Shown here: piece after piece, positions 1 through 64,000 of the stretch
How positions within the stretch are numbered: the stretch's first letter is position 1
Layout: every line of letters starts with the position of its first letter
Source of the DNA: Salinisphaera sp.
GTDB lineage: Bacteria; Pseudomonadota; Gammaproteobacteria; Nevskiales; Salinisphaeraceae
NCBI RefSeq assembly: GCF_002729955.1
Contig: NZ_PBYA01000026.1
Span: 1-64,000 of the forward strand
Length of the DNA: 64,000 bases
Direction of reading: 5' to 3'
The notes under the pieces: model-generated
Seen by the model: the letters and a program-made list of their open reading frames with translations, nothing else
Told to the model about the DNA's origin: nothing
Database searches by the model: none
Made by a program: the position numbers and the translations under genes

Positions 1-213
1 CTGCTGGAAATCGTGTCGTCGCTGGAGTCGGACTACGATCCGGTCTGGGGGTCGCTGGTCAAACAGACCATCAAGCGCGTCTACCCGAGCTTCAATGAAA
101 GCTACTACGGCTTCAAAAGCTTCACCGATCTGCTCCAGTCGGCAGAAAAGAACGGCCAGATCACCCTCGAATACGACGCCGAACGGGGTAATTACAAGGT
201 GGCCGTCAGCTAA
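1..213 (+). CDS. C-terminal end of an OST-HTH/LOTUS-type protein (5' truncated)
   Basis: The reading frame is open from base 1 and ends in TAA at 211-213, giving the last 70 residues of a protein that starts outside the window. The visible part reads like a winged-helix OST-HTH/LOTUS domain: a helix with LVKQTIKRVYPSF, then FKSFTDLLQSAEKNG, then a beta-wing (ITLEYDAERGNYKVAV). In bacteria this domain is usually the C-terminal half of NYN (PIN-like) nuclease proteins of the DUF88/LabA type and is thought to bind RNA. The NYN part cannot be checked here, so the family is an inference from this domain alone. Confidence 0.7.
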   Translation: MLEIVSSLESDYDPVWGSLVKQTIKRVYPSFNESYYGFKSFTDLLQSAEKNGQITLEYDAERGNYKVAVS

Positions 214-246
214 CGCTAACGTTGGCCGGCGCGCAAGACGGCCAAC

Positions 247-277
247 AAAAAACCCGGCGTCGTGAAACGACGCCGGG
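247..277 (-). terminator. Rho-independent terminator of the SodC-like gene
   Basis: A perfect 11-bp stem (CCCGGCGTCGT at 253-263, GAA loop, complement at 267-277) is followed on the minus strand by six T (247-252 read as A on the plus strand). There is no T tract on the plus side, so it serves the minus-strand gene ending at 308. Confidence 0.85.
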
Positions 278-307
278 CTAGGCTGGGCTCAAGCGGCCCG
301 AGCCGGC

Positions 308-1165
308 TTACATCGACGATTCGCTGCGATTGGCCTCGCTGTCGTTCATGCTCGAACCCGTGGCGCCTTCGCCGTTCGACATGCCGGCATCGCCGCTGTT
401 GGCGTTCGAATCCATGCCGGCGTCGTCGGCTTCGGCAATACCGATCACGCCACAGGCCTGACGCGAACCGGCGGCGCCGATCGGCGGCTGGCTCGGATCG
501 TTGGCTTTCTCATGGATGATCACGCCGCGGCCGATCAGCGCCTTGGCGCCGGTCAGCGAAGCGCCGTCGAGCATGCCCTCGTCGGAGGCGGTGCCGTCTT
601 CGCCAACGTCGAGATCACCCAGGTCGCCGGTGATGCGGTCGATATCGGCCGGCGGGTTCTTGGAGCTGCCCTGCAGGTTGAAGTGGGTACCGGCAGACTT
701 GCCATCGCCCGACGAGCAATCGCCGTAGAGATGGATATGGTAGCCGTGCTTGCCGGGCTCGAGCCCTTCCGCTTCGGTGGTATAGGCCAGACCGCCGTCC
801 TGCGGGGTGAAGCGGATCGTGGCCGACACGCCGTCGTTGCCCTCGGTGCCGTGCAGTACGGCGACTGCCGCACGCGGCATGTCTTCACTGGCCGTGCTAT
901 TGGCGGCGCTGCCATCGGCCGGGCTGTTGCGATGGCCGTCCAGCATCGTGTCGTCGCCCATCTGCGATTCGTTACCCGTCTGGGGCGCGGTCTCGGTGGC
1001 GGTGTCGTTGCTGTTCTCGCTGGCCGTATTGGTCTGGGCGTCGGGGCTGGTGTTCGCCGTATCGGCGGCAGCGGCATCGTTGTTCTGATCGTCGTTGTTG
1101 CCGCATGCGGTCAGGCTCATGGCCAGCAGCATGGCAGCGGAAACGGAGACTACGGATTTCATCAT
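308..1165 (-). CDS. SodC-like Cu/Zn superoxide dismutase family lipoprotein, zinc site degenerate
   Basis: This 285-residue protein starts at a tandem ATG-ATG (1165/1162) preceded by AAGGA; an upstream in-frame extension to 1270 lacks a signal and overlaps the next gene. A signal peptide ends in lipobox LTAC (Cys21), so it is probably a lipoprotein. A low-complexity Asn/Asp/Ala/Thr stretch (about 23-98) leads to a SodC domain (about 99-245). Copper ligands are present: His143 and His145 (GYHIH), His161 (GTHFN) and His218 (VIIHEKAND). The disulfide pair Cys150/Cys238, the zinc-type Asp181 (GDLG) and the catalytic Arg235 (GSRQACG) are also kept. The two other zinc histidines expected between GTHFN and GDLG are absent. 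The C-terminal 40 residues are Ser/Asn/Gly/Met-rich. The expected role is envelope superoxide dismutation, possibly as a copper-only enzyme. Confidence 0.85.
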   Translation of the reverse strand: MMKSVVSVSAAMLLAMSLTACGNNDDQNNDAAAADTANTSPDAQTNTASENSNDTATETAPQTGNESQMGDDTMLDGHRNSPADGSAANSTASEDMPRAAVAVLHGTEGNDGVSATIRFTPQDGGLAYTTEAEGLEPGKHGYHIHLYGDCSSGDGKSAGTHFNLQGSSKNPPADIDRITGDLGDLDVGEDGTASDEGMLDGASLTGAKALIGRGVIIHEKANDPSQPPIGAAGSRQACGVIGIAEADDAGMDSNANSGDAGMSNGEGATGSSMNDSEANRSESSM

Positions 1166-1223
1166 GGACCGTCCTTTCCTTGGGAATGTCTGGAGTGAGG
1201 GGGTGGCGTTCATGTAAGCATGT

Positions 1224-1649
1224 TCAGCCAAGACTTGCGTGCAGCCGCGCGACGATGGCTTCGGCGTCATGCGCGTCGGTGAACAAATCGGCGTAATGGG
1301 CCTGCATCCAGCCGCCCAGCTCGGCGCGGCGGGTGTTCAGCAGATCGGCCAGTGCGGCGATGTTCTCGCCACCGCCGACGGCGGCCTCGCGGCGCAGCGG
1401 ATCGCGCTGGGAATCCACGAACGCCACGGTTTGTTGGTAGCGCGGCGTGTTCGGCTCGGTGACCGATGCATCAGTGGTGCCACGGCTGCTGGCCAGTACG
1501 CCTTTTGCGACCGACCGGGTTACCTCGGCGGCCACGTCGGTCGTGCTGATCGCGGCCGAGCAGCCGCCCAGCAGCGTTGTGGCTGCCAGCAATGCGACAG
1601 GCAGCACGTGTTTGCCCCTCGCCGGTGCGCGGTTGAATCTGACAATCAA
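1224..1649 (-). CDS. Small predicted lipoprotein, DUF3015-like C-terminus
   Basis: A 141-residue protein with the only workable start a TTG at 1649, preceded by a GGGGG-rich purine stretch. The N-terminus has basic residues, a hydrophobic run and lipobox LLGGC (Cys about 30), so it is probably a membrane-anchored periplasmic lipoprotein. The mature part has no catalytic signature. Its end (ENIAALADLLN followed by WMQAHYADLF) resembles the helical C-terminus of DUF3015 proteins, but it is shorter than usual and the match is tentative. It lies 58 bases upstream of the SodC-like gene on the same strand, so the two could be cotranscribed. Function unknown. Confidence 0.6.
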   Translation of the reverse strand: MIVRFNRAPARGKHVLPVALLAATTLLGGCSAAISTTDVAAEVTRSVAKGVLASSRGTTDASVTEPNTPRYQQTVAFVDSQRDPLRREAAVGGGENIAALADLLNTRRAELGGWMQAHYADLFTDAHDAEAIVARLHASLG

Positions 1650-1765
1650 GGATATCCCCCTTACCGTTATCGTTATGCGGCCACGCTATCGTCTGGGCGT
1701 AGCCAGCACAATAGGGGATTGTCGCCAGGCCGGCGCGTGGCGGCGCCCGTGTTCACGGAGTTTGT

Positions 1766-2671
1766 ATGACATGCCAGGTTTTTCGAACGCCCGATGCGCG
1801 CTTTTCAAGCCTGTCCGGTTTTGATTACCGGCCCCGCTATGTCGAGGTGGACGGGCTGCGCATGGCATACGTCGAAGCCGGCCCGGCCGCGGCCCGGCCC
1901 GTGGTGCTGTTACATGGCGAGCCGAGTTGGTCGTATCTGTATCGCCACATGATCGCGCCGTTGGCGGCCGCCGGTTATCGCGTACTCGCCCCGGACCTGA
2001 TCGGCTGCGGTCGTTCCGACAAGCCGGGTGCCGTGGCGGACTACAGCTATGCCCGCCATGTCGCCTGGACCTGGGCCTGGTTCGAGCAGCTTGGGCTTGG
2101 TGACGTGACCCTGTTCTGCCAGGACTGGGGATCGCTGATCGGCCTCAGGCTGGTCGCCGAGCATGCCGATACGTTCGCGCGGGTTTTCGTCGGCAACGGC
2201 TTTCTGCCCACCGGGGACGAAACCATGCCGATGCTGTTCTCGGCCTGGCGTGCCTTCGCGCGTTACAGCCCGGTGTTTCCGGTGGGTGCGATCCTGCAGG
2301 CGGGCAGTCGACGCTGGCTGACGCGCGCCGAACGCGCCGCGTACAACGCCCCGTTTCCGGACAAGCGTTATACCGCCGGCATTCGAGCGTTCCCACGGCT
2401 CGTGCCGATAACATCCGACGACCCTGCCACGCCGGCCAACCGGGCGGCCTGGCAATCGCTGGCGCGTTTTTCACGCCCGTTTCATACCTGCTTCGCCGAC
2501 GGCGATCCGGTCACGCGGGGGGCTGATCGCGCGCTGCGCCGGCGCGTGGCGGGCGCGGCCGATGCCGCGCACACCACGATTCGGGGCGCGCGGCACTTTC
2601 TTCAGGAAGATCAGGGCGAAGCAATCGCCGAATTCATGCTTGCCCAAATGGGCCCATCGGGTTGCGCCTAG
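1766..2671 (+). CDS. Haloalkane dehalogenase-like alpha/beta hydrolase (HLD-I/DhmA type)
   Basis: A 301-residue cytoplasmic alpha/beta hydrolase with ATG start and ACGGAG upstream. The oxyanion/halide region reads HGEPSWSYLYR (about residue 50). The nucleophile is an aspartate in CQDWGS (about 118), not the serine of esterases, and the tryptophan beside it is the expected halide-binding partner. The cap contains NAPFPDKRY, as in HLD-I enzymes. The acid is probably in FADGDPVT and the base is His in GARHFLQED. These features together fit haloalkane dehalogenase subfamily I, which cleaves carbon-halogen bonds by water. The glycine after DWG is replaced by serine (DWGS), so activity on real haloalkanes is not certain; an epoxide hydrolase relative is the main alternative. 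Confidence 0.8.
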   Translation: MTCQVFRTPDARFSSLSGFDYRPRYVEVDGLRMAYVEAGPAAARPVVLLHGEPSWSYLYRHMIAPLAAAGYRVLAPDLIGCGRSDKPGAVADYSYARHVAWTWAWFEQLGLGDVTLFCQDWGSLIGLRLVAEHADTFARVFVGNGFLPTGDETMPMLFSAWRAFARYSPVFPVGAILQAGSRRWLTRAERAAYNAPFPDKRYTAGIRAFPRLVPITSDDPATPANRAAWQSLARFSRPFHTCFADGDPVTRGADRALRRRVAGAADAAHTTIRGARHFLQEDQGEAIAEFMLAQMGPSGCA

Positions 2672-2680
2672 TCGCTATCT

Positions 2681-3412
2681 TCAGCTGATCTCTTCGTACA
2701 GCGCGCGATACTGTTCCGCCGCCCGGCTGCGGGGCGCATAGACGCTGATCGGTGCGCGATGCGCGCCCATCTGTTCGACGTGCGTGCTGTAGTCAATGAA
2801 CGTCTTCGGCGCTTTTTTCATCGTCGCCGGCGGCGATTCGATCATCTCGCGATGCATCTTGCGGCGACGATCGGCCATGGAGAAGAAGGGGATCACCCGC
2901 GTCTTGCCGACCTTTTTATCCTCGACGTGTTCGAGCACCTCGTCGAGCGCGCGCAGCGACAGCGGCGTGGGCACCACCGGCACCAGCACGCGATCGGCCG
3001 CGCGCAGCACCGAGGTGGCCAGCGCGCCGATGCCCGGCGGGCAGTCGAGCACGAGCAGCGAATAGCTTTCCGAGAACGGGTCGATCAGGCTTTCCAGCAC
3101 CTTGCGCGGCTGCTTGGCGGCATGAATCTGGGCATCCCAGTCCCGATAGCCACGATCGCCCGGCAGGATCGCCAGCCGTTCGTAGGCAGTGGGCTTGATA
3201 TAGCGCCCCAGTGGTTCCTTGCCGGAAACCACCTGCTTGGCCGAAATCTCGGGCGATTCGTCGATGCCGTAATACCAGCTTGCCGCCCCCTGCGGGTCCA
3301 GATCCCAGAGCAGCACGTGCTTCCCCGACTGGGCTGCCTCGTAGGCAAGATTGACGGCAGCGGCGGTCTTCCCGACACCGCCTTTAAGGCTGTAGAGCGC
3401 GATTGTTTTCAT
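2681..3412 (-). CDS. Orphan ParA/MinD-type ATPase
   Basis: The start is taken at ATG 3412, which puts the deviant Walker A motif KGGVGKT directly behind the first strand (MKTIALYSLKGG); the longer ORF to 3472 adds an unlikely tail. The protein has 243 residues. Other ParA motifs follow: WDLDPQGA (A'), VLDCPPG (Walker B, about 118). Such ATPases form ATP-dependent dimers that position plasmids, chromosomes or large protein complexes. There is no parB, no parS-like repeat and no MinC/E partner nearby, so cargo is unknown. The gene is convergent with the dehalogenase-like gene (9-bp gap) and divergent from the phosphodiesterase gene. Confidence 0.85.
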   Translation of the reverse strand: MKTIALYSLKGGVGKTAAAVNLAYEAAQSGKHVLLWDLDPQGAASWYYGIDESPEISAKQVVSGKEPLGRYIKPTAYERLAILPGDRGYRDWDAQIHAAKQPRKVLESLIDPFSESYSLLVLDCPPGIGALATSVLRAADRVLVPVVPTPLSLRALDEVLEHVEDKKVGKTRVIPFFSMADRRRKMHREMIESPPATMKKAPKTFIDYSTHVEQMGAHRAPISVYAPRSRAAEQYRALYEEIS

Positions 3413-3515
3413 GCGCTGAAGTTTAATCAGAAAACGCGACGCGCATCTATCGTGCGCCGCTGAAAACCGCAAGCGAACGCATTGACCGCTGCGTACGACC
3501 GGTTAAGCTCGCCCA

Positions 3516-4013
3516 ATGCGTATAGCCCTGATTGCCGATACCCACGGTCACCTCGACCCCCAAGTGGCCGATGCCGTTCGCGGTGCCGATGTACTGGTCC
3601 ACGCCGGCGATGTCGGCGACGGCATCGAGGCGGCCATGGCGCCGCTGGCTGCCCGGCTGGTGATCGTGCCCGGTAACAACGACCCGGCCGATGCACCCTG
3701 GCCCGAAAGCGAAGTGCTCGACCTGCCCGGCGGTGCGCTTGCCGTCATTCATGGTCACCAGTGGCCGGCAAAAACCCGCCACCGCAAGCTGCGGGAACGT
3801 TTTCCCGACGCCCGAGCCATCGTTTGCGGGCACAGCCACCGGCGCCTGGAGGACACCGACCAGACGCCCTGGGTACTCAACCCCGGCGCGGCCGGTCGTT
3901 CTCGCGCCTATGGCGGACCCGGCTTAATCGAGCTGATCGCCGAGTCGGATCGCTGGCAGGTGCGGGCCCAGTCGTTCGAGCCGCAGGGCCAGCGCCGAGG
4001 CAAGCGCGGCTGA
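3516..4013 (+). CDS. YfcE/MJ0936-type metallophosphoesterase
   Basis: A compact 165-residue calcineurin-like phosphoesterase. All metal-binding blocks are visible: ADTHG (block I, residue 7), AGDVGD (block II), PGNND (block III), IHGHQW, and CGHSHRR followed by NPGAAG. This layout matches the small bacterial YfcE family, cytosolic two-metal phosphodiesterases tested on artificial substrates with poorly known natural ones. The gene is monocistronic; a 141-bp gap with no other signal separates it from the convergent peptidase gene. Confidence 0.85.
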   Translation: MRIALIADTHGHLDPQVADAVRGADVLVHAGDVGDGIEAAMAPLAARLVIVPGNNDPADAPWPESEVLDLPGGALAVIHGHQWPAKTRHRKLRERFPDARAIVCGHSHRRLEDTDQTPWVLNPGAAGRSRAYGGPGLIELIAESDRWQVRAQSFEPQGQRRGKRG

Positions 4014-4154
4014 ATACCGCTTTTAAGATAATCGGCTCGACGGCAGCGTGGCCGGCGGCCGTCATGGCGATCGACCGGCCCGGCACGCAATGTTGCGTAT
4101 CAAAGAGCTGGCCTGGGCTTTTCGAGATAGCGCCACGCCAGCCCCGTCGCCCCG

Positions 4155-6362
4155 TCAGTAGACTTCGTTGGCCCGAATCGGGTCGGGGCCGGCTTCGTCG
4201 TCTTGCGAATATTGCGCCTTATTGAAGGCATCGAGCACGAACGCATAGATCATCGCCGTTTCTTCGAGGGCCGTGAAACGCCCGGGCAGGCCGCCGTGGC
4301 CGGCGGCCATATGCGTCTTGAGCAGTAGCGGGTTGCTGTCGGTCTTGTGGGCACGCAGCTTGGCGACCCATTTGGCCGGTTCCCAGTAGGTCACCCGCGG
4401 GTCGGATACGCCGGCAATGGCGAGAATGGGCGGATAGGCCTGGGCCTGGACGTTCTGATAGGGGCAGTAGCTGCGAATGGTCTCGAAGGCGGCCACGTCG
4501 TCGCGCGGGTTGCCCCATTCCGGCCATTCCGGCGGCGTGAGCGGCAGGCTGTCGTCCATCATCGTATTGAGCACGTCGACAAACGGCACGTCGGCGATGG
4601 CCGCGCCCCACAGATCGGGCCGCTGGTTGAGCACCGCGCCCACCAGCATGCCGCCCGCGCTGCCGCCGTGTGGCACGAGCCGGCCGGCCGCACTGTAGCC
4701 GGTGGCCACCAGATGTTCGGCAACCGCGATGAAATCGCTGAACGTATTGGGCTTGTGCACCAGCTTGCCGTTGGCATACCAGCGATAGCCGCATTCCTTG
4801 CCGCCGCGAACGTGGGCGGTGGCATGCACGAAGCCGCGATCGATCAGCGAAAACCGGCTGGAAGAAAACGCCGCGGCTTCGGAAATACCGTAGGCGCCGT
4901 AGCCGTGCAGCAGACAGGGGGCGCTGCCGTCGATCGGCGTATCCACGTGGTGAATGAGGGTGACCGGCACCTGGGCCCCGTCGGCTGCGGTGGCATGCAG
5001 CCGTCGTACGACATAGGCCCGCGGGTCGAACCCGCTGGGCACCGCGCGCCGCTTGCGCAGCTGGCGCTCGCGGGTGGCCATGTCGTAGTCGTAGGTTTCG
5101 TCGGGCGTATTCGGCGCGCTGTAGATGAAGCGCAGCGTGGAGGTGTCGTGCTCGTAGCCCGGCGCGATGCCCAGGCTGTAGGCCTCGGCATCGAAGCGGA
5201 TGGCATGGTCCTCACCGCTGGTTTTGTCGGTGATGACGATACGCGGCAGGGCGTCGGCGCGTTCCATGCGTACGCGAAACCCGGCGAATTCGACATGATC
5301 CAGCAGCAGCCGGCCCGGCACGTGCTCGACGATTGTCTGCCAGTGCTCGCGTGCGGGCGTGGCGATGGGTGTGCGCACCATCTTGAAGTCTTCGGCGCCG
5401 TCGGCGTTGGTCATGAGCACGAAGTATTCGCCGTCGTCTTCGACGCTGTATTCCTGGCCCTCGACGCGTTCGGCGATCAGGCGCGGTGCGTCCCAGGGCG
5501 TGGCCGAGTCGATGACCCGTGTTTCGCTGGTGGCATGATCGTGGGCGTGGATCAGGATGAAGCGATCGCTCTGGGTGGTATCCACCGATACGAAAAAGCC
5601 CGGGTCGGCCTCGGCATAGACCAGCTCCGCGCTTTCCGGCGCATCGCCGAGCGCCAGCCGCCAGACCTTGCAGGGGCGGTGGTTGTCGTCGAGCGTGGTG
5701 AAGAACAGGGTGGCGCTGTCGGCGGACCACATCAGGTTGCCGGTGGTGTTGGGAATCGGCGGCTGAACTTCACGCTGGGTTTCGATATCGCGCACGTGCA
5801 GCGTAAAGGCTTCCGAGCCGCGTTCGTCCAGGGCAAAGGCCAGCAGGCGATGGTCGCGGCTGTGGTTGACCGCGCCCAGGCTGAAATAGGCCCGGCCTCG
5901 AGCCTCGGCGTCGCCGTCGAGCAGGATCTGTTCGTTGTCCAGGCCATCCTCGGGCATGGGGGCATCGGCAGGCCGGTCGTCGTTGCCGGCGCGCGGCGCT
6001 CGACAGAAGATCGGGTGCTGGCCGGCCTCGCGAAAACGCACGTAGTAGTACCAGTCGCCGTCCGGGGTGGGCACGCTGGTATCGCGCTCGGCGATTCGAG
6101 CCCGCAGTTCCGCGACCAGCCGCTGGCGAAACGACGACAGCGGCGCCATATGCGCATCGGTATAGTCGTTTTCCGCCTGCAGATAGGCCGCGATATCGGC
6201 ATGCAGCAACGACGGATCATGCATCGCCTCGCGCCAGTGCTCGTCGCGCAGCCAGGCATAGTCGTCTACCAGCGTCACGCCATGACGCTGCTCGCTGACC
6301 GGCCGTCGGCGGGCGACCGGGGGCTGACTTGGGCGGGGGCGATCGATGCGTGCGTCGGTCAT
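4155..6362 (-). CDS. ptrB: Oligopeptidase B (S9A prolyl oligopeptidase family)
   Basis: The protein is 735 residues from ATG 6362 (the ORF could extend to 6413, but MTDARIDRP is a better start). An N-terminal beta-propeller is followed by an alpha/beta hydrolase domain. The catalytic serine is in GGSAGGML, the aspartate lies in the region of AGVSDPRV, and the histidine is in MAAGHGG. The N-terminal DDYAWLRDEHW block is typical of oligopeptidase B, which cleaves short peptides after basic residues in the cytoplasm. No signal peptide is present. It is slightly longer than the roughly 690-residue E. coli enzyme. It stands alone, with 66 bases to the DUF2254 gene upstream on the same strand. Confidence 0.9.
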   Translation of the reverse strand: MTDARIDRPRPSQPPVARRRPVSEQRHGVTLVDDYAWLRDEHWREAMHDPSLLHADIAAYLQAENDYTDAHMAPLSSFRQRLVAELRARIAERDTSVPTPDGDWYYYVRFREAGQHPIFCRAPRAGNDDRPADAPMPEDGLDNEQILLDGDAEARGRAYFSLGAVNHSRDHRLLAFALDERGSEAFTLHVRDIETQREVQPPIPNTTGNLMWSADSATLFFTTLDDNHRPCKVWRLALGDAPESAELVYAEADPGFFVSVDTTQSDRFILIHAHDHATSETRVIDSATPWDAPRLIAERVEGQEYSVEDDGEYFVLMTNADGAEDFKMVRTPIATPAREHWQTIVEHVPGRLLLDHVEFAGFRVRMERADALPRIVITDKTSGEDHAIRFDAEAYSLGIAPGYEHDTSTLRFIYSAPNTPDETYDYDMATRERQLRKRRAVPSGFDPRAYVVRRLHATAADGAQVPVTLIHHVDTPIDGSAPCLLHGYGAYGISEAAAFSSSRFSLIDRGFVHATAHVRGGKECGYRWYANGKLVHKPNTFSDFIAVAEHLVATGYSAAGRLVPHGGSAGGMLVGAVLNQRPDLWGAAIADVPFVDVLNTMMDDSLPLTPPEWPEWGNPRDDVAAFETIRSYCPYQNVQAQAYPPILAIAGVSDPRVTYWEPAKWVAKLRAHKTDSNPLLLKTHMAAGHGGLPGRFTALEETAMIYAFVLDAFNKAQYSQDDEAGPDPIRANEVY

Positions 6363-6428
6363 GCGGCTTGGTTCGAAAATGGCCAACCCGATAACATCGG
6401 GCTCGAACGGCACGGAATCAAGCCGGGT

Positions 6429-7754
<1,326 letters not shown>

Positions 7755-7818
7755 TGGCTTGGCTCGAAGCGCCGGGCTCGGGATGATGGACGAACCATAC
7801 CGGAATCCAGGAACGACC

Positions 7819-8346
7819 ATGCAGCGAAAGATCCACGGCCTGACCATCGAATGCATCAAGGGCGATATCACCCGGCAGCCGGATATCGGCGTGATCGTCA
7901 ACGCCGCCAACAAGCAACTCAAGGGCGGCGGCGGTGTGGACGGCGCCATCCATCGCGCGGCCGGGCCGAAACTGGTCGAGGCCAGTCGTGCCCTGGCGCC
8001 GATCGAAGCCGGCGAGGCGGTGATCACCCCGGCCTTCGATCTGCCCAACGACCACGTCGTGCATTGCGCCGGCCCCGTCTACAGCAAGAGCCAGCCTGTG
8101 GCCGCCCAGCTGGCCAGCTGCTATCGGCTGTCCATGCAGCTCGCCGAGCAGGAAAACGCCGAATCGATCGCCTTTCCGGCCATTTCTGCCGGCATTTACG
8201 GCTACCCGCTCGACGAAGCGGCCGATATTGCCGTGAGCACCGTGGCCGACTGCGCGGCACGCGCACAAAGCCTCAAGCGAGTGCGTTTCGTGCTCTTTTC
8301 CGACGATGCGCTGGCCGCCTTCGAGCAGGCGCTCGACAGGCGTTGA
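7819..8346 (+). CDS. ymdB: Macro-domain protein, O-acetyl-ADP-ribose deacetylase type
   Basis: The start is ATG 7819 with AGGA just upstream; the longer ORF from 7720 overlaps the divergent gene. The 175-residue protein is a single macro domain. Signature blocks are GDIT, IVNAANKQLKGGGGVDGAIH (ADP-ribose pocket, about 26-45) and FPAISAGIYGYP (phosphate loop). This matches the MacroD/YmdB class, which removes O-acetyl from ADP-ribose or mono-ADP-ribose from proteins and, in E. coli, also modulates RNase III. Cytosolic. It is a single-gene unit; PhoX starts 292 bases downstream behind its own promoter. Confidence 0.9.
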   Translation: MQRKIHGLTIECIKGDITRQPDIGVIVNAANKQLKGGGGVDGAIHRAAGPKLVEASRALAPIEAGEAVITPAFDLPNDHVVHCAGPVYSKSQPVAAQLASCYRLSMQLAEQENAESIAFPAISAGIYGYPLDEAADIAVSTVADCAARAQSLKRVRFVLFSDDALAAFEQALDRR

Positions 8347-8384
8347 GCCTGTTCAGCAAGCGCTTTTCTGTGGTGGCCACGAAA

Positions 8385-8440
8385 CCGTCATGAAAACGCC
8401 CCGGTGTGGTCATGGAGATGTCACAGCCAACGCCTAGCGT
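8385..8440 (+). promoter_or_regulatory. Candidate Pho box and -10 of phoX
   Basis: Two half sites resembling the PhoB consensus CTGTCAT occur at 11-bp pitch: TGGTCAT (8407-8413) and ATGTCAC (8418-8424), 10 of 14 positions matching. A further CCGTCAT at 8385-8391 is 22 bp upstream, in the same helical phase. Exactly 10 nt after the box lies TAGCGT (8435-8440), the position of the -10 in the E. coli phoA and pstS promoters. The predicted leader to the phoX ATG would be about 190 nt, which is long. Confidence 0.6.
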
Positions 8441-8638
8441 GCGGTGGCAAATGGCCTGTTGCCGTTTGTCATGGGGTTTCGCGAAAGATTGCTTTGGCCG
8501 CAACGCCGTGTTGCGACGAAGCCCTCCTGCGCCCGTACCGGGCGTTTCAACGCGATAAACCCGGCGAACGCCAGCCGTGCCGGCGCAGTTGTCTGCGCAT
8601 GCCAAAACAAGATTGACCACCACCACCGAGGGCGGACC

Positions 8639-10876
8639 ATGAGCGAAGAAATCGAAGACCATCGGCTATTGAACGACAGCGAGAACGAACCGTTCTCCTC
8701 CGTGCTGGAACGGCGCGTATCCCGCCGCAGCATCATGCGCGGCGGGCTGAACGTTGCGGCAGTGAGCATGCTCGCCGGCTTCGGCCTGACCGCCTGCAGC
8801 GACGACGACAACGACAACCGGTCGGTCAGCGAAGACGATCGCGCCGCGGCCATGATGCTCGCGTTCGAAGCGGTCGCCGGCTCCAAGCAGGACGCCGTGG
8901 TCGTACCGAGCGCAAATGCCTCGCAGAAAAATGGAAGTGCGGCGCTGACCGCGGGCACCGCCGCCGCCACGGCGACCAGCGGTTATACCGCCCAGGTGGT
9001 CATGCCCTGGGGCACGCCGATCAACAACAACGGGCAGGCCTGGAGCCAGAGCCTGGCGTTCACCCCGGAAATTCAGGCCAACAGCGTGGGCATGCACCAC
9101 GACGGGATGTATCATTTCCCGATTTCCGATGATACGGCGTCGTCGAACTTCATCATGGCGCTGAACAACGAATACATCGATCAGGGCGCGCTCTGGGCGC
9201 CCCAGGGTGGCCCCAGCGAAAATCCGCGCCCGGCAAACGAATCGCGCACTGAAATCAATGCCCACGGCGTAACCGTGGTGGAGCTGCGCCGCGACGAAAA
9301 CCGCGTCTGGGACGTGGTACGCAACTCGCAGTACAACCGCCGTGTAACCAGCGCCACCCCCTGCGATCTGGAAGGCCCGGTGGCCGGCAGCCAGTATGTC
9401 GTGACCGCCTATGACAACACGGGCAGGACTACCCGCGGCACCAACAATAACTGTGCCAACGGCTTTACCCCCTGGGGCACCTATTTGACCTGCGAAGAAA
9501 ACTGGCCGGCCATCTTCCGCAAGGACAGCGGCCGCGAGGCAGACGACAATCGCCTGGGCATTGGCCAGGGCGGCACCCGGTATGACTGGGAGACCTCGGC
9601 CGGGGATGCGACGGAAAACAACGGCGAATTCGCTCGCTTCAACGCCACACCCACGGGCGAAACTGCGTCCGCCGACTATCGCAATGAGCCGCGTACCTTC
9701 GGCTATATCGTAGAAATCGACCCCTATGATGCGACTTCGCGGCCGGTCAAGCGCACCGCGCTGGGTCGTTTCCGTCATGAAGGCTGCTGGCCGGGCAAGC
9801 TCGTCGAAGGCGAGCCCGTGGTGTTCTACTCCGGCCACGATTCGCGCAACGAATACATCTACAAGTTCGTCTCCGACGCGAAATGGAATCCGGCGGACGC
9901 CAACATGGCGGGTGCCACGACCGATCGTCTGGCGATCGGCGCCAAGTATATGAACGAAGGCACGCTTTATGCTGCCAAGTTCAACGCCGATGGCACGGGC
10001 GAATGGTTGGAACTCGAGCCGGATACGATCGTGCCGGTCTCTGCCGGTAGCCGCTATGCCGGCCAGACGCTGGCCAGCGCCCTGGGTCTTGAGGCGGGCG
10101 ATCGTGCCGGCATCATCATCCATACCTGCGACGCGGCTGATCTCATGGGGGCCACGCCCATGGACCGTCCCGAATGGGGCACCGTGGATCCGGTATCGGG
10201 CGAGGTCTACATGACCCTGACCAACAATTCGGATCGCCTGCCTGAAGGGCAGCGTGCGACCGTCTCGAACGGTGATTCGATTGAGGAGCCGGGCGCCTCT
10301 TACGGTCAGGCGCCGGTCAACGCGGCCAACCCACGTGCTGGCAACAGCGATGGCCAGGTCATTCGCTGGGTCGAGCCGTCGCCGGGCGAAACCACTTTCG
10401 ACTGGGACGTCTTCGTGTTCGGTAAGGTGCCGACCAGCGACGACCAGAACCTGTCGAGCCTGTCGGAGCAGAATTTCTTCTCCAGCTGCGACGGCCTCTG
10501 GTACGACGACCGCGGCGACGGCCAGGGCATTCTCTGGATCGAAACCGACAGCGGTACCCAGTACACCAACGACCAAGTGCTTGCCGTCGTCCCACAGGGG
10601 CTGAGCAAGGGCGATAACGCCTCGGTGATTCACGAAGGCAACCAGGCCCAGCTCAAGCGCTTCGCGGTCGGCCCGAACGGCTGTGAAGTCACCGGCATCT
10701 TCGCGACGCCCGACAAGACGGCGCTGTTCATCAACATCCAGCACCCCAGCAACTGGCCGATTGATGACAATGGCAGCAATACGCCGGATGCCACGGTCGA
10801 ACCCACCGGCGATGTGCGCCCGCGTGCGTCGACGGTGGTGATTCAGAAGGCAGACGGCGGTCAGATCGCGGTCTGA
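8639..10876 (+). CDS. phoX: PhoX-family alkaline phosphatase, Tat-exported predicted lipoprotein
   Basis: The start is ATG 8639 after GAGGGCGG; longer in-frame extensions to 8444 begin at the predicted transcript start and are unlikely. The 745-residue protein has a twin-arginine signal (SRRSIMRGG, Arg29-Arg30), a hydrophobic stretch and a lipobox-like LTAC (Cys53). The remainder is a DUF839/PhoX beta-propeller; recognisable blocks include FTPWGTYLTCEENW, LGRFRHEGCWPG, VFYSGHDSRNEYIYKFVS and MDRPEWGTVDP, rich in the acidic and cysteine residues that hold iron and calcium in PhoX. It hydrolyses phosphomonoesters at the cell surface or periplasm under phosphate limitation. The Pho box upstream agrees with this. 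Confidence 0.9.
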   Translation: MSEEIEDHRLLNDSENEPFSSVLERRVSRRSIMRGGLNVAAVSMLAGFGLTACSDDDNDNRSVSEDDRAAAMMLAFEAVAGSKQDAVVVPSANASQKNGSAALTAGTAAATATSGYTAQVVMPWGTPINNNGQAWSQSLAFTPEIQANSVGMHHDGMYHFPISDDTASSNFIMALNNEYIDQGALWAPQGGPSENPRPANESRTEINAHGVTVVELRRDENRVWDVVRNSQYNRRVTSATPCDLEGPVAGSQYVVTAYDNTGRTTRGTNNNCANGFTPWGTYLTCEENWPAIFRKDSGREADDNRLGIGQGGTRYDWETSAGDATENNGEFARFNATPTGETASADYRNEPRTFGYIVEIDPYDATSRPVKRTALGRFRHEGCWPGKLVEGEPVVFYSGHDSRNEYIYKFVSDAKWNPADANMAGATTDRLAIGAKYMNEGTLYAAKFNADGTGEWLELEPDTIVPVSAGSRYAGQTLASALGLEAGDRAGIIIHTCDAADLMGATPMDRPEWGTVDPVSGEVYMTLTNNSDRLPEGQRATVSNGDSIEEPGASYGQAPVNAANPRAGNSDGQVIRWVEPSPGETTFDWDVFVFGKVPTSDDQNLSSLSEQNFFSSCDGLWYDDRGDGQGILWIETDSGTQYTNDQVLAVVPQGLSKGDNASVIHEGNQAQLKRFAVGPNGCEVTGIFATPDKTALFINIQHPSNWPIDDNGSNTPDATVEPTGDVRPRASTVVIQKADGGQIAV

Positions 10877-10903
10877 CGTAACGTCGTTTGTCTGCCGACA
10901 AAG

Positions 10904-10928
10904 GGCCGCCCGCGGGCGGCCTTTTTTT
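10904..10928 (+). terminator. Rho-independent terminator after phoX
   Basis: Stem GGCCGCCC (10904-10911) pairs with GGGCGGCC (10914-10921) and is followed by seven T (10922-10928). It sits 27 bases after the phoX stop and before the convergent LysR gene. Confidence 0.93.
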
Positions 10929-10948
10929 GTCTGCTCCACGTGAAACCG

Positions 10949-11827
10949 TTATGTGGCCTCGGCCAGACAGGCAGAAAAGGCATCGGCGAGCGGGTTCTGA
11001 ATACCGCTACGGCGCAGCAGATGAATCTCCGACATGCCCGCATTGCCGGCCAACGGCCGAAAACAGGCCGCATCCCGCGCGGCGTGCACCAGCGGCGCCG
11101 GAACCAGCGCGATGCCCATACCTTTTTCCACCATTGTGACTACGGTTTGCCACAGTCGTGCTTCGTGGCGAATCTGCGGACTGAAACCGGCTTCCACGCA
11201 TAGCGCGACGATGCGGTCGTGATAGTGCGGCGAAACCGCGCGCGGAAACAGGATGAACGGTTCGTCGGCCAGGCACGTCAGTTCGAGGGGGCCAGTGCTG
11301 GCAAGCCGGTGGCTACGTGGCAGACAGCACAGAAAGGATTCGCGCAGCAGCAACTGGCTGCGGATCTCGTCGCTGTGGCGAATCCCGTGGGCACAACCCA
11401 TATCGATACGCTGGCCCAGCAGGGCGGCGGTCTGTTCTTCGCTGTTGAGCTCCTTGAGCACGATATCGATATCGGCATGATCGCGTCCGAAGCGTTCGAT
11501 CGCCTCTGGCAGGCCGCGAAACAGCATCGAATTGACGAAGCCCACCCGCAGCCGGCCGCTCAGACGCTGGGCCGAGCGGCGTACGAGCTGTTCGGCATCG
11601 GCCGCATGGGCGAGCAGATGTTCGGCCTCGGTCAACAACAGCGTGCCGGCATCGGTCAGGGCCACGCGTTTGCTGTTGCGCTCAAGCAGCGTCACGCCTA
11701 GCTGTTGCTCGAATTTCTTGATATCGAAACTCAGCGCCGGCTGCGAGATATGCAGCCGGCGGGCGGCACGGCCGAAATGCAGTTCGCGGGCCACGGCCAC
11801 GAAATAACGCAGTTGTTTGAGATCCAT
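10949..11827 (-). CDS. LysR-family transcriptional regulator
   Basis: A 292-residue LysR regulator from ATG 11827 (MDLKQLRYFVAVA, the usual family start). The N-terminal winged helix-turn-helix (ARRLHISQPALSFDIKKFEQQLG) is followed by a LysR substrate-binding domain. Effector is unknown. It is divergently transcribed from the acyl-CoA dehydrogenase / CoA-transferase / gcdH run, with a 109-bp shared intergenic region containing a LysR-type box. By the usual LysR arrangement it probably controls that run in response to a pathway acid or acyl-CoA. Confidence 0.9.
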   Translation of the reverse strand: MDLKQLRYFVAVARELHFGRAARRLHISQPALSFDIKKFEQQLGVTLLERNSKRVALTDAGTLLLTEAEHLLAHAADAEQLVRRSAQRLSGRLRVGFVNSMLFRGLPEAIERFGRDHADIDIVLKELNSEEQTAALLGQRIDMGCAHGIRHSDEIRSQLLLRESFLCCLPRSHRLASTGPLELTCLADEPFILFPRAVSPHYHDRIVALCVEAGFSPQIRHEARLWQTVVTMVEKGMGIALVPAPLVHAARDAACFRPLAGNAGMSEIHLLRRSGIQNPLADAFSACLAEAT

Positions 11828-11843
11828 AACAGCGATATTAGCA

Positions 11844-11858
11844 ATAAGCACTGTTTAT
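11844..11858. promoter_or_regulatory. Candidate LysR-type operator (T-N11-A)
   Basis: The dyad ATAA-N7-TTAT (ATAAGCACTGTTTAT) has a T-N11-A core (T11845, A11857). It lies 16 bases before the LysR start and 78 bases before the acyl-CoA dehydrogenase start, where a LysR protein would both repress itself and activate the divergent genes. Confidence 0.55.
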
Positions 11859-11936
11859 CGAACAGGACATCAATTGTATTGGACGTCTATCGAAAGCGCG
11901 CCCTAGTCTGCAGTCAAGCTCACACGAGAATGCGCC

Positions 11937-13667
11937 ATGTCGACCTCTGCCACCGCGTCGCACGAGACGGTTTCCCAAAGCAACATCCCCGACGCCCGGG
12001 GGCTGAGCCTGTTCGAGCGCGATCCGGACCTCGCCCGTGTGCTGCGGGTGTATCTGGGCGATGCAACCTATACGGAACTCGAACCGCAGCTCGTCGATCT
12101 GGGGGCGCGCGCGGCAGGTGAACTCGACGATTGGGCCATGGCGGCCGACAAGAACCCGCCGGTGCTCGTGCATCGCAACCGACGCGGCGAAGACGCTCAG
12201 TCCATCGAAAAACACCCCAGCTATACCGCGCTCGAAGGCGTGGCCTATGGCGAGCTGGGTCTGGCCGCGCTCAGCCATACCGATGGCAAGCGCCCTTCGC
12301 TGATCAAGTATGCGTTGACCTACCTGTTCGTCCAGGCCGAATTCGGCCTTTGCTGCCCGGTGAGCATGACCGATTCGCTCACCCGTACGCTGCGCAAGTT
12401 CGGCGGTGCCGCGCTGGTGGACAAATATCTGCCGTATCTGACCGCCCGCGACATGGACACGCTCTATCAGGGTGCGATGTTCATGACCGAACAGGCCGCG
12501 GGTTCGGATATTGCGCGTATCACCACCCGTGCGACACGCGGCGACGATGGCGATTGGCGTCTGCGCGGCGACAAGTGGTTCTGCTCGAATGCGGATGCGG
12601 ATCTGGCCATGGTGCTGGCCCGGGCCGACGACGCCCCCGAGGGCATGGCGGGTATCGGATTGTTTCTATTGCCGAAAACTCGCGACGACGGCACGCGCAA
12701 CAGCTATCGCATCGTGCGTCTCAAGGACAAGCTGGGCACCCGCTCGATGGCCAGCGGCGAAATCGTGCTCGACGATGCTACGGCGTATCTGATTGGCGAT
12801 ATCGGCCGCGGTTTCCAGCAGATCGCGGACATGATGAACATGTCGCGGCTATCCAACGGCGTGCGCGCGGCGGGCCTGATGCGCCGCGCGCTCTCGGAAG
12901 CGCTGCATGTCGCCCGCCATCGGCAGGCCTTCGGCCAACGGCTGATCGACATGCCGCTCATGCAGCGCCAGCTGCTCAAGATCATGCTTCCCGCCGAACA
13001 GGCGCGTTCGATGTTCATGCATATCAGCCGGTGCCTGGATAAGGCCGATCACGGCGACGAAACAGCCGCCAGGCTCGTGCGCATTCTCACGCCGTTGATC
13101 AAGTTCCGTGCAACCCGGGATTCGCGCAAGGCGATCGGCGATGCCATGGAGGTCCGCGGCGGCGTCGGCTATATCGAGGAATGGCCCGAAGCCAAGCTGC
13201 TGCGCGACGCGCATCTGGGCTCGATCTGGGAAGGCACGAGCAATATCGTCGCCCTCGATGTGATGCGCGCGGTGCGCCGCCAGCAAACCCTCGACCCGCT
13301 GATCGAATATCTGCACGCGCTGATGGCCGGGGCTGGGATGCCGGAACGCGCGCGCGCGACATTCACGCCGATCATCGATCGCGTGGCCCGTCTCGTGGCC
13401 GAGACTGCCGAACAAAAAGACGACGAGATCGTGCGCCAGGTTGCCGGCGCGCTCTACAACCTGTGCAGTGCGGTGTTTCTGGCCTGGGAAGGCGCGCAAG
13501 CGGGCGCCGCCCGCCGGCTCGCGCTTGCGCTGCTGGTCGTGCGCTACAAACTGCAGCCGGCCGATCCGCTCGCGCCCATGGCGGCCGGCGCCGATGCCGA
13601 TATACAGCGCGCGCTGCTCGATGAAACGCCGCTTTCGCTCGACCAGGCGCTCGCGCTGTGCCCGTGA
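11937..13667 (+). CDS. Acyl-CoA dehydrogenase family protein (long, AidB-like)
   Basis: A 576-residue flavoprotein with the three-part acyl-CoA dehydrogenase fold: helical N-domain, beta middle domain (MTEQAAGSD, the FAD/substrate strand) and C-terminal helical domain with GGVGYIEEWP and the catalytic-type glutamate in WEGTSNI. The extra C-terminal 110 residues and overall length resemble the AidB/long-chain class rather than the 380-residue short-chain enzymes. The expected reaction is alpha,beta-dehydrogenation of an acyl-CoA with electrons to ETF. It is the first gene after the LysR operator and overlaps the following CoA-transferase gene, so it probably works in the same catabolic route. 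Substrate unknown. Confidence 0.85.
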   Translation: MSTSATASHETVSQSNIPDARGLSLFERDPDLARVLRVYLGDATYTELEPQLVDLGARAAGELDDWAMAADKNPPVLVHRNRRGEDAQSIEKHPSYTALEGVAYGELGLAALSHTDGKRPSLIKYALTYLFVQAEFGLCCPVSMTDSLTRTLRKFGGAALVDKYLPYLTARDMDTLYQGAMFMTEQAAGSDIARITTRATRGDDGDWRLRGDKWFCSNADADLAMVLARADDAPEGMAGIGLFLLPKTRDDGTRNSYRIVRLKDKLGTRSMASGEIVLDDATAYLIGDIGRGFQQIADMMNMSRLSNGVRAAGLMRRALSEALHVARHRQAFGQRLIDMPLMQRQLLKIMLPAEQARSMFMHISRCLDKADHGDETAARLVRILTPLIKFRATRDSRKAIGDAMEVRGGVGYIEEWPEAKLLRDAHLGSIWEGTSNIVALDVMRAVRRQQTLDPLIEYLHALMAGAGMPERARATFTPIIDRVARLVAETAEQKDDEIVRQVAGALYNLCSAVFLAWEGAQAGAARRLALALLVVRYKLQPADPLAPMAAGADADIQRALLDETPLSLDQALALCP

Positions 13668-14875
13668 GCAACGCAGGCGAGCAAAGCGAGGCGGCGCGCG
13701 ATGGCGCGTTGCACGGGCTGAAAGTCGTGGATCTCAGCCGGGTTCTGGGCGGGCCGTTCTGTACCCAGATCCTGGCCGATCACGGCGCCGACGTGATCAA
13801 GCTCGAACCCCCGGGCGGGGATGAAACGCGTACCTGGGGGCCGCCCTTCATCGAGGGCGTGGCGGCGTATTTCTCGGGGCTGAATCGCAACAAGCAGGGC
13901 GTGGCGATCGATTTGGCGACCGACAACGGCCGCGAGATCCTGTTGGCCCTGCTCGAAGACGCCGACGTGTTCGTCGAGAACTTCAAGCCGGGCACCCTCG
14001 AACGCTGGGGCCTGGGCTACGATGACGTGCTTGCCAAGCGCTTTCCCGCGCTCGTGCACTGTGCCATTTCCGGCTTCGGGGCGAGCGGACCGATGGGCGG
14101 CCTGCCTGGTTACGACGCGGTGATTCAGGCCATGGGCGGGTTGATGAGCGTCAACGGCGAGGCCGCCGGCGAGCCGCTGCGTGTGGGTGTGCCCATCGTG
14201 GACATGGTCACCGGCCTCAACGCTGCGCTCGGCATCCTGATGGCGTTGCACGAACGCCGCGACAGTGGACGCGGGCAGTCGCTGGACGTATCGCTCTACG
14301 ACTGCGGCGTGTCGGTGCTGCATCCGCATCTGGCCAACTATTTCGCCAATGCGAAGGTGCCGGCGCGCAGTGGCAATGCACATCCGAACATCGCGCCCTA
14401 CGACACTTACGCCACCGGCGCGGACCCGATCTTTCTGGCGGTAGGCAACAACGGTCAGTTCGCCAGGCTGTGCGAACTGCTCGGCACGCCCGAGCTTGCT
14501 AACGATCCGCGTTTTGCCGACAACCGCTGTCGCTGTGCGCACCGCCACGAACTCAAGCAGGCGCTTGAGGCGCGGCTGGCCGCGCATGGCGCCGCCGAAC
14601 TGGCGCCGCGGCTGATCGGTGCGGGCGTGCCCTGCGGGCCGGTTCAGGACGTGGCGGCGGTGGTGAATCATCCGCATACGCGGCATCGCGAACTGGTCGC
14701 CGAGATCGGTGAATATCGCGGCACGGCTTCGCCGATCAAGCTTTCGCGCACGCCCGCGACCTATCGACGGCCGCCGCCGAACCTGGGCGGTGACAGTCGT
14801 GCGGTGCTCACGTCGCTGGGTATCGACGAGGCGACCCAGCAGCGGCTCATTGAGGCCGGGGTGGTCAAGATTTAG
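13664..14875 (+). CDS. CaiB/BaiF family (class III) CoA-transferase
   Basis: The start is given as GTG 13664, overlapping the TGA of the preceding gene, which suggests translational coupling; GTG 13658 is the alternative. About 403 residues, full length for the family. Recognisable blocks: LKVVDLSRVLGGPFCTQILA at the N-terminus, GADVIKLEPPGGDETR (catalytic Asp region of class III enzymes is further on), FVENFKPGTLERWGLGYD, ISGFGASGP and the final VPCGPVQDV. These enzymes move CoA between carboxylic acids. Next to glutaryl-CoA dehydrogenase the most likely reaction is succinyl-CoA:glutarate CoA transfer, but this is inference from context. Confidence 0.88.
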   Translation: MSNAGEQSEAARDGALHGLKVVDLSRVLGGPFCTQILADHGADVIKLEPPGGDETRTWGPPFIEGVAAYFSGLNRNKQGVAIDLATDNGREILLALLEDADVFVENFKPGTLERWGLGYDDVLAKRFPALVHCAISGFGASGPMGGLPGYDAVIQAMGGLMSVNGEAAGEPLRVGVPIVDMVTGLNAALGILMALHERRDSGRGQSLDVSLYDCGVSVLHPHLANYFANAKVPARSGNAHPNIAPYDTYATGADPIFLAVGNNGQFARLCELLGTPELANDPRFADNRCRCAHRHELKQALEARLAAHGAAELAPRLIGAGVPCGPVQDVAAVVNHPHTRHRELVAEIGEYRGTASPIKLSRTPATYRRPPPNLGGDSRAVLTSLGIDEATQQRLIEAGVVKI

Positions 14876-14997
14876 GTGGGTTCGACTCACCGTCGACGCC
14901 ATGGCGCCGGACCACGAACCGCGTCGAGGGCGGCGCGACGATAACGATAAAAGCGTGCGCCGGATGAGCGGTGCGCCGATTCGAGAGGAGTGAACGA

Positions 14998-16167
<1,170 letters not shown>

Positions 16168-16257
16168 ACGGCCGGGCCGTCGGCGCCGGCCTCGTTTGCG
16201 CCGATCGCGACGAACAGAACGTTCGCCGCCCATAAACAATCAGGAGGAGAAATCATC

Positions 16258-17409
16258 ATGTCCATCAGCGTATTGCTACGTTCTGCGATTGCGGGTCTCG
16301 GGGTGGCCGCCTGCGGGCTCATGCCGCTTTCGAATGCCGTGGCCGATGACGCGCCGCAGCTGCCGGCGACCATGACCTGGTCGTCCTACGATATCGGTTC
16401 GGCCGGCTATGCCGAGGCCTCGGCGATTGCCGATGCCTTTGGCAAGGACTATGGCACCCGGATTCGTATTCAGCCTTCCGGCTCCGCCGTGGGTCGGCTC
16501 GAGCCGTTGTTGCGCGGCCGGGCCCAGGTCGGTTTTCTGGCCACGGAAACGTTTTTCGCCTCCGAGGGCGTGGCCGATTTCGCCGCCCGACGCTGGGGCC
16601 CGCAAAATCTGCGCGTAATCGCCGGGCGTCCGTCCTCGTTCGGCGTGTTCACCGCGCGCGATGCCGGTATCGAAACCCTGCAACAGCTCAAGGGCCAGCG
16701 CGTGGCCTATACCGCCGGTAACCCGTCGACCAATCTCAAATGCGATGCGTTTCTGGCCTTTGCCGGGCTGACCCGCGACGATGTCGACGCGATCATGTTC
16801 CCGACCTATAGCGCGACGATGAGTTCGCTCGCCCAGGGCAAGGCGGACGCGGCCTGTACCACGCCCACCACCAGCCAGACCTACGAACTCGCCGAATCGC
16901 CGCGCGGTATCCGCTGGTTGGAACTGTCGCCCGATAACGAAGCCGGTTGGGCGCGGCTGCAGAAGGTCGCACCGTTCTTTCAGCCTTACCAGGAAACCAT
17001 CGGCGGCGGCATCGGCAAGGAGCACCCCGTCGATATTCTGGCCTATCGCTATCCGATGATGGTGGTGCCCGCGGATGCCGATGAGGATTTCGTCTACAAC
17101 TATCTCAAGGCGCTGGATCAGGCCTTTCCCGAATACAAGAATGCCACCGCGGCGATGAAACGCTGGGCGCTGGATCGCGCCGGCACGCCGCCCATCGATG
17201 TGCCGTTTCATCCGGGCGCGATCCGGTATCTCAAGGAAAAAGGCATTTGGACCGACGAGATGCAGCAATGGAACGACCAACGCCTGGCGCGCCTGAAAGC
17301 GCTGCGCGCAGCCTGGAAGGAGGCCGTGGCCGAGGGCCAGGGGCAAAGCGACGCGGCGTTTGAAAAGCTCTGGCAGGCTCGGCGCGAACAGGCCATCGAG
17401 GGCTTGTAG
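16258..17409 (+). CDS. TAXI-family TRAP transporter solute receptor, apparently orphan
   Basis: A 383-residue periplasmic binding protein with a Sec signal peptide (ending about PLSNAVADD) and a textbook AGGAGGAG ribosome site. The body matches the TAXI receptor family: SSYDIGSAGYAEASAIADAF, PSGSAVGRLEPLLRGRAQVGF and a later GKADAACTTPTTSQTYELAES. TAXI receptors deliver substrates such as glutamate or other organic acids to a fused DctQM-type membrane protein. No such membrane gene is in this window, so the receptor is orphan at this locus. Following gcdH by 90 bases, it may feed a dicarboxylate into the route encoded upstream. Confidence 0.85.
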   Translation: MSISVLLRSAIAGLGVAACGLMPLSNAVADDAPQLPATMTWSSYDIGSAGYAEASAIADAFGKDYGTRIRIQPSGSAVGRLEPLLRGRAQVGFLATETFFASEGVADFAARRWGPQNLRVIAGRPSSFGVFTARDAGIETLQQLKGQRVAYTAGNPSTNLKCDAFLAFAGLTRDDVDAIMFPTYSATMSSLAQGKADAACTTPTTSQTYELAESPRGIRWLELSPDNEAGWARLQKVAPFFQPYQETIGGGIGKEHPVDILAYRYPMMVVPADADEDFVYNYLKALDQAFPEYKNATAAMKRWALDRAGTPPIDVPFHPGAIRYLKEKGIWTDEMQQWNDQRLARLKALRAAWKEAVAEGQGQSDAAFEKLWQARREQAIEGL

Positions 17410-17427
17410 TCTCGTCGCAGCCCGGCC

Positions 17428-19443
17428 TCAGTACAGATGACAGCGCGCGCTGTGGTCGGTACCGAACGCGCGGGCCTGTGGCGACTCGCGTTTGCAGCGA
17501 TCCATGACGTGCGCACAACGCGGATGGAACCGACAGCCAGGCGGCGGATTGGCGGGCGAAGGCAGATTGCCCGCCAGATGGATGCGTTCGCCGCGATGGC
17601 GGTTGTCGACGCGCGGCATGGCCGACAGCAGGGCCTGTGTGTACGGGTGCTTGGGCGCTGAGAGCAACTCGGCGGCCGGGCCGCGTTCGACGATTTCGCC
17701 GAGATACATCACCGCGATGTCATCGGCCAGATAGCTCACCACCGCCATGTCGTGGGTAATGAACAGATAGGCGAGATTGCGCTCGGCCTGCAGGCGTTTG
17801 AGCAGGTTGAGCACCTGCGCCTGAACGGATACATCCAGCGCGCTGGTCGGCTCGTCGCAGATCAGCAGGTCCGGTTCGAGCGCCAGCGCCCGGGCGATAC
17901 AGATACGCTGGCGCTGTCCGCCCGAGAATTCGTGCGGATAGCGATCGAGCGCCGCGGCCGGCAGGCCGACGTCGGCCAGCAGCTCGCTGGCAATACGGCG
18001 TCGATCGGCGCTGTTCTGGCCGATCTTCTGGGCAACGAGCCCTTCGGCGATGATCTCGCCGACCAGCATGCGCGGGTTCATGGCCGAGAACGGATCCTGA
18101 AAGATCATCTGCAGATGCCGGCGCGCAGCGCGCAGCCGCCTGCCGGACAGGGCCGCCAGATCGTCGCCGCCGAAGCGTAGCGTGCCGGCGGTCGGTTCGA
18201 TCAGCCGGGCGAGTGCACGCCCGAGGGTCGTCTTGCCACAGCCGGATTCGCCGACCAGGGCCAGCGTGCGCCCGCGTTTCACGTCTAGCGATATGCCGTC
18301 GACCGCGCGCACATGGCCGACGGTGCGTTTGAATACGCCTTGGGTGATCGGAAAATGCACGGCCACATCGCGGGCTTCGAGCAGCGTTTCGGGTTCTGCG
18401 TCGCCCTTGGCCTCCTCGGCCGTGGTATCGGCTACGGCAGGCGCGGCCGGTAAGGGTTCACCGCGATAGTTTGAATCGTAGAGATGGCAGCGAACCCGCG
18501 CGCCGGCATCGGTCTGCCAGGAGGGCGCGCTGGTACGGCAGGCCGCCCAGGCGTATTCGCAGCGATCGGCAAACCGACAGGCCGGCAGATCGGATGTGAG
18601 CGGCGGCACGGTGCCCGGGATGGCGGCGAGTGGGCGCCCGCGCTGGGCCGCACCGGGCAGCGAGGCAAACAGTTTGCGCGTGTAGGGGTGGCGCGGCGCG
18701 GCGAACAGCGTCTCGCGCTCGGCAAGCTCCACGATATGCCCGGCATACATCACCGCCACACGATCGGCCACCTCGTTGACCACGGCCAGATCGTGGGTGA
18801 TCAGCAGCAACGCCATGCCGCGTTCGCGCTGCAGGCGGCCGAGCAGCGCCAGAATCTGAGCCTGAATGGTCACATCGAGCGCGGTCGTGGGTTCGTCGGC
18901 GATGAGCACATCCGGCTCGCCGGCGAGTGCGATGGCGATCACCACGCGCTGCTTGAGCCCGCCCGAGAGCTCGTGCGGATAGGCATCCCAGCGTGCCGCC
19001 GGGTCCGGCATGCCGACTTCCTCGAGCAGGGCCAGGCCGCGTTCGCGTCGCGCCCTGCCGCGCAAGCCGGCATGGGTGGCCAGCGCCTCGCCAATCTGCT
19101 GGCCGACGGTGAGCACCGGGTTGAGCGCGCTCATCGGTTCCTGAAACACCATGCCGATACGCGCGCCGCGGCGTTCGCGCATGGCCGCTTCCGACAGGCT
19201 CAGCAGATCCTCGCCGCCCAGGCGTACCGTACCGTCCAGCAGGCGGGTGTTGGTCTTGGGCGTCAGCCCCATCAGCGATAGCGCCGTCATCGACTTGCCG
19301 CAGCCGGATTCGCCCAGCAGGGCCAGGGTTTCGCCGGGTGCGATGGCAAAGCTCACGGCATCGACCGCACGCAGTACGCCGGCCGGCGTGTCCAGATGGG
19401 TACGCAGCGCCTCGACTTCGAGCAGCGGGGGATTGGATGTCAT
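17428..19443 (-). CDS. Dual ABC ATPase of a peptide/nickel-type transporter
   Basis: A 671-residue protein carrying two complete ABC cassettes in tandem. Each has Walker A (GESGCGKS and GESGCGKT), a signature (LSGGLKQRV and FSGGQRQRI) and Walker B ([11 protein letters not shown] and [11 protein letters not shown]). Each half ends in a cysteine-rich oligopeptide/dipeptide C-terminal region ([28 protein letters not shown]), as in DppD/DppF or fused YejF/GsiA. It would energise import of peptides or related solutes. The two permeases and the binding protein are encoded upstream on the same strand, but are separated from this gene by 2 kb holding unrelated genes. Microcin C-type YejF is shorter, so I do not assign that name. 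Confidence 0.9.
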
Positions 19444-19719
19444 TCGCTGAGTAAATCATCGGCGGTGGAAAAACGAAACCGCCAGCACCTGTGCGCGCCC
19501 TGCCACATATCAATCCGGCACCGCGACAGCTGACCACGTCAGCTGTTTTCAACGCCATCGAAAGAAACGCCGGCCCCGGCCCGTCGTGTCCGCCAGTGGC
19601 TTCACCACCGTTGGCTGTGGCGCCCACGCGTTCGTACGCGCGCGTCATCAACCGGGGGAATCGTCCATCGACTTAACCGGTTTGGGCAGGGTCAATTACC
19701 TGCGGCCGCCGCCAGGGCG

Positions 19720-20358
19720 TCAGTAATCGCTTCGCATGATCTCGCGCACTGCGGATTTGAGACGCCGCGCGGCACGGCGGCCTTTGAGTTGGCGCGTACC
19801 GGTCGAGGACGGGATCACGCGTTCGCCGGCGTCGTCGATATCGAAGTCGCGTACCGCGCCGATGAAACGTTCATTGGGGCCGTAATTCAAAACGGCCGTA
19901 ATCGTGAACCCTTGTATGGCCGCCGAGGCCGGGCTCGAGTCTTGGGCCGTGCCCCAATCCGCATCGAAAGCGCTGGCCTGGAGCAGATCGCTGAAGCGAC
20001 CGAGGTTGATATGGGTATTGGCCGGCAGGGGGCCGAGTATGCCGGTGCGCATATCCCCGCCGCAGGCTTGCTCGTCGCTTGCTGGCCGGTAGGCGTTGAC
20101 GGTACCCCGTGCCTGGCCGTCGGCGGTCTGCATATCGATGAACACCGAGCGCAGATAGGCGGATTCGAGCCCCATGTTGGCCAGATAGCAGCGCGAGTGC
20201 AGGCTCTGGCCATCAGCCTGCTTCAGGAACAGGCGCGGCAGCTGACTGCGATACAGTCCCTTGGCCAGCAGCTGGCCGTAAACGGTCCATACCACGAGCG
20301 TGGCCGCTGTCACGCACAGGGTGAGCACCTGGCCATGGGTGCTGATGAAATCCCACAT
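19720..20358 (-). CDS. Unknown protein with one N-terminal membrane segment
   Basis: I do not recognise this 212-residue protein. One hydrophobic helix (about 10-32, VLTLCVTAATLVVWTVYG) is followed by a soluble domain containing LYRSQLPRLFLKQADGQSLHSRCYLANMG cut into short strands, and a strongly basic tail with KGRRAARRLK. The topology suggests a membrane-anchored cytoplasmic domain. It lies between the ABC ATPase gene and the divergent TSUP gene, on the ATPase strand, 276 bases before the ATPase start; nothing recognisable is in that gap. Codon use looks native. Confidence 0.6.
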   Translation of the reverse strand: MWDFISTHGQVLTLCVTAATLVVWTVYGQLLAKGLYRSQLPRLFLKQADGQSLHSRCYLANMGLESAYLRSVFIDMQTADGQARGTVNAYRPASDEQACGGDMRTGILGPLPANTHINLGRFSDLLQASAFDADWGTAQDSSPASAAIQGFTITAVLNYGPNERFIGAVRDFDIDDAGERVIPSSTGTRQLKGRRAARRLKSAVREIMRSDY

Positions 20359-20545
20359 GTTCGCTGGCTCGATACGATTTTAAACGGCCACCCTACAGGT
20401 CATGGGCCAGCACCAGGCGCTACCCAAACAGTCAGGGCAGCTCCCCATAGACGAAAAAGTGATTTGTATTTCAATTAATATTCTTTTTTGTCGAGGCTCG
20501 GTCCGGATAGAGTTCGCATCCTGATCCCATCGTCCGGCGTTTCGG

Positions 20546-21424
20546 GTGCAAAAACTTATATTGTTCGGTATTGCGGGTTTCGTTGCGCAACTCGTCGACG
20601 GCTCGCTCGGCATGGGCTATGGGCTGACGTCGTCGACCATGCTGATCGCGCTCGGTATCAGCCCGGCGGTGGCTTCGGCGTCGATTCATTTTGCCGAGAT
20701 CGCGACCACGGCCGCCTCCGGCACGGCCCATTACCGGTTTGGCAACGTCGATGTTGCCCTGCTCAAGCGCATGGTGGTGCCGGGCGCGATCGGCGCCTTC
20801 GTCGGTGCGCTGTTTCTGGGCTCGATATCGGGCGATCTGATCAAGCCGTTCGTATCCGCCTTTTTGTTGTTGCTGGGCGTCTATGTGACGGCATCGGTGG
20901 TGCTGGGCCTGCGCAAAACGCGCGAGAAGAGGTTGCTATCGCACTGGAAGACCGTGCCGCTGTCGATCGTGGCCGGTTTTTTCGACAGCGTGGGCGGCGG
21001 TGGTTGGGGCCCGATCGCCACGCCCACGCTCATGGCCCATGCCGGTATGGAACCGCGGCGGGTGGTCGGCACCGTCGATGCCAGCGAGTTCGCGGTCACC
21101 CTGGCCGGCTCGCTGGGCTTTCTGGCCGTGCTCGGCCTGCATGGCATCAACTGGTCGTGGGTGGCGATCTTTGCCTTAAGCGGGCTGATCGCGGCGCCCA
21201 TCGCCGCCGCACTCGTACGCCATCTGCCCGCTCAGGTGCTGGCGGCGATCGTCGGCGGGGCGATCATTCTCACCAATGGACGTACCGTGCTGGCCTCGCT
21301 CGGCGTCGATACGGCGCTGGTGAATTCGCTGCTGCTGGGTGGCCTCGTGCTGTGGGCCGCGCTCGTGGCCTATGTCGTACGCCAGCATCGCCGTGCAACA
21401 ACCCTCGCCGAGGCGGCTGGCTGA
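20546..21424 (+). CDS. TSUP (TauE/SafE) family permease
   Basis: A 292-residue integral membrane protein with about eight hydrophobic segments, starting at GTG 20546 (no strong ribosome site). The duplicated TSUP motif is visible: FVAQLVDGSLGMGYGLTSS in the first half and FFDSVGGGGWGPIATPTL in the second. Family members export sulfite, sulfoacetate or related organosulfur anions, or take them up. Substrate cannot be told. It is transcribed opposite to its neighbours and ends 30 bases from the convergent permease stop. The AT-rich stretch at about 20461-20490 is the likely promoter region. Confidence 0.88.
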   Translation: MQKLILFGIAGFVAQLVDGSLGMGYGLTSSTMLIALGISPAVASASIHFAEIATTAASGTAHYRFGNVDVALLKRMVVPGAIGAFVGALFLGSISGDLIKPFVSAFLLLLGVYVTASVVLGLRKTREKRLLSHWKTVPLSIVAGFFDSVGGGGWGPIATPTLMAHAGMEPRRVVGTVDASEFAVTLAGSLGFLAVLGLHGINWSWVAIFALSGLIAAPIAAALVRHLPAQVLAAIVGGAIILTNGRTVLASLGVDTALVNSLLLGGLVLWAALVAYVVRQHRRATTLAEAAG

Positions 21425-21454
21425 GCGGCAGCCGCGGGCAATAGCTCGGCGCGG

Positions 21455-22909
21455 CTAGCGGGCGCCGCCGGCCGGCTCGGCCGGTGCCCGGCGCTTGACG
21501 GCACGCCCGCCTTCGGCGCCGCGCAGGCGCGGGTCGAAGGCATCGCGTACGACGTCCGCGAACAGATTGGCGGCCAGTACCAGCACAAGCATGAATACGA
21601 AGGCCCCGCCCAGGCGCCACCAGACGATCGGGTCGCGCGCCATTTCCAGGCGCGCGGCGTTGATCATGTTGCCCCAGCTGTTCATGGTCGGGTCCACACC
21701 CACGCCGATATAGCTAAGCACGGCTTCGGCCAGCACCAAGGCCGAGAAATCCAGTACCACCTGAATGAGCACGATATGCATCACGTTGGGCAGCATATGC
21801 CGGCCCAGAATGCGCATCGGCGACGTGCCCAGCCCGCGTGCCGCGCTCACGTAATCCAGTTCCGAGAGCTTGCGTACCTCGGCGCGCAGCAGCCGGCACA
21901 GCCCCGTCCAGCTGGTGATGCCAAGAATCAGGCACAGGAACAGCAGCCGCAGGTCGGCGCGTGCCGTGGTCGAGCCGAAGGCCTCGGCATGGTTCTCCAT
22001 ATAGACCTGCATCATCAGTACCGCGGCGGCGATGAGCAGCACGCCCGGGATCGATGACAGCGTCGTGTAGAGATACTGGATGACGTCATCCACCCAGCCA
22101 CGAAAGTAGCCGGCGAGCGTGCCCAGCAGCAGGGCGAAGGGCAGCATTACCAGCGTGGTGAGCGTGCCGATGGCCAGGCCCGTGCGGGTACTCTTGATTG
22201 CCTGATAGAGCACGTCCTGGCCCACCTTGTCGGTGCCCAGTACGTGGTATTCGCCCGCCAGGCAAGCGGTCACGCCCACGACTACGGCAAGCACCGCCAT
22301 GGCGATCAATGCCGCCCGCCAGGCCAGCGGCGTGTTATCGGTCGCGATGTCGCGCGCCACCGTGGCCGGCGAGAGGCGTTGATGGGCGGCAATCAGTCCG
22401 ATCAACGGCACGCACAGCGCCAGCCACACCGCCAGACCCCAGCCCGCGCCCCGGGCCGCACGGCGGGCGATATCCTCACCGCGGGTCAGGCCGCTGTCGT
22501 TGAGCGATGTGCCCGCATGAGCCAGACGCGGATAGACCTGGGCCTTGCTGCCATCGGCGGCAGTCACCACCTGCTGCACGTAGGAATGCAGGGCGAACGG
22601 CGCCGAATAGGTGTATTCGGTGTGTTCGATCAACGGCGCGGCGATCGTATCGAGCACGCTCACGACCTCGCCCGAAACGCGGGTTTCGCCGGCCTCGTTG
22701 GTCACCGTCGGCCGGTAGTGGATGCTGTCGAGCACGCCGATGGCCGTGTAGGCCAGCAATATCACCAGCGTGACCATCCCAACCGGCCGGGCAAACACCC
22801 GCAGCCACGGCACCCGCAACGGCTTGCTGCGCGCCGCACATACCACGAATACCGCGATCGCAATCAGCAGCAGGTAGATCAGCGCGTCGGTGTAGAGCAG
22901 GACGTACAA
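21455..22909 (-). CDS. ABC transporter permease, DppC/YejE-like
   Basis: A 484-residue permease that begins at TTG 22909; a stop codon lies four codons upstream in frame, so no ATG start is available nearby. Two N-terminal hydrophobic helices and a periplasmic-looking insertion (about 60-145) precede the conserved binding-protein-dependent transport domain. The EAA-type coupling motif is around YVSAARGLGTSPMRILGRHMLPN. It is the partner of the DppB-like permease encoded upstream, but the two genes are separated by the higBA pair. The odd start, 42 bases after the higA stop, suggests the original 5' end may have been changed by that insertion. Confidence 0.85.
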   Translation of the reverse strand: MYVLLYTDALIYLLLIAIAVFVVCAARSKPLRVPWLRVFARPVGMVTLVILLAYTAIGVLDSIHYRPTVTNEAGETRVSGEVVSVLDTIAAPLIEHTEYTYSAPFALHSYVQQVVTAADGSKAQVYPRLAHAGTSLNDSGLTRGEDIARRAARGAGWGLAVWLALCVPLIGLIAAHQRLSPATVARDIATDNTPLAWRAALIAMAVLAVVVGVTACLAGEYHVLGTDKVGQDVLYQAIKSTRTGLAIGTLTTLVMLPFALLLGTLAGYFRGWVDDVIQYLYTTLSSIPGVLLIAAAVLMMQVYMENHAEAFGSTTARADLRLLFLCLILGITSWTGLCRLLRAEVRKLSELDYVSAARGLGTSPMRILGRHMLPNVMHIVLIQVVLDFSALVLAEAVLSYIGVGVDPTMNSWGNMINAARLEMARDPIVWWRLGGAFVFMLVLVLAANLFADVVRDAFDPRLRGAEGGRAVKRRAPAEPAGGAR

Positions 22910-22951
22910 GGTCTTCAGCTATGCCGGTAAAAAATAGCAGCGGTCAGGCGA

Positions 22952-23245
22952 TCAGGCCGCATCGAACTCGATTTTCTCGACGGTATCCAGGTCGATCCTA
23001 CGTCTCGCCTGCCAAAGCTCGTACTGATCCTGTAATGCCATCCAGCTTTCGGGCGAACGACCCAGCGCTTTCGATAGCCGCAGTGCCATCTCGGAGCTGA
23101 TCCCGCTCGTTCCCCTGAGTACGCGATTGAGTGTGGACGGCGACACGCCGAGTTTGCTCGCCAGCGTACGCCCCGTGATGCCGAATGGCTGCATGTAGAC
23201 ATCACGGATGAATTCGCCGGGGTGCGGAGGGTTGTGCATGGTCAT
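22952..23245 (-). CDS. higA: HigA-type antitoxin (HTH, XRE)
   Basis: A 97-residue protein with the HigA hallmark N-terminus (PPHPGEFIRDVYMQPFGIT) and a helix-turn-helix (RTLASKLGVSPSTLNRVLRG). The antitoxin neutralises HigB and represses the pair. Its ATG overlaps the higB TGA by one base (TGATG), the toxin-first order typical of higBA. Both genes lie inside the ABC transporter set. Confidence 0.92.
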   Translation of the reverse strand: MTMHNPPHPGEFIRDVYMQPFGITGRTLASKLGVSPSTLNRVLRGTSGISSEMALRLSKALGRSPESWMALQDQYELWQARRRIDLDTVEKIEFDAA

Positions 23246-23523
23246 CAGTGATAATCCTCGTAATTCAGTACGTGGGCGTGTCCGTCACGAAATTCGAAAG
23301 TGAGGCGCCAGTTGCCGCTGACCCATACCGACCATCGATCAGTGCCCTTTCCCGTAAGCGAATGCAGCTTGAAACCAGGGATATCCATATCATCGATCGT
23401 CTGCGCGGTATCCAACGCGGCGAGTTGCATTCGTAAGCGCTTGGCATGATCCGGCTGTATGCCGGCCTTCGACCCGGTTTCGAAGTATCGCTTCAATCCT
23501 TTATGTCGAAAAGATTTGATCAC
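23245..23523 (-). CDS. higB: HigB/RelE-type mRNA interferase toxin
   Basis: A 92-residue RelE-superfamily toxin starting with GTG 23523. Typical HigB features: MIKSFRHKGLKRYFETG at the N-terminus, AKRLRMQLAALDTA, LHSLTGKGTDRWSVWVSGNWRLTFEF and the final DYH. HigB cleaves mRNA on the ribosome. No ribosome site is visible; the predicted transcript start falls at about the GTG, so translation may be leaderless. Bases are less GC-rich than in the flanking permease genes, consistent with acquisition. Confidence 0.92.
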   Translation of the reverse strand: MIKSFRHKGLKRYFETGSKAGIQPDHAKRLRMQLAALDTAQTIDDMDIPGFKLHSLTGKGTDRWSVWVSGNWRLTFEFRDGHAHVLNYEDYH

Positions 23524-23529
23524 GGCATC

Positions 23530-23558
23530 ATTTTAGCGTGTTGCGCAACGCGCAACAA
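23530..23558 (-). promoter_or_regulatory. higBA promoter with overlapping dyad operator
   Basis: On the minus strand TTGTTG (23558-23553), a 17-bp spacer and TAAAAT (23535-23530) form a sigma70-type promoter. A perfect dyad GTTGCGC-AAC-GCGCAAC (23540-23556) covers the spacer and the edge of the -35, a natural HigA binding site for autorepression. Confidence 0.7.
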
Positions 23559-23580
23559 TTAATATGCTGCCGTCTTGATC

Positions 23581-24555
23581 TCATAACCGAATTCGCGGAT
23601 CGAACAGCGTATAGCTGATATCGGTGAGCAACAGGCCGACGATATAAAGCACCGAGCCGAGGAACACCATGGCCCGCACGATGGCGAAGTCCTGATTGTT
23701 GATGGCTTCGATGGTATAGCTGCCCAGCCCCGGAATTCCGAAGAACGACTCCATGATCAGGCTGCCCATGAACAGCAGCGGCAGCAGTACGACCACGCCG
23801 GTGAGAATGGGGATCATGCCGTTCTTGAGCACGTGCACGAACAGAATCCGCAGGTCGGACAGGCCCTTGGCGCGGGCGGTACGCACATACTCCTTGCCGT
23901 ATTCCTCCATGAAGATGGTGCGATACCAACGCGTACCGGAGCCGATGCCCGACACCACGCCGATGATCACCGGCAGCACCAGGAACTTGGCCATGTCCCA
24001 ACCGGCATCGAAGCCGGAAATGGGCACCAGATTCATGAGCTTGCCGGCCACATACTGGCCCGCGATGATGTAGAACAACGGCGAGATCGACATCAGCACC
24101 ACGCACAGCACTACGCCGCCCCAGTCGATGGCCGTGGAGCGAAAGAACACCAGCAAAAGCCCGAAGGTGATGTTCACCAGCATGCCGACGATCAGCGTGG
24201 GCACGGCCAGTGCCAGGCTCGGGCCCATGCGTTCGAGAATGTCCGAGGAGATCGAGCGCCCCGCGTCCGAACGGCCGAAATCGAAGGCGAGCACCTTCAC
24301 CGATTTCTGAAAGAACAGCGTCTCGGTAAAGCTATCGAGCCCATCGGCCTGTTCGTTGTAGAGATAGGGCAGATCGTAGCCGTGGGTGGCTTTCCAGTTT
24401 TCGATGGCCTCGGGCGTGACCCGCTTGAAGCCCAGCTGCATGCGGGCGATATCGTCGGGCGTGTTGACCACGAAGAACAGCAGGAAGGTGATCAGGTTCA
24501 CCCCGATGAGCACCGGGATGGCATAGAGCGCACGGCGAACGATATAGGCCAGCAT
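23581..24555 (-). CDS. ABC transporter permease, DppB/YejB-like
   Basis: A 324-residue inner-membrane permease with six predicted helices, beginning with the family start MLAYIVRRALYAIPVLIGV. The cytoplasmic EAA loop is around YVRTARAKGLSDLRILFVHV. It would form the membrane pore with the DppC-like protein. Its ATG overlaps the TGA of the binding-protein gene by one base (TGATG), so these two genes remain coupled. After the stop, 57 bases lead to higB. Confidence 0.9.
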   Translation of the reverse strand: MLAYIVRRALYAIPVLIGVNLITFLLFFVVNTPDDIARMQLGFKRVTPEAIENWKATHGYDLPYLYNEQADGLDSFTETLFFQKSVKVLAFDFGRSDAGRSISSDILERMGPSLALAVPTLIVGMLVNITFGLLLVFFRSTAIDWGGVVLCVVLMSISPLFYIIAGQYVAGKLMNLVPISGFDAGWDMAKFLVLPVIIGVVSGIGSGTRWYRTIFMEEYGKEYVRTARAKGLSDLRILFVHVLKNGMIPILTGVVVLLPLLFMGSLIMESFFGIPGLGSYTIEAINNQDFAIVRAMVFLGSVLYIVGLLLTDISYTLFDPRIRL

Positions 24556-26732
24556 CAGCGTGGCCTCCGGCGCAGGGCGCTATGCTCACGGCGCCGGTAG
24601 ATCCACACGGCGGGTAGCAGCAGAACGACCAGCAGCGCGACGCCGGCAGCAACAGGCCAGAGCACCGGCTGATTCCATTCGCGGCGTTTTTCGGCACGAA
24701 GCGCGCCGTCCAGACGCAGGTATTTCAACGAGCTCTGGATCATGCCGTTGGGCTTGGTGTTGTGTAGCCACTGGTGGTAGAGCGCGTATTGCCGCGGGAA
24801 ATACCCCCATTGCCAGGGCGCGTCGCGGCGCAGGATCGTGAGCATGCGCTCGATGATCGCCTGGCGCTCGGGGCTGTTCTCCATCACCCGCATCTGGCGA
24901 AACAGCCGGTCGTATTCGTCGTTTGAATAGTTGGCATAGTTCGAGCCGGCGTGCTCGGCGGTGCCGTTGGGACCGTAGAGCTGCGAGAGGAAATTCTCCG
25001 GGTCCGGATAGTCGGCCATCCAGCCGCTGCCGAAATAGATCTGGACGTTGCCCTCGGCGATCTTCTTCTGAAAGCGCGGCCAGGTGGTTGCGCGGACCAC
25101 CAGCTGGATGCCGAGCTTGTCGAACTGCTGGCGCATCCAGTCCATCTGGGTCTTGAAGTCCGGCCCCGTGGCGGGCGTGTCGATATTCACCAGCAGCGAC
25201 TGGCCGGTCTTCGGGTCGATGCCATTGGGATACCCCGCCTCGGCGAGCAGCCGCCGGGCGGTATCGAGGGGTTTGCGTACGGCCTCGCCCTCCACCCAGT
25301 CGTAGACCACCGGGTTCATGCCGGCCTTGCCGTCCTGATAGCCGAACAGCCCGGGCGGGATCGGGCCCTGGGCGACGATGCCGCGGCCGTTTAGAAACAG
25401 CGGGATATAGCTTTCCATATCGATAGCGATGGAGATCGCCTGGCGCAGCTTGCGCCCGGATTCATCCAGCCCGCCGACCACGTCGTCGTTCAGATTGAAG
25501 CCGAGATAAAAGATGCCGGGTAGCACCGTCGTGGCCAGCGACATGCCCCGGTCGGCCATGGTGGCGGTGAGGTTCGGATTGCCTTCAGCGTCGATATTGA
25601 TGGCCTGGCCGAAGGCATCGTCGCTGATGCCGGAGACGTCGTAATAGCCCTGCAGGAACTTGTTCCAGTAGGGGATGGATTCCTGCTCGCGCGAATACAC
25701 GGCGCGCTTGATGAAGGGCAGTTGCTTGCCGGCATCCGCCAGCAGCCCGGCTGCACGGTCGCCGTCTTCGCCTTCGCTGGGGTAGCGCTGGCCATGAAAG
25801 TTCGGATTGGCTTCCAGAACCATACGCTGGTTGGGGTTGTTCTCGGTGAGCATGTAGGCGCCGGTGCCGACCGGAAACGTATCCAGACTGATGTTGCGCG
25901 ACTTCAGTCCGGGCTGGTCGTAGAAGCGGGTCACCTCGGGCGGTACGGGCGCAAAGAAGGCCAGCGCCAGCCAGTAACGCAGCTGCGGATAGACGCCATG
26001 CACGCGGATTTCGTAGCGATGGTCGTCGATCACCCGGGCGCCGTCGAAATCGAAGGCGGTCAGATCCAGCGACTCGCCCGGCGCCAGCTCGGCACGCGCC
26101 GCCTCCAGGCGTTCGCGCAGTTCGGCCAGCCCCACGATATGCGCGCTCATCAGCCCGAAGATGGGTGAATTCACTTCCGGCCTGGCCAGACGCTTGATTT
26201 CGTGGACGTAATCGCCGGCACGCAGCTCGCGCGTGCCCTGGTGTTCGAAATCCGCCGGACGGGTGATGCCCACCATGTCGGCCGCGCTCAGATCGGCGTA
26301 GCGGGGGCTGCCGTCGGCCTTTTTCGCGAACGCCGGATGCGGCTGGTAGCGAATGCCGGGGCGGATATCGAGGGTATAGACGCTGGTGGCCACTTCGGCG
26401 GCCGGCGTATCCGCGGGCAGCGGGTTGTCGTCGGCGTCGAGATATTGCGGCTCGGGCACCGCTGTCGCGGTGGCCGGAATCAGCGTATAGGGCCGCTTGA
26501 GATAGTGATACTGCAAGGGCGGTTCGTAGATGGCGCCGGTAAAGCTGGCCTCGTCGGTGGCATAGGAGCGGGCCGGGTCGAGATGACGCGGCGGCTCGCG
26601 AAACGAGCTGTAGTAGATATCGCTGTCGCGATCGGCATCCGGATAGGGGTTGTTCCAGGGGCCGTTGCAGGCGCCGGTAGCGAGCACGACGAGTACAGCG
26701 ACAAGCAGCCGCAGGCCGTTCAGGCGGGACAT
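24555..26732 (-). CDS. ABC transporter extracellular binding protein (SBP family 5), lipoprotein with C-terminal membrane helix
   Basis: A 725-residue protein from ATG 26732 (the ORF can extend to 26900, but MSRLNGLRLLVAVLVV gives a proper signal). The lipobox is LATGAC (Cys about 22). The body matches SBP_bac_5: EPPRHLDPARSYATDEASF near the N-terminus and later FGSGWMADYPDPENFLSQLY. It binds peptides or similar ligands in the periplasm. The C-terminal 45 residues contain a hydrophobic helix (AAGVALLVVLLLPAVWIY) followed by an Arg-rich tail. Two membrane attachments in one binding protein are unusual. It is the first gene of the minus-strand transporter unit and divergent from prpE, with 166 bases between. 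Confidence 0.87.
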   Translation of the reverse strand: MSRLNGLRLLVAVLVVLATGACNGPWNNPYPDADRDSDIYYSSFREPPRHLDPARSYATDEASFTGAIYEPPLQYHYLKRPYTLIPATATAVPEPQYLDADDNPLPADTPAAEVATSVYTLDIRPGIRYQPHPAFAKKADGSPRYADLSAADMVGITRPADFEHQGTRELRAGDYVHEIKRLARPEVNSPIFGLMSAHIVGLAELRERLEAARAELAPGESLDLTAFDFDGARVIDDHRYEIRVHGVYPQLRYWLALAFFAPVPPEVTRFYDQPGLKSRNISLDTFPVGTGAYMLTENNPNQRMVLEANPNFHGQRYPSEGEDGDRAAGLLADAGKQLPFIKRAVYSREQESIPYWNKFLQGYYDVSGISDDAFGQAINIDAEGNPNLTATMADRGMSLATTVLPGIFYLGFNLNDDVVGGLDESGRKLRQAISIAIDMESYIPLFLNGRGIVAQGPIPPGLFGYQDGKAGMNPVVYDWVEGEAVRKPLDTARRLLAEAGYPNGIDPKTGQSLLVNIDTPATGPDFKTQMDWMRQQFDKLGIQLVVRATTWPRFQKKIAEGNVQIYFGSGWMADYPDPENFLSQLYGPNGTAEHAGSNYANYSNDEYDRLFRQMRVMENSPERQAIIERMLTILRRDAPWQWGYFPRQYALYHQWLHNTKPNGMIQSSLKYLRLDGALRAEKRREWNQPVLWPVAAGVALLVVLLLPAVWIYRRREHSALRRRPR

Positions 26733-26898
26733 TCGATCAGGGTTCGCGAAGAGCGCATCCCGCCAATGTAGACGATCGCGAAACACGTCCCAAGTCGTTT
26801 CGTCGGCACGCGCCCCACCTTCGTCGTATGGAGGCGGCGCCAACCGCGCTGGCACATTGGATCGAATAACGAAACGACTTGCGATCGAGGAGTGTGGC

Positions 26899-28800
26899 AT
26901 GACCTATCAGGCCGAGTTCGAACAGGCCCAGCGTGACCCCGAAGGCTTCTGGCGCGAAGCCGCGCAGGCGATTCGCTGGACGCGCGCGCCGCAGCAGATC
27001 CTCGACGCCAGCCGCGCGCCGTTCTATCGCTGGTATGCCGACGGCGAACTCAATACCGCCGACAACTGCCTGGATCGCCACGTCGAAGCCGGACGCGGCG
27101 ACGTCATTGCCCTCATCCACGACAGCCCGGTCACCCAGTCGCAGCAGCGCTACAGCTACGAGCAGCTGCGCGATGCGGTGGCCAAGTTCGCCGGCGTGCT
27201 GCGCGGCCAGGGCGTGGTCAAGGGCGATCGGGTGATCATCTATATGCCGATGATCCCCGAAGCGGTCATCGCCATGCTCGCCTGTGCGCGCATCGGTGCG
27301 GTGCATTCGGTGGTGTTCGGCGGCTTTGCCGGCGCGGAACTGGCCAAGCGTATCGACGACGCCAAGCCCAAGCTCGTGCTCTCGGCCTCCTGCGGTATCG
27401 AACCCACGCGCGTGGTCGAATACAAGCCGTTGCTGGACCGCGGCCTGGAGCTGGCCGAGCATGTCGTCGAACGCTGCGTGATCTTCCAGCGGGAAACCCG
27501 GCGCTGCGCACTCACGCCGGAGCGCGATATCGACTGGGTCGACGCGCTCGCCGTGGCCGAGCCGGCGGACTGCGTGCCGGTGGCCGCCACCGATCCGCTG
27601 TACATCCTCTATACCTCCGGCACCACGGGTAAGCCCAAGGGCGTGGTGCGCGATAACGGCGGCCATGCCGTGGCCATGCACTATTCCATGCGTGCGGTCT
27701 ACGGGCTGAGCCAGGACGACGTGTTCTGGACCGCCTCCGATGTCGGCTGGGTGGTCGGCCATTCCTATATCGTCTATGCGCCGCTGCTGCTGGGCTGCAC
27801 GTCGGTGATGTACGAAGGCAAGCCGGTGGGCACCCCCGACGCCGGCGCGTTCTTTCGGGTGATTGCCGAACACGGGGTGGACGTGTTCTTCACCGCGCCC
27901 ACGGCTTTCCGGGCGATCAAGAAGGTCGACCCCAACGGCGAGCTGGCCGCACAGTACGACGTATCCAGCCTGCGCGCGCTGTTTCTGGCCGGCGAACATA
28001 CCGATCCGGATACCGCGGCCTGGGCCGGAGAGAAGCTCGACGTGCCCGTCGTAGACCACTGGTGGCAGACGGAAACCGCCTGGCCGATGAGTGCGAACCC
28101 GCTGGGTCTCGAACAGCTCGACGTGCCGTCCGGCTCCGCCGGGCGGCCGGTGCCCGGCTACGATATTCGCGTGCTCGGCGCCGACGGTGAAGAGATGCCC
28201 AACGGCGAAATGGGCGATATCTGCGTAAAGCTGCCGCTGCCGCCGGGCTGTTTCCCCACGCTGTGGCAGAACGACGAACGCTACAAATCGTCGTATCTGG
28301 AGACGTTCGAAGGCTATTACCGCTCGGGCGATGCGGGCTATTTCGACAGCCACGGCAATCTGTGGGTAATGAGCCGGGTGGACGACATCATCAACGTCGC
28401 CGGGCATCGCCTGTCCACGGGCATGATCGAGGAAGTCATCGCGGCCCATGCCGATGTGGCCGAAGCCGCCGTGGTAGGCGCAGCCGATGCCGACAAGGGC
28501 CAGCTGCCGGTTGCCATGGTCGTGCTCAAATCTAGTGCCACGCGTGCAGCCGAGGAGATCGTCGCCGAACTGGTGGCGATCGTGCGCGAACAGATTGGCC
28601 CGGTCGCAGCGTTTCGGCACGTGGCGATCGTCGAGCGCCTGCCCAAGACACGATCCGGCAAGGTGGTACGCGCGACCCTGCGCGAAATCGCCGACGGCAA
28701 GGACTGGACGGCCCCGGCCACCATCGACGACCCGGCGATTCTCACCGAAATCGAAACCCAGCTGGGCCATATCGGCTACGCCAGGCGCGGCGCGGGCTGA
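26899..28800 (+). CDS. prpE: Propionyl-CoA synthetase / acyl-CoA synthetase (PrpE type)
   Basis: A 633-residue AMP-forming synthetase starting at ATG 26899 behind GAGGAG. Motifs: YTSGTTGKPKGVVRD (P-loop), the VDHWWQTETAWP motif that distinguishes PrpE/acetyl-CoA synthetase enzymes, YYRSGDAGYFD and DDIINVAGHRLSTG. The C-terminal SGK lysine (KTRSGKVVRA) is the usual adenylation/acetylation site. It activates propionate, and possibly acetate or other short acids, to the CoA ester. The genes of the methylcitrate cycle are not nearby. Confidence 0.9.
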   Translation: MTYQAEFEQAQRDPEGFWREAAQAIRWTRAPQQILDASRAPFYRWYADGELNTADNCLDRHVEAGRGDVIALIHDSPVTQSQQRYSYEQLRDAVAKFAGVLRGQGVVKGDRVIIYMPMIPEAVIAMLACARIGAVHSVVFGGFAGAELAKRIDDAKPKLVLSASCGIEPTRVVEYKPLLDRGLELAEHVVERCVIFQRETRRCALTPERDIDWVDALAVAEPADCVPVAATDPLYILYTSGTTGKPKGVVRDNGGHAVAMHYSMRAVYGLSQDDVFWTASDVGWVVGHSYIVYAPLLLGCTSVMYEGKPVGTPDAGAFFRVIAEHGVDVFFTAPTAFRAIKKVDPNGELAAQYDVSSLRALFLAGEHTDPDTAAWAGEKLDVPVVDHWWQTETAWPMSANPLGLEQLDVPSGSAGRPVPGYDIRVLGADGEEMPNGEMGDICVKLPLPPGCFPTLWQNDERYKSSYLETFEGYYRSGDAGYFDSHGNLWVMSRVDDIINVAGHRLSTGMIEEVIAAHADVAEAAVVGAADADKGQLPVAMVVLKSSATRAAEEIVAELVAIVREQIGPVAAFRHVAIVERLPKTRSGKVVRATLREIADGKDWTAPATIDDPAILTEIETQLGHIGYARRGAG

Positions 28801-29111
28801 CCGCGACAAACCCTGCCCAGGCTGCGGGGCGCCGGGGGCTGAGATGCCGCGCCCGGGCGCATGCGCTACCGTAGCGCATGCGGGCAGATGCCTTGCGGCG
28901 TTCGAAAGCATCGACTGCCGTGTTCCTGCCGTCATCAGGTGATGCTGCAATAGGCTGGCTGCGCCCCGGCCTGTTGCAGAAGTCGGGGTTGTGGCCGATG
29001 ACGGTACCAGGGCATGCCCGCTCGGGCCCGGGGTGCCGGTTCGCGGTGGCTGGGGGCAACTTCGCGCCGGGGATGCCGTGGCCGACAATGGCAGATAACG
29101 ATACGCAATCT
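28801..29111. other. Gap between prpE and the Sel1/SH3 gene
   Basis: About 310 bases without a supported gene. It contains one notable element, a 12-bp-arm dyad at 28858-28882, listed separately. An in-frame extension of the downstream ORF covers part of the gap but lacks any signal sequence. No terminator with a T run was seen. Confidence 0.6.
28858..28882. repeat. Near-perfect palindrome with 12-bp arms
   Basis: CGCATGCGCTAC (28858-28869) and its exact complement (28871-28882) are separated by one C. Flanking GCCCG/CGGGC can extend the stem with a two-base bulge. There is no T tract, so either an attenuating hairpin after prpE or a dimeric regulator site before the next gene. Confidence 0.6.
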
Positions 29112-30377
29112 ATGAAATACACACGCAGCGCATGGCACGGCCGGTTGATACGGGCCGCGATACGAACCGCGATCATGCTCGGGCTCGCGGCGAGCGCGCC
29201 GGCCTTCGGCGACGATTTCTCGGATGCCATCACCGCCTATCAGCGGGGCGACTACGATACGGCGCACGACCTGTGGGCGCCGCTGGCCGAAGGCGGCGAT
29301 GCGCGGGCGCAGTTCAATCTGGCTCTGCTCTATGGCAACGGCCTCGGGCGCCCGCTCGATCGTGAAACGGCACGGCGCTGGTTTGAGGCCGCTGCCGAGC
29401 AGGGCAACGTGCAGGCCCAGTACAACCTGGCGCGCATGCTGCAATCCGGCGACGGCGTGCAGCGCGATATCGGTGCCGCGCGTGAGTGGTATGAGAAGGC
29501 GGCCCGCAAGGATTTCGCGCCCGCACAGAACAACCTTGCCCTGATGTATCTCGAAGGCCAGGGCATGCCGCGCGATCGCGCGCGGGCCGTGCGCTGGTTC
29601 AGCCGGGCCGCGCAAAGCAATCCGGAAGCGCGCAACAACCTCAATGGGCTGGCCATGCGCCTGCCCCAGGCCCGGGTAATGGCCGGTCTGGTCAACCTGC
29701 GCGCCGGGCCGTCGATGCAATCCCAGATCATCGATCAGGTCAGCCGGGAAGATACCGGCGTACTTCTGGACCAGCGTGCGGGCTGGTCGCGGGTCTGGTT
29801 CGTGGATTACGACAGCATCGGCTGGATCGCGGATCGATTGATCACCATCGACCGAACCCGAAGCGAAGCGTCGGCCAACGTCGCCGAGGCCGAGCCGGAA
29901 GCGCCTGCCGATGCACAGGCCGCCGCCGATACGGCCTCGGCCCGGGCGCCGACGAACGCCGGCGGCGGCCCGTCTGCAACCGGCCAGGACGACACGCCGG
30001 CTGCCGAAGGCGAACAGCGTGCGAACGCCCGCCAGTCGGCGGCGCCCGAGGGGCCCTGGTATACGGTCGCCAGCGGTTCGGCCGAGCTGCGCGACGAACC
30101 CAGCACCGACGCCTCGGTACGCGATCGTCTGGCCTATGGCACCTCCGTCAAAGTATTGGAACAGCGCCCGGGCTGGCGGCGTGTCGAACGCGCCGACGGC
30201 GATGCGGCCGGCTGGGTCGGCGCCTTCGTGCTCGCCTCCGACGATGCGGCCAACGCGCGGGAAGCCGCCCAGGCCCAGGCCGAAGCTCAGGCTCGGGCCG
30301 AAGCCGAAGCACAAGCCCGGGCCCAAAGCAGCGCAGCGCGTGAAACCCCGGCCGACGTGGGCACCGGCGGCGGCTGA
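29112..30377 (+). CDS. Secreted Sel1-repeat and double SH3 domain protein
   Basis: From ATG 29112 (MKYTRSAWHGRLIR) the protein has 421 residues and a Sec signal ending about SAPAFGDD. Three to four Sel1-like repeats follow (GDARAQFNLALLYGNG, GNVQAQYNLARMLQSG, FAPAQNNLALMYLEG). Then a bacterial SH3 domain (MAGLVNLRAGPSM), a low-complexity Ala/Pro/Glu linker, a second SH3 domain (ASGSAELRDEPST) and an Ala/Gln/Glu coiled-coil-like tail. Such proteins are periplasmic scaffolds; the SH3 folds may bind peptidoglycan. Exact role unknown. Start uncertain; ATG 29088 is possible. Confidence 0.8.
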   Translation: MKYTRSAWHGRLIRAAIRTAIMLGLAASAPAFGDDFSDAITAYQRGDYDTAHDLWAPLAEGGDARAQFNLALLYGNGLGRPLDRETARRWFEAAAEQGNVQAQYNLARMLQSGDGVQRDIGAAREWYEKAARKDFAPAQNNLALMYLEGQGMPRDRARAVRWFSRAAQSNPEARNNLNGLAMRLPQARVMAGLVNLRAGPSMQSQIIDQVSREDTGVLLDQRAGWSRVWFVDYDSIGWIADRLITIDRTRSEASANVAEAEPEAPADAQAAADTASARAPTNAGGGPSATGQDDTPAAEGEQRANARQSAAPEGPWYTVASGSAELRDEPSTDASVRDRLAYGTSVKVLEQRPGWRRVERADGDAAGWVGAFVLASDDAANAREAAQAQAEAQARAEAEAQARAQSSAARETPADVGTGGG

Positions 30378-30426
30378 GCACGGCCGGCCACGCGTTTGAT
30401 GAAGGGCGTTCGCGCCTGTGAGCGTG

Positions 30427-30942
30427 CTATCTGCCGTCCAGCGGCAGGCGCATCACGTAGTCGTCCATCACGAAGCCGTTGCCGATCGACTTGACGTCCT
30501 CGCGCTCGATTTCGAAGCCGGCATGCCGGTACATGGCAACCGAGGCCGCGTTATCGCGGTTCACGCGCAGGCACAGCGCGCGGGCATCGAGTGTGCCTGC
30601 GGTCTCTCTAGCCCAGCCGATGAGCTGCCCGCCGATGCCCTGACCGCGGTTTTCGGCAAGGAGGTAGAGTTTGTCGAGCCAGGCGATATCGCCGGCCTGT
30701 TCGTCGGGAGAGACGGCAGCAAAGCCCGCCGGCGTGTCGCCGACCCAGGCGAGCACGAAACGCGTGCCCTGGGCCTGCTGGTCGGCGAGCGCGTGGACGG
30801 TGTACTGGGAGGCAAGCATGTAGTCGATCTGCTCGCGGCTGATGATGCCGGGGTAATGCTGGTGCCAGATACGGTGCGCGAGCTCGCCCAGGTGCTGGTG
30901 GTCGGCGGCGCCGGTGGCCGGTTTCAAAAGGCAGTGGGTCAT
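30427..30942 (-). CDS. GNAT family N-acetyltransferase
   Basis: A 171-residue GNAT enzyme. The acetyl-CoA pyrophosphate loop is ENRGQGIGGQLI, preceded by the beta4 strand WLDKLYLL and followed by LCLRVNRDNAASVAMYRHAGF, the classic end of the fold. Substrate unknown; the closest style is small-molecule or protein N-acetyltransferase. Its ATG overlaps the stop of the DUF1992 gene by four bases (ATGA), so the two are translationally coupled. Confidence 0.88.
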   Translation of the reverse strand: MTHCLLKPATGAADHQHLGELAHRIWHQHYPGIISREQIDYMLASQYTVHALADQQAQGTRFVLAWVGDTPAGFAAVSPDEQAGDIAWLDKLYLLAENRGQGIGGQLIGWARETAGTLDARALCLRVNRDNAASVAMYRHAGFEIEREDVKSIGNGFVMDDYVMRLPLDGR

Positions 30943-31325
30943 GGTTTGGGGTCGCTGTCTTGGGTCAGTCGGTCGCGTACCGCGTTGGCGTAATGCGGGT
31001 CGGCCAGCAGCGCCCGGCCGCGCCGGGTTTCGCGTAGCCGTGTTTCCAGCCAGCGCAGGCGTCGTCGCAAGCGTTGTGCCGGGTCGTCATCGCTGCGCGC
31101 GCTGCGCAGCAGATCCTCGATATCCCGAATTTCGCGCCAGGCCTCGATTTCCGGCGGCACGTAGCCGGCGTTCTTGAGCAGGCGATAGCCGGCCCGTAGC
31201 TCAGGCGGTACATCGCGCGCGTCGTCGCGAGGCAGCGGCTTGCCGGCGCCTTCGAGATTGTCGAACTCGCCACGTTCGGCGGCGGCTTCGATATGCGCAT
31301 CGGCGAGGCGGTCGAGCAGGCTCAT
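30939..31325 (-). CDS. DUF1992 domain protein (DnaJ C28-like)
   Basis: A 128-residue protein matching DUF1992: AEAHIEAA-like start (LADAHIEAAAERGEFDNLEGAGKP), LKNAGYVPPEIE and a basic helix RLRRRLRWLETRLRE. The family is related to the conserved part of DNAJC28; no biochemical function is established. It is the first gene of a two-gene unit with the GNAT. Confidence 0.85.
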   Translation of the reverse strand: MSLLDRLADAHIEAAAERGEFDNLEGAGKPLPRDDARDVPPELRAGYRLLKNAGYVPPEIEAWREIRDIEDLLRSARSDDDPAQRLRRRLRWLETRLRETRRGRALLADPHYANAVRDRLTQDSDPKP

Positions 31326-31862
31326 GGCGATTCTTCTGTCTTTCGTGAACGGCTCAGCAACGAGGCTCGATGACCGATGCCCCGTCTTGCAAGCGATCTG
31401 TCTTCAAAGCCGGAAAACGGATCACGAATTCACGCCAGTAAACGCGAATACGCAAAAACGGCTGCTGAAAGCCGACTATCCACAGATTACGCTGATTACG
31501 CCGATTTGTTGATTCGACCGTGGTGGGCGATCGACCGCATTGGCGCCTTGGCTTGGGTGGCACTCGCGGTAAGCACAGGTCCGCAGATCGACGCAGATCA
31601 CGCAGATCGAAGACAGGACATGGCGATCGTTCGCTGTCGGGCGCACGCGCCGCGCTCTTTCTCATCTGCGTAATCGGTGAAATCTGTGGTTGCTCTTGAG
31701 CAACGAAGGCCTCGCTCGGTGGATTACGGCGTCGCGATCGTCTGGCACAGTTGCCGATGGTGGGCGGCCTGTACTGGCCGGCCGCCGCCAGTTTCGTAAA
31801 ATGCGGGTTTTCGCTGCGGTGGTCGTGCCGCTGGCGAGCGACATGACGGCAAGGATATTTTG
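31326..31862. other. Repeat-bearing intergenic region
   Basis: About 537 bases without a credible gene. A minus-strand ORF at 31354-31665 is rejected because it lies across the repeats and has no family features. The region holds an inverted pair of CCACAGATT-type repeats and a short tandem CGCAGATC stretch (about 31581-31608), plus AACGCGAATACGC at 31441-31453. The last 60 bases carry the promoter and AAGGA site of the next gene. Confidence 0.65.
31480..31689. repeat. Small intergenic repeat bounded by inverted CCACAGATT units
   Basis: The unit at 31480-31505 and the reverse complement of 31664-31689 agree at 22 of 26 positions by eye. Between them a tandem of about 10-bp CGCAGATC units occurs. 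It looks like a decayed miniature or dispersed intergenic repeat of the type seen in many proteobacteria. Confidence 0.5.
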
Positions 31863-32813
31863 ATGACGGAATTTCTCGCCCCGGCGCTCGACGGCGCCGA
31901 CTTCAGCGATCGCGTCGAGGCCAATGGGCTGGAGCTGGCCTACGAGCAGTTCGGCCGCGACGAGCACCCCGCGTTGTTGCTCATCATGGGCCTGGGTACC
32001 CAGCTGACCGGCTGGCCGGATGCCTTCTGCCGCGCGCTGGCGGATACGGGCCTGCGCGTGATTCGTTTCGACAACCGGGATATCGGCCTTTCGAGTCAGC
32101 TCGGCAGCCGGGGCCCGCGCTACGACGGCGCGCGCGCCGCGTTCATCAAGTCGTTGTTCGGCCGGCGTATTCGTACCGCCTATACGCTCGACGACATGGC
32201 CGCCGATACGGTGGCGCTCATGGACGTGCTCGGTATCGAGCAGGCGCATTTGGTGGGTGCCTCGATGGGCGGCATGATCGCGCAGCTGGTTACCGCCCGC
32301 CATCCCGAACGCGTGCTCACCCTGACGTCGATCATGTCCACATCCGGGGCCCGGCGGCTGCCACGCGGGCGTCTGAAGGTACTCATGCGGCTGGGCAAGG
32401 CGCCGCGCAACAACGACCCGGATACCGTCGCCCGGCATATGGCCAGAACCATGCGCATGATCGGCAGCCCCGACTACGGGCGTAGCCTGGAAGACTGGGC
32501 CAGCGAGATCCGGCGCAACGTCAAGCGCAGCTATCGCCCGGCCGGCAGCGGGCGCCAGATGCTGGCGGTGATGGCCGCGCCGTCGCGGGTGGAAATGCTG
32601 GGCGAGATTACCCAGCCGGCGCTGGTCATTCATGGCAAGGCCGATCCGTTGCTGCCGGTCAAGCACGGCCGCGATACCGCCCGGCATCTGCCCAACGTGC
32701 GCTACGAGGAGGTCGAAGGCATGGGCCACGACCTGCCGCCGCGGCTGCTGCCGGTGTTCGTGGACTGGATTGCCGAGCTGGTACACGGTGATCACGACCA
32801 ACGCCCGGCCTAG
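31863..32813 (+). CDS. Alpha/beta hydrolase
   Basis: The start is ATG 31863 with AAGGA upstream (an adjacent TTG at 31860 is in frame). 316 residues. The nucleophile is Ser in GASMGGM (about 131-137), the oxyanion region is LLIMGLGTQL, the acid is probably in GKADPLLP and the histidine in GMGHDLP. Active-site order and spacing are complete, and the GLGTQLTGW pattern is typical of a broad group of bacterial esterase-like hydrolases. Substrate unknown; cytoplasmic. Confidence 0.85.
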   Translation: MTEFLAPALDGADFSDRVEANGLELAYEQFGRDEHPALLLIMGLGTQLTGWPDAFCRALADTGLRVIRFDNRDIGLSSQLGSRGPRYDGARAAFIKSLFGRRIRTAYTLDDMAADTVALMDVLGIEQAHLVGASMGGMIAQLVTARHPERVLTLTSIMSTSGARRLPRGRLKVLMRLGKAPRNNDPDTVARHMARTMRMIGSPDYGRSLEDWASEIRRNVKRSYRPAGSGRQMLAVMAAPSRVEMLGEITQPALVIHGKADPLLPVKHGRDTARHLPNVRYEEVEGMGHDLPPRLLPVFVDWIAELVHGDHDQRPA

Positions 32814-32834
32814 CCGGGTGTGACGCCGAGCGCA

Positions 32835-33920
32835 TCAGCCGAAATCGAAGACGGCCTGATCGCCGGTGGCGGGCGGGCATGCGAAGCGGCTGCTGTCGAG
32901 TGGGATACGCCGGCGGGCGCCGATGCCGGCCCGTCGGCAGGCCAGTTCGAATCGCTTGGCCAGTAGCTGGGCGTGGACGCCGGTGCCGCGCATGCGCGTA
33001 CCCCAGTTCGAATCGTAGTCGCGCCCGCCGTGCATCTGCTGGACCAGGCTCATTACGTGCGACGCGCGTTGCGGGTAGTGGGTTTCCAGCCATTCGCGAA
33101 ACAGATCGGCCACGCCGTGGGGCAGGCGAAGCAGCACATAGCCGGCGGTCTGGGCGCCGGCCGCTGCGCCATGCTCGATCAGCGCTTCGAGTTCGTGGTC
33201 GGTGATGGCCGGAATCACCGGCGCGACCAGCATGCCCACGGGCACGCCCGCCTCGGCGAGCGCCCGTATCGAGCGCAGGCGCTGCTTTGGCCCGGCCGCA
33301 CGCGGTTCGAGGCTGCGCTTGATGGCGGGGTCGAGGCTGGTCAGGCTCATCATCACGCTCACCAGATTGCGCTCGGCCAGGGCCGTGAGCAGGTCCAGAT
33401 CGCGATCGATCAGGCTGCCCTTGGTGATGATCGATAGCGGCTGGTTGTAGCGCAGCGCCACCTTCAGCAGCGCGCGGGTGACGCCCAGCTGTTTTTCGTC
33501 CGGCTGGTAGGGGTCGGTATTGGCGCCCAGGGTGATCGGCTCACAGCGATAATTTGGCTCGCGCAGTTCGGCTTCGAAGCGTTGTGCGGCATCGGCCTTG
33601 TAGTAGATCTCGGTTTCGAATTCGAGGCCGGCGGAATGGTCGAGATATTCGTGGGTTGGCCGCGCAAAGCAATAGATACAGCCATGGCTGCAGCCCTTGT
33701 AGGGGTTGATGGAGGCATCAAACGGCACGTCCGGCGAGCTGTTGCGGCTGATCACCCGCCGCGCGGGATCGCGATGAAGACGAGAGGGCGGGCGCTCGAT
33801 ATCTTCGAAGTCGAGCGTGGCCCAGCCGTCGTCGAAGTCCTCCGCGCGGGCGCTGGCAAAGCGCGAAACCGGGTTGGTCAAGGCGCCCCGGCCTTTGTGA
33901 TGAATCGGGCGATGCGGCAT
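32835..33920 (-). CDS. PA0069-type radical SAM protein (SplB-like)
   Basis: A 361-residue protein from ATG 33920 (MPHRPIHHKGRG); the ORF extends upstream through repeat-like sequence, which I exclude. The radical SAM cluster motif is CSHGCIYC (CxxxCxxC, about residues 97-104) within NPYKGCSHGCIYCFARPTH. Further blocks: LGANTDPYQPDEK and ITKGSLIDRDLDLL, typical of the PA0069/Rv2578c family. The family is related to spore photoproduct lyase but its reaction is unknown. Convergent with the hydrolase gene (21-bp gap). Confidence 0.9.
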   Translation of the reverse strand: MPHRPIHHKGRGALTNPVSRFASARAEDFDDGWATLDFEDIERPPSRLHRDPARRVISRNSSPDVPFDASINPYKGCSHGCIYCFARPTHEYLDHSAGLEFETEIYYKADAAQRFEAELREPNYRCEPITLGANTDPYQPDEKQLGVTRALLKVALRYNQPLSIITKGSLIDRDLDLLTALAERNLVSVMMSLTSLDPAIKRSLEPRAAGPKQRLRSIRALAEAGVPVGMLVAPVIPAITDHELEALIEHGAAAGAQTAGYVLLRLPHGVADLFREWLETHYPQRASHVMSLVQQMHGGRDYDSNWGTRMRGTGVHAQLLAKRFELACRRAGIGARRRIPLDSSRFACPPATGDQAVFDFG

Positions 33921-34014
33921 GCTGAACACTGTATGCATGAACAGTTTTGTCGGCAAGGGGCGTTTGGTCATGTATGACACGCCGTTGGCTAAGCAAGTCG
34001 GTAGCCCGCCAATG

Positions 34015-34032
34015 AACGCGAAGACGCGCAAA
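34015..34032. repeat. Second copy of an AACGCGAA-type intergenic repeat
   Basis: AACGCGAAGACGCGCAAA resembles AACGCGAATACGCAAAA at 31441-31457. It lies just upstream of the radical SAM start. Both copies are in gene-free sequence. Confidence 0.4.
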
Positions 34033-34133
34033 TAAGACGAAAGACAGATCTCACGAGGTCGGATTGTTTGCTGTTCGCGCGCCGCGCGTTCGCGGACCGG
34101 TTTGATTGATGAAAGACAAAACGACGGGTATCG

Positions 34134-34886
34134 CTAGGGTGCGATCACATTGCCGGCCCAGTCGAACAACAGGCCGCTGTCTTCGGGGGTGAGTTGGCCG
34201 ATGACGTCGAGTAAATGCGTCGCCGCCGTTTCTGCCGTTTGCAGCTGCTTTTCCGGTACGTTGCGCTGAAAGGGTTCCGACAGGCTGGTATCGACCGTGC
34301 CCGGATGCAGACCGACGCAGATCAGCTGCCTGGAGCGCCGGCGCAGTTCGATCGCGGCGGTGCGGGTGAACTGGTTCTGGGCGGCCTTGCTGGCGCGATA
34401 GGCATACCAGCCGCCGTAGCCGTTGTCGGAAATCGAGCCCACCCGGGCCGACAGGCTGGCGATGATGGCGCGCTCGCCGTGGATGAGCAGGTCATGAAAA
34501 TGCTTGATCATCAGAATCGGGCCCGCGGCGTTTACCGTGAACGCGCGGGCCAGATTGTCCGGGTTGATATCGGCCAGCTTCTTTTCGGGCCACATCCGCT
34601 CGCCTTCATGCAGGATGCCGCCGCAGGTGAGCAGCAGATCGAGCCGGCTCGTGAGCGTGCCCACCTGTTCGCGAGCCGCGGCGATGCTTGTATCGTCGGC
34701 CAGGTCGAGCGCGCAGGTCTGCAGGCGCTCGCCGTGCTGCTGGGCCAGTTCCGCCAGGGCGGGATGGCTATCCGGAGCGCGCGCGGTCGCGATTACCCGG
34801 GCGACGTCGTCGTCGGCCAGAAGCCGGCGAACGAAGGCAAGGCCAAGCCCGCGCCCGGCGCCCTGAACGAGACAGATCTTCGCCAT
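34134..34886 (-). CDS. Short-chain dehydrogenase/reductase
   Basis: From ATG 34886 the protein has 250 residues. The N-terminal Rossmann motif GAGRGLGLAF is a variant of TGxxxGxG. The active site has Ser in ASLSARVGS and Tyr-Lys in YAYRASKAA. DLADD after the second strand marks cofactor contacts. Similar proteins are often named C-factor-like or cell-cell signalling SDRs, but the substrate cannot be told. Divergent from the diguanylate cyclase gene (123 bases). Confidence 0.87.
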   Translation of the reverse strand: MAKICLVQGAGRGLGLAFVRRLLADDDVARVIATARAPDSHPALAELAQQHGERLQTCALDLADDTSIAAAREQVGTLTSRLDLLLTCGGILHEGERMWPEKKLADINPDNLARAFTVNAAGPILMIKHFHDLLIHGERAIIASLSARVGSISDNGYGGWYAYRASKAAQNQFTRTAAIELRRRSRQLICVGLHPGTVDTSLSEPFQRNVPEKQLQTAETAATHLLDVIGQLTPEDSGLLFDWAGNVIAP

Positions 34887-35009
34887 GGATATTCCAGTTT
34901 TCGAAAGGACAGCCGTTAGTACTACGCTAGCCGGCGGACTCGATGCATGGGTACGGCGCCAGCGCGCGACTGTGCGAGGCCACAACGCGTAAACGCACGC
35001 AGGGTTAGC

Positions 35010-36278
35010 ATGACATCGCTCGCGAAAGACTATTACAAACTGAATGCCGGGTCGGATTTGTCGGCCGGCGCCATCGAGCGTAACGATACGCCGCCCACCC
35101 GGCTGCTTCAGCGTCAGATTGATCGCGGCTTTCGCAGCCTGCGCTTCATGCCGGAGCTCGAGCCGGCGTTTCGAGCGTATCTGCGTGTCTCCGGGCAGTT
35201 CAGCCGGGCAAGTCTGGTGGCGTTCGCCCTACTGGGCGTGCTCACCTCCGCGTTCATCGATGTCGCCTGGCTGAACCTGCCGCCCGACCTCTGGTTGCCG
35301 ACCCGGCTGATCCAGTTCGGCGCCATGGTGCCCATGGGTTTGGTCTGTATCTTTCTTTGTCTGCGCCAACCGGCGACCCGGGCCATGGATGTCGGGGTTT
35401 TGCTGTTGTTCGTGACCGTATCGGCCGGTTTGCTCGCCCAGCGCGTGGTCGATTCGAAGCTGGGTTTCGAGCTGCCGCTGGAACTGGTCGGGGTGAGCGC
35501 GATCGCCATGCTGTGTCTTTCGCGCATACCGTTCTGGGCGCAGGTGCCCGTGCTGCTGGGCGTTGGTCTGGTTACGGCCTGGGTCGAGCTCACGGCGGTC
35601 GCGCTCATGTCCGCGAGCCACTACGATCTGTTCGCGACCGGACTGCTGTTTCTGGCAGCCCTGGTCGCCGGGTATGCGTCGGAACACACCATCCGCTGGA
35701 CGTGGTTGAATGCCACCCTGCTGCACTATGTATCACGGCTGGATCGGTTGACCGGTTTGCTCAATCGGCATGCGCTCGAGGACGTGCTGGAAGATGGGCA
35801 GGCCCATGCACGCCGCGAGCAGATCGATTACGCCCTGGTCATACTCGATGTGGATGCCTTCGGCGCGTACAACAACCACTATGGCCACCAGCGCGGCGAC
35901 CGGGCACTGCAGCGGGTCGCGGACGTACTGGCCGACCATGCGCGCCGCCCCATGGATGTGTGTGGGCGCTACGGCGGCGAGGAATTCGTGCTGTTGTGGA
36001 TGGGTTGCGACGCCGAAAGCGCGCGGGCGATGGCGAACGCGCTATGCGCAGCGATCGAAAAAGAACGTATCGAGCATCATCGCTCGCCGACTGCCGATCA
36101 CATCACCGCCAGCGTCGGGCTGTGCCATGTCAGCGCGGCCCATGCCCATACCCCGCTGGAGCTGGTGCTGCGTGAGGCCGATCGCATGCTCTATACCGCC
36201 AAGAGCGCAGGCCGAAACCGGATGTGTCATACCTGCTACGACGACAACTCCCGGCCTTTTCAGCCGCCTCAGGCGTAA
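35010..36278 (+). CDS. Membrane-bound diguanylate cyclase (GGDEF)
   Basis: From ATG 35010 the protein has 422 residues. A short cytoplasmic N-terminus precedes about six membrane helices (70-225), then a C-terminal GGDEF domain. The active-site motif is intact (YGGEEF), and an inhibitory-site RxxD (RPMD) lies exactly five residues before it, so product inhibition is expected. Other GGDEF blocks: DRLTGLLNRHALE and ILDVDAFGAYNNHYGHQRGD, where the usual FK is replaced by AYNN. It should make c-di-GMP in response to a membrane-sensed signal. No phosphodiesterase is adjacent. Confidence 0.9.
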   Translation: MTSLAKDYYKLNAGSDLSAGAIERNDTPPTRLLQRQIDRGFRSLRFMPELEPAFRAYLRVSGQFSRASLVAFALLGVLTSAFIDVAWLNLPPDLWLPTRLIQFGAMVPMGLVCIFLCLRQPATRAMDVGVLLLFVTVSAGLLAQRVVDSKLGFELPLELVGVSAIAMLCLSRIPFWAQVPVLLGVGLVTAWVELTAVALMSASHYDLFATGLLFLAALVAGYASEHTIRWTWLNATLLHYVSRLDRLTGLLNRHALEDVLEDGQAHARREQIDYALVILDVDAFGAYNNHYGHQRGDRALQRVADVLADHARRPMDVCGRYGGEEFVLLWMGCDAESARAMANALCAAIEKERIEHHRSPTADHITASVGLCHVSAAHAHTPLELVLREADRMLYTAKSAGRNRMCHTCYDDNSRPFQPPQA

Positions 36279-36291
36279 GGCGGCGTACGCG

Positions 36292-36585
36292 TCAATAGAT
36301 AAGCCAGGTCAGTACCACCACGCCGAGCACGGCCCAGACCACGGCCGCCACCACGCGCCGGCGAATGGCCGCACGCACCGAGGAGGCGAGCATGGCCAGG
36401 CCGATCACTAGGATCAGCAGGCTGAAAATGGAGGCGTTGATGCCCAGGGCGCCGGTCAGCCCCTGCACGAAGCTGTCGATCGCGCCGTAAAGGTTGTCGA
36501 ACAGCCAACCCAGGGCGTCGACGATGAAACGGATGACGGCGCCGAGCTTTTCGCCGATCCAGTGGAACAGATTGTCGCTATCCAT
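36292..36585 (-). CDS. Small two-helix membrane protein, unknown
   Basis: A 97-residue protein with an amphipathic N-terminus (MDSDNLFHWIGEKLGAVIRF) and two hydrophobic helices (FSLLILVIGLAMLASSV, about 54-70, and VVAAVVWAVLGVVVLTWLIY at the end) joined by the basic loop RAAIRRR. No family recognised. It is convergent with the cyclase gene (13-bp gap) and the frame is uninterrupted with native codon use. Confidence 0.6.
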   Translation of the reverse strand: MDSDNLFHWIGEKLGAVIRFIVDALGWLFDNLYGAIDSFVQGLTGALGINASIFSLLILVIGLAMLASSVRAAIRRRVVAAVVWAVLGVVVLTWLIY

Positions 36586-36659
36586 GCGTATGCAGGCCGG
36601 TGGCAGGAAATGAGATCAATCCGCCCAGTGTACCGGTAACGCCGCGGCGGCCGGCGCAT

Positions 36660-36709
36660 CGGTTGGCCGCAGGGGCCCGACGTGCGGGGCTGGCCCCTGC
36701 GGCCAACCG
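36660..36709 (-). terminator. Long hairpin downstream of the entericidin gene
   Basis: Arms of 18 bp (36660-36677 and 36692-36709, key core GGCCGCAGGGGCC) pair perfectly across a 14-nt loop, 8 bases after the entericidin stop. There is no T run on either side, so it may be a transcript-stabilising hairpin rather than a classical terminator. Confidence 0.55.
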
Positions 36710-36717
36710 CCTGCGGA

Positions 36718-36858
36718 TCAGTCCGAGGCTTTCTGAACTTCCTGGCCGGCTTTTTCGATGTCCTGCCCGGCGCCTCGCATGGTGTTGCTGCAACCACTGA
36801 TCAGGGCCAGGGAAAACACGGTCAGGGCCAGTACGGCCGCGATTTTGGAGCGATTCAT
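36718..36858 (-). CDS. Entericidin EcnA/B-like small lipoprotein
   Basis: Only 46 residues, with AAGGAACG before ATG 36858. A signal peptide (MNRSKIAAVLALTVFSLALI) ends in lipobox ISGC (Cys23). The mature part has the family signature NTMRGAGQDIEKAGQEVQ. Entericidins are envelope lipoproteins linked to stationary-phase or osmotic stress and programmed lysis; most bacterial members have unproven function. A single-gene unit. Confidence 0.88.
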   Translation of the reverse strand: MNRSKIAAVLALTVFSLALISGCSNTMRGAGQDIEKAGQEVQKASD

Positions 36859-36977
36859 GGATAGCGTTCCTTGGGTGCGAAATAGGCGGTACGAACCTCG
36901 GTTCGACACCCCTGAATATAGGCCATGGGCGGGTCGGGAAACCAGGGTTTTCGTGTTTGCCGGCAGCGCGGCGCCGG

Positions 36978-37463
36978 TTAGCGCGGCGGCAGCACCCGGT
37001 CGTGCAACACGCGCCGCAGTACAAAGCTCGAATGCACGCCGGATACGCCTTCGATACGGGTGATGTGTTCCAGCAGCAGGCGCTGGTAATCGTCCATATC
37101 GGCCACCGCGATACGCAGCTGGTAATCGGCCTCCTGGCCGGTGATGAGCAGGCATTCCTGGACCTGGGGCAGGGCCGCGACCTGCGCCTCGAAATGCTCG
37201 AAGCGTTCCGGCGTGTGCTTGTCCATGGAAATGAGCAACAGCGCAGACAGGCCGTAGCCCAGGGCGCGGTCGTTCACCCGGGCGTGATAGCCGGTTATCA
37301 CGCCGGCCTCCTCGAGCGCACGCACCCGACGCAGGCAGGGCGAGGGCGACAGGTTCACCGCCTCGGCCAGGGCCTGATTGCTGATCCGGCCATCGGCCTG
37401 CAGCAGTTCCACGATCTGGCGATCGAACCGGTCCAGTTCGACGTGCTCGCTAACAGTTTTCAT
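36978..37463 (-). CDS. Lrp/AsnC family transcriptional regulator
   Basis: A 161-residue Lrp-like protein. The N-terminal helix-turn-helix (RISNQALAEAVNLSPSPCLRRVRALEEAGVI) and the C-terminal RAM ligand domain (ECLLITGQEADYQLRIAV) are both complete. It is divergent from leuA, and the shared 166-bp region has AT-rich Lrp-site-like sequence around 37490-37515. It likely senses leucine or another amino acid and controls itself and perhaps leuA. Confidence 0.9.
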   Translation of the reverse strand: MKTVSEHVELDRFDRQIVELLQADGRISNQALAEAVNLSPSPCLRRVRALEEAGVITGYHARVNDRALGYGLSALLLISMDKHTPERFEHFEAQVAALPQVQECLLITGQEADYQLRIAVADMDDYQRLLLEHITRIEGVSGVHSSFVLRRVLHDRVLPPR

Positions 37464-37629
37464 TTAACGCAATCCAATAATGCTTCTCTCGTAATTATTA
37501 GCAGAAAATTGCGTAACGAGCGAGAAACGGGCGTTATTGGCAATCCTGTGCCCGAGCGGGCGCGTTAAACTATGGCTAGGCGACATCGCATGGATGCCGC
37601 AAAGCCAACTCGACCAGCCGAGGACGATC

Positions 37630-39324
37630 ATGAGCCGTTTCGATCACCGCAAATATCGCGCAGCCCCCCGGGTGCCGGCCTTCAACCGCACCTGGCCGGA
37701 TCGCGATCTGGAAAAAGCGCCCATCTGGGTGAGCGAAGACCTGCGCGACGGCAACCAGGCCCTGCTCGAGCCGATGACGGTCGAACAGAAGCAACGGCTG
37801 TGGAAGCTGCTGGTGGATGTCGGCATCAAGGAAATCATGGTCGGCTTTCCCTCGGCCAGTCAGCCGGACTACGACTTCGTGCGCTGGTTGATCGACGAGG
37901 ATCAGATCCCCGACGACGTGACCATCGCAGCGCTCACGCAGTCGCGCGATCACCTGATCGACCGCACCTTCGAATCGCTGGAAGGCGTGGACAAGGCCAT
38001 CATCCATCTCTACAACTCCACCTCCACGGTGCAGCGCGAGCGCGTGTTCGAGATGGACGAGGACGGCATTATCGATATCGCCGTCAAGGGCACCCAGCGG
38101 GTCAAGGAAAACGCGCAGAAGCGGCCCGGCGTGCACTGGCGGCTGGAATATTCGCCGGAAAGCTTTTCCTCCACCGAGGTCGAGTTCTCGGTACGGATCT
38201 GCGAAGCGGTCATGGACGTCTGGCAGCCCACGCCCGACGACAAGATCATCTTCAACCTGCCGAATACCGTCGAACTGGCCGGCCCGCATCATCATGCCGA
38301 CCAGATCGAGTACTTCTGCCAGCACATCAAGAATCGCGACAGCGTGATCGTGTCGGTGCATACGCATAACGATCGCGGCGGCGCGGTGGCCGCGGCAGAA
38401 CTGGCCATGCTGGCCGGCGCGGAACGCGTGGAAGGCACGCTGCTGGGCAACGGCGAGCGCACCGGCAATATGGATATCGTGATTCTGGCCATGAATCTCT
38501 ATGGCCAGGGCATCGACCCCGAGCTGGACCTGAGCGATCCGGACGAGATCATCCGCGTGGTGCACGAATGCACGGGCATTCCCCTGCATCCGCGCCACCC
38601 CTGGGTGGGCGAGCTGGTCTATACCGCCTTCTCCGGCAGCCATCAGGACGCCATCCGCAAATCGTTGCGCAAACAGGGCGAGGACGAACACTGGCAGGTG
38701 GCTTATCTGCCTATCGACCCGCGCGATATCGGCCGCGACTATCAGGCCGTGATCCGGGTGAACAGCCAGTCCGGCAAGGGCGGCATGGCCTTCCTGCTGG
38801 AGCGTGATTTCGGCATCAGCCTGCCGCGCTGGATGATGCTCTCGCTCGCCCCGCATGTGCAGGCCGAAAGCGAACGCGTCTCCGGCGAGCTGTCCAGCGG
38901 CCGGATTCGCGAACTGCTGTTCGAGAATTTCTCTCGTCAGGAGCCCCTGACGCTGGTCGACTACGGCCTGCGCCGTGGTGAGGACGGCCAGACGCTCGAC
39001 GTCACCCTTTCCGACGGGCGTCAGCGTATCGAGCTGCAGGGCCACGGCAACGGCCCGCTGTCGGCTTTCATCGATGCCTGGCATGGCCATACCGGCGAAG
39101 AGATCGCGGTGGCGGACTATTCCGAGCATGCGCTCTCGGCCGGCAGCGATGCCGATGCCATTGCCTTCGTACAGCTGCGCAAGGACACGCTGCGTATCCC
39201 CGCGGTCGCCGAAGACAGCGATACCGTGAGTGCCGCGCTCAAGGCGATCATTGCCGCGCTCAACCTCTCGCGGGAAGAAGACGAAACCGGCCAGCGTGGC
39301 GGGCTTACGGCCCTGGCCAGCTAG
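37630..39324 (+). CDS. leuA: 2-isopropylmalate synthase
   Basis: From ATG 37630 (after GAGGA) the protein has 564 residues. The TIM-barrel HMGL-like domain has the catalytic SEDLRDGNQALLEP, the metal-binding HTHNDRGGA, and GNGERTGNMD. The C-terminal part (about 440-560) is the LeuA regulatory domain. This is the longer proteobacterial LeuA type. It condenses acetyl-CoA with 2-oxoisovalerate, the first committed step of leucine synthesis, and is normally leucine-inhibited. leuCDB are not adjacent. No leucine-rich leader peptide was found. Confidence 0.93.
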   Translation: MSRFDHRKYRAAPRVPAFNRTWPDRDLEKAPIWVSEDLRDGNQALLEPMTVEQKQRLWKLLVDVGIKEIMVGFPSASQPDYDFVRWLIDEDQIPDDVTIAALTQSRDHLIDRTFESLEGVDKAIIHLYNSTSTVQRERVFEMDEDGIIDIAVKGTQRVKENAQKRPGVHWRLEYSPESFSSTEVEFSVRICEAVMDVWQPTPDDKIIFNLPNTVELAGPHHHADQIEYFCQHIKNRDSVIVSVHTHNDRGGAVAAAELAMLAGAERVEGTLLGNGERTGNMDIVILAMNLYGQGIDPELDLSDPDEIIRVVHECTGIPLHPRHPWVGELVYTAFSGSHQDAIRKSLRKQGEDEHWQVAYLPIDPRDIGRDYQAVIRVNSQSGKGGMAFLLERDFGISLPRWMMLSLAPHVQAESERVSGELSSGRIRELLFENFSRQEPLTLVDYGLRRGEDGQTLDVTLSDGRQRIELQGHGNGPLSAFIDAWHGHTGEEIAVADYSEHALSAGSDADAIAFVQLRKDTLRIPAVAEDSDTVSAALKAIIAALNLSREEDETGQRGGLTALAS

Positions 39325-39333
39325 GCCGCATTT

Positions 39334-39374
39334 AAAAAAGCCGCCACGGGCCGATTGCCTGTGGCGGCTTTTTT
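39334..39374 (+). terminator. Bidirectional terminator between leuA and the acyltransferase-like gene
   Basis: Stem with GCCGCCAC (39340-39347) and GTGGCGGC (39361-39368), extended inward by GGGC/GCCT pairs, is flanked by six A (39334-39339) and six T (39369-39374). It can stop both leuA and the convergent gene ending at 39379. Confidence 0.93.
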
Positions 39375-39378
39375 GTGC

Positions 39379-40569
39379 CTAGAGGTAGCGCATCCACGGC
39401 TGCGGCGAACGCCGTTTGAGCCGGCCGAACCAGGCACAGGCCAGGCCCAGCGGCGGCGCCAGCAGCAGGGCGATCAGCCACACATGGCCCATGTTCGCCA
39501 CGCTGAACAGACTGCCCTGATTGGACCCGAAGTACGCCAGCGCACCCAGGTTGAGCAGGTGCAGCACGTAGAGATGCAGCAGGTAGAAAAACAGCGGTGC
39601 GCCGCCAAAGACGGCCAGCATGCGGGCCGTGCCGGCGGGCACGCGCTCCAGCGCGGCCAGTAACAGCGTGCCGATGCCCAGGGTGAACAGCACGAAGTCT
39701 GCCGAGGGCGGGTATTTGGTCAGGTTGAAGAACGACATCGCCGTGCGCAGCCCGGTATCGCCGGCCTGCCAGGGTACGGGTTCGCCGTAGCCGTTAAGAA
39801 GGCGTAGCACGACGAACGCCGCCAGTAGTCCGAGACCTGTGGCCCAGAGCAGGCGCGCCCGGGTGATCGGGTCGCGGTCCCTGGCGAACCACGGCCCCAC
39901 GCTATAGCCCAGCGCGATCACGCCGATCCAGGGCAGCAGCGGGTAGGAGGTCTGGGCCGCGATGCCCAGCGGCAGATCGATCAGGCCGCGATCGTGCAGG
40001 ATCGTCCAGAACACATAGCCGAACTCGTCGGGGGCGAAGGCGATCGGGTCGAGCAGGTTATGGCCCAGTACGATGACGGCGCCCACGGCGGCGAGCACGC
40101 CGCGAGGCAGGTGCACGAGCGCGGCCAGCGCGATCATGCTCAGGCCGATCGCCCAGATCACCTGCAGATAGAGTTTTTCCGGCGGCAGGGCGAACGTCCA
40201 CGCAAAGCTGACCAGCGTGAGTTCCAGCACCACCAGAAACAGCCCGCGCTTGAACAAAAACGCGCTCACCGCTGCGCGGCTGCGCTGGGCGCCGTATAGC
40301 CAGGCCGAAAGGCCGGTCAATGCCACGAACACCGGCGCACACAGATGCGCCGCCAGGCGCGAGAAATAAAGCGCTGGCGTGACCTCGTCGACGTTCATCG
40401 GGTCCGACACCTGCGCATGCAAAAAGAAGAACTCGCGGGCGTGGTCGACCAGCATCAGCAGCATCACGAGCCCGCGCAGGGCGTCGATGGACTGGATCCG
40501 TGCCCCTGTCGTGGCTCGGGCCGGGGTGTCGAACCCTGTGGCGTGGGCGGCGCCAACCGTCTGATTCAT
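39379..40569 (-). CDS. DUF1624/HGSNAT-type membrane acyltransferase-like protein
   Basis: A 396-residue protein with about nine to ten membrane helices. The N-terminal block IQSIDALRGLVMLLMLVDHAREFF is the hallmark of the heparan-alpha-glucosaminide N-acetyltransferase catalytic-like family (DUF1624), related to acyltransferase 3 proteins that move acyl groups across the inner membrane. The substrate in bacteria is unknown. It follows the two cytochrome genes on the same strand after 85 bases, but a functional link is not evident. Confidence 0.82.
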   Translation of the reverse strand: MNQTVGAAHATGFDTPARATTGARIQSIDALRGLVMLLMLVDHAREFFFLHAQVSDPMNVDEVTPALYFSRLAAHLCAPVFVALTGLSAWLYGAQRSRAAVSAFLFKRGLFLVVLELTLVSFAWTFALPPEKLYLQVIWAIGLSMIALAALVHLPRGVLAAVGAVIVLGHNLLDPIAFAPDEFGYVFWTILHDRGLIDLPLGIAAQTSYPLLPWIGVIALGYSVGPWFARDRDPITRARLLWATGLGLLAAFVVLRLLNGYGEPVPWQAGDTGLRTAMSFFNLTKYPPSADFVLFTLGIGTLLLAALERVPAGTARMLAVFGGAPLFFYLLHLYVLHLLNLGALAYFGSNQGSLFSVANMGHVWLIALLLAPPLGLACAWFGRLKRRSPQPWMRYL

Positions 40570-40654
40570 GAGCGCTTCTCGTCGAAAAAGCGCGATGTTA
40601 TATCATCGCGAGCCGCCGTGCCCGGTTTGACGCAAGCGACGACGCCGCCCGCGC

Positions 40655-41863
40655 TCAGCGTTCGAGGTTGGTGGCCGTCACCGGTGCCGCATCGTTGCCC
40701 CAGCTACCCCGGATATAGGTCATAACCGCGGCCAGATCGCGCCCGTCCAGATCGTAGAACGGCGGCATGCCGTGCGGGCGCGGATTGCCCTCGGTCGCGG
40801 CAGCAAAACCGCCCTGGCGGATCATGTTGGCGGCGTTGATCGGGTTATCCATGGTCACCACCCGGTTGCCGGCCAGCGCCGGCGCGCCTTCGCGGCCCTC
40901 GCCATCGTCCCCGTGACAGCCGGCACAGCGATCGGCATAGATCTTTCGACCCTCGCCCATGGCCTGGCGCCGGCCGTTGTCGCTCATGCGGATCAGGCGC
41001 AGCGGCGAATCCACCGAGACCTCGGGAATCGATTTCAGATAAGTCGCCATGGCTCGGGCGTCGTCGTCGTGCATGTACTGCAGGCTTTCGAAGACGACAT
41101 CGGCCATCGGCCCCATCATGGCCGCATGTTCGCGTTTGCCGCTTTGCAAAAAGGCGGCGGCTTCGGCGAGCTCGAAATGCTGCAGGCCGGCCTGGGCCGG
41201 GTCGGCCAGCGGCGGCGCATACCAGCCGTGAATCATCGCACCCGGGGCGTCTTCGTCATCGTTGCTCGCGCCCAGGCGTGCCCTTGCGCGATGGCAGGCA
41301 TCGCAATGCCCAAGCCCCTGAACCAGTTCGCGGCCGCGGTTCCAGTCGCGGCTCTGTTCTGGGTCGTTTTCGATTTCGCCGGCCTCGAAATACAGCATCT
41401 GCCAGACGTTGAGCAGGCTGCGATAGCGATAGGGAAAGCCCAGCTCATGCGGACCATGGCGTTGCTCGACCGCCGGCACGCTCTGCAAATAGGCATGGAT
41501 GGCATCGATGTCGGCACGCGGCACATGGGTGTAGTTCGGGTACGGACAGGCCGGATACATCGGCGAGCCGTCGGCGCGTTCGCCGTTGTGCAGGGCGTTG
41601 TAGAAATCGTCGGCGCTCCAGTCGCCGATGCCGGTTTCCTTGTCGGGCGTGATATTGGGGGTGATGAAGGTGCCGTAATCGCTGGCCAGCGCCAGCCCGC
41701 CGGCATAGTCGGCGCCGCCCGGCGCGGTATGACAGCCCGCACAGTTGCCCAGCCGGGCCAGATACTCGCCGCGCTCGACCGTGGCCTGATCGGCCGCGTT
41801 CGCCGCGCCGGCTACGAGTGCAAAGACCAGGGCTGCCTGCACAAAAATACGCTTGCTCAACAC
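40655..41863 (-). CDS. Triheme cytochrome c, alcohol-dehydrogenase-subunit type
   Basis: Start GTG 41863 is two bases after the upstream stop, with GGAG before it. The 402-residue protein has a Sec signal (ending VAGAANAADQ) and three CxxCH heme sites: CAGCH (41-45), CDACH (187-191) and CAGCH (313-317). The layout resembles the cytochrome subunit of membrane alcohol, gluconate or aldehyde dehydrogenases, which pass electrons to quinone or an oxidase. No dehydrogenase partner is encoded beside it. It pairs with the upstream diheme cytochrome gene as a two-gene unit. Confidence 0.88.
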   Translation of the reverse strand: MLSKRIFVQAALVFALVAGAANAADQATVERGEYLARLGNCAGCHTAPGGADYAGGLALASDYGTFITPNITPDKETGIGDWSADDFYNALHNGERADGSPMYPACPYPNYTHVPRADIDAIHAYLQSVPAVEQRHGPHELGFPYRYRSLLNVWQMLYFEAGEIENDPEQSRDWNRGRELVQGLGHCDACHRARARLGASNDDEDAPGAMIHGWYAPPLADPAQAGLQHFELAEAAAFLQSGKREHAAMMGPMADVVFESLQYMHDDDARAMATYLKSIPEVSVDSPLRLIRMSDNGRRQAMGEGRKIYADRCAGCHGDDGEGREGAPALAGNRVVTMDNPINAANMIRQGGFAAATEGNPRPHGMPPFYDLDGRDLAAVMTYIRGSWGNDAAPVTATNLER

Positions 41864-41865
41864 GA

Positions 41866-42630
41866 TCAGGACTCCGGTGCCGGAACGCTGCCGCATTCCA
41901 GCGGCGGATCGACCACGGCGTTTGCCACCGGCCGGGTATCCTCGGGGATCGGCTGGGCCGCCAGCCAGGCTGCCACGGCCTCCACATCGCGCCCGTTCAG
42001 GCGCTGGGTTATCTTCGCCATGCAATCGGGCGCGGCCGCATGGCGCGTGCCCACCTGCCAGGCGCCGAGCTGGGCCATGATGTACTGGCGCGGCAGTCCG
42101 ATCAGCCCCGGGGTATTGGGTTGCACGCCGGTCAGATGCTCGCCGTGGCAGGCCGCACAGGCCGGCACGCCCGCCTGTTCGTCGCCCTCGCGCACCAGCT
42201 GCTCGCCGCGCTCGGCCAGCGCAGGCTGTGGCGCGGCCGCCGGCGCGGGATAGGGCGCATGCTGGTCGGCGAAATAGTCGGCGATCTCGTAGAGATATTC
42301 GTGCGAAAGATGCGCCACCATATGGTTCATGCTGCGGTTGCGCCGCCGGTAGTCCTGATAGTTCACCAGCTGGTTGTAGAGATAGCCGGCCGGTTTGCCA
42401 TGAATTCTCGGCACATAGCCGTCTTCAAGCTCGACACCCTGGGATTCGTGGCAGGCGGTGCAGGCTTCCAGGCGCTCGGCCATGGGGTCATGGTGGGCCG
42501 CGTCGTGGGCAACAGCGCTCGTGGTCAGGCATATCAGCCCGCCGAGCAGGGCGCCGATCAGAAAAAACCTTGTTGCGGGCACGGTTGCGGCATCCTTGGA
42601 TCGAGAGGGCGGCAGGGTATTCGGGCCCAT
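41866..42630 (-). CDS. Diheme cytochrome c, c4-like
   Basis: A predicted 254-residue exported protein with two CxxCH sites (CTACH at 57-61, CAACH at 158-162) and the twin-domain pattern of cytochrome c4/c class I proteins. The signal helix is FFLIGALLGGLICLTTSAVA. Start is uncertain: ATG 42630 is used, while GTG 42582 would give a neater signal peptide and has AAGGA, though at long spacing. With the triheme protein it forms a five-heme electron-transfer pair in the periplasm. Confidence 0.85.
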   Translation of the reverse strand: MGPNTLPPSRSKDAATVPATRFFLIGALLGGLICLTTSAVAHDAAHHDPMAERLEACTACHESQGVELEDGYVPRIHGKPAGYLYNQLVNYQDYRRRNRSMNHMVAHLSHEYLYEIADYFADQHAPYPAPAAAPQPALAERGEQLVREGDEQAGVPACAACHGEHLTGVQPNTPGLIGLPRQYIMAQLGAWQVGTRHAAAPDCMAKITQRLNGRDVEAVAAWLAAQPIPEDTRPVANAVVDPPLECGSVPAPES

Positions 42631-42798
42631 TATCGGCCGAGATGCCGTAACGACCAAGTCGTGTCGCGTTAAAGTCCGCCGGTAGCTGCAAGATGCACGC
42701 CATACGCAGCGATACGGATAGCGCGTAATCGGGGTGCCCCTTACGGTTCGTCGGCAAGCGCGCTTCAACAACCCCGCCGCGTGCCGATAGGAGTATGC

Positions 42799-43914
42799 AT
42801 GGCCGAAACGCACGAAGATGAAAAGCAGCCGCGCGAACATGACGTAATGCGCCTGTTCGAACGACCGATCCAGATTCGCTCGTTCATCATGACCGCGATT
42901 CTGGTCATCCTGCTGCTCTATACGCTGTATTTCGCGCGTTTCATCTTCATACCGGTCGCGCTCGCGCTGATCTTCAACCTGCTGCTCGGCCCGGTGGTTA
43001 CCCGCATGCAGCGGTTCTATATCCCGCGCTGGATCAGTGCCCTGCTGCTCATCGGCAGCTTCGCGGCCATCGTCGCCTACGGCTGCTACATGCTCATGGG
43101 CCCGGCGCAATACTGGATCAAGCACGCGCCCGAGGCGTTCACCTCCTTCGAGGAAAAGACGTCCCAGCTGCAGCAGCAGATCCAGGACATGAACGAAAGC
43201 ACCGAGGAGATCAAGAAGGCCGCGACCAAGATGATCGGCAAGGCCGCCAATCAGGGCCAGACCATCAGCATCAACGACGAGACCCTGCGCGACCAGATCG
43301 TGACCAACCTGCAGTGGACGGGCGGCATCCTGTTCATGACCCTGATCATGCTCTACTTCATGCTCTGCGGGCGCGGTTTCGTGTTCCGAAAACTGCTGAT
43401 CATGACGCGAACAGGGCGAAGTCGGCGCAATGCGGTACGTATCGTGCGGCATCTGCAGAGTGATATCAGCCGCTATCTGCTCACTGTCACCGCGATCAAC
43501 ATCTTGCTGGGCGCCAGCGTTGCCCTGGTGCTGTGGCTGATCGGCCTGTCCGATCCCATGCTCTGGGGCGTGCTCGTGGGCGTACTCAATTTCGCCCCCT
43601 ATGCCGGCGCCGCGATCTCGCTGGCCGCGATCACGCTGGCCTCATTCGCCACCTTCGATACGCTCGGCCACGTGCTCGCCGCCCCCGCGGCCGTATTCGC
43701 GCTCAACGTGCTCGAAGGCAATTTCGTCACCCCGGCCATCCACGGCCAGCGTTTCGAGATGAGCCCCTTGATGGTGTTCTTTGCCCTGTTCTTCTGGGGC
43801 TGGCTGTGGGGTGTGGCCGGCATGCTCATGGCAGTGCCGTTGCTGGTGGTATGCAAGGTCACCTGCGACCACATCGAGGAACTGCGCCCCGTTGGACGCC
43901 TGCTCGGGCGCTAG
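42799..43914 (+). CDS. AI-2E family transporter (TqsA/PerM-like)
   Basis: From ATG 42799 (GGAG upstream) the protein has 371 residues and about seven to eight helices. The long predicted coiled-coil loop (about 125-175, EKTSQLQQQIQDMNESTEE) and the C-terminal block GVLVGVLNFAPYAG followed by EGNFVTPAIHG and WGVAGMLMAVPLLV are typical of the family. Members export the autoinducer AI-2 or act as Na+/H+ antiporters or permeases; substrate not determinable. Its stop overlaps the convergent MerR stop by four bases. Confidence 0.88.
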   Translation: MAETHEDEKQPREHDVMRLFERPIQIRSFIMTAILVILLLYTLYFARFIFIPVALALIFNLLLGPVVTRMQRFYIPRWISALLLIGSFAAIVAYGCYMLMGPAQYWIKHAPEAFTSFEEKTSQLQQQIQDMNESTEEIKKAATKMIGKAANQGQTISINDETLRDQIVTNLQWTGGILFMTLIMLYFMLCGRGFVFRKLLIMTRTGRSRRNAVRIVRHLQSDISRYLLTVTAINILLGASVALVLWLIGLSDPMLWGVLVGVLNFAPYAGAAISLAAITLASFATFDTLGHVLAAPAAVFALNVLEGNFVTPAIHGQRFEMSPLMVFFALFFWGWLWGVAGMLMAVPLLVVCKVTCDHIEELRPVGRLLGR

Positions 43915-44267
43915 ACCGCGTTTTTGACCTGGTCGACCAGTCGCGCGAGGCGTGCACGGCTTTGTTGTAGCGCGTCGAGCTTTTGGTCGAGCGCGCTCAA
44001 CTCGTTCGCCAGTGTGGCGCGCACGCGATCACAGGGGTCGAAATGCGGCGCGTCGTCGACCAGGCACGGCAGCAGTAGCGCGACGCTGTCGAGTTTGAGG
44101 CCGGCCTCGTTGAGCTGGCGCACGAGCGTTGCCTGCTGCAGATCGGCCTCGCTGTACTGGCGGTAGCCGGCGTCACTGCGCCGGGGCGTGAGCACGCCGC
44201 GGCTTTCGTAATAGCGCAGCATCCGCTCGCTGATACCGCTGCGCTTGGCGAACTCGCCGATATGCAT
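43911..44267 (-). CDS. MerR-family transcriptional regulator
   Basis: A 118-residue MerR protein. The winged HTH is at the start (MHIGEFAKRSGISERMLRYYESRGVLTP), followed by QLNEAGLKLDSVALLLPCL and a coiled-coil dimer helix. One Cys in PCLVDD and one in FDPCDRV could be sensing residues but do not form a known metal motif. It is divergent from a secreted-type hydrolase gene with a long-spacer promoter between them. Confidence 0.88.
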   Translation of the reverse strand: MHIGEFAKRSGISERMLRYYESRGVLTPRRSDAGYRQYSEADLQQATLVRQLNEAGLKLDSVALLLPCLVDDAPHFDPCDRVRATLANELSALDQKLDALQQSRARLARLVDQVKNAV

Positions 44268-44282
44268 GGCATTCGATGGGTA

Positions 44283-44314
44283 TTGACCTTAACAGCACTG
44301 TCAGGCCGCAGGAT
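44283..44314 (+). promoter_or_regulatory. Candidate MerR-type promoter with stretched spacer
   Basis: TTGACC (44283-44288) and CAGGAT (44309-44314) are 20 bp apart, longer than the normal 17, and the spacer carries an imperfect dyad (TTAACAG / CTGTCAGG). This is the geometry MerR proteins untwist to activate. It points to the hydrolase gene starting at 44346. Confidence 0.45.
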
Positions 44315-44345
44315 CGGTTCGTCAATCACACGATGGATCGTCGTC

Positions 44346-45068
44346 ATGTCTCGTTCGTTCAAATGCCTGTGCATGCTGTTATTGGGCGCCTTTGCGCCCG
44401 TCGTGATAGCGGCGCCCGCCGCTAGTGACCGAGCGGCAGAGCCGTTGGTTTTCATCATTCACGGCTATGCGGCCACACCGGCCGATCACTGGTTTGGCTG
44501 GCTCGAAAACGCGTTGGCCGATCGCGGAATCGAAGCCCGTCGCATTGCCTTGCCTGATTCCGCCACCCCTGAGCCCCGGGCCTGGGCCGAACGGCTCGAT
44601 CAGCTGACCCGCGATATGCAACGCCCGGTCTATTTCGTGGCCCATAGTCTGGGTGGGATCGCACTGCTGGCGGCGTTACAGCGGCGTATCGATGCTGACC
44701 CGGCAGGCGCGCACTGGGCAGGCCTGGTGTTGGTATCGGCATTCGCCGAGCCATTGCCGGCACTGCCGCAGCTCGACGCCTTTGTTGCAGCGCCGGTCGA
44801 TTTCGAAGCGATACACGCCGCTGTCGACCAGCAGCAGGTGATATCCGCCCGCGACGATCCGATCGTGGCGTTTATGCACAGTATGGCGCTGGCCGAACGG
44901 CTGCAGGCCCCTTTTTTGCTGGAACCGACCGGTGGGCATTTTCTCGGCCGCGACGGCTACACGCGCCTGCCCGTGGTGCTGACTACGGTGTTGAATATGA
45001 TCGCGTCGCAGGAACGGACGGCCGATACGCGCGAACCGGCATCAGCGCAGGAACACGAAGTACCCTAG
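44346..45068 (+). CDS. Exported RBBP9/YdeN-type alpha/beta hydrolase
   Basis: From ATG 44346 the protein has 240 residues with a signal peptide (CLCMLLLGAFAPVVIAAPA). The hydrolase core follows: FIIHGYAATPADHWFGWLE (oxyanion), the serine in AHSLGGIA, the acid region SARDDPIVAF, and the histidine in GGHFLGRDGY. This is the serine hydrolase family of RBBP9/YdeN, normally cytosolic; a secreted version is less usual. Substrate unknown. The neighbouring MerR gene probably controls it. The 3' end overlaps the convergent purine permease by 27 bases. Confidence 0.82.
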   Translation: MSRSFKCLCMLLLGAFAPVVIAAPAASDRAAEPLVFIIHGYAATPADHWFGWLENALADRGIEARRIALPDSATPEPRAWAERLDQLTRDMQRPVYFVAHSLGGIALLAALQRRIDADPAGAHWAGLVLVSAFAEPLPALPQLDAFVAAPVDFEAIHAAVDQQQVISARDDPIVAFMHSMALAERLQAPFLLEPTGGHFLGRDGYTRLPVVLTTVLNMIASQERTADTREPASAQEHEVP

Positions 45069-46370
45069 AAAAATCACTGCAAGGGCGAGCATCAGCGGGT
45101 GGATCTCGCGGTGGCGGCGGGCCGCGGCCATGGTGATCGGGTAGACGATGAAGCCAAGCGCGATGCCGGTGGCAATGGAATAGGTCAGCGGCATCAGCAG
45201 CACGGTCAGAAACGCCGGCACCGCCGTTTCGAAGCGATCCCAGGCGATATGGCGTAGCGATGCGGCCATAAGCACGCCGACTACGATCAGCGCCGGTGCG
45301 GTTACTGCCTGGGTCACCACCGCCAGCAGCGGCGAAAAGAACAGCGCCAGCAGGAACAGCACGCCCACGACCACGGCGGTGAAACCGCTGCGCCCACCCG
45401 CAGCCACGCCCGAGGCCGATTCGATATAGGCCGTCGTCGACGAGGTGCCGATGAGCCCGCTCGCGCTGGTGGCAAGCGCATCGGCGAACAGGGCACGGCC
45501 GGCACGCGGCAGCTTGTTGTCGACGATCAGCCCGGCCTGGCGGGCTACGCCCATGAGGGTGCCGGCCGAATCGAAGAAATCCACGAACAGCATGGTGCCG
45601 ATGACCACCGCCATCTGCGGCGTGAACAGGTCGGGCAGGCGGGATATGGCCGCCCCGGCCACCGGGCTGATATCCGGCACCGGGCTGACGATATGGTCGG
45701 GCAGGTCGATCAGGCCGGTGAGCATGCCCACCACGGCCGTAAGCGCCATGCCCAGAAAGATCGCGCTGGTCAGGCGCAGCGTCATCAGAATGACGGTGGC
45801 CAGCAAACCGAAGATGGCTAGCAGCGTCTGCGGGTCGGTCAGCGGGGCCAGGCCCACCAGCAGGGCATCGTCGTTGACGATGATGCCGGCATTGGTCAAC
45901 CCGATGAAGGCGATGAACAGGCCGATGCCGGCCGCCACGGCATGCTTGAGTTCGTCGGGGATAGCGTCGATCACCCGTTCGCGCAGCCGTGAGACGGTCA
46001 GGGCCATGAAGATCAGACCCGAGACGAACGTGCCGGCCAGCGCGGTCTGCCATTCGATGCCCATGCCGAGCACCACCGAGAAGGCAAAGAAGGCGTTCAG
46101 GCCCATGCCCGGCGCCTGGGCGATCGGATAGCGCGCCAGCAGCCCCATCACCAGCGAGCCGAAGGCCGCGGCCACGGCGGTGGCGGTGAATACCGCATCG
46201 CGCGGCATGCCCAGGCCCGCGGCCTCCGGAACCGAGGCCAACGACAACACGGCCGGGTTCACGAACAGGATATAGGCCATCGACAGGAACGTGGTCAGCC
46301 CCGCGACGGTTTCCTTGCGCCAGTTCGTGTCGAGGGCGTCGAAATCGAAATAGCGGGCAATCGCGTTCAC
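45042..46370 (-). CDS. NCS2-family purine permease (AzgA type)
   Basis: From GTG 46370 (AGGATCC upstream) the protein has 442 residues and about twelve to fourteen helices. Signature blocks are TTFLSMAYILFVNP, APGMGLNAFFAFSVV, the acidic substrate motif FVDFFDSAGTLMG and STTAYIESASGVAAGGRSGFTAVV. These distinguish the hypoxanthine/adenine AzgA-GhxP-PurP branch from uracil/xanthine carriers. It imports purine bases by proton symport. The leader shows no purine riboswitch. Confidence 0.9.
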   Translation of the reverse strand: MNAIARYFDFDALDTNWRKETVAGLTTFLSMAYILFVNPAVLSLASVPEAAGLGMPRDAVFTATAVAAAFGSLVMGLLARYPIAQAPGMGLNAFFAFSVVLGMGIEWQTALAGTFVSGLIFMALTVSRLRERVIDAIPDELKHAVAAGIGLFIAFIGLTNAGIIVNDDALLVGLAPLTDPQTLLAIFGLLATVILMTLRLTSAIFLGMALTAVVGMLTGLIDLPDHIVSPVPDISPVAGAAISRLPDLFTPQMAVVIGTMLFVDFFDSAGTLMGVARQAGLIVDNKLPRAGRALFADALATSASGLIGTSSTTAYIESASGVAAGGRSGFTAVVVGVLFLLALFFSPLLAVVTQAVTAPALIVVGVLMAASLRHIAWDRFETAVPAFLTVLLMPLTYSIATGIALGFIVYPITMAAARRHREIHPLMLALAVIFLGYFVFLR

Positions 46371-46500
46371 GGCGGATCCTGCGCTGGGGCCTAGGGCCGT
46401 TGATATCTTGATAGGGCGCGCATGATACAAAAAACATGCCGGCCTGGCCCCGGCGCTATAACCCAGTGGCGCGCGGACGCCCGGCGCCAGCGATCCCGGC

Positions 46501-48309
46501 TTAGGGCTGCCCGGCTTCGCCGCGTGGTCGACGCCGCTCCATCTGGCGGGCCAGACGACTGCTGCGGGCCACGTCCGAGAGCGTGAGCACGCCTTCGACC
46601 TCGCGCGGGTGATCCATCCGGCCGTCGGGGGTGATCAATGCCACCTCGCACTTCGCCGCGCGCAGACGGCCGACGATATCGAAGACCATGTCATCGGCCG
46701 CGGCGACGATGTAGTCGGTTTCCATATGTTCGTCGGCCCAGCTGCGAATCCTGGCGCGTCGGGTGAGCCGGTAATGCCGCCGGGTGGAAAAGATCGCCTG
46801 AATTTTCTGCTCGGCGTCGAGCACGAGCACGTTCGGGGCCTGGCGGCCGAAGCGCTTGAAGCGACGGCGAATTTCCGCAAGCCCGCGGTTGTTGCCCACC
46901 CGGATCACGCGCGGGTCGGCGAACTCGGACGCCTTCTGCAGCATGAACAGATTGGTTTCCAGCGAGGCCGGGACCGGGTGATTGCGCCGCGAGAGCTTGA
47001 AGGTATAGATCGTGTCCGCCATCAGGAACTGGCGGACGTAGTAGGCAATCGACACCACGATGATCATGGGAATGATCACGTGATAGTCGCGCGTCATCTC
47101 GAAGATGATCACGATCGCGGTCAGCGCCGCACCCGTGGAGCTGGCCACCACCGCGGCCATGCCCAGCACGGCCATGGTGGCCACATCGAGCTCGAACCAG
47201 GGCGTGAGATGCTGCATGGCCACCGCAAAGGCGCCGCCCAGCGTCGCACCCAGATAAAGCGCGGGCGAAAACACGCCGCCGGAGGCACCCGAGCCCAGCG
47301 TCAGCGAGGTGGCCAGCAGCTTGCCCACGAATAACAGCAGCAACAGCCAGGGCGAGGTGAGCGCGTTTTCCAGAATATCCTGGATCGTGGCATAGCCTAC
47401 GCCCTCGACGTAGTACTCGCCGGTGAGCGACATGAAGGCATACATCATCACGCCCACCAGCCCCATGCCGATGAGGTGGCGCGAATAATTGTTGCCCGGC
47501 ATGCGTTCGAACAGCCCCTCGAACACATAGATGCTGCGCGTGAACACCAGCGCGGCCAGCCCCATGAGGATGCCGAACACCACATACACGCCGAACAGTT
47601 CCGGCGAGTTCAAATCGAGCGCCTGGTTGGCCAGCGCCGGAATATCGAAGGACGGTGTGTTGCCGAACAGCGCCCGGCCCACGAACGAAGCCGCGCCCGT
47701 GGCCAGGGCCACCGGGATGAGCGTACGCCCGGAGGTTTCCGGCAGGATGATTTCGATCGCGAACAGCAGACCGCCCAGCGGGGCGTTGAAGGTGGCCGCA
47801 ATGCCGGCGGCCGCGCCGGCCGCGATCAGCGTATTGCGCTGCCATTCCCGTAACAGCGTGACCTGGCCAATACTCGAACCCAGCGCCGAGCCGATCTGGA
47901 TGATCGGGCCTTCCCGCCCCACCGCGCCGCCGGTGGCAATGGAAATGGAAGAGGCGAGCGCCTTCACCCCGGCCACACTCGGGCGGATGACCCCGCCCTT
48001 GTAATAGATGGCGTCGATGACTTCGGGTACGCCGTGGCCCTTGGCCTCGGGGGCGAAGTTCTGCACCAGAAAGGTCACCGCCACCGAGCCCAGCATGGGC
48101 ACGATGATGATCCAGGCCCCGAACGGGCTTGCCGCGGTATGTTCGTTGGCGTCGTAGAGGCGCGACAGCTCGCCGAAGAAGGCAAGGTTGTGGAATACGG
48201 CGATCAGGTCGCGGAATATCGAGGCGCCGTAGCCGGCGGCCACACCCACGCACACGGCCAGCAGGCTGAGTACGAGGCTGGAACGTTCGATAGTGCGCGA
48301 CCGGGCCAA
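46501..48309 (-). CDS. ClC-type chloride channel/transporter with CBS-like tail
   Basis: A 602-residue ClC protein starting at TTG 48309 (AGGGA upstream). Anion-path motifs: GHGVPEV, GREGPIIQIG (external gating glutamate E133) and GGVFSPALY. The internal proton-glutamate position of the E. coli antiporter (E203) is isoleucine (FAIEIIL), so it may be uncoupled or channel-like. The soluble C-terminus (about 450-580, including ANVLVLD-type strands and ALITPDGRMDHPREVEGVLTLSDV) is CBS-like. It handles chloride or related anions at the inner membrane. Confidence 0.88.
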   Translation of the reverse strand: MARSRTIERSSLVLSLLAVCVGVAAGYGASIFRDLIAVFHNLAFFGELSRLYDANEHTAASPFGAWIIIVPMLGSVAVTFLVQNFAPEAKGHGVPEVIDAIYYKGGVIRPSVAGVKALASSISIATGGAVGREGPIIQIGSALGSSIGQVTLLREWQRNTLIAAGAAAGIAATFNAPLGGLLFAIEIILPETSGRTLIPVALATGAASFVGRALFGNTPSFDIPALANQALDLNSPELFGVYVVFGILMGLAALVFTRSIYVFEGLFERMPGNNYSRHLIGMGLVGVMMYAFMSLTGEYYVEGVGYATIQDILENALTSPWLLLLLFVGKLLATSLTLGSGASGGVFSPALYLGATLGGAFAVAMQHLTPWFELDVATMAVLGMAAVVASSTGAALTAIVIIFEMTRDYHVIIPMIIVVSIAYYVRQFLMADTIYTFKLSRRNHPVPASLETNLFMLQKASEFADPRVIRVGNNRGLAEIRRRFKRFGRQAPNVLVLDAEQKIQAIFSTRRHYRLTRRARIRSWADEHMETDYIVAAADDMVFDIVGRLRAAKCEVALITPDGRMDHPREVEGVLTLSDVARSSRLARQMERRRPRGEAGQP

Positions 48310-48492
48310 TGCAATCCCTGCTTTGCTGAGCGTCGAGTCGGCCGCCGCGGCGACGGGTGTCGCGCATGAAGCGGGCGTGGGTGGCCCGCTTCGCTGGGCA
48401 TGCCGTTTGGCGGCCGTCCTGAGGTGTGTGGAGTATACAGCAACCGCGGCCTCATCCGAAGCCTCGCACGGCCTGTGTTCGGCATGTGCACG

Positions 48493-48527
48493 GGCTCGGC
48501 GGCGTCCATGGCGGTCGCCGCCGAGCC
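48493..48527 (-). terminator. GC hairpin after the AhpD-like gene
   Basis: A 12-bp stem (GGCTCGGCGGCG at 48493-48504 with its complement at 48516-48527) lies 17 bases beyond the minus-strand stop at 48544. It has no T tract, so activity as a terminator is uncertain. Confidence 0.5.
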
Positions 48528-48543
48528 TGTTCGTGGCGCTTTT

Positions 48544-48849
48544 CTACTTGTCGAACATATGCGTGGCATGGGTGATCGCGCCGCCGGCACGGATGGCCGC
48601 TGCCACTACCGCGGTTTCGCTGAGTTCGGCATCGCTGGCGCCGGCATCGCGTGCCGCCTGGGTATGCAGTTCCAGGCAATAGGGGCACTGGGTGGTCATG
48701 GCCACGGCGAGGGCGATGAGTTGCTTGGTCTTGGCATCGATCGCGCCCTCGGCGAAGGCGGCCTTGTCGAATGCCCAGAATGCGTCCATGCCCTGGGGCG
48801 CGCCGCTGTCGAGCTGGCCGAGGCGTTCCAGATTCTTGCGGTCGTACAT
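48544..48849 (-). CDS. AhpD-like / carboxymuconolactone decarboxylase family protein
   Basis: A 101-residue all-helical protein with a strong GGAGGAG site. The redox/proton-relay motif is CPYCLELHTQAARDAG (Cys-x-x-Cys with His three residues on), as in AhpD-type alkylhydroperoxidases. The C-terminal ITHATHMFD completes the fold. It may reduce peroxides with a thiol partner or be a non-redox family member; no ahpC is nearby. Confidence 0.88.
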   Translation of the reverse strand: MYDRKNLERLGQLDSGAPQGMDAFWAFDKAAFAEGAIDAKTKQLIALAVAMTTQCPYCLELHTQAARDAGASDAELSETAVVAAAIRAGGAITHATHMFDK

Positions 48850-49014
48850 GCTCTCCTCCGGTATCGATTAGGGGCGGTGCCGGCTTGTTGCTTGGGTTCT
48901 GGCACCGTCGCAATCGACCCTGCGCGCGCCGCGACGAGACTGTCAACGCAACCAAGGTCGTGTTCGCGGGGAAACCTTGGCGCCGCTCGGGTGTCGTTGA
49001 TAAGGCACTCTCGA

Positions 49015-50004
49015 ATGGGAAACGACGCCATGCGATACCAGGGCAAGATCAACCGTCCCGTCATCCGGATCGGCGCGCTCGTGCTGCTGATGCTGGCATG
49101 CACGGCCGGGGTGGTACTGGCCGCGGCCCAGAGCGAGTCCGGCCTCGTGGCCGAGCAGCCCGTCGCTTCCGACAACTTCGCCCACTATCGTGATGCCGGC
49201 GCCGGCTATGCCTTCGACTACCCGCGCGCACTGGAGCCGGCCGAAGCAGAAGGCAACAACGATACCCGGCTGTTGCAGGGCCACGGTTTGAGCCTGCGCG
49301 TATCCACCACGGCGCTGGGCGGGCGTTCGCTACGGGCGCTGGCCATGAACGCGCTCGACGACCCGAGTGCGGCCAGCGAAACCCGCAATACCGACGGCAG
49401 CGTGGTGCTCGTACAGGAGGAGCCGGGCGCACAACGCGCGGTCAAGGCGATCGCGCTGGCCGATGAGCGCGCCGCCGTGATGGTGGTCGACGGCGCCTCC
49501 GAGGCGGTCAGCGATACCATTCTGTCGAGCTTCGTGCCGGTATCGGCGGCAGCGGCCGACCCGGAAGAAACCGATGCCGAGGCCCGCTATCGCAACCCCG
49601 AGCTGGGTTTTTCCATCGAACGGCCGAAGGGCGCGCAGGTATCACGTGACGGCGCCGACAGCGTGTCGTTCAAGGTGCTGGGCCCGGACAATGCCGCCGC
49701 CAGCGAGATCAGCGACGGTTTTGTGCTCACCGTCATTCGCGATCATCGGCCCGGTATTGCGACCCTGGCCGAATACGCCGAAGCGGTGCGTGCCGACGGC
49801 GCCCCCAGCGCCGACACCCGCCGGGTCGGCGATTACGAGGCGCTGCACTACAGCACGCAGAGTGAAATGGGCGATACGGTGTCCCACTGGCTGTATCGCA
49901 TCGGCGAGCAGCGCCAGTATCAGGTCACCGCGACGGTCAGCGGTGCTCCGGGCCGTTATCGCGACCGGATTCAGGCGATGCTCGAGAGCCTGCGCTTCGA
50001 CTAG
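49015..50004 (+). CDS. Exported protein with two PsbP/DcrB-like modules
   Basis: I do not recognise a named protein. From ATG 49015 (ATG 49030 possible) it has 329 residues with a signal-type helix (IGALVLLMLACTAGVVLAAA). Two similar modules follow, about 57-175 and 190-329: each begins with a short aromatic-proline strand (GAGYAFDYP; LGFSIERPKG) and ends in a helix before a final SSF/SLRF strand. This is the pattern of small PsbP/DcrB-like alpha-beta folds. The role is unknown; an envelope location is likely. The end overlaps the convergent YbaN gene by 68 bases. Confidence 0.65.
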   Translation: MGNDAMRYQGKINRPVIRIGALVLLMLACTAGVVLAAAQSESGLVAEQPVASDNFAHYRDAGAGYAFDYPRALEPAEAEGNNDTRLLQGHGLSLRVSTTALGGRSLRALAMNALDDPSAASETRNTDGSVVLVQEEPGAQRAVKAIALADERAAVMVVDGASEAVSDTILSSFVPVSAAAADPEETDAEARYRNPELGFSIERPKGAQVSRDGADSVSFKVLGPDNAAASEISDGFVLTVIRDHRPGIATLAEYAEAVRADGAPSADTRRVGDYEALHYSTQSEMGDTVSHWLYRIGEQRQYQVTATVSGAPGRYRDRIQAMLESLRFD

Positions 50005-50386
50005 CCTGCGGCCGGGGCGTCGGCCGCGTGGCCAGAAAGGTGGCGACACAGGCCAGCCCCAGGGTGACGCCGATCGCCAACGGCCGGTAATCGATATGCC
50101 ACCAGACGATGGCCACGCTGGCGGCAATCATCGCCAGGGCGGTGAGCTTGGTACGCAGCGTGAGCGCTCGTTCGCGTTCCCAGTTGACGATGGCCGGCCC
50201 GGCATAGCGGTTGGCCCGTATCCAGGCCGCGAAGCGCGGCGAGCCGCGGGAGGCCAGCGCCACGGCGGCGAGCATGAACGGCGTGGTGGGCAGCAGCGGC
50301 AGGAACACCCCGAGCAGGCCGAGTACGAACAGCAGCGCGGCCGCGGCGACCAGCAGATACTGCTTGAGCGTCATGCGCTCAAGCAT
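49937..50386 (-). CDS. DUF454/YbaN family inner-membrane protein
   Basis: About 149 residues from ATG 50386 (GTG 50395 is also possible). The block LLGVFLPLLPTTPFMLAAVALASRGSPRFAAWI, here seen in pieces, is diagnostic for YbaN/DUF454. Two to three membrane helices (one early, two near 85-125) and an Arg/Pro/Ser-rich tail. No function has been established for the family. Confidence 0.87.
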   Translation of the reverse strand: MLERMTLKQYLLVAAAALLFVLGLLGVFLPLLPTTPFMLAAVALASRGSPRFAAWIRANRYAGPAIVNWERERALTLRTKLTALAMIAASVAIVWWHIDYRPLAIGVTLGLACVATFLATRPTPRPQASRSAGSRASPESGRDNGPEHR

Positions 50387-50533
50387 CGTGACCACGGCAG
50401 CGTTGGGTTAGAGTAGCGGCTGGGGCGAGGCATGGCGCGATGCTACGCCGCGTGTATCGGCGCTGTCATGCTGACGCAGGGCCGGTCCGGGTCGCGTCGT
50501 TCGTGTTTGGCAGGTATCGAGGTCAGGGAGAAC

Positions 50534-51568
50534 ATGGTGCACCGTCATAATGCCGAGCAGCTTTCGTCGCAGGAGCAACCGCCCGCCGACGGGCGTGGCC
50601 GGCGTGCGTCCACGCCCGTGGATATTCCCTTCAAGGGCTGGCGCGACGTGGCCATGCGCGTCTATCACGCCTTCAACGACAATAATCTGTCGATCATCGC
50701 CGCCGGGGTCTCGTTCTACGGGCTGCTGGCGATCTTTCCTGGTATTGCCGCGTTCGTGGCCATCTACGGACTGTTTCTGGACCCGGCCGGCGTGGTCGAG
50801 CAGCTCAACCAGCTCGATGAGGTGGTGCCGCCGGATGTGATCGCCACGGTCACCGGCCAGATGACGCAGATCGCCGCCAAGCCGCAGGCCTCGCTCGGGC
50901 TGGCCGCGTTCTTCACCCTGGGCCTGGCGCTGTGGAGCGCACGCAAGGGCACCACGGCGCTGATGATCGCGCTCAACGTGGTCTATGCCGAGCGCGAAAC
51001 CCGTAATTTCTTCGTCAAGATCGCTGTCTCGCTAGCGCTGACCTTTGCCATCGTACTGGGGCTGAGCGCGGTCGCGATCATGGCCGCCGGCGTGCCGCTG
51101 CTGTTCGCCGCCCTGGGGTTTGGCGACTGGATGGTGGCGGTCGGCCGTGGTCTGGGTCTGGGCGGCGCGGCGCTGGTGCTCATGACCGGCATCGCCGGGC
51201 TGTATCGCTATGCGCCCAGTCGTCGCCCGCCGAAATGGCGCTGGGTATTCATCGGCGCGGCCATCGTGACCGTGTTCTGGATTCTCGGTTCGCTCGCGTT
51301 CTCGGTGTATGTATCGTTTTCCAACACCTATTCGGCCACCTACGGCTCGCTCGGGGCCGTGGTGGTGGTGCTCACCTGGATGTATATCACCGTGCTGATC
51401 ATGCTCATGGGCGGCGAGCTCAACGCCCAGCTGGAGTTTCAGACCGCGCACGACACCACCACTTCCGGCGGCAAGCCGATGGGCGAGCGCGGCGCTTTCG
51501 TGGCCGACAATATCGCCAAGCGCGCCGACGATATCGATTTTGAAGACAAGAAACCGGGGCCGGGCTGA
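50534..51568 (+). CDS. YihY/BrkB family inner-membrane protein
   Basis: From ATG 50534 (AGGGAG upstream) 344 residues with about six helices. Family blocks: IIAAGVSFYGLLAIFPG, LALWSARKGTTALMIALNVVY, and SYSATYGSLG-like FSNTYSATYGSLGAVVVVLTWMYI. Formerly annotated ribonuclease BN, which is now rejected for this family; function unknown. The following hydrolase gene starts inside its stop codon (TGATG), so they form one unit. Confidence 0.9.
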   Translation: MVHRHNAEQLSSQEQPPADGRGRRASTPVDIPFKGWRDVAMRVYHAFNDNNLSIIAAGVSFYGLLAIFPGIAAFVAIYGLFLDPAGVVEQLNQLDEVVPPDVIATVTGQMTQIAAKPQASLGLAAFFTLGLALWSARKGTTALMIALNVVYAERETRNFFVKIAVSLALTFAIVLGLSAVAIMAAGVPLLFAALGFGDWMVAVGRGLGLGGAALVLMTGIAGLYRYAPSRRPPKWRWVFIGAAIVTVFWILGSLAFSVYVSFSNTYSATYGSLGAVVVVLTWMYITVLIMLMGGELNAQLEFQTAHDTTTSGGKPMGERGAFVADNIAKRADDIDFEDKKPGPG

Positions 51569-52530
51569 TGACACGCTGCGAAGATCTGTTCATTGCCAGT
51601 TCCGAGGCGCCCGACGAGCGTATCCATCTGCGCGAAAAGCGGGCGGATGCGCCCGCCAGCGATGCCCCGGCCAAGGCCGTGCTGTTCGTGCACGGTGCGA
51701 CCTATCCTGGGGTGATGTTCGACGTGCCTACCAGCAGCTGGCTCGAGCATGCCGTAGCCGACGGCTATAGCGCCTATGCGCTGGACGTACGCGGCTACGG
51801 CGCCTCCACCCGCAGCCCGGTGCTGGATGCACCCGCCCAGGACAATCCGCCGTTTGCACGGGCAGAAAGCGCGGTGGCCGATATTGCCGATGCCATCGCC
51901 ACCATTCGCGAGCGCACCGGCCTGGAGACCGTGGACCTGGTGGGCTGGTCATGGGGCACGATGACCACCGGCATGTATGCCGCCAGCCGCCCGGGCACCA
52001 TCAACCGACTCGTGTTGTTCGCCCCCGTCTACAGCTGCGAGCGGCTTGATCGCATCAACGCCCTGGAGGATCGCGACAACCCCCACCGCCTTCGCCCGCT
52101 GGGCGCCTACCGCACGGAAAACATCGAGCAGGCCCGCGAACGCTGGGATGCGGAAATCACCGTCGAGGATCCGGACAGTTGGCGTGACCCGGCGATTCTC
52201 GATCGCTGGTACGAGCAGATGCTGCGCGACGAACCGGCCGATTATGTACGCGCGCCCAACGGCGTTCTCGTGGACCTGTGGGAAGCCTTCAACGGCCGCG
52301 CCCGCTATGAAGCCGGCGATATCGACGTGCCCACGCTGGTGATTCGGGCCAGCCAGGACGCCACCGCGATTCGCGAAGATGGGCTGGGCCTCTACGACCG
52401 GCTGGGCAGCGCCTACAAGCAGTACGACGAAATCGGCCGCGGCACCCATTTTTTGTTGCTGGAGCGTCGTGCGCCCCAGCTGTTCGATCGTGTGAGCGCG
52501 TTTCTGGCCAGCCCGCTGGCCACGGACTGA
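51568..52530 (+). CDS. Alpha/beta hydrolase
   Basis: A 320-residue hydrolase. The oxyanion region is VLFVHGATYPGV, the nucleophile serine is in GWSWGTMTTG (about 130), the acid is likely in IRASQDATA and the histidine in GRGTHFLLLE. The DVRGYGASTR segment is typical of esterase-like enzymes. Substrate is unknown. Translationally coupled to the YihY-type gene; a terminal in the same unit. Confidence 0.87.
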   Translation: MTRCEDLFIASSEAPDERIHLREKRADAPASDAPAKAVLFVHGATYPGVMFDVPTSSWLEHAVADGYSAYALDVRGYGASTRSPVLDAPAQDNPPFARAESAVADIADAIATIRERTGLETVDLVGWSWGTMTTGMYAASRPGTINRLVLFAPVYSCERLDRINALEDRDNPHRLRPLGAYRTENIEQARERWDAEITVEDPDSWRDPAILDRWYEQMLRDEPADYVRAPNGVLVDLWEAFNGRARYEAGDIDVPTLVIRASQDATAIREDGLGLYDRLGSAYKQYDEIGRGTHFLLLERRAPQLFDRVSAFLASPLATD

Positions 52531-52569
52531 CCCGGGCCTGTCGCTAGCGCCCGAAGACGTGCCGCTTGC

Positions 52570-53835
52570 CTAGCCGAACACGGCACGCAGGATGAAATAG
52601 AACACCGCGGTGAACAGCGCCGCGCCGGGCAGGGTGAGCAGCCAGCCAAGGAATACGCGGCCGAGGACGCTCAGGTCCAGCGCGCGAATGCCGCGGGCCA
52701 GGCCCACGCCGAGCACGCCACCGACCAGGGTCTGGGTGGTGGATACCGGAATACCGAACCAGGTGGCCAGCACGACCGTGGTGGCCGCGGCAAGCTCCGC
52801 CGAAAACCCGCGGGTGGGGGTGAGCGAGGTGATCTTGGCGCCAATGGTGCGAATTACGCGGTGGCCGTAGGTCGCCAGCCCGAACACGATGCCCACGCCG
52901 CCGAGCACCAGCACCCAGCTGGCCAGCTCCGATTCGCCGCCGATCTGGCCCGGATTGTTCAGCACGTTGATGATGGCCGCGACCGGGCCGACAGCATTGG
53001 CCACGTCGTTGGAGCCGTGCGCGAACGCCATGGTGGCGGCCGTGAACACCTGGGCGAAGCCGAACACCCGCTCCACGTTGCGATAACGATCAGAGCGCTG
53101 GTGCGTGTCGAGCAGCTGTACGCGGTTGAGCAACAGCCGGCTGATTACCGCCGCACCGATGCCCAGCACCACCGCGCCGAGAATGCTCATCGGCGTCGAC
53201 AGTTCCAGGCCCACATGGCTCAAGCCCTTCACCAGCGTGACCAGACAGATCACGAAGCCGGCCAGAAACACATAGAACGGGATATAGCGGCGCGCGCCCT
53301 CGGCCGGGTTGTCGTGGTTGAGTACCAGCCGGCGTATCGACTCGAACAGCAGGAAGGCCAGCGTGCCGGCGATGATCGGCGAGGCGATCCAGCTGGCCAC
53401 GATTTTGCCGATTTCTGCCCAGTTCACCGGCTCCGTACCCACCGAGACCAGGGCGAAGCCGAGAATACCGCCCACGATCGACTGACCGGTGGATACCGGC
53501 ATGCCCAGGGTGGATGTCAGCAGCAGGAAACAGCCCGCACCGAGCAGCGCCGCGAGCATGCCGTAGACCAGTAGTTGCGGCGTATCGGCGAATACCTCCG
53601 GCCGGATCAGCCCGCCGCTGATGGTCTGGGTGACTTCGCCACCCGCCAGCCACGCGCCTAAAAACTCGAAGATGCCGGCAATGATCACCGCCTGGGTGAT
53701 GGTGATCGCCCCCGAGCCGACCGACGTGCCCATGGCATTGGCCACATCGTTCGCGCCGATGCCCCACGCCATGAAGAAACCGAAAACGCACGCCAGAATC
53801 AGGAATAATTCGGCGTTCTGGGCGATGATCGACAT
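52570..53835 (-). CDS. pit: PiT-family low-affinity inorganic phosphate transporter
   Basis: A 421-residue membrane protein with about ten to twelve helices and the duplicated PiT motif: GANDVANAMGTSVG in the first half and HGSNDVANAVGPVAAI in the second. ATG 53835 has AAGGA upstream. It imports phosphate (or metal-phosphate) with protons. DUF47 precedes it by 39 bases, the usual PiT-accessory pairing, and a Pho box precedes DUF47. Confidence 0.93.
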   Translation of the reverse strand: MSIIAQNAELFLILACVFGFFMAWGIGANDVANAMGTSVGSGAITITQAVIIAGIFEFLGAWLAGGEVTQTISGGLIRPEVFADTPQLLVYGMLAALLGAGCFLLLTSTLGMPVSTGQSIVGGILGFALVSVGTEPVNWAEIGKIVASWIASPIIAGTLAFLLFESIRRLVLNHDNPAEGARRYIPFYVFLAGFVICLVTLVKGLSHVGLELSTPMSILGAVVLGIGAAVISRLLLNRVQLLDTHQRSDRYRNVERVFGFAQVFTAATMAFAHGSNDVANAVGPVAAIINVLNNPGQIGGESELASWVLVLGGVGIVFGLATYGHRVIRTIGAKITSLTPTRGFSAELAAATTVVLATWFGIPVSTTQTLVGGVLGVGLARGIRALDLSVLGRVFLGWLLTLPGAALFTAVFYFILRAVFG

Positions 53836-53874
53836 CAGGCGATCCTTGTAACGAGGGCGTGGGCCCGAAAGTGT

Positions 53875-54561
53875 TTAGCGGGTGGCAAGAATCTGCAGGC
53901 GCGAGCCGGCGCGCTCGGCGCGATCCGCCACCGAGCCGATCGCATCGATCACCCGGTAGATGAACATCATCTCCAACGGCGGCAGTTCGCTTTCCAGCGG
54001 CAGCAGCTGGCGACGGATGGCCACCTGCTGCTCGTCCGAGGTGTTTTCCAGCCGGCCCAGCTCGGCGACCATGTCGGCGATGAGCTCGCCCACGCTGCGC
54101 CCGAAGCCCGAGTCCAGCAGTTCGCCCAGTTCCTCGAGCACCTTGCGCGCCTGCGCCACGCTGGCATGCGTGGTTTCCAGATAGGCCCGAATGGGCGCCT
54201 GAAGCGCATCCGGGAACTGCATGCGCCGACCCGTCATCAGGCCGGATATATCCTTGATCTTGTTGACGATCTTGTCCTGCGCTTCGACCAGCACCAGCAG
54301 GTCGGCGCGCGAGATCGGCATGAACAGCGTGCTCGGCAGGTTGAGCCGGATACGATCCTTGAGATCGTCGGCCTCGTGCTCGCAGTCGTTGATCTGCTGA
54401 TGCAGCGCCTCGGCCGCGTCCCAGTCTCCGGCCTGGCTCCGCTCGATGAATTCCATCAGCAGCGATGAGCCTTTTTCCACCTGGCGCATATGCTCGGTCA
54501 GCGCCCCGAACGGCGACTTGCCGAACAGGCTGGGAAACGGGCTGTTCTTGGTGGGATCCAT
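53875..54561 (-). CDS. DUF47 (PhoU-like) PiT accessory protein
   Basis: A 228-residue helical protein of the TIGR00153/DUF47 class. Blocks: HEADDLKDRIRLNLPSTLFMPISRADL, LVEAQDKIVNKIKDI and a C-terminal MMFIYRVIDAIGSVADRAERAGSRL. Related to PhoU, it is the standard cytosolic partner of PiT transporters and probably regulates uptake. ATG 54561 follows GGAG. First gene of a two-gene operon with pit. Confidence 0.92.
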   Translation of the reverse strand: MDPTKNSPFPSLFGKSPFGALTEHMRQVEKGSSLLMEFIERSQAGDWDAAEALHQQINDCEHEADDLKDRIRLNLPSTLFMPISRADLLVLVEAQDKIVNKIKDISGLMTGRRMQFPDALQAPIRAYLETTHASVAQARKVLEELGELLDSGFGRSVGELIADMVAELGRLENTSDEQQVAIRRQLLPLESELPPLEMMFIYRVIDAIGSVADRAERAGSRLQILATR

Positions 54562-54587
54562 ACGGGCTCCGGATGCGGCGACGGTTC

Positions 54588-54621
54588 ATGCTCGGCGCAC
54601 AGTATGTCAGTCGTAAGACAG
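54588..54621 (-). promoter_or_regulatory. Candidate Pho box and -10 of DUF47-pit
   Basis: On the minus strand CTGTCTT (54621-54615), ACGA spacer and CTGACAT (54610-54604) match the PhoB pair CTGTCAT-N4-CTGTCAT at 12 of 14 positions with 11-bp pitch. Ten bases further is GAGCAT (54593-54588), at the -10 distance of E. coli pho promoters. The DUF47 ATG is 43 bases beyond the box. Confidence 0.7.
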
Positions 54622-54773
54622 GCGCCGGTGACCTGCGTCATCATCGTCGCGCCACGAGCGCTTGCGGCGACCGGCCCCGCGACGTCCTGAGGCCTTATGT
54701 CCTGCGCTTTATAACGTCGTAGCGCGGAACGTTTGCGCTGATATATGTCCGATATCCTTCCACGACTTTGCAG

Positions 54774-56654
54774 ATGAACTCGTACCCGATGCTCAACCCC
54801 GTTCCATCCGGCGCCGGGCGCGGCGCGCTATTGCGCTGGCTCGGCTGGCTCATGATTGCCTATACCCTCGTGCTGTCGCTGGTGGCCCTGCGCTATCTCG
54901 ATGTGGGTGATCTGGCCAGCGGCGGGGTGGCCCGCAGCTTCGGCGTGGCGATGTTCTTTGCACATTTCCTGTCGGTCGCGCTCATCGGCCTGTTGCCGGT
55001 CATGCTGCTCGCCCTGCTGTTGCCCTATCGGCACCTCATCGTGCCGCTGGCCTGGGCGGTGGGGGTGGTGCTCACCTGCCTGCTGCTGGTGGATACGCTG
55101 GTATTCCAGCAATACCGGTTTCATCTGAACGGCGCGCTGGTGTCGCTGTTCTTCTCCGGCGCCTCGGAAGAAACCTTTGAATTCTCGCTGGCGATGAAGA
55201 TCCAGGTCGCCCTCATCGGCCTGGGCGTGGCCGTCGCGCTCTGGGGCGTGGGCTGGGCGGTATGGCGGCTGGTCGCGGCCACCCGCGAGCGCCGCTTCGG
55301 CTACGGCGTGGCCACGGCATGCGTGGCACTGCTGCTGGCCACCAACCTGTTTCATGCCTATGCCGATGCCATGGGCGACGGCAACGTGACGCGCCAGACG
55401 CGCCTGCTGCCAGGCTACGAGCCGCTCACCGCCAAGGATTTTCTCGAAGAACGCGGCTTCGACGTGGCCGAGGCCAGCTGGGGCGGCGATACCGCCCTCG
55501 ATGGCTCCATCGACTACCCGCGGGTGCCGCTGCAAACCACCAAGCCGGGCCAGCCGAAGAACATCGTGTTCATCGTCATCGACTCCTGGCGTTTCGATGC
55601 CATGAACGAACAGGTATCGCCGCATATGGCGCGTTTCGCGGCGAACAATCAGCGCTTCATGAACCACTACAGCGGCGGCAACGCCACGCGTATTGGCATG
55701 TTCACGCTCTTCTACGGCATTCCCGGCACCTACTGGCACAGCATGCTGCAAACGAACACCCGGCCGGTGCTGGTCAGCCGTATGCTCGATCTGGGCTACG
55801 ACTTCGGCATCTTTCGCAGCGCGCCGCTGTCCTCGCCCGAATTTCATCGCACCATCTTCTCCGGCATGAAGCAGCTGCGTATGGAATCCGAAGGCAACGA
55901 CTCGCCCACGCGGGATATCGACGCCAACCGCGACTTCATCGACTACCTGCAAAAACGCGATCCGAACGCCGAACAACCCTTCTTCGGCATGGTGTTCTAC
56001 GACTCGCCGCACGCCTACGATCTGCCGGACGACGCCCCGCGCCCGTTCCAGCCCAGCTGGGACAGCGTCAACTACCTATCGCTGGATGAAGACACCGACC
56101 CCACCGGCCTGCACAACTTGTATCGCAACTCCGTGCACTTCGTGGACGGCCTCGTCGGCAAAACGCTGGATACGCTGGAAGCGAAGGGCCTGATGGACGA
56201 CACCATCGTCGTCATCACCGGCGATCACGGCCAGGAGTTCAACGACCTGGGCCTGAACTACTGGGGCCACAACGGCGACTACAGCCGCTACCAGACGCAG
56301 GTGCCGATGATCGTGCACTGGCCCGGCCGCACCGAGCCCGGCACCCGGACCGAATACCTGACCAGCAGCCTCGATGTCGCCCCCACGCTGCTTGAGCACG
56401 CCTTGGGCGTAACCAACGCCTACGACGCCACCAGCACCGGCCACGACCTGTTCGAACCGGCCGAGCGCCTGCCGATGATCATGGCCCAGTACCGCGGCCA
56501 TGCAGCGATGACCGAAAACGGCTTCATCGACTTCCCGGCCATCGGCCGCCCCGAAGCGCTCGACCGCGACTACCGCCCCCGCGAAGACGGCCCCTCACCG
56601 GCCGCCATTCAGGCCACGCTGGAACAGATGACCCGGTTTCGGGATACGGATTAG
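54774..56654 (+). CDS. yejM: YejM/PbgA-like inner-membrane sulfatase-fold protein
   Basis: Taken from ATG 54774 (TTG 54768 is in frame), 626 residues. About five N-terminal membrane helices precede a periplasmic sulfatase/phosphoglycerol-transferase fold. Characteristic blocks: NIVFIVIDSWRFDAM, SGGNATRIGMFTLFYGIPGTYW, VVITGDHGQEFND and WGHNGDYSRYQTQVPM. The sequence follows E. coli YejM/PbgA, which senses lipopolysaccharide and controls LpxC turnover; the hydrolytic role is doubtful in that family. It is divergent from the phosphate genes. Confidence 0.87.
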   Translation: MNSYPMLNPVPSGAGRGALLRWLGWLMIAYTLVLSLVALRYLDVGDLASGGVARSFGVAMFFAHFLSVALIGLLPVMLLALLLPYRHLIVPLAWAVGVVLTCLLLVDTLVFQQYRFHLNGALVSLFFSGASEETFEFSLAMKIQVALIGLGVAVALWGVGWAVWRLVAATRERRFGYGVATACVALLLATNLFHAYADAMGDGNVTRQTRLLPGYEPLTAKDFLEERGFDVAEASWGGDTALDGSIDYPRVPLQTTKPGQPKNIVFIVIDSWRFDAMNEQVSPHMARFAANNQRFMNHYSGGNATRIGMFTLFYGIPGTYWHSMLQTNTRPVLVSRMLDLGYDFGIFRSAPLSSPEFHRTIFSGMKQLRMESEGNDSPTRDIDANRDFIDYLQKRDPNAEQPFFGMVFYDSPHAYDLPDDAPRPFQPSWDSVNYLSLDEDTDPTGLHNLYRNSVHFVDGLVGKTLDTLEAKGLMDDTIVVITGDHGQEFNDLGLNYWGHNGDYSRYQTQVPMIVHWPGRTEPGTRTEYLTSSLDVAPTLLEHALGVTNAYDATSTGHDLFEPAERLPMIMAQYRGHAAMTENGFIDFPAIGRPEALDRDYRPREDGPSPAAIQATLEQMTRFRDTD

Positions 56655-56679
56655 CTGCCGTGCCCGCCGCCGGCTCGTC

Positions 56680-57555
56680 TCAAACGAACGGCGACCACAC
56701 GTGCGGCAGAAAGCGATAACCCGCGCCGTCGGCCACCAAGTGGCCGATGCCGGGAAAGTCGATATGGTGGCCGGCGATCAGCTCGCCGCTCGCCGCGACT
56801 TTGGCGAATAGCGCCTGGCGCGAGCGCACCGCCTGTTCAGGGTCGATATCGAACATCACCTGCGCATCCGGGCGCGGGAACTGGATCTGCGGCAGGTGCA
56901 CGATATCGGCCGCAATGAGCAGATGCTCGCCGTTGGATTCGATGCGATAACCGCTGTGATCCGGCGTATGGCCGGGCAGCGGATAACGCGTCACGCCGGG
57001 CCGGATTTCGTCGGTTTCGATCGCGCGCAGATTCGCCGCACAGGCATCGAACACGCGCCGGGCGTTGGCGAAATGACTACGGAGCATGTCACCGGCATCG
57101 TCCGGCACCGCGCCGCGCCAAAACGCCAGCTCGCCGGCCGGCACGAGCACCTCGGCCCGGGGAAAGGCCGGATTGTCGTCGCCATCGATCAACCCGCCCA
57201 GATGGTCCGGATGGCTGTGCGTGAGAATCACGCAGTCGACATCGGCCGCGGTTAACCCCATTTCCGCAAGCCCCGCGCCCAGCCGCGCACCTTCATCGCC
57301 CACAAGACCGCCTAGCCCGGTATCGATGAGAATCCGCTCATCGCCCGTATCCACCAGATAACAGTTCAGCGTGATCTTCGGCGGCGTCGGCCGCCGGCTC
57401 TCCGCATGCAATGCCTGCACCGTCGCCGCGTCCAGATTCGAGATCAGCCCGAACCCACCCTGCAGATAGGCATCCTGAATCGTGGTGACGACGAAATCGC
57501 CCACGCGCAGGTGGTGGAGGTGGGTGGATTGGGTTTCGGGTTGTTCGTGCGGCAT
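56680..57555 (-). CDS. Metallo-beta-lactamase fold hydrolase
   Basis: A 291-residue MBL protein. The metal signature is LTHSHPDHLGG (HxHxDH, about 115-121), followed by PLPGHTPDHSGYRI and later GHHIDFPGIG, giving the remaining metal ligands. Resembles lactonase-type MBL enzymes, but also many unassigned hydrolases. The N-terminus RVGDFVVTTIQDAY is usual for this subgroup. No signal peptide. Confidence 0.87.
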   Translation of the reverse strand: MPHEQPETQSTHLHHLRVGDFVVTTIQDAYLQGGFGLISNLDAATVQALHAESRRPTPPKITLNCYLVDTGDERILIDTGLGGLVGDEGARLGAGLAEMGLTAADVDCVILTHSHPDHLGGLIDGDDNPAFPRAEVLVPAGELAFWRGAVPDDAGDMLRSHFANARRVFDACAANLRAIETDEIRPGVTRYPLPGHTPDHSGYRIESNGEHLLIAADIVHLPQIQFPRPDAQVMFDIDPEQAVRSRQALFAKVAASGELIAGHHIDFPGIGHLVADGAGYRFLPHVWSPFV

Positions 57556-57629
57556 GTCGTGTCGCTATGGGCTGACCAATACGACGGACTTGGTGACGAG
57601 TAGGAGGCTTTAAAGCTTGGTCGGCTGAA

Positions 57630-58055
57630 TCAGCCGTCTTCCCACGGGTTGATTAACGCAACGCCGAGCGAACGAAAATCCTTCGTATTGCGGGTGGCGA
57701 GGGTCGCATCGTGCTGCGCGCATAAGGCCGCGATCTGGGCGTCGGCCATCGCGCAGGGGTGGCCGGCCGCCTCGCTGGCGGCGACCCGTTCGGCATAAAA
57801 CACGGCAGCCTGAGCATCGAATGCCAGGATTGCATCGGCGAAATCTTCCTCGAACATAGCAGCTGCGATTTCGCCGAGCTGCTGCTTGCGGCGGCCGTCG
57901 GGTAACCGTTCGATGCCGTAAAGAATTTCGGCCACTGTAATCGCCGTGGTCGCGATCAGTTCACCGCTGCTGGCAGCATCGAGCCAAGCGATCACAGTCG
58001 GCGCTGGCGCGGGACGCATCAGTTCGGACAACACATTGGTGTCCAGAACGATCAT
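57630..58055 (-). CDS. VapC/FitB-type PIN-domain toxin
   Basis: A 141-residue PIN ribonuclease. The acidic active site is complete in appearance: Asp5 (VLDTNVLSELMRP), the glutamate in ITVAEILYGIERL, and aspartates in MADAQIAALC and DATLATRNTKDF. PIN toxins cleave RNA and are held by the antitoxin. Its ATG overlaps the antitoxin TGA by one base (TGATG), the normal VapBC/FitAB order. Confidence 0.9.
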   Translation of the reverse strand: MIVLDTNVLSELMRPAPAPTVIAWLDAASSGELIATTAITVAEILYGIERLPDGRRKQQLGEIAAAMFEEDFADAILAFDAQAAVFYAERVAASEAAGHPCAMADAQIAALCAQHDATLATRNTKDFRSLGVALINPWEDG

Positions 58056-58294
58056 CAGTCGAAGTCCGCGGCGCGCGGTGCTTCACGGCGCGCCGGCAGG
58101 TCGAGGTCGGCCCCACCCACGTCGCGAAATCGTGCCTGCACCCGGCTGCCTAGGCCGCCTTTCTTCGCACTCGCAAGCGAGCGACGCAGGATCACGCGAA
58201 CCTCTTCTTCCATCGAATGGCCGTGCTCGGCCGCGGCCAGCCGTAGCGCCTGTTTCAGCTCGTCGTCCAGGTTGCGGATCGTAATCGAAGCCAT
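58055..58294 (-). CDS. FitA/VapB-type ribbon-helix-helix antitoxin
   Basis: A 79-residue protein. The N-terminal ribbon-helix-helix (SITIRNLDDELKQALRLAAAEHGHSMEEEVRVIL) is typical of FitA/Arc-like antitoxins, and the disordered tail (LDLPARREAPRAADF) would enter the toxin active site. The start ATG 58294 is followed upstream by a strong operator dyad. Together with the PIN toxin it forms a self-contained module. Confidence 0.9.
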   Translation of the reverse strand: MASITIRNLDDELKQALRLAAAEHGHSMEEEVRVILRRSLASAKKGGLGSRVQARFRDVGGADLDLPARREAPRAADFD

Positions 58295-58296
58295 CG

Positions 58297-58328
58297 AATT
58301 GATTGCAGTGATATCAATGCAATCAATT
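58297..58328. promoter_or_regulatory. Operator dyad of the antitoxin-toxin module
   Basis: Eleven-bp arms AATTGATTGCA (58297-58307) and TGCAATCAATT (58318-58328) are exact complements across a 10-nt centre, so centre-to-centre is 21 bp. This two-turn spacing suits two ribbon-helix-helix dimers and lies immediately upstream of the antitoxin ATG. Confidence 0.75.
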
Positions 58329-58422
58329 TAACACGGTCGCGATTAGCACGGGTGAGGGTCGTAACAAAGCCGTTGAACGCGGGCACTATTGAGTTCTGCG
58401 AATGCGCGCTCTGCTGCTCAAC

Positions 58423-58459
58423 GCTAATTTAAGCTAGCTTAATTAGCAGCATGCTAATT
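58423..58459. repeat. Three GCTAATT elements upstream of the Fic gene
   Basis: GCTAATT at 58423-58429, its inverse AATTAGC at 58441-58447 and another GCTAATT at 58453-58459 form an almost palindromic AT-rich region (58423-58447 has one extra T). It is about 50-85 bases before the Fic ATG, a likely regulatory site. Confidence 0.6.
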
Positions 58460-58510
58460 AAACGAAAAGCCGATTTGCTTTATTAAGGCCGAGCCGCCTA
58501 AGCTCTTGCG

Positions 58511-59683
58511 ATGAGCGATAACGCAGCGAAAGAAACACGGGCCGGCCGTTATCGCGAAACCGTCGCGGGCGGCGAAACGGTGAAGGCTTTCATCCCGGCC
58601 GATCTACCGCCGCAGCCACCCGTGAACATCATGGGACTGCTGGAGCGCTTTGCCCGAGCGCAAAGCGCCATTGGCCGGCTCGACGGGATCACCACGCTTT
58701 TGCCCGGCGACGATCTGTTCTTGTACATGTATGTGCGCAAGGAAGCGGTACTTTCCTCGCAGATCGAGGGTACTCAGTCGACCTTGAACGACCTGCTGCG
58801 CTACGAAAGTGAAGCCAGTGCCGGTCAGCCGATCGACGATATTCGCGAAGTCTCGAACTATGTCGATGCCATGCTGTATGGCTTGGAGCGCCTGAAGACT
58901 CTGCCGCTATCGCTTCGGCTCATGCGGGAAATGCACGCCAAGCTGCTGGACAGTGGTCGAGGCGCTTCGAAGAATCCCGGCGAGTTCAGAACGTCACAGA
59001 ACTGGATTGGCGGAACGCGGCCCGGCAACGCTCTGTTCGTGCCGCCCGCGCCCGACGATATGCTCGGATGCTTGGATCGCTTCGAACGATTCATTCACGA
59101 AGACGCGTCAGGCTTGCCCGCTCTCATCAAGGCGGGGTTGCTGCATGTGCAGTTCGAGACCATTCATCCCTTCCTCGACGGCAATGGCCGTTTGGGCAGG
59201 CTGCTCGTCACGTTATTTCTGTGTATGGAAGGCGAAATTCAGCGCCCGCTGTTATACCTCAGCCTCTATCTCAAGACCCATCGCGCCCGCTACTACGAGC
59301 TGCTGCAGGATGTACGCGAGAACGGCCTCTGGGAGGAATGGCTTGCGTTCTTCCTCGAAGGCGTTGCCGATACCGCGAATCAGGCGTTCGACGCCGCCAA
59401 TCGAATTGTCCGATTATTTGAAACAGACCGCGACATGATCCGCACAGTCGGCGATCGAGTGGGCTCCGCGCTGCGGGTTCACGAAGCGATGCAGCGGCTT
59501 CCCTTTGCGAATACAAAGCAGCTCGTCGCCGCGACTGGCTTGACTGCACCGCCGGTTAACGACGCGCTCAAGGTGTTGGAAAAGCTGGAGATTGTGAGCG
59601 AAGTCACGGGCCGACAACGTGGCCGCGTGTATCGTTACGATGCGTTCATGGATATTTTGAGTGAAGGCACCACGCCGCTGTAA
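58511..59683 (+). CDS. Fic-domain AMP-transferase-type protein, class II
   Basis: A 390-residue protein. The Fic core motif HPFLDGNGRLGR (His219) is intact, so AMP or another nucleotide transfer is possible. An inhibitory-helix motif SSQIEGT (82-88, [ST]xxxE[GN]) lies N-terminal, marking a class II enzyme held in check by Glu86. The C-terminal 70 residues form a winged-helix (TKQLVAATGLTAPPVNDALKVLEKLEIV). Such Fic proteins with HTH tails are common in mobile or defence regions. Located 108 bases before hsdM on the same strand. Confidence 0.9.
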   Translation: MSDNAAKETRAGRYRETVAGGETVKAFIPADLPPQPPVNIMGLLERFARAQSAIGRLDGITTLLPGDDLFLYMYVRKEAVLSSQIEGTQSTLNDLLRYESEASAGQPIDDIREVSNYVDAMLYGLERLKTLPLSLRLMREMHAKLLDSGRGASKNPGEFRTSQNWIGGTRPGNALFVPPAPDDMLGCLDRFERFIHEDASGLPALIKAGLLHVQFETIHPFLDGNGRLGRLLVTLFLCMEGEIQRPLLYLSLYLKTHRARYYELLQDVRENGLWEEWLAFFLEGVADTANQAFDAANRIVRLFETDRDMIRTVGDRVGSALRVHEAMQRLPFANTKQLVAATGLTAPPVNDALKVLEKLEIVSEVTGRQRGRVYRYDAFMDILSEGTTPL

Positions 59684-59791
59684 TCTTCCCGTCGAGCCGC
59701 GTCGTGCACCGGAACTTCATTGCAGTCCCAGCGAATAGCGGCGCAGTCCCCGCACGTCAGCCAATCGATTAATACGCTTGAGTCCGCAAGA

Positions 59792-61915
59792 ATGAACCAA
59801 TCCACTCACAACAGCATCGTCAATTTCATTTGGGGCATCGCAGACGATGTGCTTCGTGATATTTACGTGCGTGGCAAATACCGCGACGTGATACTGCCGA
59901 TGACCGTTATCCGGCGCCTGGACGCGGTGTTGGAGCCAACGAAAGACGCGGTGACGGCGATGAAGACGCGGCTTGACGAAGCCGGCGTTGCGAATCAGGA
60001 CGCTGCATTACGGGAAGCGGCAGGGGAAGCTTTCTATAACGTCTCCCCGTTTACTCTTCGGACATTGAAAAATCGCGCCAAACAGCAGCAGCTGAAAGCC
60101 GATTTCGAGGCATACCTGGATGGCTTCTCGTCGAACGTCCAAGAGATTCTCGACAAGTTCAAGTTCCGCAATCAAATACCAACGCTTGTCGATGAGGATA
60201 TTCTCGGCGATCTGATCGAAAAATTTCTTGAACCCACGGTAAACCTCAGCCCGAAGCCGGTCACCGATAGCGATGGTGATGAATTGCTGCCAGCACTCGA
60301 CAACCACGCCATGGGCACGGTTTTCGAGGAATTGATCCGACTGTTTAACGAAGACAACAACGAAGAAGCCGGCGAGCATTTCACGCCGCGCGACGTAGTC
60401 CAGTTGATGTCGGATATGATCTTCTTGCCGATCGCAAATGAGATCGAGTCCGGAACCTACCTAGTATACGACGGCGCATGCGGCACGGGTGGCATGTTGA
60501 CTGTTGCCGAAGAGCGACTGGCTGAATTGGCACGTGGCTTAGGTAAGGACGTGTCTATTCATCTCTACGGACAAGAGATACAGGCAGAAACCTATGCGAT
60601 CGCTAAAGCGGATCTACTGCTGAAGGGCGAGGGGGAAGAAGCCAAGAACATCAAGGACCGTTCTACGCTATCGAACGACGCGTTTTCGTCGCAGGAGTTC
60701 GATTTCATGCTATCCAATCCACCGTACGGTAAAAGCTGGAAAAGCGATCTCAATCGCCTGGGCGGTAAGAACGACATCAAGGATCCACGGTTCGTCACCC
60801 AGCATGGCGGTAATCAGGAATACAAGATGATCACCCGTTCGAGCGACGGGCAACTGATGTTCCTGGTAAACAAGCTCTCCAAGATGAAGGCGAGCGGTAG
60901 CCGTATCGCCGAAGTTCATAACGGCTCGTCGCTATTTACTGGCGACGCTGGCCAAGGCGAAAGCGAAATCCGACGCTGGATCATCGAAAACGATTGGCTG
61001 GAAGCGATCGTCGCGCTGCCGCAGAACATCTTCTATAACACGGGCATCGCAACTTACATATGGCTGCTCACCAACCGTAAAAGCGAAGAGCGGAAAGGTA
61101 AGGTTCAGTTGATCGATGCAAGTGAATGGTTTGAGCCGCTGCGCCGCAACCTCGGTAAACGCAATTGTGAACTCTCGAAGGAGCAAATGAGGACGATTTG
61201 CGACTTGATAGTGAAACCGGTGGAAACCGAAAAATCGAAGATCTTTTCGAACGACGCTTTTGGTTACTGGAAGATTACGGTCGAACGGCCATTGCGGCTT
61301 GCCGTCGATCTCAGCTCGCCTCGGTTGCACCAGTTCGAAAAGATTTGCGAGAAGAAAAGACAAAAGCCGCTCGCGGAGCTAGTCCGGCAGGTGGCCCAAC
61401 GCTTGGGCGAGGGGCCACATCTGGATTTCAACGCTTTCATCAACGCCTGCGAAGCACAGACGGGCAGTAGTGGTATCAAGTTAAATGCTACTCATAAAAA
61501 ACTCTTGCGTGCAGAACTTTGCGACGTGAAGGAGAACGCCGAACCCGTCGTCAAAAAAGCGTACAAGCCGGGTAAGGCGAACCCCGACCCGTTTCACGGC
61601 CGGTTCGAGGTACAAACGGGCGGTAAGTCTTGTGTAGTCGAGTACGAACCGGATACGGCGCTACGCGACAGCGAGCAGGTACCTTTTCTTGAAGAGGGCG
61701 GGGTTGAGGCGTTTTTCCGGCGTGAGGTGTTGCCTTTCACCCAGGATGCGTGGATCGACGTTTCGAAGACCGCTATCGGCTATGAGATCTCATTCACCCG
61801 GCATTTCTATCGGCCTGTTCCGATGCGGACTCTCGACGAAATCAAGCGCGACATCAACGCGCTGGAACGGGAAACGGACGGGCTGCTCAAGCAAATCGTC
61901 GGCGAATCCGAATGA
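59792..61915 (+). CDS. hsdM: Type I restriction-modification methyltransferase, HsdM
   Basis: From ATG 59792, 707 residues. The N-terminal HsdM helical domain (NSIVNFIWGIADDVLRDIYVRG) precedes the N6-adenine methyltransferase core: GEHFTPRDVVQLM (195-207), AdoMet motif DGACGTGGM (228-236) and catalytic NPPY (309-312). The C-terminal part (about 510-700) is longer than in small HsdM. It methylates the target adenine and forms the MTase core with HsdS. The stop overlaps the hsdS ATG (ATGA). First of three R-M genes in the same direction. Confidence 0.95.
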   Translation: MNQSTHNSIVNFIWGIADDVLRDIYVRGKYRDVILPMTVIRRLDAVLEPTKDAVTAMKTRLDEAGVANQDAALREAAGEAFYNVSPFTLRTLKNRAKQQQLKADFEAYLDGFSSNVQEILDKFKFRNQIPTLVDEDILGDLIEKFLEPTVNLSPKPVTDSDGDELLPALDNHAMGTVFEELIRLFNEDNNEEAGEHFTPRDVVQLMSDMIFLPIANEIESGTYLVYDGACGTGGMLTVAEERLAELARGLGKDVSIHLYGQEIQAETYAIAKADLLLKGEGEEAKNIKDRSTLSNDAFSSQEFDFMLSNPPYGKSWKSDLNRLGGKNDIKDPRFVTQHGGNQEYKMITRSSDGQLMFLVNKLSKMKASGSRIAEVHNGSSLFTGDAGQGESEIRRWIIENDWLEAIVALPQNIFYNTGIATYIWLLTNRKSEERKGKVQLIDASEWFEPLRRNLGKRNCELSKEQMRTICDLIVKPVETEKSKIFSNDAFGYWKITVERPLRLAVDLSSPRLHQFEKICEKKRQKPLAELVRQVAQRLGEGPHLDFNAFINACEAQTGSSGIKLNATHKKLLRAELCDVKENAEPVVKKAYKPGKANPDPFHGRFEVQTGGKSCVVEYEPDTALRDSEQVPFLEEGGVEAFFRREVLPFTQDAWIDVSKTAIGYEISFTRHFYRPVPMRTLDEIKRDINALERETDGLLKQIVGESE

Positions 61916-63312
61916 AACGCTTGGCCCCTTATTCAGAATACAAAGAATCCGGCGAGCCCTTTCTCGGCAGGATACCTGCGCACTGGCGTGTCTTAAGAAA
62001 TGGTCGGCTATTTTCGCCACGCAATGAAACAGGATTTGCGCATCTGCCGATCCTGGAGGTATCCCTAAAGACAGGCGTCCGCGTGCGCGACATGGACGAC
62101 ATGAAGCGCAAGCAGGTGATGTCCGATCCAGACAAATACAAAAGAGCGGCGAAGGGCGATATTGCCTACAACATGATGCGGATGTGGCAGGGCGCCGTTG
62201 GAATTGCGCCTGTGGATGGACTAGTCAGTCCTGCCTATGTCGTTGCGAAGCCTCTCCCAGAAGCGAGCAGCCGGTATTTCGCTTACCTGTTTCGTACCCC
62301 GGTTTACATGAACGAAGTCGACGCCTACTCGCGTGGCATCGTCAAAGACCGGAATCGTCTTTATTGGCAAGACTTCAAACGCATGCCTTCTGTTGTTCCT
62401 CCGATCCACGAGCAGCAACAGATCGTCGAATACCTGGATTCGGTGGAGGCGAGAGCTGAACGCTTTATTCACAACAAGCGTCGACTGGTCGAATTGCTCA
62501 AGGAGCAAAGACAGTACGTCATAAATCAAGCTGTGACGCGAGGGCTTGATTCGAGCGTTAAGCTCAAGTCTAGCGGCGTGGATTGGATCGGCGGTATTCC
62601 AGCGCATTGGGAAATAGCGCCGCTAAAAAAAGTATCGGATATAAACACCCGAACTCTACCCGCGTCGACCGACGAAGATTATGCGTTTAAATATTTCGAT
62701 ATAAGCACAGTAGGCACCGGCCGGCTTATCAAAGAGCCGCAGACTTTTTATTTCGGTTCAGCGCCCTCGCGCGCCCGGCGAGTATTGCAGAAAGGCGATA
62801 CGATTCTTTCTACAGTTAGAACGTATTTAAAGGCGGTTTACTATATTGCTGATGAAGTAGAGGATTGGATCGCATCAACAGGCTTTGCCTCCCTAACACC
62901 CAGGCCGAAAATTCACCCCAAATTTTTGGGGCTATTAATTCAAAGTAATAATTTTATTGAGCGAGTAATTAGAGAGTCGGTAGGAGTAGCTTATCCAGCG
63001 ATCGCTGAAACGGTATTAGGGAGCTTGCACGTAGCCTATCCAGACTCTATTCGGGAGCAGGAAAAGATTCTTCGTTATATCGATGTGTGGTCGAAAGCCA
63101 TTGATTCGGCGGTAGCACATGCGCAGCGCGAGATAGAGCTGGTAAAGGAATACTATACCCGGCTGGTTTCCGATGTGGTCACGGGGCAGGTAGATGTGCG
63201 TGGCGTCGACGTGCTGAACGTCGCAGAGGAAGAGTTGCCCGCGTTGACGGCGGAAGCTGGCGAACTGAGTGGTGTGATAGCGGACGAGGGGACCCTGGGT
63301 GAAGCCGACTGA
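61912..63312 (+). CDS. hsdS: Type I restriction-modification specificity subunit, HsdS
   Basis: A 466-residue protein with the two-TRD layout. A repeat structure is visible: GRIPAHWRVLRN (about 19-30) recurs as GGIPAHWEIAPL (227-238). Conserved coiled-coil spacers follow each half: PPIHEQQQIVEYLDSVEAR (163-181) and REQEKILRYIDVWSKAID (381-398). TRD1 is about 30-160 and TRD2 about 245-370. The second half (bases about 62620-63120) is clearly more AT-rich than the first, a sign of exchange. It sets DNA target recognition for the complex. Confidence 0.93.
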   Translation: MKRLAPYSEYKESGEPFLGRIPAHWRVLRNGRLFSPRNETGFAHLPILEVSLKTGVRVRDMDDMKRKQVMSDPDKYKRAAKGDIAYNMMRMWQGAVGIAPVDGLVSPAYVVAKPLPEASSRYFAYLFRTPVYMNEVDAYSRGIVKDRNRLYWQDFKRMPSVVPPIHEQQQIVEYLDSVEARAERFIHNKRRLVELLKEQRQYVINQAVTRGLDSSVKLKSSGVDWIGGIPAHWEIAPLKKVSDINTRTLPASTDEDYAFKYFDISTVGTGRLIKEPQTFYFGSAPSRARRVLQKGDTILSTVRTYLKAVYYIADEVEDWIASTGFASLTPRPKIHPKFLGLLIQSNNFIERVIRESVGVAYPAIAETVLGSLHVAYPDSIREQEKILRYIDVWSKAIDSAVAHAQREIELVKEYYTRLVSDVVTGQVDVRGVDVLNVAEEELPALTAEAGELSGVIADEGTLGEAD

Positions 63313-64000
63313 CGCCAGCGAAAAGGGCCTGGAATCGATCATCGTCGCCTCCTTGGTCGACGATGCCGAATATGTTCAGGGTGATCCGCAGGATTTCGAC
63401 CGCGAGCACGCGGTCGACTTGGCCAAGCTGCTGCAATTCTTGGCCGAAACGCAGCCCGAGATCTACGAAGGGCTTGGCATCGATGCGGATGGCCCCAAAC
63501 GCGTTCAGTTTCTGCACCGGCTCCAGGGTGAGATCGCCAAGCGGGGCGTTGTGGAGGTGCTGCGCAGCGGTATCAAGCATGGCCCGGCGCATATCGATCT
63601 ATTTTATGGCATGCCCAGTCGGGGCAATGAGGCGGCCGTAGCGCGGTTCGCAACAAATATATTCAGCGTGACGCGGCAGTTGCGGTATAGCCGCGACGAG
63701 ACGTCCCTCGCGCTGGACATGGTCGTTTTCATCAATGGTCTACCGGTCGCGACCTTCGAGCTGAAGAACAAGCTGACAAAGCAAACCGTGGATGATGCGG
63801 TACAGCAGTACAAGCGCGATCGCAGCGAAAAAGAGCTGCTATTTCAATTTGGTCGCTGTGTGGTTCACTTCGCCGTGGATGATCACGAAGTGCGGATGTG
63901 CACGCATCTCAAAGGCAAGCAGTCGTGGTTCCTGCCGTTCAATAAAGGTTACAAGGACGGCGCCGGCAACCCACCCAATCCGGCGGGATTGGCAACCGAC
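63299..64000 (+). CDS. hsdR: Type I restriction endonuclease subunit HsdR, N-terminal part
   Basis: The frame opens at GTG 63299, overlapping hsdS by 14 bases, and runs off the window with 234 codons. The N-terminal region has the HsdR nuclease fold: DMVVFINGLPVATFELKNK gives the PD-(D/E)xK motif (Asp about 141, Glu-x-Lys about 155-157), followed by AVQQYKRDR. Helicase motor motifs lie outside the window. It is the restriction motor of the R-M system. Confidence 0.92.
   Translation, partial: MKPTDASEKGLESIIVASLVDDAEYVQGDPQDFDREHAVDLAKLLQFLAETQPEIYEGLGIDADGPKRVQFLHRLQGEIAKRGVVEVLRSGIKHGPAHIDLFYGMPSRGNEAAVARFATNIFSVTRQLRYSRDETSLALDMVVFINGLPVATFELKNKLTKQTVDDAVQQYKRDRSEKELLFQFGRCVVHFAVDDHEVRMCTHLKGKQSWFLPFNKGYKDGAGNPPNPAGLATD

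Follow-up and report, generated by a model that had tools for sequence, protein, structure and literature searches.

A zinc-less clade of eukaryote-like superoxide dismutases, probably copper-only, in Salinisphaeraceae and myxobacteria

Introduction

In canonical copper-zinc superoxide dismutases (SODs), zinc holds the bridging histidine once it has been released from Cu(I), and Asp124 links the two metal sites. The stretch of DNA analyzed here (64,000 nucleotides, hereafter the window), from the salt-loving bacterium Salinisphaera, contains a gene for a SodC-like protein. A preliminary description had noted that its copper ligands are present and its zinc site is broken, an observation on which our alignment, ortholog search and clade survey agree. 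The locus raises the question of whether such a protein is an active SOD that works with copper alone, a zinc-binding enzyme with substitute ligands, a copper-binding protein that has lost SOD function, or a decaying pseudo-enzyme.

Gene and protein organization

The nearest named relatives are from Salinisphaera. The Pfam Sod_Cu match (PF00080) spans residues 113–241 and scores 107.3 bits, compared to a curated cut-off of 28.9. The coordinates, strand and residue numbers of the preliminary description were correct and are retained in the following list of features.

308–1165, reverse strand: coding sequence of the zinc-less SodC (P0001, 285 residues plus stop), a Sod_Cu protein (open reading frame; Pfam Sod_Cu, E = 1e-30)
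1106–1165, reverse strand: predicted signal peptide, residues 1–20, read from the translation; lipobox LTA-C, with Cys21 at 1103–1105
881–1105, reverse strand: N-terminal low-complexity acidic linker, residues 21–95 (75 residues, net charge −14; composition)
428–880, reverse strand: Sod_Cu domain, taken as residues 96–246 (alignment; model pLDDT 87.2)
737–739, reverse strand: His143, copper ligand (H46; alignment)
731–733, reverse strand: His145, copper ligand (H48; alignment)
683–685, reverse strand: His161, copper ligand and former bridging histidine (H63; alignment)
512–514, reverse strand: His218, copper ligand (H120; alignment)
623–682, reverse strand: former zinc loop, residues 162–181 (alignment and clade comparison)
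659–661, 632–634 and 623–625, reverse strand: Lys169 (H71 position), Ile178 (H80 position) and Asp181 (D83 position)
500–502, reverse strand: Asn222, aligned with Asp124 (Asn throughout the 14 clade members, in none of 217 others)
716–718, reverse strand: Cys150, disulfide (alignment)
452–454, reverse strand: Cys238, disulfide (alignment)
461–463, reverse strand: Arg235, active-site arginine (R143; alignment)
311–427, reverse strand: C-terminal Ser/Gly/Asp-rich tail, residues 247–285 (39 residues; composition)
1224–1649, reverse strand: small putative lipoprotein (open reading frame; DUF3015 match, E = 1.5e-7), a possible co-transcribed neighbor upstream of sodC

The stretch GGAAAGGA lies 5' of the ATGATG at the start of sodC. 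The DUF3015-like gene ends 58 bases ahead of sodC on the same strand, and a similar gene also precedes sodC at two other loci, L030 and L031. This neighbor may be co-transcribed and is not known to belong to the enzyme; among the loci whose neighborhoods were compared, no partner gene is kept across the clade. A Zur-like palindrome was not found near sodC: the only match in the window to the pattern with up to three mismatches is at 40596, with 1.78 matches expected in the window. The same genome encodes a second SodC on another contig, and visual inspection shows the usual zinc ligands in it.

The metal site

Alignment to a SodC structure, the check that the preliminary description had suggested, was carried out with BbCuZnSOD (PDB code 7b4o). 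The metal region aligns without gaps, with SHGAPMDMSRHIGDLG of 7b4o opposite SKNPPADIDRITGDLG of the window's protein. His143, His145, His161 and His218 align with human H46, H48, H63 and H120, and Cys150, Cys238 and Arg235 with human C57, C146 and R143. The presence of all four copper ligands, the disulfide cysteines and the active-site arginine is therefore confirmed, as is the loss of the two zinc-only histidines, which are replaced by Lys169 (H71) and Ile178 (H80). The remaining zinc ligand, D83, is matched by Asp181. The Asp124 position is also changed, to Asn222, a replacement absent from the preliminary description.

Predicted fold

An AlphaFold2 model of the monomer, calculated from a 42-row alignment that includes 32 environmental viral SODs, has eight strands and a mean pLDDT of 87.2, with a mean of 52 for the loop block (model residues 71–80). 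An earlier model from 11 similar sequences had a pLDDT of 65.4, with values below 50 for residues 52–81. The best structural match is 7b4o, with a Z-score of 24.0 and an rmsd of 1.5 Å for 143 aligned residues (42% identity); the top two Foldseek hits are 7b4p and 7b4o. Among bacterial entries of the PDB, 7b4o is also the closest match in sequence. No solved copper-only SOD was present among the best 50 fold matches or the best 60 sequence matches listed.

Distribution of the zinc-less type

The loss of the zinc site is common to 14 distinct sequences, including that of the window, from 11 Salinisphaeraceae and three myxobacterial genomes. Among 61 genomes searched at the protein level, 10 of the 14 from the genus have an ortholog, as does one of three others from the family; both zinc histidines are absent from all 11 orthologs. 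A scan of 84,980 species genomes with two peptide patterns, which is not exhaustive and would miss two of the myxobacterial members (L209 and L210), returned 10 loci, nine from Salinisphaeraceae and one from a MAG (L038). One of the nine (L031) was placed by its 89% identity: the gene is of Salinisphaera type but the record is titled Endozoicomonas sp. G2_2, a name that may be wrong. Many of the scanned loci are in the same genomes as those from the protein search, and the clade count of 14 refers to distinct sequences.

Among 57 genomes of the class of L038, matches were found in 15 and clade members in three (the genome of L038 and those of L209 and L210). MYXO-CTERM domains occur in all six genomes tested from this class, including the three carriers, compared to none of 14 control genomes, and the class is therefore taken to belong to Myxococcota. 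A search of 282 Myxococcota genomes gave matches in 48 and no further clade member among the places examined (38 of 50 were fetched). Searches of the window's own class (369 genomes) and phylum (398 genomes) gave SodC matches in 66 and 108 genomes, respectively. An IMG/VR search with the clade alignment yielded 12 stretches that matched a pattern, none of which encoded a relative; 13 plasmid records matched, with identities below 60% throughout the 10 of these 13 that were listed.

Pooling these genome searches gave a survey of 252 SodC domains, 231 of them distinct; it leaves out 64 viral loci, one fragment each of the class and phylum searches, and the second SodC of the window's genome (L002), which is below the domain threshold. 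The four copper histidines are kept in 223 of the 231, and the 14 of these 223 that lack both zinc-only histidines, where any His within the loop segment was accepted as H71, are exactly the members of this clade. All 14 retain the four copper ligands, the disulfide and the active-site Arg and have lost H71 and H80, and the D83 position is occupied by Asp in nine and Asn in five. This sets them apart from CuZnSODs in the strict sense, which have H71, H80 and D83 as zinc ligands next to H63. The Asp124 position is Asn in every clade member and in none of the 217 other sampled SodCs, 211 of which have Asp. A sequencing error or a one-off change is ruled out by the recurrence of the same states in 14 genomes.

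Several other variants were observed in the survey. Eight of the 231 domains lack copper ligands; two of these are halves of one gene (L017/L024, G044:C1:3666588–3667011), a sodC split over two reading frames by a frameshift or a sequencing error. At three loci from one family of the class (L080, L132 and L176), H46 is replaced by Gln, H63 by Val and R143 by Ala, such that both metal sites are degenerate. At L028 (G015:C47:43870–44247, beside 43116–43559), a conventional SodC adjoins a SodC-like domain that has lost its copper ligands; the same genome encodes a member of the zinc-less type. Finally, the H80 position is taken by Asp in 14 domains and by Glu in 10, and all 24 still have a His in the H71 segment (L056, L083, L089, L090, L097, L110, L137, L145, L154, L163, L164, L171, L175, L177, L180, L182, L184, L185, L186, L187, L195, L199, L200 and L202). 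Of these, 21 come from genomes that belong to the phylum but to classes other than the window's, and Glu at the H80 position coincides with the position of fungal E110.

Predicted membrane anchor and low-complexity arms

Lipoproteins with a Gly at position +2 after the lipobox Cys are sorted to the outer membrane, and the lipobox LTAC followed by Gly predicts this location for the window's protein, as the preliminary description had proposed. The prediction applies to this protein and does not extend to the whole clade: three of the 14 members (L010–L012) have plain signal peptides with no lipobox by eye. Lipidation is therefore not part of the type, and anchoring is not essential. The preliminary description had also called a bacterial lipoprotein version with low-complexity arms at both ends unusual. 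These arms vary between species, and the domain reaches to within about seven residues of the C-terminus in L013, L038, L209 and L210; they look variable and ordinary. The linker may hold the SOD domain away from its membrane anchor.

Origin and selection

A branch with support of 100/100 separates the 14 sequences from all others when 79 SOD domains are placed in a tree. Support remains 99/96 after removal of the columns of the zinc loop and the Asp124 region, in a tree of 60 of the 79 rows, the other 19 (long-branch rows and near copies) having been dropped. The clade falls among myxobacterial and eukaryote-like SODs, and neither the 79-row nor the 60-row tree settles its sister group. The deep forks within the clade are weak (56/39 in the 60-row tree) and give no direction of transfer between the phyla. 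The dN/dS ratio is 0.05–0.45 in all 45 pairs of 10 genus members, and 0.05–0.06 for the window's gene against its two closest relatives. Judged from these sequence comparisons, the genus members are under purifying selection and the clade has one shared origin.

Relationship to eukaryote-like bacterial SODs

According to PMC8382915, BbCuZnSOD is the structure of group 3a of the eukaryote-like bacterial SODs, and the metal ligands are kept in all 34 proteins of that paper. Fold and sequence place the window's domain with these eukaryote-like (E-class, group 3a) bacterial SODs. An E-class homodimer is a further mark of the group; the model here covers the monomer. A Gly-Asp-Cys-Thr/Ser tetrad and a Gly at human position 150 occur in 14 of 14 clade members, compared to 14 of 217 other domains that pass the same three patterns. 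In loop VII, His218 and Arg235 are separated by 16 residues, the same number as in 7b4o and compared to 22 in 8jd8 (counted by eye). The clade thus shares with BbCuZnSOD and group 3a, as described in PMC8382915, the closest sequence and fold, the tetrad, Gly150 and the length of loop VII; it differs from them in the absence of H71, H80 and Asp124, and in the lipobox that is recognizable by eye in 11 of its 14 members. It looks like a zinc-less offshoot of the group 3a type.

The remodeled zinc loop and alternative functions

Within residues 162–181, the residues that are invariant in the clade are Asn163, Gly166-Ser167-Ser168, Pro171-Pro172, Ile175 and Ile178-Thr179-Gly180, and the loop is therefore under a constraint of its own. 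Asp174 and Asp176 are present in 12 of 14 members, including all 11 from Salinisphaeraceae, and Asp181 in nine of 14. L209 and L210 lack all three aspartates, but retain the rest of the loop signature.

These aspartates, together with the invariant His161, could in principle still bind zinc in the remodeled loop (e.g. via His161, Asp181, Asp174 or Asp176, and a water molecule). As Asp174 and Asp176 are kept throughout the Salinisphaeraceae members, they may serve as substitute ligands in that family. The 24 SodCs in the survey with an acidic residue in place of H80 indicate that such ligand swaps do happen. However, none of the Asp, Glu, His or Cys residues of the loop is common to all 14 members, none of the three aspartates is found in L209 and L210, and the linking Asp124 is also lost, so that we consider binding of zinc through substitute ligands unlikely.

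The retention of the copper site without the zinc site, in a genome that has another SodC, could also indicate a lipoprotein that binds copper for buffering or delivery and has lost its SOD function. CCS, a SOD domain with a role in copper delivery, provides a precedent, but it is the copper ligands that CCS has lost, not the zinc ligands, as described in PMC13017621. In addition, all 14 members keep the active-site Arg, and their loop VII is as long as in BbCuZnSOD (judged by eye); a role confined to copper handling appears a little less credible still than substitute zinc ligands. A decaying or inactive pseudo-enzyme, as the lost zinc ligands and the second SodC might suggest, is highly improbable, since dN/dS of 0.05–0.45 rules out decay, the copper site and Arg are invariant in two phyla and derive from one shared origin, and the truly degenerate SodCs of the survey (L080, L132 and L176) lose copper ligands and Arg instead.

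Comparison with known copper-only SODs

Mycobacterium tuberculosis SodC, which is cited as copper-only, resembles the clade in being bacterial, in having copper without zinc (predicted here) and in keeping loop VII. It differs in that the window's domain scores 49.9 bits against the mycobacterial family model (NCBIfam SodCMycob), far below the cut-off of 230, which rules out a copper-only SOD of mycobacterial type. Fungal copper-only SODs are marked, according to PMC13017621, by the loss of loop VII and by an E110/D113 pair. In the clade, the E110 position is Ile in all 14 members, the D113 position is Asp in nine and Asn in five, and loop VII is not deleted; the fungal type is ruled out on these grounds. 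Thus, the clade is similar to Candida albicans SOD5, as that enzyme is described in PMC13017621, in its lost zinc site, its retained copper site and disulfide and its extracytoplasmic setting (predicted for the clade), but differs in lacking the E110/D113 pair and in having loop VII.

The literature bears out the earlier remark that fungi and mycobacteria have copper-only SODs (PMC13017621, PMC4712152 and PMC8633580). The accompanying view that such an enzyme would be unusual in a bacterial envelope has to be toned down, given two reports. Deinococcus radiodurans DR_0644 is described as a copper-only SOD of the cell envelope, with three His named as copper ligands compared to four in the window's protein (PMC9823218), and in a reported assay the SodC of Acinetobacter baumannii used Cu but not Zn, which by that report makes it likewise zinc-independent (PMC12398933); both were compared by description only. 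The SOD of Megavirus chiliensis, a viral protein, reportedly carries mutations by which zinc can no longer bind (PMC8382915), and is likened to the clade by description only. A literature search, which most subscription papers fell outside, found no publication on zinc-less SODs of Salinisphaera or myxobacteria. Copper-only SODs are therefore already known in bacteria, and what is new here is the zinc-less clade of Salinisphaeraceae and myxobacteria.

Proposed function and implications

The copper site is kept and the zinc site lost across a small family, and copper alone is thus probably the cofactor. We favor, with reasonable confidence, an envelope-attached copper-only SOD that arose from a group 3a E-class CuZnSOD by coordinated dismantling of the zinc site; based on the residues conserved, the protein most likely works with copper alone as an active SOD. 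The ancestor would have been a eukaryote-like bacterial CuZnSOD of this class, and the zinc site would have been lost in the ancestor of the clade now found in Salinisphaeraceae and some myxobacteria. In this coordinated change, H71 and H80 would have been replaced, the linking Asp124 converted to Asn and D83 freed to vary. The copper ligands, the disulfide and the active-site Arg would have been retained, along with a loop VII matching that of BbCuZnSOD in length.

In the established chemistry of SODs, copper bound by four histidines near the active-site Arg (here Arg235) alternates between Cu(II) and Cu(I) as it reacts with superoxide. The protein would probably dismutate superoxide by this cycle outside the cytoplasm, with His161 as a plain copper ligand. 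Without zinc, His161 would have to be held otherwise; our guess is that Asn222 and the invariant Ser/Thr residues of the loop hold both His161 and His143. As the fungal E110/D113 solution is absent, activity without zinc cannot be read by analogy. The title of a cited study describes zinc-free Cu,Zn-SOD as folded but inactive, which counts against copper-only activity, as do the zinc ligands of the other SodC in the genome and the presence of Asp174 and Asp176 in 12 of 14 members. Independence from zinc is a plausible benefit.

More tentatively, and with some doubt, the clade may represent a separate bacterial copper-only lineage that took its own route from the E-class, with loop VII kept, a neutral network (Asn222 and the invariant Ser/Thr of the loop) to hold the former bridging histidine in place of the fungal Glu/Asp pair, and a passage between Myxococcota and Salinisphaeraceae.

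Labeling the members of this clade "Cu-Zn" is probably incorrect. They provide a natural case of an E-class SOD, the class to which human SOD1 belongs, without zinc ligands and with the copper site and loop VII intact. Pairing them with BbCuZnSOD makes the role of zinc in catalysis and stability, and life without zinc, directly testable.

Follow-up and report, generated by a model that had tools for sequence, protein, structure and literature searches.

Phosphate transporters of the Pit type are usually regarded as constitutive, low-affinity systems. The E. coli importers PitA and PitB belong to the PF01384 family, as does the Salinisphaera Pit described here, and pitA and pitB are not known to have a DUF47 partner, unlike the Salinisphaera gene. 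It has been reported that E. coli pitB is neither bound nor regulated by PhoB (PMC10294691). In S. meliloti, the orfA-pit operon (SMc02862-SMc02861) is PhoB-regulated and repressed on Pi starvation, with a Pho box just before the start codon (PMC3131613), and transcriptomics has confirmed this repression (PMC8829014). The operon analyzed in the current study resembles orfA-pit in its gene order, DUF47 followed by pit, and in having a Pho box a short way before the DUF47 start codon, and differs from it in that the Salinisphaera layout predicts activation instead of repression upon starvation. The initial annotation considered PhoB control of DUF47-pit notable in itself; since such control is already known from S. 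meliloti, what is likely to be new is the sign predicted for it. Besides, a limited literature search returned no report of a DUF47-pit operon under PhoB with an activating layout.

Among the promoters that PhoB activates, the Pho site of E. coli ugpB, a strong PhoB ChIP-seq peak (PMC10294691), reads TTGTCAT-CTTT-CTGACAC and is followed after 10 nt by TACAAA. Like ugpB, phoA and pstS of E. coli and the local phoX, ppk, pstS and phoB sites, the site upstream of DUF47 consists of two 7-nt direct repeats with an 11-nt pitch and, as in canonical PhoB-activated promoters, a candidate -10, here a weak hexamer, lies ten nt downstream without a -35 element. It also shares with ugpB the CTGACA half-site, a deviation from CTGTCAT which counts as natural because PhoB-bound ugpB carries it. 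The site differs from the core PhoB-activated promoters in its weaker half-sites, its weaker -10 and its target, a Pit operon.

The DUF47-pit locus and its Pho box

The following features were considered in the window, that is, the whole stretch of 64,000 nt that was analyzed:

54604..54621, minus strand: Pho box CTGTCTT-ACGA-CTGACAT, a direct repeat of two 7-nt half-sites spaced by 4 nt (sequence, pattern search, matrix)
54594..54603, minus strand: spacer from box to -10, 10 nt, ACTGTGCGCC (sequence; same length as in the Salinisphaera promoters of pstS, ppk, phoX and phoB)
54588..54593, minus strand: weak -10-like element GAGCAT, identical in the nearest species, G006 (sequence, comparison with G006, matrix)
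54567..54570, minus strand: GGAG, probably the ribosome binding site of DUF47, 5 nt upstream of its start codon (sequence inspection)
53875..54561, minus strand: DUF47 / PhoU_div / TIGR00153 Pit accessory protein (PF01865; Pfam 8e-50), sole copy in the genome
52570..53835, minus strand: Pit-type phosphate transporter (PF01384; Pfam 3e-118), sole copy in the genome
8407..8424, plus strand: phoX Pho box TGGTCAT-GGAG-ATGTCAC, comparison site (pattern search, matrix)
8435-8440, plus strand: TAGCGT, 10 nt after the phoX box (sequence)

The box was found as the initial annotation had described it, with 12 of 14 consensus positions, and its two 7-nt direct repeats near CTGTCAT, separated by 4 nt, make it the best match of the window to CTGTCAT-N4-CTGTCAT (two mismatches). 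The annotated -10-like element indeed lies exactly 10 nt past the box, the distance typical of the genus, but the hexamer is weak: GAGCAT agrees with TATAAT at 3/6 positions and with the TAGCGT of the local phoX and phoB promoters at 4/6, and scores 1.7 bits. It had also been argued that sharing both the half-site pitch and the -10 distance with phoX, whose box matches the consensus at 10/14 positions (11/14 when either C or T is accepted at the final position), makes chance less likely. The argument stands for the -10 distance; the 11-nt pitch is not independent evidence, because the motif definition includes it.

The ATG start codon of DUF47 occupies positions 54559-54561 of the minus strand, and a gap of 39 nt separates DUF47 from pit on the same strand, giving the PF01865-PF01384 arrangement of a DUF47-pit operon. 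An ordinary sigma-70 promoter was not found in the region 52400-54900, and megablast returned no plasmid matches to the operon.

The genome (G000) encodes a true PhoB at G000:C28:12767-13438 (TIGR02154 above cut-off), and this phoB gene has a Pho box of its own. In addition, ppk, named from its sequence, is preceded by a perfect 14/14 Pho box (G000:C2:85560-85577, locus L002), which is kept with the 10-nt spacing in most Salinisphaera genomes. A Pho-like box, GTGTCGT-TTGG-CTGTCAT, also occurs before a metallophosphoesterase gene (G000:C8:98909-98926, locus L006), whose product we take to resemble the lipid-remodelling enzyme PlcP. Regarding phosphate uptake in the genus, a close PstS homologue is missing in 7 of the 14 Salinisphaera genomes, yet PstB occurs in all of them, and a different binding protein may be in use in these seven. 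A trade-off between Pst and Pit was considered and dropped, given that PstB and PhoB are present throughout the genus, with few or no exceptions, and that pit is mostly single-copy. The pit gene of one metagenome-derived genome (G002; L074 6311-7575) is broken across two frames, which is a frameshift or an assembly error.

Chance matches and a promoter matrix of the genus

A functionless, weak Pho-like site could be expected in a genome of 3.8 Mb, and this explanation was weighed with genome-wide counts obtained by pattern search. At least 12 of 14 positions (no more than two mismatches) were matched at 25 sites, including some real ones, across the 3.84 Mb of the genome, and up to three mismatches gave 176 matches compared to 75 with the reversed pattern. 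At the rate derived from the 25 sites, about 5e-4 sites with up to two mismatches are expected on the sense strand in the 150 nt preceding any single gene picked in advance. Because the genome holds 25 such sites, a 12/14 match alone is weak evidence, and a model of the Pho promoter was therefore learned from the genus.

The training boxes were gathered before pstS, ppk, phoX and phoB in up to 14 genomes, and most of them had TAGCGT, TATCCG, TACCCT or a similar element exactly 10 nt downstream (pstS2 and two ppk sites were without a clear element at this distance), indicating that a TAnnnT element at 10-nt spacing is the rule in the Salinisphaera Pho regulon. The matrix, covering the box and the -10, was trained on the Salinisphaera sites of these four genes only and included no DUF47 site. 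Among the 127,928 positions of the window, the phoX site ranked first (28.9 bits) and the DUF47 site second (14.0 bits), the latter with a probability of 5e-6 per position under a Markov background. The phoB boxes of other species, which were absent from training, reached 20-31 bits and the matrix thus generalizes. When one gene family was left out, accepted ppk sites scored 8-25 bits and accepted phoX sites 11-23 bits, and the DUF47 site scored 16.2 and 14.8 bits under the matrices lacking ppk and phoX, respectively. Over all family-left-out matrices the DUF47 site obtained 11.3-16.2 bits, with accepted sites down to 8-11 bits, and this overlap with the lower accepted range places it among the weaker true sites.

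Conservation of the site among Salinisphaera relatives

The initial annotation had proposed a comparison of upstream regions in related genomes, with lack of conservation speaking against the site. We found the site in G006 and boxes in four more genomes; at a threshold of 11 bits, 8 of the 14 DUF47-bearing genomes had no box before DUF47, and conservation is therefore present and partial. In G006, the nearest species (DUF47 96% identical), the sequence CGGTCAT-ACGA-CTGACAT, again 12/14, is followed by the same spacer and by GAGCAT, scoring 17.0 bits, above the site of the window. Box, spacer and -10 were kept between the two genomes and the DNA further upstream has diverged, the box itself having two substitutions of opposite effect. 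The genome G004 carries CGGTAAC-GACA-CTGTCAT before DUF47, with TATAGT at 11 nt. Moreover, in G001, G010 and G013 (loci L068, L069 and L072) an additional, diverged DUF47 copy sharing 52-54% identity with the query is inserted between the first DUF47 and pit; each of these second copies is preceded by a Pho box, and a -10 follows the box at exactly 10 nt (TAGCGT, TATCCT and TAACAT, respectively). Since the second copies form one clade, the boxes represent three lineages, namely G000/G006, G004 and the second-copy clade. Around the DUF47 operons of the 14 genomes (330,026 strand positions), ten sites reached at least 11 bits, six of which lie on the sense strand within 85 nt before DUF47.

The G004 operon (L066) itself has diverged, DUF47 and pit being 69% and 80% identical to 52570-54561 of the window and the flanking genes 85-92%, and in the pit tree G004 groups with G008. 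This low identity, together with the tree, points to a probable in-place replacement of DUF47-pit in one of the lineages.

The score of 14 bits compared to 19-36 bits for the core Pho promoters, the poor -10 and the absence of the site from most relatives count against a promoter, and the last two, along with the 25 genome-wide matches, speak in favor of chance. On the other hand, a fortuitous site would hardly be expected to rank second in the window under a matrix of the genus, to be retained with its -10 in G006 and to have counterparts in a matching position upstream of DUF47, three lineages being represented, and we regard chance resemblance as unlikely. The box could also serve the divergent gene for a YejM-like sulfatase/DUF3413 protein (from 54768, plus strand), which shares the intergenic region with DUF47 and is divergent in all three genomes whose first DUF47 copy is preceded by a box. 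This target appears highly improbable and was rejected on orientation, as the box points the wrong way and lies about 150 nt from the start of that gene; furthermore, the second-copy boxes of G001, G010 and G013 have no such neighbor, and in G008, G011 and G012, in which the gene is apart from DUF47, the search revealed no box scoring 11 bits or more.

Overall, the site is probably a real, weak and lineage-restricted PhoB-dependent promoter of the DUF47-pit operon, as predicted from sequence. The claim that the box drives DUF47-pit thus gained support for a PhoB-dependent promoter from the matrix, G006, the four other genomes and the presence of a true PhoB, and the activation implied by 'drives' is predicted from promoter geometry.

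Predicted direction of PhoB control

PhoB binding, the sign of regulation, co-transcription and a physiological benefit are predictions from sequence, and the direction toward activation is deduced solely from the geometry. A sense box that takes the position of the -35 and ends 10 nt short of a -10 is the layout of PhoB-activated promoters, which makes activation the best reading. At low phosphate, phosphorylated PhoB would occupy both half-sites head to tail in the direction of the DUF47 coding strand, replace the -35 element and bring sigma-70 polymerase to the -10 that lies ten nt further on, and the leader of the resulting mRNA would measure about 20 nt. Synthesis of the DUF47 protein, as an accessory or regulatory subunit, and of the Pit importer of Pi would then coincide with that of Pst, PhoX and Ppk, and Salinisphaera would probably make more Pit under phosphate shortage.

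The one experimentally known case of a PhoB-controlled DUF47-pit operon, that of S. meliloti, counts against this model, as does E. coli pitB, which is no target of PhoB. PhoB could likewise repress the Salinisphaera operon as in S. meliloti, by blocking polymerase, stopping low-affinity import at low phosphate. Besides the fall of orfA-pit on Pi starvation with a box just before its start codon, the enrichment of antisense Pho-like boxes over the -10 before gammaproteobacterial DUF47-pit operons would favor this possibility. The Salinisphaera geometry argues against repression of the S. meliloti type: the box is in the sense orientation and precedes the -10 at the distance seen in pstS, ppk, phoX and phoB of the genus instead of covering it, and the search of 52400-54900 revealed no separate sigma-70 promoter to be blocked. 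We consider repression of the Salinisphaera operon rather improbable.

The enrichment came from a survey of 96 DUF47 loci across the class and the order; for 92 of them, the retrieved sequence included pit on the strand of DUF47. Within 150 nt upstream of DUF47, and with Markov shuffles as control, Pho-like boxes were enriched at the 4-nt spacer only: antisense boxes occurred at 12 loci compared to 0-3 at other spacers, and sense boxes showed a weak excess (8 compared to 1-6). Antisense boxes were common to five genomes of the same-order family f2 (L166-L170), and the 12 loci represent fewer independent cases because these five genomes are related. In f2 the boxes overlap a -10 of the TACTACAA/TTACAAT type a few nt before the ATG, and L194, L220 and L230 are similar; at all eight loci the distance from the antisense box to the DUF47 start is about 25-45 nt, and the box lies over or beside a -10-like TACAAT. 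Judged by sequence, an antisense box over the -10 is a repressor-like layout and may reflect repression, the opposite of the control predicted in Salinisphaera. As the -10 lies very near the ATG, the DUF47-pit mRNA may be leaderless in the five same-order genomes. Another geometry unlike that of Salinisphaera was observed at L192, L199, L200 and L228, where sense Pho-like boxes before DUF47-pit are followed by TATACT or TATAAT exactly 29 nt downstream.

With activation by PhoB as the preferred reading for Salinisphaera, it is conceivable, if still doubtful, that lineages differ in the sign of PhoB control over DUF47-pit because a single Pho box has changed its strand and position: in several gammaproteobacterial families it would repress, lying antisense over the -10, and in three Salinisphaera lineages it would activate, lying sense and 10 nt before the -10. 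If true, this would provide a simple and testable case of a regulator changing sign through a moved or turned binding site, and if PhoB does induce Pit, the phosphate starvation response of some bacteria would include this transporter.
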